Source: a virus. From it: 36,074 bases of DNA. Both the position numbers and the translations under genes were made by a program. The stretch lies in IMG/VR virus record IMGVR_UViG_3300047356_000071, positions 1 through 36,074 of that record, one strand, 5' to 3'. Below, one piece after another: positions 1-36,074 of the stretch. Numbering within the stretch: the stretch's first letter is position 1; every line of letters starts with the position of its first letter. The notes under the pieces are model-generated. The model had not been told where the DNA came from. It worked only from the letters and a program-made list of their open reading frames with translations, and did not search any database.

Positions 1-146
1 TTGAACAGGAAGTCATCGCCTACCTTGAACATACGAAGCCAACCTGTGATAGGCTTACCCTTCTCAGGGTTACGCACCCTCGACCAGAGTGAGTTTGCTT
101 GTTCGTGATTTAGAATGGTTCTATCTTCTGGTTTTAGCCAAGTCAT
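1..146 (-). CDS. Partial phage protein, 3' end outside window
   Basis: A leftward reading frame starts at the ATG at 146 and stays open to the left edge, giving 48 residues beginning MTWLKPEDRTILNHEQ. A good ribosome binding site (GGGAGA) lies six bases upstream of the start. It follows the 225-residue gene on the same strand with a gap of ten bases, so it is probably the next gene of the leftward operon. No domain can be named from this fragment. The frame is supported by the ribosome binding site, the tight spacing and the lack of stops, but not by any recognised family. Confidence 0.6.
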   Translation of the reverse strand, partial: MTWLKPEDRTILNHEQANSLWSRVRNPEKGKPITGWLRMFKVGDDFLF

Positions 147-156
147 TTAAGTCTCC

Positions 157-834
157 CTATCGTGTTAGTTTTGAAAATGTTACAGCGGCAGTCATACTGT
201 TAAGGTCAACGCCAACATCACTGGCATCTTTCTTAACTCGCTCGACTACTTTCTTATGTCGTTCCTTGGCTTCATCAGGAACTAAATCCCACAGTGCAGG
301 CCACGCCTTGATAGCAGGGGCTAACGTAGAATATGTTTCCATGAGTTTATCCACACCCTCAAGGAAGGAAGCCTCTTTAGATTCCTGTTCAAATATCTTA
401 CGGACATACTCTTTGAACTCAGGGATAAGCCATGCCCAACGACTGTCGTTGTAGTCGGCCCTAGAGTTACGCCAGTTGAACTTGAACCCAGTATTCATCT
501 TCTCAATTTCATTAGGCCAACGCATATCCTTGCTGAACTCTAGCCTTACAGTCGAACATTCATACGCTTTCTGCTTGTGTGTAGCAGTTTGGAATACATC
601 CTCTGGTGCATTGAAGAACCCTTCAAAGTCCAGTGATTGCTTCTCTGCCATCACATGGGCAGGCAGTGCATCGAACTTAGCAATGTCATCGGCAGGGAAG
701 AACCCTTGGTATATCTTGTCTGCCCAATGTGCAGGTACATCCGCCTTAGCCTTGTCAATATTCTGCTTGAACATTGCCTTTGCGTTGTTACGAATCTCGC
801 TCTTGAGAGCATCGGAAAATCTTACAGTAGCCAT
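157..834 (-). CDS. Hypothetical protein of the MoxR/VWA operon
   Basis: A 225-residue, charged, apparently soluble protein with no signal peptide or membrane segment. The start at 834 has a GGAGAT ribosome binding site and lies one base from the stop of the VWA gene upstream, so the two are very likely translated from one mRNA. Aromatic and charged clusters occur in the middle (about residues 105-145, including KFNWRNSRADYNDSRWAWLI). I do not recognise a family. Its tight linkage to the AAA+/VWA genes suggests it is an accessory factor or target of that module, which is inference from position only. Confidence 0.8.
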   Translation of the reverse strand: MATVRFSDALKSEIRNNAKAMFKQNIDKAKADVPAHWADKIYQGFFPADDIAKFDALPAHVMAEKQSLDFEGFFNAPEDVFQTATHKQKAYECSTVRLEFSKDMRWPNEIEKMNTGFKFNWRNSRADYNDSRWAWLIPEFKEYVRKIFEQESKEASFLEGVDKLMETYSTLAPAIKAWPALWDLVPDEAKERHKKVVERVKKDASDVGVDLNSMTAAVTFSKLTR

Positions 835-835
835 A

Positions 836-1933
836 TCATATCTCCATCATTACTATTTCACCGAAGGGTGCTTGGTTGTCGTGTGTTGATACCCACAACA
901 CAGGGTATTCTGGTGCGTCACCGAAGTCGCTACAGCACAGGTCTGTCAGGAATACACAAGCGACAGGGTTGATGTCGTTATCTCTCATGTATTGAAACAC
1001 TGGACTGAACGCTGTACCGCCACCGCCATGTGGCTTGATAACTGGTGGTTCACCTTGCTCATACACATCATAGTGACAAACCTCTGAGTCGAAGTAGATG
1101 ATGTGTAGTTTCTGAGGGTGGTGGTCTTGTTGAACCTTGAGTATCTCTGCCGCATACTGGTCAATCTCTTCTTGTCCGATTGAACCTGAGCAGTCGATAG
1201 CAAACGCCATCTCACCCAATGCCTCGCCAGTCACACTAGGTAGATACATACCTTGCTGTATGAACCTGCGATTAGGTCTGGCAAATGAACGGTCATCAGT
1301 CTTGTGCTTGACAATGAAGCGTTGCAGTACATCAGACCAGTGAACCTTGGGTTGAAGAATACTCTCAACCATACGCTCAAGTCCTGCACTCATCTTGCCC
1401 ATCATCTTGGCGGCTTGTGCCGCTTGAGCAACCTTGACTTTCCACTCTGCCGCTTGCTGTTCTTGTTCAGCAGGTGAACCCTCGCCATCCATACAGTTGT
1501 CAAGTGGGTCATTCTCACCCTCTTGTGTCTCTGGTAAGATGTTGTAGATGCCATCACTTGTGCCGTTACCTGCATTGTATATGTCGTCACTGAGCAGGCC
1601 ACAGTCAGGCATCTTGCCAATGTGTTCGTCTACCAACAGTTTGTTGATGACATAATCTGCCGCCTGATTCCACTTACGAGGGTCACGATTCTGGCGTCTG
1701 AAGTTATGCTCCATCATGGGGTGCATACATTCGTGAGCAATGAGAAACTTCATCTCCTCATCATTCAAGTCAGCACAGAAGTCAGGGTTAAACAGGACTT
1801 GCTTGCCGTTAGTGGCGGCAGTAGGCACATCCTCGCTAATCTTGAACGGCATATTCATGGCGACATTGCCGATGAACGGATGCTCAAGAACCAGTGCGGT
1901 CTTGGCTTTACTGAGTCGTTTCGATAGTTCCAT
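836..1933 (-). CDS. VWA-domain protein with putative metallopeptidase domain (DUF2201-like)
   Basis: The protein has 365 residues from the ATG at 1933. That start is chosen over the upstream one at 1972 because GAGGAGG lies seven bases ahead of it. The N-terminal half carries a HExxH motif (HECMH, residues 67-71), as in the DUF2201 putative metallopeptidase family. The C-terminal half is a von Willebrand factor A fold with an intact MIDAS metal site (D247-C-S249-G-S251, then a GGGGTAFSP loop and an FLTDL strand). Proteins of this type work with MoxR AAA+ ATPases as metal-dependent adaptors or chaperones, and N4-like phages carry a similar AAA+/VWA pair. The partner ATPase lies two genes upstream in the same operon. 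Whether the HExxH site is catalytically active cannot be told here. The role in infection is unknown. Confidence 0.85.
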   Translation of the reverse strand: MELSKRLSKAKTALVLEHPFIGNVAMNMPFKISEDVPTAATNGKQVLFNPDFCADLNDEEMKFLIAHECMHPMMEHNFRRQNRDPRKWNQAADYVINKLLVDEHIGKMPDCGLLSDDIYNAGNGTSDGIYNILPETQEGENDPLDNCMDGEGSPAEQEQQAAEWKVKVAQAAQAAKMMGKMSAGLERMVESILQPKVHWSDVLQRFIVKHKTDDRSFARPNRRFIQQGMYLPSVTGEALGEMAFAIDCSGSIGQEEIDQYAAEILKVQQDHHPQKLHIIYFDSEVCHYDVYEQGEPPVIKPHGGGGTAFSPVFQYMRDNDINPVACVFLTDLCCSDFGDAPEYPVLWVSTHDNQAPFGEIVMMEI

Positions 1934-2126
1934 TGTTATCCTCCTCTCTGGATATGTGAATGTCGTAGTCAATACTCTTGAGAATAAGTTCTGCTTTGAC
2001 CATCGGCATATGTTCGAGCAACATTGCTATAAGCATGTCATTATCCATCTGGTGTAGACGGTCATGCCAAACATCCATAGCAGTCTTGCGTGACTGCCAT
2101 AGAGTTTCGATTTCTTTCAGTGTCAT
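1908..2126 (-). CDS. Small hypothetical protein between DUF3150-like and VWA genes
   Basis: A 72-residue protein, mostly helical in appearance, with a Met/Leu-rich middle (DNDMLIAMLLEHMPMVKAEL) and a charged, Thr-rich tail. The start at 2126 has GGGAGGT upstream and overlaps the end of the preceding gene by four bases (ATGA type). Its end overlaps the VWA gene by 26 bases. These overlaps suggest translational coupling within the MoxR/VWA operon. No family is recognised. It may be a small helical subunit or adaptor of the module, but that rests only on its position. Confidence 0.75.
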   Translation of the reverse strand: MTLKEIETLWQSRKTAMDVWHDRLHQMDNDMLIAMLLEHMPMVKAELILKSIDYDIHISREEDNNGTIETTQ

Positions 2127-2977
2127 TGTGTACCTCCCATAAACACACCCATCTTATCCATGATAGCCTTGGCTTCAGCGGCCTTGTCACGGCGTAGGTC
2201 AGGGTCATTGCGTAGTGCATCGGGATGATGCTTGGTCAATGATTGCTCCACCTCAAGACGCATAGCCTCAAGGTTAGGGTCATCAGTGAAGTTGAGCCGT
2301 GACATGACAGCACATATCTCTCTGGTATTCTCGACCAGAGTGTCACGGAATACAGCGGCAGGGTCAGCTAGCTTCTCAGCCATATGCTGAACACGTTCAT
2401 GCAGTCGCTTCCATGCTTCATCCATTGCAGACTGAGCCGCGTCTTGAACACGAGACTCAACGTCAGCAGTGATACGAGCCAACTCATCGTCAGCAATATC
2501 AACTCTGAAGTCACCGCTCGGCACTGGCATGATAGTGACATCCATACCGAACTTGGCAGTAATCTCATCCTTGGATGGATAGTCAGAGTCATTGTATAGA
2601 TTGCCAAGCAGACGCTGAGCGTCATACTTTAGTGACTCATACTCTTGCAGGAACTGATTGACAACCATCTGCCACTCATACTTTTCCTTGCGGAAGTCAG
2701 TCATAAAGGCCAGATAGTTTGCACTCGGCAGTATCTGTGTACCGTCAATGCCCCACGGTAAAGTGTTGGCATAGTACCGCTTGCGGATAAGCGTAGACTT
2801 CTGATGCACATTGGCAAGGAAGTCATTCATAGGTAGCAGAGACTTGTTGTATCTACCCGATTGATTAACCGCAGAGTTTGCAGAGGCCACCTGTTCGGTG
2901 GCTCTCTTGTCGTATTTACGAGCAGTCCATTGGGATATAGACAGCTGAGTGAGTAGTGCTTTGTCTGAAAGTTTCAT
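2123..2977 (-). CDS. DUF3150-like protein of the MoxR/VWA module
   Basis: The protein has 284 residues from the ATG at 2977. That start is chosen over 3025 because GGAGG lies six bases upstream and it avoids most overlap with the ATPase gene. The N-terminal segment (LSISQWTARKYDKRATEQV) resembles the opening of DUF3150 proteins, which are often encoded beside MoxR ATPases and VWA proteins. The middle and C-terminal parts are charged and probably form long helices or coiled coils (about residues 165-240). No catalytic motif or membrane segment is visible. It lies between the ATPase and the VWA gene, which fits a structural or adaptor role in one complex. The family call is from memory of the N-terminal pattern and is moderately sure. 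Confidence 0.8.
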   Translation of the reverse strand: MKLSDKALLTQLSISQWTARKYDKRATEQVASANSAVNQSGRYNKSLLPMNDFLANVHQKSTLIRKRYYANTLPWGIDGTQILPSANYLAFMTDFRKEKYEWQMVVNQFLQEYESLKYDAQRLLGNLYNDSDYPSKDEITAKFGMDVTIMPVPSGDFRVDIADDELARITADVESRVQDAAQSAMDEAWKRLHERVQHMAEKLADPAAVFRDTLVENTREICAVMSRLNFTDDPNLEAMRLEVEQSLTKHHPDALRNDPDLRRDKAAEAKAIMDKMGVFMGGTQ

Positions 2978-2991
2978 TGTTTCCTCCGTTT

Positions 2992-3987
2992 CTAGAACAA
3001 TACATCTTGGTGGTTGATAGCCCACTTGGTGAACGCTTGAGTCGAAGCCAACTCTGGCTTCTTACGAGCCGCATAGGACACCGATAGAACTGAGAACTCA
3101 GGGGGCATACGCTCTGCATAAGTACAGACACGCTCAAAGTTGTTCTCAGTAGCCCGCTCTGCAATAGCGCCAGACAGTGCATACAAAGTAGCAGGGTCAC
3201 TAGGCACATCAGCAGTGGTAGGATTCATAATGATGTTGTCGGGATTAGGTAGCTTACGGTATATACGAACGAATCCAACGAACTCTGCCGCCGCACCCTC
3301 TCCAACTGCACCCTTGAAGCATTCGAACTCAGCATCAGGACTGACTACGCCAAGCACTGCACTGACACCCTCGACCCATGAACGAGGTGTTGGATTCTGG
3401 TCACGCTGAGGGTCAAAGTCATGTAGCAGATTAGGACGGAAGCGTAAGAACGCCACTACCTCGGTTGCTACATTGTTCTCAAGCATCCACTTGGTTGAGT
3501 CATCAAGGTGAGTGTCAAGTTCGATAACAGTCTCACGATTAGCGAGGTGAGATAGGATACGATTAGCACCTGCCCTGTCCTCTTGGCGGTTGCCAGTAGT
3601 GATGACCATCCAACCCTTCTTGAGTGGCACACCATGTAAGGTTCTAGCCTGTTCGATATTGGCTAGCACTTTCTGCAAGTCATTACCTGCTTGGTTACGG
3701 TCATCGAATAGAAGGATACCCTCATCAGGTATGTCAGTACGACCCTCGGCAGGATACCAATCAGGTAGCTTGTAGCCAAACGAATCACCTTGGGTTGCCA
3801 TGTCAGGTATACCGAAGTCCTCTACCAACATAGTAGGCATGTGCTTCTCGATGTATCCAATACTCATCATCTGAGCGGCTGTTCTCACGAGGCTGGTCTT
3901 ACCGCCCCCTGGCTTACCGATGATAGACAACGGACGTTTAATAGGAAATAAATCCTTGATAGTTTGAAGAACCAATTCAGCTCGCAT
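2992..3987 (-). CDS. MoxR-like AAA+ ATPase
   Basis: The protein has 331 residues from the ATG at 3987, chosen because GAGGAG lies eight bases upstream. The ATPase core is clear. Walker A is GKPGGGKTS (residues 24-32), Walker B is ILLFDD (91-96) and sensor 1 is ITTGNR (N133), followed by the NRILSHLANR segment typical of MoxR-type domains. The second acidic residue of Walker B is Asp instead of the usual Glu, which may slow hydrolysis. MoxR ATPases remodel or activate partner proteins together with VWA-domain adaptors, and the VWA gene lies in the same operon. N4-like phages carry a comparable pair of unknown function. The motor role is well supported, but the substrate is unknown. Confidence 0.9.
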   Translation of the reverse strand: MRAELVLQTIKDLFPIKRPLSIIGKPGGGKTSLVRTAAQMMSIGYIEKHMPTMLVEDFGIPDMATQGDSFGYKLPDWYPAEGRTDIPDEGILLFDDRNQAGNDLQKVLANIEQARTLHGVPLKKGWMVITTGNRQEDRAGANRILSHLANRETVIELDTHLDDSTKWMLENNVATEVVAFLRFRPNLLHDFDPQRDQNPTPRSWVEGVSAVLGVVSPDAEFECFKGAVGEGAAAEFVGFVRIYRKLPNPDNIIMNPTTADVPSDPATLYALSGAIAERATENNFERVCTYAERMPPEFSVLSVSYAARKKPELASTQAFTKWAINHQDVLF

Positions 3988-4174
3988 TTTTAATCTCCTC
4001 ATGTGCTTTGCAGTGGTTATGGTCAGGGCCAAGTGATACAACCTGACCGTCTTTACGAGCGGCTTTAGCTATCATCTTGTCACTGTAGAATAGTGGCTTG
4101 CCATCATCACCAGTGACGATTGCTCCACCTTGTCCATGCCGAAGCATGAATAGTTTCAGTGCTGTTTTACTCAT
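3977..4174 (-). CDS. Small hypothetical protein upstream of the MoxR gene
   Basis: A 65-residue protein starting at the ATG at 4174 (MSKTALKLFMLRHGQGGAIV), with GGGAGGG nine bases upstream. It overlaps the start of the ATPase gene by 11 bases, a sign of coupled translation. It contains a GDDGKPLFYSDK turn and a His/Cys-containing HNHCKAHEE stretch near the end, which could bind a metal, though no complete zinc site is evident. No family recognised. Part of the leftward operon. Confidence 0.75.
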   Translation of the reverse strand: MSKTALKLFMLRHGQGGAIVTGDDGKPLFYSDKMIAKAARKDGQVVSLGPDHNHCKAHEEIKNAS

Positions 4175-4347
4175 CGGGTTAAACCCTCCCAGAGTTGTGG
4201 TAAAGTTAAGCATGAGTTGTACTCAGTCCAGTACCTCTCATCCCATGATTCACAGCCAAGCATAAAGTTGATGGCTATGAAGGCGATACCGAAGCCTACC
4301 GCTATAGTTAGCGATAGCCCTCCGATAATGTTGAGGATGCGTCTCAT
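4171..4347 (-). CDS. Small membrane protein
   Basis: A 58-residue protein starting MRRILNIIGGLSLTIAVG at 4347. One strong hydrophobic segment (about residues 4-27) follows two arginines, so it is a single-pass inner-membrane protein or an uncleaved signal anchor. The C-terminal half is polar, with two cysteines. The start overlaps the stop of the upstream 33-residue gene as ATGA, implying translation by coupling. The frame could be read from 4452, but that would destroy the coupled arrangement and the well-spaced upstream gene. A role in host envelope modification is possible. No family recognised. Confidence 0.6.
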   Translation of the reverse strand: MRRILNIIGGLSLTIAVGFGIAFIAINFMLGCESWDERYWTEYNSCLTLPQLWEGLTR

Positions 4348-4445
4348 TGATAGAGACCCCATCCAAAGTAGCTGTCTGCAAGTGACATCAGTATCGACGC
4401 CACTACACAGTACAGTATCCAAGTGAACATAGTTGACATCTTCAT
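4344..4445 (-). CDS. Tiny membrane peptide (33 residues)
   Basis: A short leftward frame encodes MKMSTMFTWILYCVVASILM and 13 more residues, with a hydrophobic stretch at about residues 6-22. GGGAGG lies nine bases ahead of the start at 4445, and the stop overlaps the next start as ATGA. The start overlaps the end of the zinc-ribbon gene upstream by four bases. The combination of ribosome binding site, membrane segment and perfect coupling supports a real gene despite its size. Function is unknown. Confidence 0.5.
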   Translation of the reverse strand: MKMSTMFTWILYCVVASILMSLADSYFGWGLYQ

Positions 4446-4648
4446 CGGACATTACCTCCCTTGTTGTTGATACCCTTCAAGTCCTCAGGATTAGTGAAGA
4501 GCATATAGTTAGACTTGTGCATAGGAGCGACAGTAAAGACTCGCTTCCGTGCCATAACCTCTCCGCAAACTAGACATGTGTCATAGCCCAAAGAGGAACG
4601 GTCAGGATGAACCTGACCGCTACAACGTACACACTCAACGACTGACAT
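4442..4648 (-). CDS. Zinc-ribbon-like small protein
   Basis: A 68-residue protein from the ATG at 4648, preceded by GAGGG at seven bases. It has two CxxC pairs (CVRC at residues 6-9 and CLVC at 28-31), the pattern of a small zinc ribbon, resembling the DksA/TraR-type or recombination-endonuclease-type zinc knuckles found in many tiny phage proteins. The rest is polar. The start overlaps the end of the 52-residue gene by 14 bases. A nucleic-acid or RNA-polymerase-binding role is plausible from the zinc ribbon but not shown. Confidence 0.7.
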   Translation of the reverse strand: MSVVECVRCSGQVHPDRSSLGYDTCLVCGEVMARKRVFTVAPMHKSNYMLFTNPEDLKGINNKGGNVR

Positions 4649-4793
4649 AGAGAAACCCTCTACTTGTCGCAGTATCAGAGTGCCAACTGTCAGGTTTGGA
4701 ATACTCATCAGGTGTAAGAGACCAGACAAGAAAGCCATTAGTGAACCAACCATAGACACCAGACTGAGTTTGTGCTTTGTAAACTTGTTGCAT
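4635..4793 (-). CDS. Small hypothetical protein
   Basis: A 52-residue protein from the ATG at 4793 (MQQVYKAQTQSGVYGWFTNG). That start is chosen because GGAGG lies four bases ahead of it, whereas upstream in-frame ATGs have no ribosome binding site. It is rich in aromatic residues and Ser, without a membrane segment. It follows the first DNIVLL protein and a hairpin, and overlaps the zinc-ribbon gene. No family recognised. Confidence 0.55.
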   Translation of the reverse strand: MQQVYKAQTQSGVYGWFTNGFLVWSLTPDEYSKPDSWHSDTATSRGFLYVSR

Positions 4794-4817
4794 AATACCT
4801 CCATTAGAAACACAGAT

Positions 4818-4843
4818 AGGGGATGCCATAGTTGACATCCCCT
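4818..4843 (-). terminator. Intergenic hairpin after the first DNIVLL gene
   Basis: AGGGGATG (4818-4825) and CATCCCCT (4836-4843) form a perfect 8-bp stem with a 10-base loop, between the stop of the 121-residue gene and the next start. Read leftward it is followed by CTATCTGTGTTTCT, only moderately U-rich. It may be a partial terminator or an mRNA-stabilising hairpin. Confidence 0.5.
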
Positions 4844-4851
4844 GATACAGA

Positions 4852-5217
4852 TTAGAGCAGGACAATGTTATCGTCCGCTTTCTTGATGTGCTTTACAGGC
4901 CCTGCAATAGTGACCTTAGGCTTGCCCCATTTACCTGCCGCTAGAGTCGCAGTATCACCACGGTCAATAGCGTCCTTGACTGCTGTCTGAGGAAGTTCCT
5001 TAGAGTCACGGTCTAGAGTCTGGTTGACATTGGGGATATAGAAATCCCAACGATTGAATGTTGCCTTAGGATTGGAATCACAGAACGCCATAGCTGACGC
5101 TACAAGTTCACAGATATTGGTGGCATTATACTTGCCCTCATTAGAGGGTTGTAAGTAGAGCATGTTAGTGCCCTTGTTGAATGCCAAGTTAAGATTACCT
5201 TCATAAGTTTTAGCCAT
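4852..5217 (-). CDS. DNIVLL-tail protein, copy 1
   Basis: A 121-residue soluble protein starting at 5217 with GGAGG eight bases upstream. It is a clear paralog of the product of 6302-6664. Both share an FxKGT segment near the N-terminus, a GKYxA motif, an RWxFYIxxVNQxL block in the middle, AGKWGKP near the C-terminus, and the identical last six residues DNIVLL. The short acidic-hydrophobic tail recalls the protein-docking tip of single-stranded DNA-binding proteins, so a DNA-binding or replication-accessory role is possible. That idea is inference only. No known family is recognised with certainty. It is the first gene after the iteron region and has its own candidate promoter. Confidence 0.85.
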   Translation of the reverse strand: MAKTYEGNLNLAFNKGTNMLYLQPSNEGKYNATNICELVASAMAFCDSNPKATFNRWDFYIPNVNQTLDRDSKELPQTAVKDAIDRGDTATLAAGKWGKPKVTIAGPVKHIKKADDNIVLL

Positions 5218-5284
5218 GTGACTAACCTCCAGTTAAAAGTTAAGATTAAAACTCTCTAAGAGAGCCGTCCCGAAGAACAACCAA

Positions 5285-5313
5285 ACCTTACATCGCTGTT
5301 CGGCAGTTGTCAA
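5285..5313 (-). promoter_or_regulatory. Candidate leftward promoter ahead of DNIVLL copy 1
   Basis: On the minus strand, TTGACA (5313-5308) is followed after 17 bases by TAAGGT (5290-5285), a perfect -35 with a weak -10. It sits inside a 9-bp inverted repeat, CAACCAAAC (5278-5286) and GTTTGGTTG (5314-5322), which could be an operator. Downstream, a small CTCTC/GAGAG stem followed by TTTT (about 5245-5265) could act as a weak attenuator before the gene. Confidence 0.4.
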
Positions 5314-5340
5314 GTTTGGTTGGCCTTTAGTCTTTATTGT

Positions 5341-5685
5341 CTATCTAGTGTAAGCTTTAGAGTATCTGCCGATGTTTTACAAGAGAGATAGTAAAATGGA
5401 TAGTAAAAACTGTAAAGATATCAAGGCCTTACGATGAAGTATCTAAACTATCTAGTTTTTTAGAGGTTATGTGGTGTTACGCGCAAATAGCAATAACACA
5501 GGATATTTAGTTGTAGAGAAGGGTATAGTTAAAAAAACTATATAATTTAGATAGTTTAGATAGTAATACTGTACATATGGCCCTGTATATCCTGATTCTT
5601 ATGGCTTTTCTCTCAACATGTTGTATAGTTTGGCTATCTAAAACACAGGATATAGTGTAAACTTCCAGTTAGATAGTATAGATAG
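5341..5685. repeat. Iteron-like TAGATAG array, candidate origin or regulatory region
   Basis: The gene-free stretch 5218-5797 contains seven exact copies of TAGATAG or its complement CTATCTA: complement copies at 5341, 5448 and 5634, direct copies at 5548, 5557, 5670 and 5679. Two tandem pairs have a 9-bp period (TTAGATAGT at 5547 and 5556; TTAGATAGT/ATAGATAGT at 5669 and 5678). A related 12-bp tandem, GATAGTAAAA, occurs at 5387 and 5399. The 15-mer at 5441-5455 is an inverted copy (14 of 15 bases) of 5547-5561. The stretch is AT-rich and lies between a leftward terminator and a leftward promoter. Iterons of this kind mark replication origins or binding sites of a phage regulator. Which applies is not known. 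Small open frames here are very short and unsupported. Confidence 0.65.
5495..5653. repeat. AACACAGGATAT repeats
   Basis: The 12-mer AACACAGGATAT occurs at 5495-5506 and 5642-5653, and the inverted core ATATCCTG lies between them at 5587-5594. They are interleaved with the TAGATAG copies, suggesting a second type of binding site in the same region. A further pair, CGAGCTAT at 5707 and 5722, lies just to the right. Confidence 0.5.
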
Positions 5686-5761
5686 TCTCTAATCTTGGTA
5701 TTAAAGCGAGCTATAACCCCCCGAGCTATGGGTCTATATATACAAAATAATAGAAACTTGA

Positions 5762-5793
5762 CACAAAAAGAGAGGGAGCCTTGCGACTCCCCC
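5762..5793 (-). terminator. Rho-independent terminator, leftward
   Basis: Read on the minus strand, GGGGGAG pairs with CTCCCTC (7 bp, one G-U) around an 8-base loop, followed directly by TCTTTTTGTGT. It lies just after the last mini-gene (stop at 5798) and ends the right part of the leftward transcription unit before the iteron region. Confidence 0.7.
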
Positions 5794-5797
5794 TTGG

Positions 5798-5869
5798 TTA
5801 TTTGCCTATCAGTCTTCCGATACGTCTGGACTCTCTAGGTTTACATCTGATTAAGACTGGCTTCGCCAT
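5798..5869 (-). CDS. Possible 23-residue basic peptide
   Basis: A short frame encodes MAKPVLIRCKPRESRRIGRL and three more residues, strongly basic, with GGAG seven bases before the start at 5869. It overlaps the end of the 59-residue membrane gene by 19 bases and stops five bases before the terminator stem, exactly filling the transcript. The fit to the operon end and the ribosome binding site support it, but a gene this short could be chance. If real, it might bind nucleic acid or an acidic host factor. Confidence 0.4.
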   Translation of the reverse strand: MAKPVLIRCKPRESRRIGRLIGK

Positions 5870-6030
5870 AGTAGCACTCCAGCAAACCAGGTTAACATTC
5901 CAATCAATGTGATTAGCGTCCAGATGATTAGTTCGAAGCCGACGATACTGTTATCTGCTTCTATGGTTCCAACTCCAGCCATCATCAGGAAGAATCCAGC
6001 CATACTAAATATAATTGAGAACACTTTCAT
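5851..6030 (-). CDS. Small two-TM membrane protein
   Basis: A 59-residue protein starting MKVFSIIFSMAGFFLMMAGV at 6030 with GGAG eight bases upstream. It has two hydrophobic segments (about residues 3-21 and 34-54) joined by a short acidic loop (EADNS), so it should span the inner membrane twice with both ends on the same side. It lies between two hairpins in the leftward unit. No family recognised. Small early membrane proteins of phages often alter host membrane physiology or block superinfection, but nothing here shows that directly. Confidence 0.6.
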   Translation of the reverse strand: MKVFSIIFSMAGFFLMMAGVGTIEADNSIVGFELIIWTLITLIGMLTWFAGVLLWRSQS

Positions 6031-6056
6031 AGTTTACACTCCAGTTGTTTAGGTTG

Positions 6057-6080
6057 GCTGGGGCGATTGCCCGCCCCAGC
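6057..6080 (-). terminator. Strong GC hairpin between mini-genes
   Basis: GCTGGGGCG (6057-6065) and CGCCCCAGC (6072-6080) form a perfect 9-bp stem with a 6-base loop, seven bases past the stop of the 53-residue gene. No U-tract follows on the leftward transcript, so it is more likely an mRNA-stabilising or processing hairpin than a full terminator. Confidence 0.55.
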
Positions 6081-6087
6081 TTCTTGG

Positions 6088-6249
6088 TTATTGGTGACTC
6101 ACATTCACTTGGTGTTGCGGAATCTGAACTTCGTGGATTAGTTTGAGGGCAAAGTTCTTAGCTGAACCCTCAGTCTTGTACCAGCGGAAGTAAAGTGTTC
6201 CAAACTCAACCCAGTCAACGCGGTAACGTCTTAGCTTTTCTATTTTCAT
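6088..6249 (-). CDS. Small hypothetical protein (53 residues)
   Basis: The frame encodes MKIEKLRRYRVDWVEFGTLY and 33 more residues from the ATG at 6249, with GGAG six bases upstream. It is basic at the start and aromatic in the middle (FRWYK), with no membrane segment. It is flanked on both sides by strong hairpins, giving a regular gene-hairpin-gene layout in this unit. No family recognised. The fold could be a small beta-rich domain, a guess based on the alternating pattern. Confidence 0.6.
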   Translation of the reverse strand: MKIEKLRRYRVDWVEFGTLYFRWYKTEGSAKNFALKLIHEVQIPQHQVNVSHQ

Positions 6250-6269
6250 AGTCGTCTCCAGTTCGAAGC

Positions 6270-6291
6270 GGCTGGAGCCGAAGCTCCAGCC
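6270..6291 (-). terminator. UUCG tetraloop hairpin after DNIVLL copy 2
   Basis: On the leftward transcript GGCTGGAGC pairs with GCTCCAGCC (perfect 9 bp) around a TTCG loop, an extra-stable tetraloop, ten bases past the stop of the second DNIVLL gene. There is no U-tract afterwards, so it probably protects the 3' end of the upstream message or partly ends transcription. Confidence 0.55.
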
Positions 6292-6301
6292 TAGGTTAAG
6301 G

Positions 6302-6664
6302 TTAAAGCAACACGATGTTGTCGTTTTGCTTGGCGGTCGGTGCGGTTGGGTTGACTAGGTCAAGCCTTGGCTTGCCCCACTTTCCAGCTTTTACAACCGG
6401 CTGGAATCCCGCTTTCAGAGCTTTTTCCAGTTCAGCTGGCTTCAGGTTTTCACCGTCTTTCAACTTCTGGTTTACATCTTTGATGTAAAAGCTCCAGCGG
6501 TCTATCGACCCTTTGTTTGCCTTGCCAGCGTCAACCACCAGTTTAGCAACCGCATCAGCGTCTTGTGCTGAATACTTACCATCAACCGCTTTAGCTAAGC
6601 TGATAACCTTTGTTCCCTTGTCGAACTTGACATTGAAACGACCTTCGAAAATACGTGTCTGCAT
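6302..6664 (-). CDS. DNIVLL-tail protein, copy 2
   Basis: A 120-residue protein from the ATG at 6664 (MQTRIFEGRFNVKFDKGTKV). That start is chosen because AAGGAG lies six bases upstream, while the in-frame start at 6682 has none. It is a paralog of the product of 4852-5217, sharing the FxKGT, GKYxA, RWxFYIxxVNQxL and AGKWGKP blocks and the identical DNIVLL end. It is the first gene of the leftward unit beyond the divergent control region, so it is probably strongly or early expressed. Function is unknown. The conserved acidic-hydrophobic tip suggests it docks onto another protein. A single-stranded DNA-binding role is one possibility but is unproven. Confidence 0.85.
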   Translation of the reverse strand: MQTRIFEGRFNVKFDKGTKVISLAKAVDGKYSAQDADAVAKLVVDAGKANKGSIDRWSFYIKDVNQKLKDGENLKPAELEKALKAGFQPVVKAGKWGKPRLDLVNPTAPTAKQNDNIVLL

Positions 6665-6754
6665 GACACACTCCTTATACACCTACGATTTCAAACAGCG
6701 TGGCGGTGTAGGCTTCCCCGCCCGCCGTCGTTGCCGTTCATCAGCAACAACTAC

Positions 6755-6783
6755 ATACAAGCATAACCTGACATAGATGTCAA
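6755..6783 (-). promoter_or_regulatory. Candidate leftward promoter with overlapping inverted repeat
   Basis: On the minus strand TTGACA (6783-6778) is followed after 17 bases by TTGTAT (6760-6755). The -35 lies within the inverted repeat TGACAT-AG-ATGTCA (6769-6782), a candidate operator. This promoter would drive the DNIVLL copy 2 gene about 90 bases downstream. Confidence 0.45.
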
Positions 6784-6818
6784 GTTAGCCTAGTTTTAGG
6801 CAGTTTTGCTAGGGCTTG

Positions 6819-6846
6819 CGCGTCGCCTATCGCGTCGCCTATCGCG
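6819..6846 (+). repeat. 12-bp GC-rich tandem repeat
   Basis: CGCGTCGCCTAT is present twice in exact tandem (6819-6830, 6831-6842), followed by CGCG. It is far more CpG-rich than its surroundings and lies about 160 bases ahead of the terminase genes. It could be part of a packaging-initiation site or a protein-binding site. The rest of 6665-6999 holds promoters, repeats and a G6/C6 pair (6865-6871 and 6893-6898), with no convincing larger gene. Confidence 0.5.
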
Positions 6847-6874
6847 CACTCACACGCAGGCAGGAGGGGGGCAC

Positions 6875-6949
6875 ATGGATTATTTTTTGCAACCCCCCGC
6901 CCATATAAGTAAACCTCACATAACAAGACCCCAAAAAATAAAGATGTAA
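6875..6949 (+). CDS. Possible 24-residue leader peptide
   Basis: A short frame starts at the ATG at 6875 (MDYFLQPPAHISKPHITRPQ) after an unusually strong AGGAGGGGGG sequence, and stops at 6949, about 50 bases ahead of the small terminase. It could be a leader peptide of the rightward unit, or the purine run may have another purpose. It would need a promoter upstream of 6860, and none is obvious. Confidence 0.2.
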   Translation: MDYFLQPPAHISKPHITRPQKIKM

Positions 6950-6963
6950 AGTTAGCATAATGC

Positions 6964-6993
6964 TTGACAGCTCCGTAACTTACAGACTAGGAT
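6964..6993 (+). promoter_or_regulatory. Candidate rightward late promoter
   Basis: TTGACA (6964-6969), an 18-base spacer and TAGGAT (6988-6993) form a sigma-70-type promoter immediately ahead of the small terminase gene. The predicted transcript would start within a few bases of the ATG at 7000, implying a leaderless or nearly leaderless message. Confidence 0.45.
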
Positions 6994-6999
6994 TGCCTC

Positions 7000-7506
7000 A
7001 TGGATACGTTACCGCTTAAACATACCAAGTGGTCTGATCGCTTAGCGATGGACATGGCACTGATGCTAGAAGGAAGCGGCGAGACTTTGGATGAAGTCAA
7101 AGATCGCCACAGCCTGAAGGTAGAAGAGCTGCTTGTATTTAATAAAGACCCTGTGTTTTTGAAAAAGGTCGAGTCTTACCGCGACGAAGTTCGTGAAAAA
7201 GGTATGACGTTTAAACTTAAAGCCAGAGCACAGGCGGAAGAACTCTTAACAACAAGTTGGACTTTGATCCACAGCCCAGATGTTTCTGCGGCTGTAAAAG
7301 CTGATCTTATTAAGTCTACTGTTAAGTGGGGCGGCTTAGAGCCTAAGAACGAAGTAAACGCGGAGGGTGCAAGTGGCGGAGTTAAAATTACAATTAACCT
7401 CGGGGGTCAAGACTTCCCAGCGACTGTCGTTGATCACGAACCTATTGACGAAGTTTACACAGAAGGAGAAGGGGCAGAAGATGGCAACCTTCTCAACACT
7501 GGATGA
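7000..7506 (+). CDS. terS: Terminase small subunit (likely)
   Basis: A 168-residue protein, the first gene of the rightward late unit, two small genes ahead of the large terminase. The N-terminal half has the look of a helix-turn-helix DNA-recognition domain (about residues 12-50, with SGETLDEVKDRHSLKVEELL), followed by long charged helices (55-115) that in small terminases build the oligomeric ring. The C-terminal tail is acidic, as often needed to dock on the large subunit. Small terminases recognise the packaging site and regulate the motor. The call rests on position, size and architecture, not on a diagnostic motif. Only a weak AGGA precedes the ATG at 7000. Confidence 0.75.
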   Translation: MDTLPLKHTKWSDRLAMDMALMLEGSGETLDEVKDRHSLKVEELLVFNKDPVFLKKVESYRDEVREKGMTFKLKARAQAEELLTTSWTLIHSPDVSAAVKADLIKSTVKWGGLEPKNEVNAEGASGGVKITINLGGQDFPATVVDHEPIDEVYTEGEGAEDGNLLNTG

Positions 7507-7768
7507 GTGCGAGCGCTGTGCGGCAATTTTGCTGCAGCTGAACGTACGTTATAAGCAGAAGATCCGAAGAAAGAAGAATGTGGAAAAACCTTATGCAGTA
7601 ATACTTCTTGATAATGTTGATCTTCTGCTTGCTCAAACTGAAGTGTCTGAGCAGTGTCCGCATTGCGGGGAGAACACTATAGAGTATCAGTGGTGTAAGT
7701 ATTGTGGGGATATAACACATTTAGATGAGTATGAGTCATATGCTAATAAGATGGGATGGCACGGGTAA
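7481..7768 (+). CDS. Zinc-ribbon-like small protein between terminase genes
   Basis: A 95-residue protein from the ATG at 7481 (MATFSTLDECERCAAILLQL), chosen because GGAG lies upstream and it overlaps the end of the small terminase by only 26 bases. The longer frame from 7367 would lie deep inside that gene. The C-terminal half contains a CPHC...CKYC pair, a likely zinc ribbon, and an N-terminal CERC pair is also present. The protein is charged and soluble. A nucleic-acid-binding or packaging-accessory role is suggested by location and zinc ribbon. No family recognised. Confidence 0.75.
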   Translation: MATFSTLDECERCAAILLQLNVRYKQKIRRKKNVEKPYAVILLDNVDLLLAQTEVSEQCPHCGENTIEYQWCKYCGDITHLDEYESYANKMGWHG

Positions 7769-7781
7769 GAACGCGGCCAAC

Positions 7782-7928
7782 ATGACAGTAGAAGAATTTG
7801 CGTTGGAGCTGCAGCGTATAAAGCACAGGACGTTGTATATTGATACGACTGCTGCTGGGCGAGACGCGGCTAAACGTACGCGCAGTTATAGGAATGCTAG
7901 GCGGGGAGCGTTTGGCAAATGGCATTAG
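7782..7928 (+). CDS. Small basic protein ahead of large terminase
   Basis: A 48-residue basic protein starting MTVEEFALELQRIKHRTLYI at 7782 and ending with an Arg-rich stretch (AAKRTRSYRNARRGAFGKWH). In-frame starts at 7725 and 7740 would lengthen it but overlap the zinc-ribbon gene and have no ribosome binding site. The stop overlaps the large terminase start by ten bases, consistent with coupling. The basic tail may bind DNA. No family recognised and the start is uncertain. Confidence 0.55.
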   Translation: MTVEEFALELQRIKHRTLYIDTTAAGRDAAKRTRSYRNARRGAFGKWH

Positions 7929-9304
7929 ATATTAACTTTACACCATCACGAACTGCAGCGAAGTTTATGCAGTCAGACTCTAAGATGCGTGTACTGATGG
8001 GGCCGGTTGGGTCTGGTAAATCTGTTGCAAGTTGTTTTGAGATTGTGCGTCGGGCGAGTGCGCAGGAGCCGAACGAACAAGGTATACGTAAATCGCGGTG
8101 CGCTGTTGTGCGTGAGACTGTACGCCAGCTAACAGATACTACAATTAAAACGTTTCTTGATTGGTTCCCACCTGGGGTGTGCGGCCAGTTCATGCGGACG
8201 ACCAAGACATACTTCTTTAAGGTTGGCGATGTTGAGTGCGAGATTATGTTTCGTGCGCTCGATGATGCTGACGATGTTGCAAACTTGAACTCTCTTGAGC
8301 TTACCTTCGCGTGGTTTAACGAGTGTAGGGATATCAACGCCGAAATCGTAGACGCGATGTCTAAACGTATCGGGCGTTTTCCATCTAAGAAAGATGGCGG
8401 GCCTTCTTGGTTTGGTATGTGGGGTGACACTAACCCCCCGACTATGGACACATGGTGGTATTATCAGATGGAGCACTTAGACGCTAAGGATGGCGTCAGT
8501 TATAATGACAACGGGTGGGATGTGTTTAAGCAACCGTCCGGACGTAGCACTTTTGCAGAGAATGTGGAGAACTTACCAGATGGATATTATGACACCCAAG
8601 GGCGCAGCGAAGAATATATACGGGTCTTCATTGACGGAGAGTACGGACTTAGCTCCGCAGGTCAGCCAGTCTATAAGTATTTCAGACCGGACTATCACAT
8701 GGCTGGGGAGACTTTGCGTCCTATTCTCAATGGGGTGCGTCCTATCGTTATCGGTATGGATTTGGGGTTGACTCCAGCAGCAGTAATCGGGCAACAAGAT
8801 CCTCGCGGGCGAGTCCTAATTCTCGATGAGGCAGTGTCTTTTGACATGGGGGTTCAGAGATTCGTCCGCACGATTCTCAAACCTATGGTATACGAACGAT
8901 TTAGCGGTGCGCCGATCCTTGTGGTTGTTGACCCAGCTGGTATTCAGCGTGCCCAGACAGATGAACGATCAGCGGTTGACATCATTAAAGCCGAAGGGTT
9001 TAGGGTCATACCGGCAAAAACAAACAATGTGTCAGCAAGATTGTCTTCAGTAGATGATTATCTTATGCGTCATGTGGACGGCGATAGCGCGTTCCTACTT
9101 GACCCTAAGTGCTCACAACTTAAAGCAGCTATGATGGGTGGGTATAGGTTCCACCATAAGAATGGCAACATTGACAAAAATAATCATTCCCACGTAGCTG
9201 AAGCTTTACAATACTTTATGTTACATGTAGCGACAGCTGGCGAGGGTTCTTTCATGCCTATGCGGCGGGAAGTTAAAAGGGTTGCAGCATCAGGTTGGAC
9301 TTGA
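7919..9304 (+). CDS. terL: Terminase large subunit
   Basis: The protein has 461 residues and combines the packaging ATPase with the headful/cos nuclease. Walker A is GPVGSGKS (residues 28-35). The Walker B region is LTFAWFNE (128-135) with Glu135 as the likely catalytic carboxylate. The position normally held by Asp is Asn. The RNase H-like nuclease has Asp281 (MDLGLTP), Asp338 (VVVDPAG) and a C-terminal HVAEAL (Glu428), matching the usual three acidic metal ligands. It docks on the portal vertex and pumps DNA into the procapsid using ATP. It overlaps the preceding small gene and is followed by a terminator. The call is secure. Confidence 0.95.
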   Translation: MALDINFTPSRTAAKFMQSDSKMRVLMGPVGSGKSVASCFEIVRRASAQEPNEQGIRKSRCAVVRETVRQLTDTTIKTFLDWFPPGVCGQFMRTTKTYFFKVGDVECEIMFRALDDADDVANLNSLELTFAWFNECRDINAEIVDAMSKRIGRFPSKKDGGPSWFGMWGDTNPPTMDTWWYYQMEHLDAKDGVSYNDNGWDVFKQPSGRSTFAENVENLPDGYYDTQGRSEEYIRVFIDGEYGLSSAGQPVYKYFRPDYHMAGETLRPILNGVRPIVIGMDLGLTPAAVIGQQDPRGRVLILDEAVSFDMGVQRFVRTILKPMVYERFSGAPILVVVDPAGIQRAQTDERSAVDIIKAEGFRVIPAKTNNVSARLSSVDDYLMRHVDGDSAFLLDPKCSQLKAAMMGGYRFHHKNGNIDKNNHSHVAEALQYFMLHVATAGEGSFMPMRREVKRVAASGWT

Positions 9305-9351
9305 TATATTGTTGGTGTCATTGAGACATCCTTCATAGTTACCTAAACTTA

Positions 9352-9388
9352 CCCTCTACGGATTGTCCCCGTAGGGGGTATTTTCTTT
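9352..9388 (+). terminator. Rho-independent terminator after terL
   Basis: CCCTCTACGG (9352-9361) and CCGTAGGGGG (9369-9378) form a 10-bp stem with one G-U pair and a 7-base loop, followed by TATTTTCTTT. This separates the terminase unit from the virion structural unit. Confidence 0.75.
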
Positions 9389-9390
9389 AC

Positions 9391-9419
9391 TTGCGTAAGA
9401 ACTTATTGCCATGTATAAA
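9391..9419 (+). promoter_or_regulatory. Candidate promoter for the structural genes
   Basis: TTGCGT (9391-9396), a 17-base spacer and TATAAA (9414-9419) directly follow the terminator and precede the first gene of the structural unit by about 30 bases. The position between a terminator and a ribosome binding site makes it credible. Confidence 0.5.
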
Positions 9420-9451
9420 TAAAAGTGTACACTTACTGCAGGAGTGTGAGT

Positions 9452-9655
9452 ATGAATAAAAACGGAATGCCATGTGGTTGTGGCTGTGGAAGTAAACCTT
9501 ACGTAGTCTATTCGGACAATCCGAAGATGGATACTAGCGGTATGGCCCAACGTAAAGTACGCCAGTACAAATCTGGCGGGTATGTCTACTCAGATAAAAA
9601 CGACCCCGACACCAGAGTTGACATGGACGATATTGATGATGAGGAGCGTATGTAA
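9452..9655 (+). CDS. Small Cys-rich hypothetical protein
   Basis: A 67-residue protein from the ATG at 9452, chosen because AGGAG lies ten bases upstream, whereas the in-frame start at 9425 lies in the promoter region. The N-terminus has a CGCGCG-type cluster (three cysteines within MNKNGMPCGCGCGSKPYVVY). The middle has a KSGGYVYSDK segment and the tail is acidic (DMDDIDDEER). Its stop overlaps the next start by one base (TAATG). No family recognised. A virion-associated or metal-binding role is possible. Confidence 0.65.
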   Translation: MNKNGMPCGCGCGSKPYVVYSDNPKMDTSGMAQRKVRQYKSGGYVYSDKNDPDTRVDMDDIDDEERM

Positions 9656-10209
9656 TGGCAAAGATTATTGACACGCGTAAAGACGGGCGCGGCCTTAAGT
9701 ACACAGCATATGATTCAAAGCTGGTAGACTACGCTAAAGCTCCTGGCACTGGGTTAGACCCAGATAAAAAATTTAAGATTGGTAAGCCTAAAGTTCTAGA
9801 GCGCCCTGGGGATGTTGAGTATTTTGGCTCTGAGTTCAAAGATGCAGCGCAGAAGCTTGCTACTGAGCGTGAAGAAGCTTACAGACGACGCCAAACAAAC
9901 GAATATATCCGAGCTGGCGCTAAAGCTCCTGGGGATAGAGTAAGTAAATCTGTATCGAATGTGCGAATCGGTCAGCTACGCGGCGAAGGTTTTACTGCTG
10001 CGAACAGGGCTGCTAAGCAGGCTGAGCGTATGCAGCAAGTGGGTGCACAGCGTGCGGCATTGGTCGAAAGAGGCCAGCAGAGTATGACAAATATGAACCC
10101 AACAGCTAATCTCAGAACGGCGACTAAAGGTTTTGCCAAACTAGCAGGTAATGCTTCTGAAGGGCTAACTACTTTCCGTGATAAGAAAGATGATGAGGGG
10201 CTTGCTTAA
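9655..10209 (+). CDS. Hypothetical protein preceding portal
   Basis: A 184-residue, very basic and Ala/Gln-rich protein with no membrane segment. The N-terminal third has GKPKVLERPGDVEYFGSEFK and the rest is probably a long helix (about residues 60-150). It overlaps the preceding stop and the portal start by one base each, so it is translated in a coupled chain and probably made in amounts similar to portal. It may be a head-completion or portal-associated protein, suggested by location alone. No family recognised. Confidence 0.7.
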   Translation: MAKIIDTRKDGRGLKYTAYDSKLVDYAKAPGTGLDPDKKFKIGKPKVLERPGDVEYFGSEFKDAAQKLATEREEAYRRRQTNEYIRAGAKAPGDRVSKSVSNVRIGQLRGEGFTAANRAAKQAERMQQVGAQRAALVERGQQSMTNMNPTANLRTATKGFAKLAGNASEGLTTFRDKKDDEGLA

Positions 10210-12257
10210 TGCTACAGGTGATAGGAAATGCTGAGTTACGTAAGCGTGAGCAAGAAGTTGTAGATAAAGAACTTGCTGCTCGCCAGAATGATTCTGTAGT
10301 TCTAGGCCTTACAGGGCATCTACGCCATTGCTGGGACGCAGCACGACAAGCTAAAAAACCTATCGAAAATATTATGCTTCGCGGATTACGGCAGCGTAAC
10401 GGCGAATACGAAGCAGATAAACTACGCGATATCCACGAGCAGGGCGGTTCTGACATCTATATGGGTGTCACAGAAGTTAAATGCCGTGCGGCGGAGAGCT
10501 GGCTTCGTGACATACTGCTTGATACTGGAACACCTCCTTGGGGGCTAAATCCTACACCTATTCCAGATTTATCTCCTGATCAGACTATGGAACTACAAAA
10601 CGCTTTTGCAGCGGTAGTTACACGTATTGTTGAGAATGAAGGTAGAGCGCCAAACGCCGACGAAATGGTCGAGCTAAAAGAAATGGTAGGCCAAGAGTAT
10701 AGGTTTAAGCTGCTTGAAGCTGCAGATAATCGCGCCCAGAAGATGACTATTAAGATCGCAGACCAGTTTGCACAAGGCGGTTGGGCTGATTCGTTTAATG
10801 AATTTATTACTGATTTAGTAACTTACCCGTGTGCTTTTGTTAAAGGGCCAGTTGTTCGCAGGCAGCGTAAGCTAGGCTGGACTAAAGGTGCTGACGGAAA
10901 GACTATTGTTGAAGCAACTGAAATTATTGCCCCTGAGTTTGAACGGGTTGACCCCTTTAGGATTTACCCAGAGCCAGGAATTTCTACAGTAAACGAGGGG
11001 TATATTTTTGAGCATCACCCCCTAAGCCGTACGGAGCTAGCTGATCTTGTTGGCGTACCTGGGTACGATGACGATGCTATACGCAAGGTACTGGACATTG
11101 GCAACGGCTCAAGCTGGATCAATGAAGATGTTGAGTTAACTAAAGACGAAGAAGAACGTAAGTTCCATACGTTCAATAAACCTACCGAGACATTTGATGC
11201 CCTAGAGTTTTGGGGTAAAGTAACCGGCAAGATGCTTCTTGAGTGGGGTCTCGACGAAGAAGAAATTGAAGATAAGCACCGTGAATACGACGCAAATGTT
11301 TGGATTGTAGGTAATTATGTTATCAAGGCCATCCTTAACTATGACCCACTAGGAGAGAAGCCTTATGCTAAAACATCGTTTATTAAACGCCCTGGAGCAT
11401 TTTGGGGCAGCGGCATACCAGAAATTATCGAAGATATACAAAACGTCTGTAACGCGGCTGCGCGTGCTTTGGTTAACAATATGGGTATCTCTAGTGGGCC
11501 TCAAGTTGAGGTTAATCTTGAGCGTATCCCGCCGAATGAAGACATCACTCAACTTCATCCGTGGAAAATCTGGCAAGTAATGAATGACCCGCTGGGGTCA
11601 AGCGCTCCTGCAGTTAGGTTTACACAGCCTGATGACAACGCAAACACACTACTAGGCGTATACGATAAGTTTAGTAAGTTAGCCGACGATCATTCAGGAA
11701 TACCTTCCTACGTGTATGGCGACCTTAACGTCCAGGGGGCGGGACGTACTTCGTCTGGCTTATCTATGCTTATGGGTGCAGCCGGTAAAGGTATCCGACA
11801 AGTTGTTATGCACATCGACAGTGATGTGATCAAACCAATCGTTCACCGCCAGTTTGTTTATAATATGCGGTATGACGAAGACGAAACTATTAAAGGCGAT
11901 GTTGAGATCATGCCAAAAGGCTCGATCAACCTTGCAGTTAAAGAGACTGTTAACATCCGCCGTCTTGAATTTCTTAATGCAACCGCCAACGAAATCGACA
12001 TGGAAATCGTTGGTAAAGAAGGCCGCTCAGCGATTCTTCGTGAAGTGGCTAAAGGGTTGCAAATGCCTGTGGACGACATCATTCCGTCTAGGGAGAAGGA
12101 AGGCTATATGACTCGTATGTCAGCTAAAATGCAGTTGGAGGCCGCTAAGGCCGAACAGCCTGCTGGCGGCGGCACACCGACATTGCCTGACGGAACCCCT
12201 AAAGGTGGGCAGGATGCGAACACAGTTAGTAACCGCGACACAGGAGCAGCAGGATGA
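10209..12257 (+). CDS. Portal protein
   Basis: A 682-residue protein in the position of portal, after terminase and before scaffold and capsid genes. It has the features of large podovirus portals: an acidic helical N-terminus, a DPFRIYPEP segment (about residues 245-255), a central region with IPEIIEDIQNVCNAAARALV (the long helix that lines the channel, about 400-425), and a C-terminal stem/barrel region ending in a Gly/Pro-rich, low-complexity tail. Portals form the dodecameric ring that nucleates procapsid assembly, binds the terminase and later carries the tail. The start ATG at 10209 overlaps the preceding stop. The call is strong on length, order and sequence pattern. Confidence 0.9.
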   Translation: MLQVIGNAELRKREQEVVDKELAARQNDSVVLGLTGHLRHCWDAARQAKKPIENIMLRGLRQRNGEYEADKLRDIHEQGGSDIYMGVTEVKCRAAESWLRDILLDTGTPPWGLNPTPIPDLSPDQTMELQNAFAAVVTRIVENEGRAPNADEMVELKEMVGQEYRFKLLEAADNRAQKMTIKIADQFAQGGWADSFNEFITDLVTYPCAFVKGPVVRRQRKLGWTKGADGKTIVEATEIIAPEFERVDPFRIYPEPGISTVNEGYIFEHHPLSRTELADLVGVPGYDDDAIRKVLDIGNGSSWINEDVELTKDEEERKFHTFNKPTETFDALEFWGKVTGKMLLEWGLDEEEIEDKHREYDANVWIVGNYVIKAILNYDPLGEKPYAKTSFIKRPGAFWGSGIPEIIEDIQNVCNAAARALVNNMGISSGPQVEVNLERIPPNEDITQLHPWKIWQVMNDPLGSSAPAVRFTQPDDNANTLLGVYDKFSKLADDHSGIPSYVYGDLNVQGAGRTSSGLSMLMGAAGKGIRQVVMHIDSDVIKPIVHRQFVYNMRYDEDETIKGDVEIMPKGSINLAVKETVNIRRLEFLNATANEIDMEIVGKEGRSAILREVAKGLQMPVDDIIPSREKEGYMTRMSAKMQLEAAKAEQPAGGGTPTLPDGTPKGGQDANTVSNRDTGAAG

Positions 12258-12472
12258 TCCGGCCTACTCCTGAAGTTACTAAGGCACTAGCCGCATGTGT
12301 GAACCAATATCCGGCACTAGCTGACTGGCTAGCGGAATGGCGTCAACATGAGCTAGAGCAGCTACCTAGCGTCGCATCACAGAGCGTGGCACTCGCACAG
12401 GGGCGGTGTCAGGTTCTTACAGAGCTTTCTAAGTTCGTGAATGAGTCCCCTGAAATAGCGGCAAAGTCATAA
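12254..12472 (+). CDS. Small hypothetical protein after portal
   Basis: A 72-residue protein, probably all helical (MIRPTPEVTKALAACVNQYP onward), overlapping the portal stop by four bases (ATGA) with a purine-rich ribosome binding site inside the portal end. It has no membrane segment. Similar-sized genes between portal and scaffold are common in marine podoviruses, but I cannot assign a function. Confidence 0.7.
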   Translation: MIRPTPEVTKALAACVNQYPALADWLAEWRQHELEQLPSVASQSVALAQGRCQVLTELSKFVNESPEIAAKS

Positions 12473-12512
12473 TGACAGCTGATAATTACGCACACCGATA
12501 GGAGCGTCCAAC

Positions 12513-13520
12513 ATGGCAATACCAAAGCAAGTTCAAATGCAATCTGAGGCAGTACAAGAACTATACAAGGAACTTAACGGAGAGGTTGAGGCACAGGGTG
12601 ATGCACCCGAGGCCGCAGCTAACGACGGTGGGCAGCCTGTACAGGAAGTTGTAGCCGACAGTGTAGAAGAACAAGCACCTCAGTCTGTAGCCAAAGAGCA
12701 CGGTGAATCAGACAACCAAACCAAGGATTCTTGGGAACAAAAGTACAAAACACTGCAGGGTATGTATAATGCAGAAGTTCCTCGTATGAAAGCGGAGAAC
12801 CGAGAGTTATCATCCCGTGTTACTCAAATGGAGCAGCTACTTAGCTCATTGAATAACCAACCTGCTGCACAGCCCGAGTCTAGTGATCCGTTGATTACAG
12901 ATAAAGATGTTCAGGAGTACGGCGATTCTATTGATGTTATGCGGCGTGCAGCACGAGAAGAAGTGGCGCAAGCCAATAATCGTGTGTCTCAGTTAGAGCA
13001 ACAGGTAATGCAGATGCAGACCAGCGTGGTACCGCAGATGAATCAAATCTCGCACGCACAGGCCGAATCAGCAACTCAGACGTTTTGGGCTAGGCTTTCC
13101 ACTATCATACCTGAATGGCAGGACATCAATAACAACGGAGATTTTCAATCTTGGCTGTTAGATGTTGACCCACTTACAGGTATTTCTCGCCAGACATATC
13201 TAGAAGATGCTCAGCAGAATCTAGATTCTAATCGTGTGGCGCAGTTCTTTAGGTCATGGCAGGAGGCCAACGGTACCCCAGTTGCTCAAACCAATCGGAA
13301 GGTTCCTTCTGACCAATTAGAGAAGCAAGTATCCCCAGGGCGAGGTCGTTCAGGGACTAATACTATGCCATCTGAAGGCCAAACATACTCACCAGCAGAT
13401 ATCGAAGGTTTCTTTGATGCTGTACGTAAAGGTAAGTACAAAGGTCGGGAAGAAGAACGTGGCCGAATAGAACGCGACATTTTCTCAGCACAGAGAGAAG
13501 GTCGAATTGTCACTGCATAA
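12513..13520 (+). CDS. Scaffolding protein (likely)
   Basis: A 335-residue, highly acidic, Gln/Glu-rich protein directly ahead of the major capsid gene, the usual scaffold position. Residues 20-75 are a disordered acidic stretch. Residues 75-110 and 140-175 look like coiled coils (SWEQKYKTLQGMYN, NNRVSQLEQQVMQMQ). The C-terminal region is basic and contains a PSEGQTYSPADIEGFFDAVR segment and a charged helix, as expected for the part that binds the capsid shell. Scaffolds direct procapsid assembly and leave or are cleaved before DNA fills the head. The start has AGGAG nine bases upstream. No sequence motif proves the assignment. Confidence 0.8.
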   Translation: MAIPKQVQMQSEAVQELYKELNGEVEAQGDAPEAAANDGGQPVQEVVADSVEEQAPQSVAKEHGESDNQTKDSWEQKYKTLQGMYNAEVPRMKAENRELSSRVTQMEQLLSSLNNQPAAQPESSDPLITDKDVQEYGDSIDVMRRAAREEVAQANNRVSQLEQQVMQMQTSVVPQMNQISHAQAESATQTFWARLSTIIPEWQDINNNGDFQSWLLDVDPLTGISRQTYLEDAQQNLDSNRVAQFFRSWQEANGTPVAQTNRKVPSDQLEKQVSPGRGRSGTNTMPSEGQTYSPADIEGFFDAVRKGKYKGREEERGRIERDIFSAQREGRIVTA

Positions 13521-13536
13521 CTTATAGGAGGCTAAC

Positions 13537-14445
13537 ATGGCTTTTGCAGTATCTTCAGGTCGTCCGGACTACACGGGCAACTTTATCCCCGAGATTTGGT
13601 CGGGCAAGCTCATCGAGAACTTCTACGATGCGACTGTCCTATCCGCAATCTCTAACACTGACTACGAAGGTGAAATCCGTAACATGGGTGACACGGTTAA
13701 TATCCGTACAACTCCAGAGATCACCATCAAAACCTACGTTAAGGGCCAGACTCTTGCAGTCGAAAACCCTGACAAAGCGAAGCTGCAGCTCGTAATTGAC
13801 AAAGGCGAATACTTCGCTTGTGTTGAAGACGATGTTGATCAGGTTCAGTCTGACATCGCATTGATGGATCAGTGGTCTAAAGACGCTTCTGAGCGTATGA
13901 AGATCAAGATCGACGAGCGTGTTCTGACAGACCTGTTGCCTGACGTTGGCGCAAACAACAAAGGCTCATCAGCTGGCCGCATCTCTGGCGACATCAACTT
14001 GGGTGTAGCAGGTACTCCTGTTGCTATCACAAGCTCTAACGTCATTGATACCATCATCAACATGGGTACCGTACTTGACGAAGCTAATGCTCCTGAGCAG
14101 GATCGCTTCATGGTTATCCCTGCCAAGATGGCTGGCTATATCAAGCAGTCTGACCTTAAAGACGCATCTATCACTGGCGATGGATCATCCCCTCTACGGA
14201 ATGGTCGCCTCGGCATGATTGATCGTTTCACCCTTTACGTGTCTCACAATCTGAAGAAAACTTCAGGCGGTGAGTTTAGCGTACTTGGTGGTCATAAGAT
14301 GGGCTTTACGTTTGCATCACAGATGACAAACATGGAAACCATCCGGTCTGAGACAACTTTTGGTAACATCATTCGTGGCCTGCAAGTATATGGTTACAAA
14401 GTGGTGAAGCCTGAAGCGCTCTCAACTGCTATCGTAACGCTTTAA
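13537..14445 (+). CDS. Major capsid protein
   Basis: A 302-residue protein with a near-perfect ribosome binding site (AGGAGG, seven bases upstream), fitting very high expression. It follows the scaffold and precedes a decoration-like protein and a terminator-like hairpin. The sequence opens with FIPEIWSGKLIENFYDATVL and has the GDTVNIRTTPEI and LVIDKGEYFACVEDDVDQ segments that are typical of HK97-fold capsid proteins of marine podoviruses (N-terminal arm, E-loop, then P-domain helix around residues 95-130). The mature shell would be built from hundreds of copies. The assignment is strong on position, length and pattern. Confidence 0.9.
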   Translation: MAFAVSSGRPDYTGNFIPEIWSGKLIENFYDATVLSAISNTDYEGEIRNMGDTVNIRTTPEITIKTYVKGQTLAVENPDKAKLQLVIDKGEYFACVEDDVDQVQSDIALMDQWSKDASERMKIKIDERVLTDLLPDVGANNKGSSAGRISGDINLGVAGTPVAITSSNVIDTIINMGTVLDEANAPEQDRFMVIPAKMAGYIKQSDLKDASITGDGSSPLRNGRLGMIDRFTLYVSHNLKKTSGGEFSVLGGHKMGFTFASQMTNMETIRSETTFGNIIRGLQVYGYKVVKPEALSTAIVTL

Positions 14446-14460
14446 TAGGAGGGCTTGATA

Positions 14461-14916
14461 ATGGCTACTTATAACGATGGTAAAGGATATAACTTAGGTA
14501 CTGGTGCCGCGCACGTAGCTGCAGGTATTAACCGAGTTTCATCCATAACTGTAGATCTGGACTTTGCAGCAATCACTACGGCTCGCGCCGCAGCTGGTTT
14601 GACTGCATTGGGTGCAGCTGACATCTTGGAAGTTATTAAAGTTCCAGCAAAAACCTTGGTTACACATGTGGCGCTTGAGGTTACTACTGCTGAGGGCGGA
14701 ACACTTACACTTGATGTTGGTGATGGCGATAACCCAGATGGCTACCTTGACGGCGTAAATGGTAATGCTACTGCAGCATATATCTCTGTCGCCGGAACTG
14801 ACGCCTTTGAGCAGGGTAAGTATTACACTGCTGCTGATACAATCGACGTTGTTACAGTCAACGCCGCTGATACAGCAGTTATGAAACTTACAGCTGTTAT
14901 GGTTGATTGTTCATAA
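14461..14916 (+). CDS. Capsid decoration-like protein
   Basis: A 151-residue protein rich in Ala, Thr, Gly and Asp with an alternating beta-strand pattern throughout and no membrane segment. The ATG at 14461 is used because AGGAGGG precedes it. It comes right after the capsid gene and is followed by the strong hairpin at 14930, so it shares the capsid gene's high expression. This context and composition suggest a head decoration or minor capsid protein that stabilises the shell. I do not recognise a defined family. Confidence 0.7.
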   Translation: MATYNDGKGYNLGTGAAHVAAGINRVSSITVDLDFAAITTARAAAGLTALGAADILEVIKVPAKTLVTHVALEVTTAEGGTLTLDVGDGDNPDGYLDGVNGNATAAYISVAGTDAFEQGKYYTAADTIDVVTVNAADTAVMKLTAVMVDCS

Positions 14917-14929
14917 ACTAAAGTGAGTT

Positions 14930-14945
14930 GGGGGCTTCGGCCCCC
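14930..14945 (+). terminator. UUCG hairpin after capsid genes
   Basis: GGGGGC-TTCG-GCCCCC is a perfect 6-bp GC stem with an extra-stable tetraloop, 14 bases past the stop of the decoration gene. Only TCCTCT follows, so it may be a partial terminator or an mRNA-stabilising end for the capsid message. The next gene has its own strong ribosome binding site just downstream. Confidence 0.6.
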
Positions 14946-14966
14946 TCCTCTACCTAGGAGGTACAT

Positions 14967-15137
14967 GTGGCTAAAAATATGAAACACTATTTTCGTGATG
15001 GGACTGAGTATAAAGGCGATTCACATAAGATGCCTAATGGCCAGCTACATTCTGGGAAAACACATGGCAAAAACAGTAAACGTTTATTTCATCTAAAAGA
15101 ATTAAGCGCTACGGCACAGAAAAAGGCTAAAGCATAA
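14967..15137 (+). CDS. Small basic marine-phage protein (56 residues)
   Basis: This gene starts with GTG at 14967, five bases after AGGAGG, and encodes MAKNMKHYFRDGTEYKGDSH plus 36 more residues. The ATG at 14965 runs into a stop after five codons and is not the start. The HKMPNGQxHSGKTH pattern with a basic tail is one I associate with small proteins in the structural regions of marine phages. It overlaps the next gene by one base. The function is not known. High basicity and location suggest a DNA-associated or virion protein. Confidence 0.7.
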   Translation: MAKNMKHYFRDGTEYKGDSHKMPNGQLHSGKTHGKNSKRLFHLKELSATAQKKAKA

Positions 15138-15382
15138 TGGCAAAAATTGATAAGTCCAAGATGGCCTGCAACAAACCGAAACGTCAAGTTTCTGGCGGTA
15201 AAAAGTTTGTGGTTAAAGCGTGCCAAAACGGTAAAGAAAAAATTATTCGCTTCGGCGATGCTAATATGACTATTAAAAAAGATCAGCCAGGACGGCGTAA
15301 GAATTTTCGTGCGAGGCATGGGTGTGATAGCAGACCCCCCTCGAAAATGACCGCTCGTTACTGGTCTTGTAAGAAGTGGTGA
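15137..15382 (+). CDS. Small basic Cys-containing protein (81 residues)
   Basis: It opens MAKIDKSKMACNKPKRQVSG and contains a KFVVKACQNGKEKIIRFGD block followed by an RRKNFRARHGC stretch and an end of ARYWSCKKW. This is a recurring marine-phage and cyanophage type (usually annotated hypothetical) in which Cys residues and a C-terminal YW motif are conserved. It is overlapped by the preceding gene (TAATG). It is strongly basic, with three Cys before the end, so a metal or DNA contact is possible. No function is established. Confidence 0.75.
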   Translation: MAKIDKSKMACNKPKRQVSGGKKFVVKACQNGKEKIIRFGDANMTIKKDQPGRRKNFRARHGCDSRPPSKMTARYWSCKKW

Positions 15383-15386
15383 TAAA

Positions 15387-15548
15387 ATGGCAGCTCCAAA
15401 AGCAAAAGCTAAAAAAGACGCTTGTTATTATAAAGTAAAGGCCCGCTATTCAGTTTGGCCCAGCGCGTACGCATCGGGCGCTTTGGCTAAATGTAGGAAA
15501 GTAGGTGCCGCAAACTGGGGTAATAAAAGTGGCAGTAAGAAAAAGTAA
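15387..15548 (+). CDS. DUF5872-like small protein (53 residues)
   Basis: A 53-residue gene starts at 15387, four bases after the previous stop. It encodes MAAPKAKAKKDACYYKVKAR followed by YSVWPSAYASGALAKCRKVG and AANWG. The WPSAYASGALxKCRKxGAxNWG signature is widespread in phages of aquatic bacteria and matches the pattern I know as DUF5872. Basic ends flank this core, and two Cys are present. The function is unknown. Its frequent occurrence in structural gene regions suggests a virion or DNA-associated role. Confidence 0.75.
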   Translation: MAAPKAKAKKDACYYKVKARYSVWPSAYASGALAKCRKVGAANWGNKSGSKKK

Positions 15549-15765
15549 GAAGGGTGCATCCCTACGAAAATGGTTTGGCCAGAACAACGGCAAAGGCTGG
15601 GTTGACTGCAAGACAGGTAAACCTTGTGGACGAAGTGGGTCAAAAAGTGATAGTAAGAGGGGATACCCTGCGTGCCGCCCGACTATGGCGCAGTGTAAAA
15701 CTGCAGCAGCGAAGGCCGCAATGAAGAAAAAAGGCTCGTCTAAACGAGTTAACTGGAAAGCGTAA
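15529..15765 (+). CDS. Small very basic Cys protein (78 residues)
   Basis: The likely start is the GTG at 15529 (MAVRKSKKGASLRKWFGQNN), with GGGGT upstream, overlapping the previous gene by 20 bases. No ATG start precedes the conserved part. The pattern LRKWFxQ...GWVDCKTGKPCGR...YPACRP...KxAAKKK is known from many cyanophages and marine phages, usually annotated hypothetical. It is extremely Lys/Arg-rich with four conserved cysteines that could bind zinc. It forms a set with the three preceding small genes. The function is unknown. Confidence 0.7.
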   Translation: MAVRKSKKGASLRKWFGQNNGKGWVDCKTGKPCGRSGSKSDSKRGYPACRPTMAQCKTAAAKAAMKKKGSSKRVNWKA

Positions 15766-15775
15766 GGAGACTATT

Positions 15776-16087
15776 ATGAGTGGACGATGGCTTAAAAATA
15801 TAACTGACGGTGAAATTTACGAGTGGGATGAAATCTTAGCTGATAACCCTAAGACTGTTGAAGTCACTGAGGAACAGGCGTTCCCAGAGAAATTTATCCC
15901 AAAGAAACAAAAAGGGCGCAAGTCTAAAGTATCTTTGGAAACTGAAGTGCCTGAGGAGCCAGATACTACTCCGCCAGAGCTTGCAGATGAAGCGACTAGA
16001 GGATTGGTTCGTGCGCGTGATGATAACGGGCATTTTATGTCTGATGATCCAGACACACCAGAAAACGAAGCGTGGGCTAAAGAATGA
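15776..16087 (+). CDS. Hypothetical protein before the head-tail adaptors
   Basis: A 103-residue protein with AAGGAG eight bases before its start. The N-terminal third (WLKNITDGEIYEWDEILADN) looks like a small folded segment, then a Lys-rich linker, then an acidic Pro/Glu-rich tail. The stop overlaps the first adaptor gene by four bases (ATGA), so they are translated in a coupled way. No membrane segment. The pattern of a small domain plus charged linker is common among minor structural proteins, but no family is recognised. Confidence 0.7.
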   Translation: MSGRWLKNITDGEIYEWDEILADNPKTVEVTEEQAFPEKFIPKKQKGRKSKVSLETEVPEEPDTTPPELADEATRGLVRARDDNGHFMSDDPDTPENEAWAKE

Positions 16088-16728
16088 TCTTAGATGATGT
16101 AATCACAGAGGTTAGGCGCATCATACAGGATACGAATATACCGTATCGTTATAGTGATGATGTATTGTTGGGCTTCGCTAACCAAGCCCTAAAACGTATA
16201 GCTGTATTGCGCCCTGATCTTTTTGCTTCCATCGAAGAAATACCCTGTACGTTTAATTCTGTTGTGCAATCAGCCCCAGCTGATTCTATACGTTTGATCG
16301 AAATCTACTCTGTAAAAGACGGGGCTGGGATTATTGAAACAAACCGTGAAGCTCTGGATCAAGCATACCCAACATGGATGAATGACCCAGCAGGAGCTAC
16401 TGTAAACTTTATGCGGCATGTCCGTAACCCAAATAAATTTTTTATATACCCTAAAGCCCCCGATAATCAGATATTAATCGGGGAGTATTCTAAGACCCCT
16501 GCTGTATATACAGGCACTCAAACTGTTGCTTTACTACCGGATGCCTATTTCCCTGTGGTGATTGATGCTACAGTGTTTATAGCAGAGTCTGTTGATAACG
16601 AGCATGTAAACTCTCAACGTGCACAGTTGTTCCAGCAATCCTTTACTCAGGCCTTAGGTGTTGCCGCACAGTCTCGTGCGATTACTGATCCTGAGAGTGG
16701 CGGACTTGAGAGGGAGGATGTTGTATAA
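16084..16728 (+). CDS. Head-tail adaptor protein (DUF6682-like)
   Basis: A 214-residue protein whose N-terminal helices (MILDDVITEVRRIIQDTNIP, YSDDVLLGFANQALKRIAVL) match the pattern of phage adaptor proteins (DUF6682 type) that bind under the portal. It is followed by beta-rich middle segments (FIYPKAPDNQILIGEYSK) and a C-terminal helix. Adaptors form a ring that connects portal to the short tail and closes the head after packaging. It overlaps the preceding gene by four bases and the next by one. The assignment is well supported by sequence pattern and order. Confidence 0.8.
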   Translation: MILDDVITEVRRIIQDTNIPYRYSDDVLLGFANQALKRIAVLRPDLFASIEEIPCTFNSVVQSAPADSIRLIEIYSVKDGAGIIETNREALDQAYPTWMNDPAGATVNFMRHVRNPNKFFIYPKAPDNQILIGEYSKTPAVYTGTQTVALLPDAYFPVVIDATVFIAESVDNEHVNSQRAQLFQQSFTQALGVAAQSRAITDPESGGLEREDVV

Positions 16729-17381
16729 TGCCAAACCGTGCTTTTAGAGAAATCGTCACTAGGCTCGCTCCAAGCGTCCCTGGTGCCCCTAACGTAGTTG
16801 TAGAGCAGTATGTACGAGATGCAGCCATAGAGGCGTGTGAGCGCACCCTAGCGTGGCGCTATGAGCAACCTCAGATACGACTTAACCCAGGCGGGCATGA
16901 TTATGCGTATGACCCACCAGATTTTTCTGAGGTGCATGCTATCTTAACTGCTACAGTAAATGGGGAAAAATTAACCCCAATTTCTTTAGAGCAGCTGCAC
17001 GATATATACCCCAAGTGGCCGTATGTGTCGTCAGATGAGCACTCTACTCCTAGATATATAACATCTATAGACCCAGATCATTTTGCTGTAGCACCAATAC
17101 CGGACGCTAATGTTGTTTATGATGTACGTATGATTGTAGCTCTTAAGCCCCTACGCACAGCCTACGAGATGGATCAGACACCATTAGATGATTTAGAAAA
17201 TGTAATTATGCACGGGGCGTTGCAGCATCTTTTGGTGTTACCAGATCGCACATGGAGTGATAGAGAGCTAGCGTCATACCACGCAAAACAGTTTGCTTAC
17301 AAACTATCAGAGCGCAGGGCTAGAGCTAACTTAGGTACAGGCAGAGGCTCTATGCGTGTACAGAACCAAAGATTTGCGTGA
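16728..17381 (+). CDS. Second head-tail adaptor / tail tubular A-like protein
   Basis: A 217-residue protein starting MPNRAFREIVTRLAPSVPGA. The helical N-terminus (FREIVTRLAPSV...RDAAIEACERTLAWRYE) followed by a beta-rich centre (DYAYDPPDFSEVHAILTAT, FAVAPIPDANVVYDVRMIV) and a C-terminal basic helix mirrors gatekeeper/tail tubular proteins such as T7 gp11. It directly follows the first adaptor and overlaps its stop. This pair would form the connector between portal and nozzle. The specific assignment to gp11 rather than another adaptor is inference. Confidence 0.75.
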   Translation: MPNRAFREIVTRLAPSVPGAPNVVVEQYVRDAAIEACERTLAWRYEQPQIRLNPGGHDYAYDPPDFSEVHAILTATVNGEKLTPISLEQLHDIYPKWPYVSSDEHSTPRYITSIDPDHFAVAPIPDANVVYDVRMIVALKPLRTAYEMDQTPLDDLENVIMHGALQHLLVLPDRTWSDRELASYHAKQFAYKLSERRARANLGTGRGSMRVQNQRFA

Positions 17382-17389
17382 GGTGAAAT

Positions 17390-17731
17390 ATGGCAGATAC
17401 AATTAGACTTGTTAAAGGTGACTCTAAACCAGTAATTATCCTCACGCTTACTGATGAGTCTACTGATAGCCCGTATGACTTATCACCGTCGTCTGTGAGT
17501 GTATCTGTTCGTTTCCGCAAAGCTAACACTAGCACTTTACTTAGCACGATTAACTGTAGCCTAGTTAACACAGGTACAGACGGCAAAGTACAATTTGATT
17601 TTTCCGGCGGCGTTCTTACTAACTTAGATGCCGGTCAGTATGAGGGCGAGGTTGTTGTATCAACATCGGGCGCTGGCACACAGACTGTTTATGAAACACT
17701 GAGTTTCAGGGTTAGAGATAATCTCATATGA
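17390..17731 (+). CDS. Ig-like beta-sandwich protein (BppU-N-like)
   Basis: A 113-residue protein almost wholly of beta-strand type (LVKGDSKPVIILTLTDESTD, PSSVSVSVRFRKANT, VQFDFSGGVLTNLDAGQYEG, ETLSFRVRDNLI). This pattern, with the conserved GDSxPxIxLTLTD opening and the AGQYEGEVVV turn, is that of the N-terminal Ig-like domain of phage baseplate upper proteins (BppU) and related virion proteins. It overlaps the next gene by four bases, so its product is probably made with the repeat protein. A virion-surface or tail-attachment role is likely but not proved. Confidence 0.75.
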   Translation: MADTIRLVKGDSKPVIILTLTDESTDSPYDLSPSSVSVSVRFRKANTSTLLSTINCSLVNTGTDGKVQFDFSGGVLTNLDAGQYEGEVVVSTSGAGTQTVYETLSFRVRDNLI

Positions 17732-19155
17732 AGATAGGGCTTAGTGTAACTGTATTATCTATTGGCGCTGCCGCTGTTGTAAGCGATATTAGCGTTGCAG
17801 TAGCACGCCCTAGTTATATAGAAGCTAAAGTTAATCCCGCCACTATAATATTTAGCCCAGCAGCACGCCCATTAGTATTAGAGCAAACTAATCTTGTCTC
17901 TGAGGCTGTGTTTATGGGAGATGGCGAAGACGCAGCGGGAGGGTTTGCTGCTCAGCTAACAAAAGCGCTAGATGTACTCAAAGAAGAACCCGATGATGTT
18001 GCGCTACCTACTGACGCAGACCCTGTGTTTGATGCGCAGCCAGTGTTTGCAGAAACGGTTACTGTTACCGACGCACAGATTGTCATAAGTTTTGATGATA
18101 TAGTTGATTTTGATCCGTCTACCCCTGCGGTAGATTTTGAACCTGTAAGTATTACTGAGGCTGACGCTAAAGAAGTAACAGTTGCAGAACTGGCTGATAA
18201 CGACGATGTATCTATTACTGAGGCTATCTCTAACCAACCTAATATACCCAAGACTGATGCAGTAACTGCGGCGGAAGTTTCGACTAGGCAAATACAGCCA
18301 GCTAAATCAGATACAGTGGCTATTACTGAGGCTATTGATGATTTTGAAGTAGGTAAAGTATTGACCGATGCTGTGTCGGTAACAGAAGCTATAGCAAATG
18401 AAGTTACACTACCTACTTCAGATGCTGTCAACGCGGTGCAGTCGAACATAAAAACTTTTACATCTAGCGTAGACTTTGACTTATCTGATGCTGACGTAGA
18501 CCCAGACCCAGTTACAGCTACGGACGTTATTGACGACTTTGATTTTAATAAAGGGCTTGCAGACGCCACTACGGCCACTGAGACGGACGTTAAGGAAATT
18601 GCGGTAGGGGAGCTAGCTGATAACGATGCGACCTCTGTAGTAGAAGCTATAGCTTTAGAGCCTAATAGTGTACTAACTGATTCTTTTACTGCTGTGGAGG
18701 GTATTAAACTTGGGCCTAGCATACCTAAGACGGACGCAGTAACTGCAGCTGAGGCTATAGTACATGACATACGCCCACCACAATCAGACGCTGTTACAGC
18801 TACAGAAAGCGTGGCCACAATATTAACACTCGGCGATTCTGAATACATGTACCCAGATTTTGTATCTGTATCTGATGGGTATAGAGGATTTCTTGAGGAG
18901 CCTTATTCATATACAATATCAGGTGTTGCTTACTACGTACCTAATACGGGCGTTATAGGGGCAGCTGAACCTTTTAACACTGCTATGCTTGCTTCAGACC
19001 GTATAACTTTACCCGATGCAAGTTCAGCTGGACTTCTTGTCAACTTTCATTATACTGATGTTGATGAAGATGACCGAGCTTTGGGCGGATACTACTTCAA
19101 CCAAACGCCTATCAATGCTGGCAACAGTACGGTAGGTGCTAGAACAATCTTGTAA
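17728..19155 (+). CDS. Long acidic repeat protein of the virion
   Basis: A 475-residue protein. The N-terminus is hydrophobic (VLSIGAAAVVSDISVAVA). Residues about 110-370 are made of degenerate ~20-residue repeats with the core (S/T)DAVTxTEAI. A larger duplication brings back the block ExxVAELADND(D/A)xSxxEAI...IPKTDAVTAAE. The C-terminal ~110 residues are different and look like a folded domain (YSYTISGVAYYVPNTG onward). Such repeats are found in some phage and bacterial surface fibres. Its overlap with the Ig-like gene and position before the fibres make a tail or head appendage the likeliest role. It is strongly acidic (many Asp/Glu). No enzymatic motif is visible. Confidence 0.75.
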   Translation: MKIGLSVTVLSIGAAAVVSDISVAVARPSYIEAKVNPATIIFSPAARPLVLEQTNLVSEAVFMGDGEDAAGGFAAQLTKALDVLKEEPDDVALPTDADPVFDAQPVFAETVTVTDAQIVISFDDIVDFDPSTPAVDFEPVSITEADAKEVTVAELADNDDVSITEAISNQPNIPKTDAVTAAEVSTRQIQPAKSDTVAITEAIDDFEVGKVLTDAVSVTEAIANEVTLPTSDAVNAVQSNIKTFTSSVDFDLSDADVDPDPVTATDVIDDFDFNKGLADATTATETDVKEIAVGELADNDATSVVEAIALEPNSVLTDSFTAVEGIKLGPSIPKTDAVTAAEAIVHDIRPPQSDAVTATESVATILTLGDSEYMYPDFVSVSDGYRGFLEEPYSYTISGVAYYVPNTGVIGAAEPFNTAMLASDRITLPDASSAGLLVNFHYTDVDEDDRALGGYYFNQTPINAGNSTVGARTIL

Positions 19156-19168
19156 ATAGGAGCTGACC

Positions 19169-19609
19169 ATGATTCAAGATTCTATCAAAGTGACCGGTGA
19201 GTTGAAGATCACGGTCACAAATCCTAACGGAAATGTAACTCAAGAAACCATTATACCTAATTTAGTTGTTACCGCCGGTAAAAATCTTATCGCCTCGCGG
19301 CTTAAAGATACTACTGATGCTGCTTTGTCTCATATGGCTATTGGCACAGGTAGCACTGCAGCGGCAGCTAATAATACTGCACTGGGTACTGAGGCAGGAC
19401 GCGTAGCACTTACGTCTACGACAGTCACAGCTAACGCAGTAGCATATGTTGCTACGTTTGGGGCTGGTACGGGTACCGGCGCTATCACAGAGGCAGGCTT
19501 GTTTAACGCCAGCTCAAGTGGCGATATGTTGTGCCGCACAGTGTTTTCTGTTATCAACAAAGGAGCAGCTGACACTCTAGGTATTACTTGGACTGTTACT
19601 GTAAACTAA
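19169..19609 (+). CDS. Beta-rich tail-associated protein
   Basis: A 146-residue protein starting MIQDSIKVTGELKITVTNPN with a good AGGAG site upstream. The sequence alternates hydrophobic and Thr/Gly residues throughout and contains a HMAIGTGSTAAAANNTALGTE segment, a pattern common in small proteins beside phage tail fibres, where they may form collars, fibre-attachment or fibre-tip parts. It lies between the repeat protein and the Gly-rich adhesin. No catalytic residues visible. Function is inferred from context only. Confidence 0.7.
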   Translation: MIQDSIKVTGELKITVTNPNGNVTQETIIPNLVVTAGKNLIASRLKDTTDAALSHMAIGTGSTAAAANNTALGTEAGRVALTSTTVTANAVAYVATFGAGTGTGAITEAGLFNASSSGDMLCRTVFSVINKGAADTLGITWTVTVN

Positions 19610-19620
19610 GGGGCTAACAA

Positions 19621-21189
19621 ATGAGCGTCAAATTTGCAAACAATGCCTTTGGTACACTGAACGCAGGTATAAATAACTCTGCTACTAGCATTACCTTGTC
19701 TAGTGGGCAAGGCGCTCGTTTCCCTACTCTTGCTAGTGGTGAATATTTTTACGCCACACTTATCGACACAAGCAACAATCTTGAAGTTGTAAAGTGTACT
19801 GCTAGATCAACAGACGTACTAACGATTACTCGGGCGCAAGAGAGCACGGCAGCTCGGGCGTTTGCGATTGGAGACAGGGTTGAGCTTCGTGTTACAGCTC
19901 AAGGGCTAGATGACGCGGCTAATCCATACGATAAAGGTTCTTCGTCCACTGGGTCTTTTGGGCTACCAAAAGGTACTACAGCACAACAACCTACAGCAAG
20001 TGCTACTGAGGGTCATATTAGATATGACACTGACGATGACGTTGTGTATTATTCTAATGGTACATCTTGGTTAAAAATTTCTTCTATAATTGCTATATTA
20101 AATAGTGTTTCAGGTAACTTATATGCTGGGGCTGCTACTACACTAACTCTAACTGGCAAAGGTTTTCAGACGGCTAACTTAGTCGTTAATTTTACTCAGT
20201 CGTCAGACTCTATCGACGAAAACGTAACAGTCACGCCTACTTCAGATACAGCAGCTACAGTAACAGTGCCTTCTTCGGTGTTTAGTAATGTTACAGCTGG
20301 TAATGTTGTATCCATTAGTGCTACTAACTCAGACGGTACTTCATCTGGATCTGTGTCTAAAACTGCTTTAGCTCAACCTACAGGCGGTACAATAACAACA
20401 TATGGTTCTTACCGAGTACATAGCTTTACTTCTTCTGGCTCTTTTGTTGTAGATTCTAACAGTTCGGCACTTAGCTCTGACATTTTGATTGTCGCTGGAG
20501 GCGGTGGCGGCGGTAGAGCCGGTAGCACAGGTAGAGGGGGAAACGGGGATGATAGTAGTTTTGGGTCGAACACCTCGATTGGCGGCGGCGGTGGCGGCGG
20601 GTCTAACGACAGTGACACAGCTCAATCAGGAAATAACGGCGGCTCAGGCGGAGGCGGCGGCGGTGATGACCAAAATGGTGACTCACCTGGCGGCTCAGGG
20701 ACATCAGGACAAGGAAACAATGGCGGCGGCGGTTCAGGGCACACAGCTGGAGACCTCGGCGGCGGCGGCGGCGGTGCTGGAGCAGTTGGACAAACACAGA
20801 TTTCAGGTAGCAAAGCAGGTAACGGCGGAAACGGTCTAGCTAACGATTTTAGAACAGGTTCAAATGTTACTTACGCAGGCGGTGGCGGTGGTGGCACAAA
20901 CAGCGGCGATGGCCAAGGCGGCACTGGAGGCGGCGGCAATGGCGGCGATGGTAGTTCTAATGCCCAAAACGGCGACACCAATAAAGGTTCTGGCGGCGGC
21001 GGAGGAGCTGGATCTGGATCAGGCGGCGGCGGAGGAGCTGGCGGTATGCGAGCTTTAACTAGCGTTTCTGTTTCACCTGGCTCTACTACTGTTACAGTTG
21101 GCGGCGGCGGCAGTGGCCCTGGAAGCGGAACTTTTAAAGGCGGCAATGGCGGCTCAGGTATTGTAGTCATACGGTATCAGTTAGCATAG
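19621..21189 (+). CDS. Glycine-rich tail fibre/adhesin with shared N-terminal module
   Basis: The protein has 522 residues and three parts. Residues 1-105 are an attachment module nearly duplicated in the fibre gene at 21553. Residues about 155-250 resemble an IPT/TIG or Ig-like beta domain (AGAATTLTLTGKGFQTANLV). Residues about 295-520 are a glycine-rich domain of runs of five to seven Gly separated by short Asn/Ser/Asp loops, ending in a GGSGIVVIRYQ beta motif. The last part matches the Gly-rich domain family seen at receptor-binding tips, and resembles polyglycine-II packed adhesins such as that of Salmonella phage S16. It would project from the tail to bind the host. The antisense proline-rich frames here are artefacts. 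Confidence 0.85.
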   Translation: MSVKFANNAFGTLNAGINNSATSITLSSGQGARFPTLASGEYFYATLIDTSNNLEVVKCTARSTDVLTITRAQESTAARAFAIGDRVELRVTAQGLDDAANPYDKGSSSTGSFGLPKGTTAQQPTASATEGHIRYDTDDDVVYYSNGTSWLKISSIIAILNSVSGNLYAGAATTLTLTGKGFQTANLVVNFTQSSDSIDENVTVTPTSDTAATVTVPSSVFSNVTAGNVVSISATNSDGTSSGSVSKTALAQPTGGTITTYGSYRVHSFTSSGSFVVDSNSSALSSDILIVAGGGGGGRAGSTGRGGNGDDSSFGSNTSIGGGGGGGSNDSDTAQSGNNGGSGGGGGGDDQNGDSPGGSGTSGQGNNGGGGSGHTAGDLGGGGGGAGAVGQTQISGSKAGNGGNGLANDFRTGSNVTYAGGGGGGTNSGDGQGGTGGGGNGGDGSSNAQNGDTNKGSGGGGGAGSGSGGGGGAGGMRALTSVSVSPGSTTVTVGGGGSGPGSGTFKGGNGGSGIVVIRYQLA

Positions 21190-21199
21190 GGAGGGCAAC

Positions 21200-21553
21200 A
21201 TGGCACATTACGCAAAAGTAGTTAACGGAATTGTAACTAAAGTTATTGTTGCGGAAGAAGAATTTTTTGACACCTTTGTAGATAGTTCTGCCGGAGAGTG
21301 GATCCAGACATCATATAATACCGTCGGTGGGCAGCATCCAGAGGATCGCCCGATACGCAAAAATTTTGCTGGCGTTGGTTTTACATACGACGCTGTTGCA
21401 GATGCTTTTTACGCGCCACAACCTTTTCCTAGTTGGGTGCTAAATAGTTCAACTTACTTATGGGAAGCACCTACTGCAAGACCAGATGGCGATGGTGATT
21501 ATTACTGGGACGAAAACTCGGTGGGTTGGGTACTTATTGAGGGGGATCACTAA
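21200..21553 (+). CDS. Small fibre-cassette protein (cyanophage-like)
   Basis: A 117-residue protein starting MAHYAKVVNGIVTKVIVAEE with a GGGAGGG site upstream. The sequence follows a pattern I know from many cyanophage and marine phage proteins encoded next to tail fibres: a MAHxAKVxNGxVxxVIV start, then WIQTSYNTxGG, RKNFAGVGFTYD, and an end with aromatic PQPFPSWVL...WDENSVGWVLIE. It lies between two fibre genes that share a module and overlaps the second by one base. It may be a fibre chaperone, tip or attachment protein. The function is not established. Confidence 0.75.
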   Translation: MAHYAKVVNGIVTKVIVAEEEFFDTFVDSSAGEWIQTSYNTVGGQHPEDRPIRKNFAGVGFTYDAVADAFYAPQPFPSWVLNSSTYLWEAPTARPDGDGDYYWDENSVGWVLIEGDH

Positions 21554-22590
21554 TGGGTGTAAAAGTTTCAAATAATGCTTTCGGTACACTTGCAGCTGGT
21601 ATTAATACTACTGACACTACTATTACCGTTGATTCGGGGCAGGGTACCCGATTTCCTACTCTTGGTTCTGGCGAGTATTTTTTTGCTACTCTCGTGGATA
21701 CTTCTAATAATCTAGAGATTGTAAAGGTAACTGCGCGTTCCACGGACTCTATGACTGTTATTCGTGCGCAAGATGACACTACAGCAACAGCTTTCGCCAT
21801 TGGAGACCGTATTGAGCTACGCCCCGTAGCCGCTCTGTTTGAAGCTATTCAAGCTGAATCAGCTGTTGCAGATGCAGACTATGGCGATATTACTGTTAGC
21901 AATTCTGGGGCTACTTATACTATTGATAATACTGTAGTAACCGATGCAAAACTAGCAAATACTTTAGATTTATCAAGTAAGACTGTAACACTTCCTGCGG
22001 ATGTAGACGGATCGTCAGGGCTTATTGTAAGTTCCAGATCGTTTAATTCAGGGTACGGTAGCAGTGCTTCAACGGTACAAACAACAACAGCTTGGGAAAC
22101 AATTTCAATTAACGGCACAAACAAAGATGCTTATGCTCCGGCCACCAACGGAAATATACGTACATATAACAAAAGGCGTAATGATACACATCTTCGTATC
22201 CGCGGTTGCTTCCCTATGTATAATGATACCGGAGGCTCAGGTTGCGGTATAAGAGTGCAAATGTGTTTATCTAACACACCTGCTACATTCAACGCGGGCG
22301 CTAATTATTTTACTGTTGGGCTGCTTCCAGATGGCATGACTCATGGTTGGGGTATGGATGGTTACGGTGGTAGCACTACCGCGAATATCCCTATCTATTA
22401 CGATACTGCTCACGGTGGTGGCTTAGCCCAAACTAGCACTGAAACTGCAAACATATTGGCATACACAGGCAACCTCCACTTCTATTTTGAAGGGTATAGA
22501 TGGAGCACCGGCGATACAGTTTATTGGATTAATTACCAGAGTAGCTATAATAAAAATGCGACATGGGTTGTAGAGGAGTACATAGCGTGA
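21553..22590 (+). CDS. Second tail fibre/receptor-binding protein with shared N-terminal module
   Basis: A 345-residue protein whose first ~100 residues closely match those of the Gly-rich adhesin (NNAFGTLxAGIN, SGQGxRFPTLxSGEYFxATL, DTSNNLExVKxTARSTD, FAIGDRxELR). This is probably the part that attaches to the virion. Residues about 100-155 are a linker with beta strands (DYGDITVSNSGATYTIDNTV). Residues about 155-345 form a different C-terminal domain with three Cys and many aromatics (NLHFYFEGYRWSTGDTVYWI), a likely receptor-binding tip. Two fibres on one common base would let the phage carry two host-binding tips. The overlap with the preceding gene suggests coupled translation. Confidence 0.8.
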   Translation: MGVKVSNNAFGTLAAGINTTDTTITVDSGQGTRFPTLGSGEYFFATLVDTSNNLEIVKVTARSTDSMTVIRAQDDTTATAFAIGDRIELRPVAALFEAIQAESAVADADYGDITVSNSGATYTIDNTVVTDAKLANTLDLSSKTVTLPADVDGSSGLIVSSRSFNSGYGSSASTVQTTTAWETISINGTNKDAYAPATNGNIRTYNKRRNDTHLRIRGCFPMYNDTGGSGCGIRVQMCLSNTPATFNAGANYFTVGLLPDGMTHGWGMDGYGGSTTANIPIYYDTAHGGGLAQTSTETANILAYTGNLHFYFEGYRWSTGDTVYWINYQSSYNKNATWVVEEYIA

Positions 22591-22769
22591 ATATTGAAGC
22601 ACCTATTGGAGTTTTAGTAGCTCGTGCGCTTAGCCCTACCGGCGACGGGTGGGTGCTAGCCGGTGGGTATGAGTACGAAAACCTAAAAGTGTGGGACGCA
22701 GCAGAAGCTGGCGGGCCTAAACCTACCGAAGCTGAGTGGAACGCAAAACTTGCGGAGTTGCAAGAGTAA
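22587..22769 (+). CDS. Small hypothetical protein after the fibre
   Basis: This 60-residue gene starts at the GTG at 22587, overlapping the fibre stop as GTGA, with GAGGAG at the right distance. The product (MNIEAPIGVLVARALSPTGD onward) has an aromatic middle and an acidic C-terminal helix. It overlaps the next gene start by one base. Being translated directly behind the fibre, it may be an accessory or assembly factor for it. No family recognised. Confidence 0.6.
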   Translation: MNIEAPIGVLVARALSPTGDGWVLAGGYEYENLKVWDAAEAGGPKPTEAEWNAKLAELQE

Positions 22770-22948
22770 TGAAACCTACTCCTCTATATATGTTTCCTAA
22801 CGGTACGTTTGCTAGAACAGCAGACAAAGTGCCTGAGGGTTGCGTTCTTGTAGAGGAACCGGATTTGCCGGAAGAAGTAGAGGTAAAGATAGACGACCAA
22901 ACTAAAGCTGTAACGGAGGCTAAGAGTGGCGAAGATGACGGTAGCTGA
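22769..22948 (+). CDS. Small acidic hypothetical protein
   Basis: A 59-residue acidic protein starting MKPTPLYMFPNGTFARTADK at 22769, overlapping the previous stop by one base. The frame extends upstream to 22736 but the shorter start fits coupling. The C-terminal half is rich in Glu, Asp and Lys and looks disordered. The N-terminal PLYMFPNGTFxR pattern is like short segments seen in marine phage proteins. No function known. Confidence 0.6.
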   Translation: MKPTPLYMFPNGTFARTADKVPEGCVLVEEPDLPEEVEVKIDDQTKAVTEAKSGEDDGS

Positions 22949-23114
22949 ACTACAGCAAGAAATACTAACCCACGAAGCGGTCTGTGCCGAAAGGTATCAG
23001 ACCTTTATAACTAGGGTTGACCGTCTTGAGCGGATTTTAATTGTTGCAGCAGGTGCAATAATAGTTGGCATGGGGTCTATCCTCAGCGCAATTTTAATAG
23101 GAGGTTCAGCATGA
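22926..23114 (+). CDS. Small single-TM protein with N-terminal helix
   Basis: A 62-residue protein from the GTG at 22926 (MAKMTVAELQQEILTHEAVC), chosen because GGAGG lies six bases ahead. Residues 1-35 form a charged amphipathic helix. Residues about 37-58 are a strong membrane segment (LIVAAGAIIVGMGSILSAIL). This architecture, coiled coil plus single C-terminal TM, is that of small lysis or membrane-anchor proteins (XhlA-like). It starts the run of small membrane proteins before holin, so a role in lysis or membrane remodelling is likely but not shown. Confidence 0.7.
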   Translation: MAKMTVAELQQEILTHEAVCAERYQTFITRVDRLERILIVAAGAIIVGMGSILSAILIGGSA

Positions 23115-23296
23115 TGAACAAAAAGAAAACTGATAAGAAAAAACCTATGGCTTCTTATGGTAGTGGCGGCAAAATAAAAAAGTATGGCTCAGGCGGCAAG
23201 ACCCCCGTTACTCCTCAAATGTCTGCTGCTGCCCTAAAAAAGTTAGCTACGCAGATGGGGTATAACATAATGAAGAAACCCAGTGGTACAAAGTAG
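23111..23296 (+). CDS. Small basic Gly-rich protein
   Basis: A 61-residue protein starting at 23111 with GGAGG six bases ahead. It has the repeated motif YGSGGKIKKYGSGGK (about residues 15-30), very basic. This YxSGG(K) pattern recurs in other small genes of the window, such as KSGGYVY at 9452. No function recognised. The basic repeats could bind nucleic acid or acidic surfaces. Confidence 0.6.
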   Translation: MMNKKKTDKKKPMASYGSGGKIKKYGSGGKTPVTPQMSAAALKKLATQMGYNIMKKPSGTK

Positions 23297-23302
23297 TGGC
23301 TG

Positions 23303-23752
23303 ATGTTAGCAGAACTTGCTGCCGCTAACGCAGCGTTTGCAGTCATAAAAAATGCTGTCTCCAATGGGAGAGAGCTAAGCCAATACGCAGGTAAAATAGG
23401 TGAAATTGTAGGGGCAAAAGAAGCCCTACAGAAAAAAGTAAATAAGAAAAAGGCCGCTCATCAGTCAACAGACTTCGAAGAGTTTATGGCCTTAGAGCGC
23501 GTTAAAGAGCAAGAAGACGAGCTGAAGCAGATAATGATATACTGTGGTAGGCCCGGACTTTGGCAAGATTGGGTGCGGTTCCAAGTAGAAGCGCGTAAAG
23601 CCCGCAGAGAAGCAGAAGAGGCGAACAAGAAAAAGATACAGTGGTGGATAGAAGTTTCTGTTTTAGTTGTGTGTTTTATTATCGGAATAGCAGCTCTTGG
23701 GATTTTTGTCTGGTGGCTGTACCAGCGGAATCGCGCAGCAGGAGGAGCGTAG
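23303..23752 (+). CDS. Membrane protein of lysis region with long N-terminal helix
   Basis: A 149-residue protein with a long charged helical or coiled-coil region (residues 1-110, including AKEALQKKVNKKKAAHQSTD) and a C-terminal membrane segment (about residues 116-140, EVSVLVVCFIIGIAALGIFV) ending in basic residues. This type is frequent in marine phages near lysis genes. It resembles spanin-like or anchored coiled-coil proteins with their orientation reversed. The ATG at 23303 lacks a clear ribosome binding site. Function unknown, possibly lysis-related by location. Confidence 0.7.
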   Translation: MLAELAAANAAFAVIKNAVSNGRELSQYAGKIGEIVGAKEALQKKVNKKKAAHQSTDFEEFMALERVKEQEDELKQIMIYCGRPGLWQDWVRFQVEARKARREAEEANKKKIQWWIEVSVLVVCFIIGIAALGIFVWWLYQRNRAAGGA

Positions 23753-23753
23753 T

Positions 23754-24068
23754 ATGGCAGCTAAGAAACTAGAAGATCAAAGCAAATACGACGCATATGA
23801 TATGAATGACGACGGCGTTGTTTCTGATGAAGAAATGGCACGAGCTAAAGAGATTCGTGAAACAGAAGATAACCTCCGCAAACATTTAGCCCAACTACGT
23901 ATGGCTCGCTATACGCTAATCTCAATGGGTGCTTTTACACTGTCTATGTTTTTTATACCGTTAGACAGAGTTACAGCTTTATCCGACATAAGTAATTTAT
24001 TCTATATCTCAGGCGCAGGTATCGTCGGTGCATACATGGGTACAACCGCGTGGATGAGCAGGAAGTGA
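23754..24068 (+). CDS. Two-TM protein with EF-hand-like loop
   Basis: A 104-residue protein from the ATG at 23754 (GGAGG upstream). It has an N-terminal acidic calcium-binding-like loop (DMNDDGVVSDEE, about residues 16-27), a charged helix and two membrane segments (about 51-67 and 80-98). This combination, EF-hand-like loop plus two TMs, is a recurrent but uncharacterised type in marine phages. It could bind calcium or another divalent ion at the membrane. It lies in the small-membrane-protein run before holin. Confidence 0.75.
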   Translation: MAAKKLEDQSKYDAYDMNDDGVVSDEEMARAKEIRETEDNLRKHLAQLRMARYTLISMGAFTLSMFFIPLDRVTALSDISNLFYISGAGIVGAYMGTTAWMSRK

Positions 24069-24075
24069 TTGGAGT

Positions 24076-24474
24076 ATGGCAGCTAAAATAAGCGAGAACA
24101 CAGAAGTAGCTCTACCACTTCGAAATATTCTTTCGATGGTTGTTGCTGCGTCTGTTGCTACTTGGGCTTATTTTGGGATCATAGAGCGGCTAAACCAAAT
24201 TGAAACAAACATTACTATGATGAAGTCTGATCTGGAACATAACACAGAGTTCCGGATTAAGTGGCCTCGCGGAGAGATGGGTAGTCTACCAGCTGATTCT
24301 GAACAGTTTATGTTGATAGAACATATAGCTTCGGAGCTAGAAAAACTAACTACCGAAATAGAAGAAGGCCGCGCTCCATATGACCAACAGCAAAAATTAA
24401 CACTGGAGTTCTACGAAAAGCGCATTAGTAATCTAGAAGAGAACCTAGAAAAACTAAGGAACGGCGGTGAATGA
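24076..24474 (+). CDS. Membrane-anchored coiled-coil protein
   Basis: A 132-residue protein with one N-terminal membrane segment (about residues 16-35, LRNILSMVVAASVATWAYFG) followed by a long charged helical region with heptad-like pattern (about 36-130). This topology, N-terminal anchor plus a periplasm- or cytoplasm-facing coiled coil, fits an i-spanin-like lysis protein or a membrane-linked accessory. It lies one gene before a possible small exported protein and two before holin. A role as the inner-membrane spanin is an attractive but unproven inference. Confidence 0.75.
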   Translation: MAAKISENTEVALPLRNILSMVVAASVATWAYFGIIERLNQIETNITMMKSDLEHNTEFRIKWPRGEMGSLPADSEQFMLIEHIASELEKLTTEIEEGRAPYDQQQKLTLEFYEKRISNLEENLEKLRNGGE

Positions 24475-24692
24475 TGGGTGTTTTAACTATAGTTCTTATT
24501 CTGTACATGGGCGGCGAAGCAGTAGAATATACTCACAGAGATGGTATTTCTGAGTGTTTAAGTGTAAAGCGTAAGATTGAACGGCTAGGATGGAAGGACT
24601 CTAAAGGTACTAGGTACTCATGCGAAAAACGCGAAGTAGAGTTTGAAACCGGCCCAGATGGTAAGCCGCAAGTGGCGAAGCTGTTAGACTAA
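24471..24692 (+). CDS. Small protein with N-terminal hydrophobic segment, possible spanin partner
   Basis: A 73-residue protein starting MMGVLTIVLILYMGGEAVEY at 24471, overlapping the anchored coiled-coil gene by four bases. The N-terminal hydrophobic segment (residues 3-14) could be a short signal. The rest is charged with two Cys at about residues 29 and 50 that might form a disulfide outside the cytoplasm. Coupling to an N-terminally anchored coiled-coil protein is reminiscent of Rz/Rz1 pairs, but there is no lipobox cysteine right after the hydrophobic part, so it is not a standard Rz1 lipoprotein. Function unknown. Confidence 0.65.
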   Translation: MMGVLTIVLILYMGGEAVEYTHRDGISECLSVKRKIERLGWKDSKGTRYSCEKREVEFETGPDGKPQVAKLLD

Positions 24693-24711
24693 TGATAGGA
24701 GAGGTATACTA

Positions 24712-25107
24712 ATGTTACAAGCACTAATCGGCCCAGCTACTGATTTAATCGGCAAATTTGTCGAGGACAAAGACCAGAAGAACAAGCTGGCTCACGAAAT
24801 AGCTACAATGGCTGAACGTCACGCTCAAGAGCTTGCCAAGGGTCAGTTGGCTATCAATGCAGAAGAGGCAAAGTCACGGAATATATTTGTGGCGGGCTGG
24901 CGACCAAGTGTTGGCTGGTGCTGTAGCTTGGCTCTATTCGCTCACTTTTTAGTCTTTCCGACTATGGATGTAGTAACTGCCTATATGGGAGTTGAGCCAG
25001 TAGCCTACCCTCAGTTTGATATGGACAGCTTAATGACTGTATTATTAGGATTATTAGGACTAGGCGGGATGCGTAGCTATGAAAAGGCAAAGGGCTTAAC
25101 AAAATGA
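24712..25107 (+). CDS. Holin, GTA three-TM type
   Basis: A 131-residue protein beginning MLQALIGPATDLIGKFVEDK. It shows the typical arrangement of the GTA_holin_3TM family: an amphipathic N-terminal half ending AKSRNIFVAGWRPSVGWCCS, then hydrophobic stretches (about residues 64-88 and 107-121) and a basic end. Members of this family make the inner-membrane hole that releases phage or gene transfer agents. The stop overlaps the endolysin start by four bases, which would couple the two products. Strong call based on sequence pattern and gene order. Confidence 0.85.
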   Translation: MLQALIGPATDLIGKFVEDKDQKNKLAHEIATMAERHAQELAKGQLAINAEEAKSRNIFVAGWRPSVGWCCSLALFAHFLVFPTMDVVTAYMGVEPVAYPQFDMDSLMTVLLGLLGLGGMRSYEKAKGLTK

Positions 25108-25619
25108 GTAAAGATAACTTTCAGCACTGCTTAGAGCTTATATTGCACCACGAAGGCGGCTGGGTAAACCACCCCCGAGATCCAGGTGGCGAAACAAACC
25201 TTGGTGTAACTAAACGTGTCTACGAAGAGTGGGGCGGCACTAAGGATATGAAGGAGCTTACACCAGAAGATGTTGCTCCAATATACGAGAAGAACTACTG
25301 GCTGAGAGCAAAATGCCAACACATACCTGCGGGACTTGACCTCGCTGTTTTTGACTGGAGTGTAAATTCTGGGCCTGGGAGAGCGGCTAAGAAACTACAA
25401 GAAATGATTGGCACAGAGGTAGATGGGGGTATTGGCCCCAATACTTTACGCGCTCTTAATGAATATGTCGAACATCACGGGATTGAGAATACACTTGAAA
25501 ATTACAAGAATATCAGGCAAAGTTTCTATGAGTCCCTCTCTACATTTGATAGCTTCGGTAAAGGCTGGACTCGCAGAAATAATGAGACGCTTGAAGCTGC
25601 GTTAAAAATGGTGAACTAA
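25104..25619 (+). CDS. Endolysin, GH108-type N-acetylmuramidase
   Basis: A 171-residue protein with the glycoside hydrolase family 108 signature. The catalytic Glu17 lies in HHEGGWVNHPRDPGGETNLG, followed by YWLRAKCQHIPAGLDLAVFD and a C-terminal peptidoglycan-binding-type helical region (PGRAAKKLQEMIGTEVDGGI). Such enzymes cut the glycan strands of peptidoglycan and end infection by lysing the cell. No signal peptide is seen, so it should depend on the upstream holin to cross the membrane. It overlaps the holin and is overlapped by the nozzle gene (TAATG). Strong call. Confidence 0.92.
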   Translation: MSKDNFQHCLELILHHEGGWVNHPRDPGGETNLGVTKRVYEEWGGTKDMKELTPEDVAPIYEKNYWLRAKCQHIPAGLDLAVFDWSVNSGPGRAAKKLQEMIGTEVDGGIGPNTLRALNEYVEHHGIENTLENYKNIRQSFYESLSTFDSFGKGWTRRNNETLEAALKMVN

Positions 25620-27994
25620 TGGCGTCAGTAAAGCTTACAAAGTTTCTAGGCGAAGCACCGAAGATATCTTCGGAGTTGCTACCTGACGGCGTGGCCCAAG
25701 AAGCCTTTAACGTAAAGCTTTACTCTGGCGACTTGCTACCTTACCACACGCCTAAAGAAGTGGATAATACAGAACGTAACGTTGAAGCTAAAACCCTTCA
25801 TGCGTTGCGTGACCCCACCTCCAATGCGCTTGTGTGGCTGTCTTGGGCTACTGATGTTGACATTGCTGTTGCGTCAGATAGCGCAGACAACGCGCAGAGG
25901 TTCTATTACACAGGTGACGGAAAGCCTAAAGTATCTGACTATGCGTTAGCCACAGCTGGCAGCGAACCATACCCAGTTGCTAATGGATATTACGATTTAG
26001 GGATACCGCTCCCTACCACTACACCTAGCGTGACAGCAGCATCTTTTACTGTTGTTAACTCTACTCACTACGAGCGCGACTCAGGCAATACAGCCACTTT
26101 TTTCTGTAATACCGCCCACAACTTACGTACAGGCAACATTGTAACTATACGTGACTTTGGTACTTCTGATGAGGCTAAAGGGTTTAACGCCAAGAACGTA
26201 GAGATTACTGTAACAAGCGCTACAGAGTTTCAGTATTTTAGCTCCGGCGATCAAGTCAGTAAGACATCTAATAACACAGGTAGAGCAGACCTTGCAGGCA
26301 ACACACAAATTAGAACTTATATTTTTACGTTTGTCACTCCGTGGGATGAAGAATCCATACCGTCCAATGTATCTAACGAACTATACATCAAAGAAGGCCA
26401 AACAGTAACTGTCTCCTCCCTGCCCTCGGCTAAACCGTCGGGGGATAACTTTGTCCGTGGTATTAGGTTGTACCGAAGCGTAGCTTCTGCAGCTGCCACG
26501 GACTTCTTTTTATTAGCAACGTTATGGTTCCCTATCAGTATTGCCACTGTGGCGAGAGCTAGTAACGTATCTACAATAGCAACAAATTTTCCACACAACT
26601 TTATTGTTGGCGACAGGTTTAAGATTAAAGATTGTTCCACTGCGTCGTTTAACATTACAGACGGTGTAGTTACTGCGATTGCTGATGACTACACATTTAG
26701 TTACGCACAGACTGCTACTGATGTTGGAACGACCAATGCTTCTGCGGGTACTGTGTACCATGATGTATCTGAAAGTCTTGATAATGCTGCTAGGTACTGG
26801 GGTGACGCTGACTTTAACTTTACAGATGATTTTAATGTATCCAGCTTAGAAACTATTATTCCATCAGAAGAGTATGACCCACCACCTGATAATATGCAGG
26901 GGCTTATAACCTCACACAACAATATTCTAGTTGGGTTTTTTGGTAATCAGCTGTGTTTTTCATTCCCTGATACGCCGCATGCGTGGCCAGAAAAATACAG
27001 GATAACATTTGATTCCGACATTGTAGCTATTGAGTCTGTTGCAGGTTATGTAATTGTACTCACAGAAGACTTCCCGCACTCAGTATCTGGCAACGACCCA
27101 GCAACAATGGTGTCAGCACGTATTGACACGCCATACCCCTGTTTGTCCAAACAGTCTGTTGTTAATATGGGTTATGGGGTTGTGTGGTCTACACATGGAG
27201 GCCTTGCTACATGGAGTCCTAGTGGGGGCGGTGTCCAACTTATAACTCAGTTTGTTCACGACTGGGATACTTGGAACGCATCACTAGACCCGTCTACTAT
27301 TGTTGGTCATTTTTATAACGGGAAATACTTTGGGTCTCACAGCACCAAGTCATTTATATTTGAGCGCGATGATAAAGTCGGTGGGTTTTTTGTACAGATT
27401 CAATACCGGTTTAGCGCAGCCTTTACAGACCCTGAATCCGGCATCATGTACTACACTCATGGTAATGACGGTGAGATATATGAGTGGGATAATACTGGGG
27501 AAGTCCTCTCACCTATGGAGTGGAAGTCCAAAACCATTGTCACCAAAGACTACCTTAACCTAGGTGCGTTTAGGGTAATTGCTGACTATGATACATCTGC
27601 GCAGGAGGCTGCTAATATTATTGCCTACAACTTAGGGCTAGCAAACTTTAACCAAACTATCTGGAATAGAAGTCAGCAGTTAGGCACACTTAACGGGCCT
27701 ACTAACTACCAGAGTGGCGGCGTTACTTTTACTATTGGCGGTTCAATTAACACATACGTCATAAACGGCGACCCACAAACACAGTACCAGAAAGCTAACA
27801 CGGGGACTCAGCCTGTAACGTTTAGACTTTGGGTAGATAAACAGCTTGTCTTCCAAGGGTCTATACAAACTTCTGACATATTCAGATTGCCAACTGGCTA
27901 CAGATCGGATACATTTGAAGTGGGCGTGTCAGGTTCCGCTCGTGTAAGAGCTATACACTTTGGAGAGACACCCTACGGATTGAGGACATCATAA
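25619..27994 (+). CDS. Tail nozzle / tail tubular B-like protein
   Basis: A 791-residue protein starting MASVKLTKFLGEAPKISSEL. The pattern KLxxFxGExPxxxxxLLPxGxAQxAxNxxLxxGxLxP is the conserved start of the nozzle or tail tubular B-like proteins of many marine podoviruses. The rest is rich in beta strands and contains several WD-like turns, fitting a beta-propeller-based nozzle such as T7 gp12 or P22 gp10. It builds the lower part of the short tail, through which DNA and ejection proteins pass. The gene overlaps the lysis gene upstream and the small gene downstream by one base each. Confidence 0.8.
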   Translation: MASVKLTKFLGEAPKISSELLPDGVAQEAFNVKLYSGDLLPYHTPKEVDNTERNVEAKTLHALRDPTSNALVWLSWATDVDIAVASDSADNAQRFYYTGDGKPKVSDYALATAGSEPYPVANGYYDLGIPLPTTTPSVTAASFTVVNSTHYERDSGNTATFFCNTAHNLRTGNIVTIRDFGTSDEAKGFNAKNVEITVTSATEFQYFSSGDQVSKTSNNTGRADLAGNTQIRTYIFTFVTPWDEESIPSNVSNELYIKEGQTVTVSSLPSAKPSGDNFVRGIRLYRSVASAAATDFFLLATLWFPISIATVARASNVSTIATNFPHNFIVGDRFKIKDCSTASFNITDGVVTAIADDYTFSYAQTATDVGTTNASAGTVYHDVSESLDNAARYWGDADFNFTDDFNVSSLETIIPSEEYDPPPDNMQGLITSHNNILVGFFGNQLCFSFPDTPHAWPEKYRITFDSDIVAIESVAGYVIVLTEDFPHSVSGNDPATMVSARIDTPYPCLSKQSVVNMGYGVVWSTHGGLATWSPSGGGVQLITQFVHDWDTWNASLDPSTIVGHFYNGKYFGSHSTKSFIFERDDKVGGFFVQIQYRFSAAFTDPESGIMYYTHGNDGEIYEWDNTGEVLSPMEWKSKTIVTKDYLNLGAFRVIADYDTSAQEAANIIAYNLGLANFNQTIWNRSQQLGTLNGPTNYQSGGVTFTIGGSINTYVINGDPQTQYQKANTGTQPVTFRLWVDKQLVFQGSIQTSDIFRLPTGYRSDTFEVGVSGSARVRAIHFGETPYGLRTS

Positions 27995-28341
27995 TGGCAA
28001 GGTTTACAGCAATACCCGCAGTTCCCCAAGGGGGAATCACAGACTGGCAGAGTGTACTTATCACCACTGTAAAGGAAAACGTGGAGTTACTTACTGGCCT
28101 GCGCGGTGAAGCTGACCTAGCTAGTAAAGCAGTTACTAGAGGCCAGATAACTTTACTTGAACAACCCGATCAGAATATGAGGCAGGTATCCGCAAAGGGT
28201 ACAGGCTTTACAATCAGCGGCCAAGAGGTTGCTGGACTTACGGACTATGGTTTGCTATTAACAGATGTGCAAACTTTAGCAAATGATGTAGCGTTTAACA
28301 GGACAGTGTTAAATGCTTTAATAAGACAGCTTAAAGGATGA
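27994..28341 (+). CDS. Small tail-associated protein
   Basis: A 115-residue protein with the start at 27994 overlapping the nozzle stop. The N-terminal part has a FTAIPAVPQGGITDWQSVLI segment and the C-terminal third is a likely helix (GLLLTDVQTLANDVAFNRTV). I associate this small gene, directly behind the nozzle gene, with marine podoviruses, where it is usually annotated as hypothetical or structural. No catalytic or membrane feature. A tail or ejection complex role is suggested by position. Confidence 0.7.
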   Translation: MARFTAIPAVPQGGITDWQSVLITTVKENVELLTGLRGEADLASKAVTRGQITLLEQPDQNMRQVSAKGTGFTISGQEVAGLTDYGLLLTDVQTLANDVAFNRTVLNALIRQLKG

Positions 28342-28347
28342 TGTGAC

Positions 28348-29238
28348 ATGGCTATGACCCCAAATACAACACCCGCAGCGATGGCACCTACTCCTGTCGC
28401 TGGCGGAGCAACACCAGCAGCAATTCCAACAACTGTATCTATGGACTTACCGCCAAGTATACAGCAACTAATTCAAGCGCCTACCCCTGGGGTTAACCAA
28501 GCGGCAGTAGGAAATATCCCTACAGGTGTCCAAGGTGGTAATCCTCAGTACCCCGTATTAGATTTTCGTATGCAACCATCTACATTCGAGCAAGGCGGTA
28601 TGGTTCCACCAAACGCAGGTATGCAGGGTATGGCTCCACAACAAGCAGGTCTACAGCCTCAGCAGCCACAAGGCGGTATGCCTAATCCTCAAATGGCTGA
28701 CATGCAAGTTAATGACATGCTTAGTAAGAACCCTGAGGTAGTAGCGCGTATTCGTGCGGCTATTGAAGCTGGTATCCAGTCAGGTGAAATTTCGCAGCAA
28801 GAGATTCAGATGGCAACACAGCTAGCTCAAGTGGCTATGCAAAACCCAGCTATGTACCCGCAGCTTAGACAGTTTGCTATTGATCGTGGGTTAGCAGGGC
28901 CAAATGATCTGCCAATGGAATACGATCAAGGGCTAGTTATCGCGCTTGTTACAGCAGCCAAGGCTATGGCGGCAGACGTACAGATTGAATCTACAGGGCA
29001 ACAGATGCCAGCGCAGCAGATGCCAATGCAACAACCTCCGATGCAAGAGATGGAGTTTGGCGGTATGGTTAACGGCCCATCCCACGACAATGGCGGAGTA
29101 CGAGTAAAGATGAAGAATGGCGGCGAAATTGAAGTGGAAGGCGGCGAGTACGTTATTCCTAAAGATATCGTAGCTAAAAAAGGCACTGAATTTTTCGACA
29201 AACTAATTGGTAAAGATGGGAAGACGGACGTAGCATGA
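28348..29238 (+). CDS. Gln/Met/Pro-rich virion protein with C-terminal GGEYVIP domain
   Basis: The protein has 296 residues. The first ~115 residues are low complexity, rich in Pro, Gln, Met and Ala. The middle (about 120-210) is helical (NPEVVARIRAAIEAGIQSGE). After another Gln/Met/Pro linker, the C-terminal ~65 residues contain EFGGMVNGPSHDNGGVRVKM and VEGGEYVIPKDIVAKKGTEF, a small beta-domain motif that I recognise from structural proteins of many aquatic phages. It precedes the ejection proteins. The overlap of its stop with the next start indicates coupling. A virion structural role is likely, but the exact function is unknown. Confidence 0.7.
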   Translation: MAMTPNTTPAAMAPTPVAGGATPAAIPTTVSMDLPPSIQQLIQAPTPGVNQAAVGNIPTGVQGGNPQYPVLDFRMQPSTFEQGGMVPPNAGMQGMAPQQAGLQPQQPQGGMPNPQMADMQVNDMLSKNPEVVARIRAAIEAGIQSGEISQQEIQMATQLAQVAMQNPAMYPQLRQFAIDRGLAGPNDLPMEYDQGLVIALVTAAKAMAADVQIESTGQQMPAQQMPMQQPPMQEMEFGGMVNGPSHDNGGVRVKMKNGGEIEVEGGEYVIPKDIVAKKGTEFFDKLIGKDGKTDVA

Positions 29239-29723
29239 CCTTACAAGTAGTAGAACAGCCAGAATCAGAGAACCTCGTGCCTAAAAAGTATGAGGCTATT
29301 TTGCTTTCTACTCAAGAGTTAGTGGATAAATATTGGGCACAATGTGTGCCGCATTTAGATCGTTGCCTAGAAGGTATGCACGGTGAGTGCACTATAGACG
29401 ATCTTTATACAAGCGTCATGCAAGGCCAGATGTATGCCATAGCAGTAAAAAATGACGACACTGAATTACCAGACGTAAAATTAATTTTGGTTCTACAGTT
29501 AGTATATTACCCACAGTACACAGCTATGAATGTTGTGGCTATGGGAGGTAAAGACCTTCGGCACCTTATTAAGAAGTTCTGGGCTGATGTCTGTGGATGG
29601 GCGCGTATCTGTGGTGTTACACAGATTGAGTGCTCGGTAGCCCCTGGAATGGAGCGTATTCTTTCAACTGTTGGCTTTGAGCGTAAATATGTCCAACTAA
29701 AACAAGATTTAATGGAGGTCTAA
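29235..29723 (+). CDS. GNAT-like protein of the ejection gene block
   Basis: A 162-residue protein with an overall GNAT-acetyltransferase-like layout: an N-terminal acidic helix, a strand and helix with HLDRCLEGMHGECTIDDLYT, central strands (KLILVLQLVYYPQYTAMNVV), then helices (HLIKKFWADVCGWARICGVT) and a C-terminal strand pair (IECSVAPGMERILSTVGFER). A classical acetyl-CoA-binding Q/RxxGxG/A loop is not obvious, so it may be inactive. It sits between structural genes and the internal virion proteins, where podoviruses often have small GNAT-like or gp13-like assembly genes. Its role, assembly or modification, is not clear. Confidence 0.65.
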   Translation: MTLQVVEQPESENLVPKKYEAILLSTQELVDKYWAQCVPHLDRCLEGMHGECTIDDLYTSVMQGQMYAIAVKNDDTELPDVKLILVLQLVYYPQYTAMNVVAMGGKDLRHLIKKFWADVCGWARICGVTQIECSVAPGMERILSTVGFERKYVQLKQDLMEV

Positions 29724-29724
29724 A

Positions 29725-31173
29725 ATGACAGCTATCACAATAAACCCGATGGTGGTTGCACTTAGGCCCACTAACGGAACTATCATAAGACGTATTCAAC
29801 CAACTGAGCACGGCGGCGGGGTTAAGAAAGTCCTAGCTGTCGTTGTTGCAGTTGCTATCCCAATCGCAGCACCTGCTATTGCAAGCTCGCTTGTAGCCTC
29901 AGCAGGTATTTCTGCTATATCGGCTTTTGCTGCCACTACTGTGGGAGCGGCGGTGACTTCGGCTGTTGTCGGTGCAGGACTCGGAGCTATCTCAGCTAAA
30001 GTTATGGGCGGCGATGTTAAGTCAGGCGCGATTATGGGCGCAATCGGCGGCGGTATCGGTGGTTACGGTGTTGCACAAAGTACCGGAGCGGGTCTTGGTA
30101 ACGTGGCAGACACAGGCATTCAAGCGACAGCTAATAACACTTTCGGCACCACCTTTGGTCAGACCGGAACAGAAGCTGGGTTAAATACTACAGATGCAGG
30201 CAATACGCTAACCAGTGACGCAACCGGTGGTACACTAGCAGACGCTACAACAGGCGAAGCCACACTGCAGAATGCTAGCCTTAGAAATCCTGAAGGTGTA
30301 AGCGACGCAGCCGCTAAACTATCTAATAATACAACAACTGGAACTGCAAAAACAGCGATGGAACAACTTGGCCCTGACGCTACGTTTGCGGCTAAGTCAG
30401 GTGCATACATGAAAGACGCAGGCTCAGCGCTTGTCAGTAAGGTCACAGACCCTGCTTCCTTGGCTAGTTTGACAATGCAGGCCGGTGCTCAACTACTTGG
30501 TGCGGCAATGGCACCTGATCCAGAGATGCCACCAGAACAGCGTGAGCTACTTGAGATGCGTAAAACTGAACTCGCAGAGCTTAAAGAACGCGATGAGGCT
30601 GCGTTTAACGCCCAGATGGATGCGGCTAAGGGTTTCTTACAGCAAGCAGAGCAGTACGATCCTACATACATGGCGTTCCAAGCGGCTAACAAAGAAGCCA
30701 TTGACCAACAACGTAAGCTGCGTGAGCAGTACCGTAAAGCTTCATTGCAGAGCGGTGGCCGTGACATCAGCGAAGCAGAAAAGCGCCGTATGAGCCTAGA
30801 CTCAGCGCGTAATGTTAGCTCTCGCTACGACGAAGGATTCCAGAAGGGTCTAACTGCTCAGAACCAAGTGACACAAGCTGGGCTATCAGCGATTCCTAAC
30901 TCTGCAAACTTTGCTACGTACACTAACGCACTTCAGAGTTTGTCTCAGGATACTCAGAAAGCTGAAGACGCAGCTATCCAAGCTTCACAAGGTGCGGGTA
31001 AAAATATCTCTGACTTGTTTGCTGGGTTCAATACCACATCGGGCACTGGCTACGGCGCAGATAGCTATTGGAACAGCAACAAAGCAAAAAAGAAAAAGAA
31101 GGCTGGGGTTAATACAAACACTTTCCAAGGTATCAACGGCCCAGTTGAGCTTAAAGCTGATAATTACGCATAA
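29725..31173 (+). CDS. Internal virion protein, T7 gp14-like
   Basis: A 482-residue protein with an N-terminal region full of hydrophobic and glycine-rich stretches (about residues 36-115, including VLAVVVAVAIPIAAPAIASS and MGAIGGGIGGYGVA), followed by a Thr/Asn/Ala-rich part (115-230) and long charged helices (260-400, such as ELLEMRKTELAELKERDEAA). This is the layout of the gp14-type ejection protein, which leaves the virion and inserts into the outer membrane. It directly precedes two larger internal virion genes. The assignment is by architecture and order, not by a diagnostic motif. Confidence 0.75.
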   Translation: MTAITINPMVVALRPTNGTIIRRIQPTEHGGGVKKVLAVVVAVAIPIAAPAIASSLVASAGISAISAFAATTVGAAVTSAVVGAGLGAISAKVMGGDVKSGAIMGAIGGGIGGYGVAQSTGAGLGNVADTGIQATANNTFGTTFGQTGTEAGLNTTDAGNTLTSDATGGTLADATTGEATLQNASLRNPEGVSDAAAKLSNNTTTGTAKTAMEQLGPDATFAAKSGAYMKDAGSALVSKVTDPASLASLTMQAGAQLLGAAMAPDPEMPPEQRELLEMRKTELAELKERDEAAFNAQMDAAKGFLQQAEQYDPTYMAFQAANKEAIDQQRKLREQYRKASLQSGGRDISEAEKRRMSLDSARNVSSRYDEGFQKGLTAQNQVTQAGLSAIPNSANFATYTNALQSLSQDTQKAEDAAIQASQGAGKNISDLFAGFNTTSGTGYGADSYWNSNKAKKKKKAGVNTNTFQGINGPVELKADNYA

Positions 31174-31185
31174 GGAGTAAACCGA

Positions 31186-33696
31186 ATGGCATTGCTCGGA
31201 AATTTTATAGGTGGCGCACTGGGGATGCAGTCGGCGGAGGACTACGAAGGAGCGGTAACGTCTGCTAGTAGACTACAAGCACTGCAGCGTAAGAACCAGT
31301 TTACCAAAGACATGATGAACTCTGCTAAGCCTGCAGACCCTGCGGCTGTGCGGCAAGTTGCCCCCTTTAACCCCAATGATGCGTTTGCGTTTGACAACCT
31401 ACAACAACCTGGCCTGCGTAATATTCCTGTACCACCTGTCGATCCTGTCGATCAAGAAGGTGGTGTGGCGCAAGGTATAGATGAAGCGGATAAAGTAACA
31501 GACCAAGAGGGGAAGCCGCCCCTAGAAGATCCATATATAGAGCCGAAAGCACCTGTTGTCCCTGAGTTTGACAGCGGCAAAACTGTTATTAACCCTAACG
31601 ATAACGAAAATATTCCTAATAACCAGATTCCTAAGCCTGAGTTCCAAGACCCTGACCTGTCTAATTTGTTTCCAGACGGCGTGGTCTCTGAAAATGACAT
31701 CTCAGATGCAGATAAAACTGACCTGCATGTGCAGGGATTTCCGTGGAAAGTTCTAGATAAGAACGGCGGCAAGGTAGTTATCCACAATGGTGTTGAGTAT
31801 GACATCAAGAAGATAGGTGACAGCTACGTTCTTACTAACCGAATGGGTATGCCGAATTACCCACTAACTGACGCGTTTACTAAAGGCCGTAGTCGAGGTA
31901 TTACAAACACTGAGATTGTTCCCCGAACTAATAGTGCTGCGGACGATCTAGCTGCTGCTACAGTAGATAACAAGTATATCGCTAATGCACTAAAGTCTAT
32001 TAAGAACAACAAATTTCAGAATGGTATTACTAACTCTACTACTGCGTTAGCTCGCCAGTTTGGTATTGACCAAGGTGAAGCTTTAGCACTGCTAGCTATT
32101 GAATCCAACTTCGGCAACGTAAAATTCGACAGCCGCTCATCTACTCGTGGGCCTCTGCAGATACAAAACTTAGCCTTTAAGGATGTTAAGGCGTACTTCA
32201 AAGGCGCTAACCCTGCAAACTCAGGGGTGAGTGATGAGCAGTGGTCACGCATGACTTCAGCTGCTGCAAACCTACCTAAAAACCACGCTAACCTAACCGA
32301 TACTAACGACCAAATTGCTGCTGGCCTGCTGTATTTTAAGATGATTGGCCTAAAGGGCGTAGATAAAAAGTTTCAAGCTGCTGCATATTTTGATGGTTAT
32401 GGGAAATACATCGGCGTCAACGATATCTCAGACGTTAAAAAGTTTTCAGGCCCAAACACCTTAGCTACAGTTACTCAATATAACTCTGCGTTCTTAGGTA
32501 TGCGGGGCTACATGGGGCAAGTGGCTGATTATTACTACCCGCAAGGCGGTGCACTCGCTGGGGCTTCTACTACGACACAGGGTAATACTGTAGGCCAACC
32601 CAACATGCCAACAGACGCTCAGATTGTAACTGAAGCTGATGCAGCATTAACTGGCACTAGCACTACGACACAAGGCAATACGGTTGGTATGCCTAGTGTG
32701 CAGACACAAACACAAACACAGACAGTAACCAATACAGATGGTACTAAAAAAGAATCTATTGCTACTACTGAGGTAAAAGAGCCTGAGCAGGAGATTGTTA
32801 AGTTCCTGCAGAATCCGCCTAACATCGGGATCGAAATGCAGAACCTGCTTAATGGTAGGAAGCTAGGAGTCGATAACCTTAATCGCCAGCTGCAAACTCT
32901 GAACGAACAGATCAATGCTAACAATGCAAAAGCAGCTGAGTACGACAGGTTTGCAGATATTGCACTGGCTAACGGCCAGATTGCTACGTTTGAAAGATAC
33001 AGCGGTCTAGCTGACGGACTTATTAAACAGTCTAACGACCTACGCAACAGCGGCCTAGACGCTCAGAACCAAGCCAAAGTGGCTATGCAAGAGTTCGATA
33101 ACAAGATGCTTCTAGTACAGGGTGCGCAAGCCCTACAGGATTTATCCTTTGGCTCCACCGCTCGTGCAGGCGCAGTTCTATCAGCGTTCTCTGGCTTGGA
33201 TATTCAGATCGTGCCACGTTCAGACGGCAAGTATGACCTTATGGTTAATGGAAATCGTCAGCAGACATACACTATGGCTGAGCTATCTGATAAACTACAG
33301 CGTACCTACAGCCAAGCATATCGTGAAAGCCAGACTAAAATACAAATAGAGCGTCAGACATACTTGTTTGAAAAAGGCGTTGATCTTGAGGCTGAGCTTA
33401 CTAAACAACGTGACAAACTGCTGGGGGATCTTAAACTTAAGAACCTTGATAATGCAGGTGCAGCATATCTTGAAGAGCTTAAACAACGTAAGGGTGAGTT
33501 CAAAGCCCTTGGCGATGGCTTCGCTTTAATCTATGATAATGGACAATACTTCCTACTCCAGCCAGAAGCTGTAGAGGAAACAATAAACGGCGAAAAAGTA
33601 CGGAGGCCAAAGTTGACCCCTCTTAGCCCTGGGCAAGCTCAGGCGTTAAACGCAGGCGGGGCAACAGCGGATGACTTCAAAGCCGCAGCAAAGTGA
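31186..33696 (+). CDS. Internal virion protein with lytic transglycosylase domain
   Basis: An 836-residue protein. Residues about 280-420 form a soluble lytic transglycosylase-like domain: LALLAIESNFGNVKFDS with catalytic Glu306, then TRGPLQIQNLAF, and a later AAYFDGYGKY corresponding to the substrate-binding AYNxG motif. The N-terminal part is disordered and acidic. A Thr/Gln-rich linker follows the catalytic domain (STTTQGNTVG twice and a TQTQTQT run, about 463-525), and the C-terminal third is helical. T7 gp16 and similar ejection proteins use such a domain to open the peptidoglycan locally for DNA entry. The protein would act in the periplasm during infection, not in lysis. Confidence 0.85.
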   Translation: MALLGNFIGGALGMQSAEDYEGAVTSASRLQALQRKNQFTKDMMNSAKPADPAAVRQVAPFNPNDAFAFDNLQQPGLRNIPVPPVDPVDQEGGVAQGIDEADKVTDQEGKPPLEDPYIEPKAPVVPEFDSGKTVINPNDNENIPNNQIPKPEFQDPDLSNLFPDGVVSENDISDADKTDLHVQGFPWKVLDKNGGKVVIHNGVEYDIKKIGDSYVLTNRMGMPNYPLTDAFTKGRSRGITNTEIVPRTNSAADDLAAATVDNKYIANALKSIKNNKFQNGITNSTTALARQFGIDQGEALALLAIESNFGNVKFDSRSSTRGPLQIQNLAFKDVKAYFKGANPANSGVSDEQWSRMTSAAANLPKNHANLTDTNDQIAAGLLYFKMIGLKGVDKKFQAAAYFDGYGKYIGVNDISDVKKFSGPNTLATVTQYNSAFLGMRGYMGQVADYYYPQGGALAGASTTTQGNTVGQPNMPTDAQIVTEADAALTGTSTTTQGNTVGMPSVQTQTQTQTVTNTDGTKKESIATTEVKEPEQEIVKFLQNPPNIGIEMQNLLNGRKLGVDNLNRQLQTLNEQINANNAKAAEYDRFADIALANGQIATFERYSGLADGLIKQSNDLRNSGLDAQNQAKVAMQEFDNKMLLVQGAQALQDLSFGSTARAGAVLSAFSGLDIQIVPRSDGKYDLMVNGNRQQTYTMAELSDKLQRTYSQAYRESQTKIQIERQTYLFEKGVDLEAELTKQRDKLLGDLKLKNLDNAGAAYLEELKQRKGEFKALGDGFALIYDNGQYFLLQPEAVEETINGEKVRRPKLTPLSPGQAQALNAGGATADDFKAAAK

Positions 33697-33704
33697 GGTA
33701 GGTA

Positions 33705-36074
33705 ATGGCTAAGGCGGGACTTAAAGCATTTGGTAGCCCTACCCTTGCAGCTATGGACATAGAGCCGCTAGGCAATCCATATGATCCTGCTCCTAATATA
33801 GGGATGGGTAATCTTCTAGGTCAAAAAGAAGCTATCGGCAGAGAGATTGATGCTGAGTACGCTAAAGGTATGTCTCAGTTCTCTATGCCTGAGGTAAAAC
33901 GCCCTGCTCCTACTGGCCCTAATGTTCTGTTTGACCCACAGCAGAACAAGATGTTTGTGAATGGCTCGCTGTTTGACTTAGACGACGCTGACAATGCTCT
34001 TAAGTCTGAGCAATTCCTAGATGGCCCACGCCAAGCTCCCCCTACTGGTAGCTGGCAGCAAGTTACACCGCAGGAATACGGCAAGTATATCAAATCTATT
34101 AAAGACCCTACGCTTTCCCGCAGATTCGCTGAGAACTTTGACACTGGTATGGCACAGCTACGCTCCCTATTTGGCGCTGGCTCTGTACTTGTTGGCGCAG
34201 AAGAGTATGGCCTTGGGGTCATGGAGCGTGCGGAAGAAGACATACGCAAGAACTCACCATTCTACACAGAGTTTACCGATATTGGTATGGGTGACGCAGA
34301 CATCGGCCCAGTTGACTGGTTTGTTGGTGTCCTTGGCGCACAAGGCCCGATGCTTCTTGAGACTATCGCTGCAGGTGCTATCGGTTTCGTTGCAGGTTCC
34401 GCCACAGCAGGGCCAGGATTAGGCTCAGTCGGCGGTACTATTGCTGGTATTACAGGTAAGTCAGCATTTAAGCAAGCTGTCAAGGAAGCAGCTGAAGCCT
34501 ACGCTAAAGAAAAAGTTAAAGGTAAAGCAGCAGCTAAAGCCTTTATGAAGACTGACCAAGGTAAAGTTCTTAAGCGTGCATCAGGCATTGCGGGAGCAGT
34601 TACGTTAGGTTACGCAAACAACTTTGGCATCGCTTCATCAGATGTTTACTCAGAGCTTCTCGAAAGCGGTGTAGACCCTAGCGACTTTGGAGCCAAGATG
34701 ACTGCGCTTAGCGCAGCTGTTCCGTATGCACTACTAGATACAATCCCTGAGTTTATCGTAGGTGCTAAGATATTTGGCAACATAGCCAGAGGCTCTAAAG
34801 GTAGCCGCTTACGTCGCGGTGCAACAGGTGCTGGTGTGGGCGGCACACTAGAGGGGGCCACTGAAGCAACCCAAGAATCTATTATTATGGGTGCTACGAG
34901 CGCCTACACTGGTCGTGAGTACGAATCAGATGAAACTCTATCACGCCTAATCAATTCATTTGCCGCAGGCTTTGCTATTGGTGCGCCTATCGGTGGTATC
35001 GCTAACCTTAAGTCTAATAAAGAAGCTGACATCCTACAGGGTGCGCCTACTGAGCAGGAGCAAGGAACACAGCAGGGTGAAGGCCCAGTACAACAGGAGC
35101 TATTTGAAGAAGGCACTGGACTTGGTACTGCGCCTGAGCTTGACCCAAATATTGCGGCATTGCGGGCACAGGATGAAGCCCTAAGACAGGAAGTTATTAC
35201 TGACCTTGGTCAAGCCCAACAAGACGAGGCTATTAGGCAAGAGGTAGCGGGTGTTGCTAACCAGCCCCCTACACCAGTAAACCCTGCAGAACAAGAACAA
35301 GCAGTACAAAACGAAATTAGGCAGCGTGAGATAGCTGAAGCTAACCGCTTAGACAGAGCTATGGAGGCAGGACAGCCCCTGTCTGATCGTACGGGCGGAG
35401 TGCAACCAGACCAAGGTGATTTGTTTGCTCTTGATGGGCCTGCATATACCCCACCTACACCCCCAGTGCCGCCAGCACCTCCAGTTCCCGTAGAGAACGT
35501 AAGTGAGGCTATTCAACAAGCTGCAACACAGCAGCCGCAGGCACAACCAAACCTATTACAGCAGCGTATGCAAGAAGCAGTTGCACGCCAGCAAGAACAA
35601 GAACAGCAAGCACAACAGCAAGCACAGCAAGCCCAGCAAGAGGCTGAGATGCGAGCAATGGAAGACGCACGGATTGAACAGAATAACCGCGAAGTCGAGA
35701 ACGCGCTTGCCTTACAGCAGTCGCAGAACGAAATCGCGGCTTATGAGGCGGAGCAATTAGGCAGGCAGCAGGCGGAAGTTTCTCCACCGCCTGCTCCGGT
35801 TGCGGGTCTCCCTACCGTACCAGTTCCAGTTACTCCGCCTCGCCAGTTAGACTTGTTCCGTGGCCAAGTTAAGCTGCCAAAGATAACTAAGGCGGAACAA
35901 AAAGAAATCACCAAACAGAATCGTCTACTCCGCAAGCAGGAGCGTGAGGCTCAGAAGGCAGCTGAAGAAGCAGCAAGCCCAATGACCCCAGCGGAAGCGC
36001 GTGCAGCAGGGCAAGGTATTCTATTTACACAACGTGGCGAGCCGTCAGTTGCTGCCCTCAAGGGTGCCGGTACT
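33705..36074 (+). CDS. Large internal virion / polyvalent-like protein, partial
   Basis: The reading frame from the ATG at 33705 (MAKAGLKAFGSPTLAAMDIE) stays open to the right edge, giving at least 790 residues, so the full protein is larger. It has hydrophobic Gly/Ala-rich segments (about residues 203-250 and 290-365) that could cross or bind membranes, then a long Gln/Glu/Pro-rich linker region (450-760) with a CAG/CAA-rich coding tract around 35570-35640. Short ELF/DLF/ILF motifs recur (F467, F574, F718, F774), a feature I associate with giant multi-domain 'polyvalent' phage proteins. It follows two other ejection proteins and is probably the largest one. Any enzymatic domain would lie beyond the window. 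Confidence 0.8.
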   Translation, partial: MAKAGLKAFGSPTLAAMDIEPLGNPYDPAPNIGMGNLLGQKEAIGREIDAEYAKGMSQFSMPEVKRPAPTGPNVLFDPQQNKMFVNGSLFDLDDADNALKSEQFLDGPRQAPPTGSWQQVTPQEYGKYIKSIKDPTLSRRFAENFDTGMAQLRSLFGAGSVLVGAEEYGLGVMERAEEDIRKNSPFYTEFTDIGMGDADIGPVDWFVGVLGAQGPMLLETIAAGAIGFVAGSATAGPGLGSVGGTIAGITGKSAFKQAVKEAAEAYAKEKVKGKAAAKAFMKTDQGKVLKRASGIAGAVTLGYANNFGIASSDVYSELLESGVDPSDFGAKMTALSAAVPYALLDTIPEFIVGAKIFGNIARGSKGSRLRRGATGAGVGGTLEGATEATQESIIMGATSAYTGREYESDETLSRLINSFAAGFAIGAPIGGIANLKSNKEADILQGAPTEQEQGTQQGEGPVQQELFEEGTGLGTAPELDPNIAALRAQDEALRQEVITDLGQAQQDEAIRQEVAGVANQPPTPVNPAEQEQAVQNEIRQREIAEANRLDRAMEAGQPLSDRTGGVQPDQGDLFALDGPAYTPPTPPVPPAPPVPVENVSEAIQQAATQQPQAQPNLLQQRMQEAVARQQEQEQQAQQQAQQAQQEAEMRAMEDARIEQNNREVENALALQQSQNEIAAYEAEQLGRQQAEVSPPPAPVAGLPTVPVPVTPPRQLDLFRGQVKLPKITKAEQKEITKQNRLLRKQEREAQKAAEEAASPMTPAEARAAGQGILFTQRGEPSVAALKGAGT

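Follow-up and report, generated by a model that had tools for sequence, protein, structure and literature searches.

Both midasin (Rea1/Mdn1) and the MoxR-VWA pairs remodel protein complexes via a MIDAS; midasin is a single giant chain that acts in eukaryotic ribosome assembly and has no HExxH peptidase domain, in which it differs from the genes described here. Amongst phages, gp24 and gp25 of coliphage N4 are the AAA ATPase and vWFA protein pair of the Schitoviridae (PMC2784036), and for the jumbo-phage MoxR-vWA pair a role in virion assembly has been proposed, by analogy with the tail chaperones of the archaeal virus ATV (Iyer et al. 2021, PMC7824862). There are also ternary MoxR-vWA conflict systems, made up of MoxR, a vWA protein whose N-terminal domain is in the effector position and can be a metallopeptidase, and a third component (PMC7159879).

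The window, which is the whole 36,074 nucleotide stretch of the viral record IMGVR_UViG_3300047356_000071, carries a related locus of five genes, referred to here as A, D, s, V, and N. The source of this cassette is a marine phage. Positions 1-24000 of the window, compared with phage records by DNA megablast, gave no match. The features of the locus are:

2992..3987, minus strand: gene A, MoxR/midasin-type AAA+ ATPase, 331 aa (PHROG 1297 ATPase match at 4e-69; midasin profile match)
3895..3918, minus strand: Walker A of gene A, GKPGGGKT (read directly from the sequence)
2123..2977, minus strand: gene D, helical protein assigned to the DUF3150 family through relatives, 284 aa (AlphaFold model, orthologues, MinM2 homologue)
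1908..2126, minus strand: gene s, accessory gene of 72 aa between D and V (in 23/80 related contigs)
836..1933, minus strand: gene V, DUF2201_N zincin-like (HExxH) domain and DUF2201 VWA domain, 365 aa (Pfam)
1721..1735, minus strand: HExxH motif of gene V, HECMH (direct reading; alignment of relatives)
1181..1195, minus strand: MIDAS DxSxS of gene V, DCSGS (direct reading; alignment of relatives)
1013-1015 and 941-943, minus strand: further MIDAS residues of gene V, T307 and D331, both intact
157..834, minus strand: gene N, Nmad5-like protein, 225 aa (profile and fold matches)

All five of the genes claimed in an earlier note on this DNA are therefore present on the minus strand, each preceded by a purine-rich stretch resembling a ribosome-binding site. 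The span of 836-3987 given there fits four of them but leaves out the 225-residue gene, which does begin, as described, one base from the stop of V (834/836). The overlapping order reported holds for D and s (4 nt) and for s and V (26 nt), which are the only overlaps, but not for A and D, which are 14 nt apart when the ATG at 2977 is taken as the start of D; there is a GGAGG upstream of this ATG and none before the upstream GTG at 3025. The identities proposed were right for the MoxR ATPase, the VWA/metallopeptidase, and the DUF3150-like protein, the last by way of relatives rather than the window protein, as was the relation to the N4-like pair.

The family profile of gene A matches the AAA domains of midasin, the closest solved AAA+ domain, at 7e-33, with the next AAA protein in the PDB at 2e-8; the single sequence of gene A matches Pfam AAA_5 at just 0.002. 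Its Walker A is intact, with G27, G29, and K30 invariant among 23 diverse relatives, while a Walker B comparison by regular expression had too many misses to be of use. Gene A thus has the Walker A core and is nearer to midasin than to other AAA+ proteins, as is expected of a MoxR/midasin-type AAA+ ATPase. Midasin also shares with the locus, there in gene V, a MIDAS domain, with which midasin grips clients.

With PF13203 (7e-46) and PF09967 (8e-24) both above cut-off and with HExxH and MIDAS intact, gene V falls by its sequence among the DUF2201 VWA-metallopeptidases and is a predicted peptidase. Both histidines of the HExxH are invariant and the glutamate is nearly so among 31 relatives, the DxSxS is present in 192/192 full-length relatives, and the V profile weakly matches the PDB protein MJ1213 (0.002). 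The label HNH endonuclease, which V carries in both PHROG 1314 and GenBank, is a common annotation for the VWA gene and lacks support, as Pfam covers the protein with DUF2201_N and DUF2201 and finds no HNH family. Relatives of V are present in >500 sequenced phage records, including relatives of N4, and in every locus read the ATPase is near V or one further gene group away.

The window protein of gene D has no match in Pfam, and 8/26 of its relatives have weak matches to DUF3150. Orthologues at the same type of locus in two bacteria pass the PF11348 cut-off (33.3 and 27.4 bits versus 24.9), and a homologue in phage MinM2 carries the DUF3150 annotation. Because it is the orthologues that exceed the cut-off, membership of the window D in DUF3150 is transitive only. 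Its AlphaFold model is mostly helical (pLDDT 81), a PDB fold search with this model returned nothing significant, and no paper that names DUF3150 was found in the literature searched. Gene s had no credible family match in Pfam or PHROG.

Conservation of the locus was assessed in 80 IMG/VR contigs of uncultivated phages containing V. Upstream, all 56/56 contigs with >2.5 kb of flank contain A and D, and downstream, all 69/69 with >1.5 kb contain N, always in one direction on one strand, and the order A-D-V is kept across the phage family. This neighbourhood is conserved far beyond chance, and the test set beforehand, in which the absence of a conserved neighbourhood from related phages was to count against the module, was passed. 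Conserved overlaps, as had been suggested, are not seen: V and N are separated by 190 nt at the median and by >400 nt in 30/76, and s is optional. As a unit, the five-gene operon of the earlier note is retained for A-D-V; s comes and goes, and of all the loci seen only those of this phage lineage have N. Nor is the module specific to phages, as conjugative plasmids, integrative elements, and bacterial chromosomal loci carry A-D-V too.

In the phage family of the window, the module heads a transcription unit with DNA polymerase, a PD-(D/E)XK nuclease, a SNF2 helicase, and primase, and the structural genes are on the opposite strand. Elsewhere, among N4-like phages and others, the pair has helicase, polymerase, dCTP deaminase, thyA, or RNase H in its vicinity. 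Most of the phage loci examined have the module within the replication region; in one phage, Madawaska, the pair is beside a baseplate gene. Placement among early-type genes is no proof that the module acts early.

The described systems share some of these features and lack others. The N4 gp24/gp25 pair likewise combines a homologous ATPase with a DUF2201 VWA/HExxH protein, the two being next to each other or close by in a non-structural region. N4-like V are ~30% identical to that of the window and, in a quick tree, branch apart from its clade, and it is the clade of the window that groups with bacterial and plasmid V; the DUF3150 gene is absent from these loci even by extended profile, the HExxH being kept without D. 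By the same profile, D was found in none of the N4-like, jumbo, CRP-7, and phiFa loci, the cyanophage-type locus being the exception. In Synechococcus phage MinM2 and Planktothrix phages, MoxR, DUF3150, and VWA are in the same order, with D matched at 1e-82 by the extended profile, but there are extra genes between the three and Nmad5 was not found. The group 2.2 jumbo phages (PMC7824862) have the same domain architecture in both proteins, including the N-terminal metallopeptidase, and the pair of Atu_ph07 was matched here, although D is missing and the HExxH of Atu_ph07 is degenerate (HQILH).

It is for this pair that the virion role was proposed, with the MoxR-vWA chaperone folding or assembling structural proteins and the metallopeptidase processing them, and the pair of Atu_ph07 belongs to the family studied here. 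Its V may not, however, be an active peptidase, because HQxxH replaces HExxH. Most phage copies are located in replication rather than structural regions, and the same genes, with D, are present on conjugative plasmids beside type IV secretion genes, where no virion genes were seen in the vicinity; both points speak against a role in the virion alone. Assembly or maturation of the virion as the function of the module is therefore unlikely, and maturation, one of the three roles offered earlier, becomes less likely.

Outside phages, the A-D-V of Burkholderiaceae conjugative plasmids, Acidobacteria, Bacteroidota, and others have V ~28–40% and D ~30–41% identical to the window, lie beside T4SS or PRTRC genes, and have no N. 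Their order may be permuted: in 80 bacterial loci A-D-V was seen 43 times, D-A-V 4 times, and A-V-D 4 times (one with a split V). The order varies yet the three co-occur, and the genes therefore stay together. A survey of 399 genomes starting from D yielded 5 loci where A and V accompany D, as well as a partial D beside V and a weak match standing alone; the distribution is patchy, with D in ~1–2% of the genomes sampled. V is also present in 41/44 plasmid records with D, at a distance of 25–118 nt in the 18 checked, the exceptions being three Manganitrophus plasmids in which V was not detected. Where D is found it nearly always adjoins V, and no fusions of A, D, and V were found. Neighbours of the bacterial triad include type IV secretion, relaxase, coupling protein, PRTRC, ParB, and an extra DNA polymerase beta clamp; capsid, tail, and terminase families are absent from the 25 neighbour families listed. 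Nearby conjugative genes do not tell the function of the module, and the titles and abstracts of the PRTRC literature do not address this neighbourhood. The A-V pair was already known; the recurrent A-D-V triad outside phages is new.

The HExxH glutamate is present in 56/56 bacterial V accompanied by D and is lost in 11/22 of those without it (Fisher test, 9e-8). In a kinship-aware test the association is not significant, there being ~5 changes and too few independent pairs, and it is therefore a lead only.

The ternary conflict systems (PMC7159879) have VMAP, iSTAND, or FtsH as third component, where here it is DUF3150, on phages and conjugative elements. Membership in these systems was rejected, as there are no Pfam matches of the VMAP, iSTAND, or FtsH type and the third component is DUF3150-like. 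Their anatomy, as known from multicellular bacteria, does fit in part, and the triad might be a conflict cassette by which mobile elements act against competitors, with MoxR gating release of a vWA-fused effector peptidase and D as third component. Such a defence role would suit the patchy distribution of D and the one A-V pair of pSYSA that is near CRISPR-Cas and toxin-antitoxin genes. The gene set is, however, conserved throughout the phage family, hypervariable effectors were not identified, and PADLOC profiles match none of V, N, and s and give just weak AAA or coiled-coil matches for A and D, which makes this quite unlikely.

Gene N scores 14.7 bits against Nmad5 (PF18757) in the window, below the cut-off of 27, which no phage relative of N reaches. 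Matches to PF18757 are seen in 18/36 members of the N family (best 3e-6) and to phrog_1965 in 21/36 (best 5e-7), and the BFVD fold matches of its AlphaFold model (pLDDT 86) include several proteins named Nmad; the PDB fold search found nothing significant. These matches support N as remote kin of Nmad5, not counted as a member. The link comes only from profiles and fold comparison, because tblastn of N and two of its most Nmad5-like relatives against phages matched nothing. The N profile also found nothing in seven reference phages, in a search without a positive control.

The constant presence of N beside the phage module would be explained by counter-defence or host takeover, N being a DNA-modification-type protein that A-D-V aids, or A-D-V removing a host inhibitor. 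In the N4-like Vibrio phage 1.097.O the ATPase is followed after 857 nt by an Nmad5 gene above cut-off, a second such gene is behind DNA polymerase in JSF3, and a point mutation in the nmad5 of a Dhillonvirus changes sensitivity to Tmn defence (PMC11846954). On the other hand, bacterial A-D-V loci have no N-like gene, Nmad5 proteins are found in other kinds of phage as well, the early genes scanned in two near-complete relatives include no DNA-modification enzymes, and the activity of Nmad5 is itself just predicted. This explanation is very unlikely, and N, a phage-specific neighbour among the loci seen, may have nothing to do with A-D-V or may be its partner or its client.

There is about an even chance that A-D-V is a machine carried by mobile DNA in which three parts together remodel proteins, driven by ATP, and which most likely acts early and not for virion building only. 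A, D, and V would form a physical complex, the pairing of A with V being read from gene adjacency only. Gene A would be the MoxR/midasin-type AAA+ ring motor and V its co-factor, with the VWA and its intact MIDAS metal site holding an acidic residue of the partner or target. The protein so gripped would then be cut by the N-terminal HExxH domain, if this is a peptidase, or else bound by it. D would be a helical adaptor, accompanying only V proteins with an intact HExxH. The machine would probably act early, in the establishment or replication of incoming DNA, where it might dismantle or cleave a cytoplasmic protein or protein-DNA complex. A broader version is speculative and rather unlikely: A-D-V would be an ATP-driven peptidase found throughout the mobilome, in phages and conjugative plasmids alike, that removes an obstacle shared by DNA entering the cell and DNA being replicated, and it would work as a midasin in separate parts, equipped with its own metalloprotease and a dedicated DUF3150 adaptor. 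Host defence or nucleoid complexes and proteins stuck on DNA are candidates for such an obstacle.

The HExxH, MIDAS, and Walker A provide concrete residues for study, with coliphage N4 and conjugative plasmids as tractable models. The recurrence of DUF3150 as third partner and of the triad beside plasmid transfer genes turns attention away from virion assembly and towards functions shared by phages and plasmids, and the spread of the cassette across both, with the plasmids in distant bacteria, suggests that it helps invading DNA to become established, and not only in the building of virus particles.

The five genes that the earlier note had recognised at the left end of the window are all located there, on the minus strand, with start codons chosen by the purine-rich sites upstream:

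2992-3987, minus strand: A, a MoxR/midasin-type AAA+ ATPase
2123-2977, minus strand: D, a DUF3150-like protein, predicted to be helical
1908-2126, minus strand: s, a 72-residue protein
836-1933, minus strand: V, a DUF2201 protein with HExxH and VWA
157-834, minus strand: N, a 225-residue Nmad5-like protein

The earlier description is right in content but overstates the overlaps: the overlapping order claimed for these genes holds for D and s (4 nt) and for s and V (26 nt), but A and D lie 14 nt apart; V and N are separated by 1 nt, and the span of 836-3987 given to the module leaves N outside it. The plus strand of the window, an IMG/VR fragment of 36,074 bases, carries, among others, terminase, portal/head-tail adaptor, major head protein, virion structural protein, tail fibre, and internal virion protein genes. 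Two unnamed minus-strand genes, at 4852-5217 and 6302-6664, are paralogues that have diverged to 36% identity over 119 aa; the products of both end in DNIVLL, and neither has a Pfam family.

V is a DUF2201 protein, with an N-terminal putative metallopeptidase domain (Pfam, 7e-46) and a VWA-like domain (8e-24), and its HExxH histidines and MIDAS residues are kept across the window's phage family and the N4-like, jumbo, and Thermus phages. In the PDB its profile weakly matches MJ1213, a small metallopeptidase. The label 'HNH endonuclease' or 'homing endonuclease', given to V and its relatives by PHROG 1314 and many GenBank records, looks wrong, because Pfam finds DUF2201 metallopeptidase and VWA domains and no HNH domain. 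A belongs to the MoxR/midasin class, midasin AAA domains being by far its best PDB match. The window's D alone has no Pfam match to DUF3150, which is weakly matched by 8 of 26 D relatives; orthologues at two bacterial A/V loci, tied by coordinates to the D genes of the bacterial triads (A, D, and V together), are above the Pfam cut-off. The AlphaFold model of D is mostly helical (pLDDT 81, pTM 0.51), and a fold search found no PDB relative.

V is present at 60-99% identity in 80 IMG/VR contigs. The co-occurrence of all five genes, proposed as a test, is borne out for A and D (56/56 contigs with enough upstream sequence) and for N (69/69 with enough downstream sequence), with A, D, V, and N always on the same strand, but not for s, found in 23 of the 80, and the intergenic distances differ between contigs. 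The two long relatives read appear collinear in their early region, so this conservation by itself establishes no more than a single phage family whose operon is stable; it does not show a functional complex.

Better evidence comes from bacteria, where most of 80 V loci also hold A and D, in the orders A-D-V (43), D-A-V (4), and A-V-D (4), with A and V only in 18. A search anchored on D, in 199-200 genomes of each of two bacterial groups, found D in three genomes of each, the query genome counted; five of the seven hits have A and V adjoining (V partly cut off in one), and the others are a partial D with V and a weak match alone. Among plasmid records, many of them related so that the counts are not independent, D is found in 44 and V in 59, with both in 41 of the 44; in the 18 measured, D is followed by V at a distance of 25-118 nt. 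Of the sequence evidence gathered here, adjacency kept through permuted orders is the strongest sign that A, D, and V work together.

The catalytic glutamate of bacterial V is present in all 56 with D and missing in 11 of 22 without it (histidines mostly kept), which suggests that D belongs with a peptidase predicted to be active; but the losses fall mostly within one Desulfobacterota clade, and there are too few independent pairs for a kinship-aware test. Loss of the glutamate with histidines kept and no DUF3150 partner (HQILH, HTVMH, HLVMH) is seen in the D-less phage Atu_ph07 (L007; HQxxH, as HQILH) and at the Desulfobacterota-type loci L157, L159, L165, L166, L173, L179, L182, L187, and L212.

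In Burkholderiaceae, on plasmids as well as at chromosomal loci, genes for VirB11, VirB2/3/4/6, TraD, and a TraI-domain protein come directly after V. Among the neighbours of 20 bacterial loci, the commonest families are type IV secretion components, DNA polymerase III beta clamp, conjugative transposon proteins, and ParB, and capsid, tail, and terminase families are absent among the 25 of 42 listed. T4SS or PRTRC genes akin to those of one Burkholderia plasmid are found at 16 of the 45 bacterial loci longer than 15 kb, and 16 of the 44 D-bearing plasmids are typed conjugative. These settings point to the bacterial triads lying on mobile elements, which agrees with their patchy occurrence. In a quick tree, whose long branches leave details unsure, the 27 rows that make up the V clade of the window nest within a supported group of bacterial and plasmid-type V, apart from N4-like and jumbo V. 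The cassette therefore seems to have passed between phages and mobile elements of other kinds.

A PRTRC cassette (ParB-related and ThiF-related genes) lies several kb upstream of the triad in the two Burkholderiaceae plasmids read (L224, Burkholderia; L226, Paraburkholderia), and PRTRC genes are near acidobacterial triads; the triad and the cassette are neighbours at L138, L139, L141, L144, and L146 as well. The two may be functionally linked. Synechocystis pSYSA (L228, 8955-11233), which bears CRISPR-Cas and several toxin-antitoxin genes, has a D-less MoxR/VWA pair (Sll7028-type gene). A Candidatus Manganitrophus plasmid (L230, 5347-9124) is a second context for DUF3150, there with an AAA ATPase, DUF1257, and DUF2997, and no VWA gene detected. 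In the Acinetobacter plasmid pRBH2-3 (L229), a 75-kb replicon that may be a plasmid-like phage, a MoxR/VWA pair is near genes for a DNA-directed RNA polymerase and a toprim protein.

V relatives occur in 562 phage records, mostly N4-like and jumbo phages; in N4 itself the relative gp25 and its partner gp24 are listed as of unknown function (PMC2784036). The N4-like and jumbo loci read have A and V but, unlike the window's family, no detectable D. D is found in Synechococcus phage MinM2 and two Planktothrix phages, and both such loci read have A, D, and V together. Neighbours of A and V in N4-like and other phages are a Dda-like helicase, DNA polymerase, dCTP deaminase, thymidylate synthase, or RNase H, one exception being Staphylococcus phage Madawaska, where the pair adjoins a baseplate gene on the opposite strand. 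Beyond N, the leftward unit of a relative whose V is 91% identical encodes two unknowns, a DUF6378 protein, family A DNA polymerase, and PD-(D/E)XK exonuclease, and further along an endonuclease-like protein, SNF2 helicase, Mu-Gam-like protein, and DUF927 primase/helicase.

N is a remote relation of Nmad5, and since none of the relatives searched reaches the Pfam cut-off it is named no more than Nmad5-like; half match PF18757 (best 3e-6) and more than half phrog_1965, and BFVD matches to its confident model (pLDDT 86) include several proteins named nucleotide-modification-associated. An above-cut-off Nmad5 gene lies shortly downstream of the ATPase in the N4-like Vibrio phage 1.097.O, and an Nmad5-like gene after DNA polymerase in JSF3; the association therefore recurs loosely. 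But Nmad5 proteins are found in other phages too, N is absent from the triads among the 80 bacterial V loci, and no DNA-modification enzymes were found among the early genes of two relatives. Mutation of nmad5 in Dhillonvirus has reported effects on Tmn defence (PMC11846954), which makes N interesting and does not explain it.

In MoxR-VWA pairs and midasin, an AAA+ ring pulls on or reshapes a partner held via the MIDAS. The ring of A would likewise act on a partner gripped through the MIDAS of V, which would contribute a zincin-like domain besides its VWA, and D, helical and almost always adjoining V, would most simply be an adaptor. The A-V pair is known already. That DUF3150 makes it a triad, that the gene order is permuted, and that conjugative elements carry it are described in none of the open-licence papers found, and look new. 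A virion-assembly role, put forward for the jumbo-phage pair (PMC7824862), fits less well, not being easily reconciled with conjugative plasmids carrying the same genes; the Atu_ph07 pair belongs to the family analysed here. An early role is the better fit, with about an even chance of being correct: the target of the triad would be cytoplasmic and an obstacle to DNA that is entering the cell or replicating.
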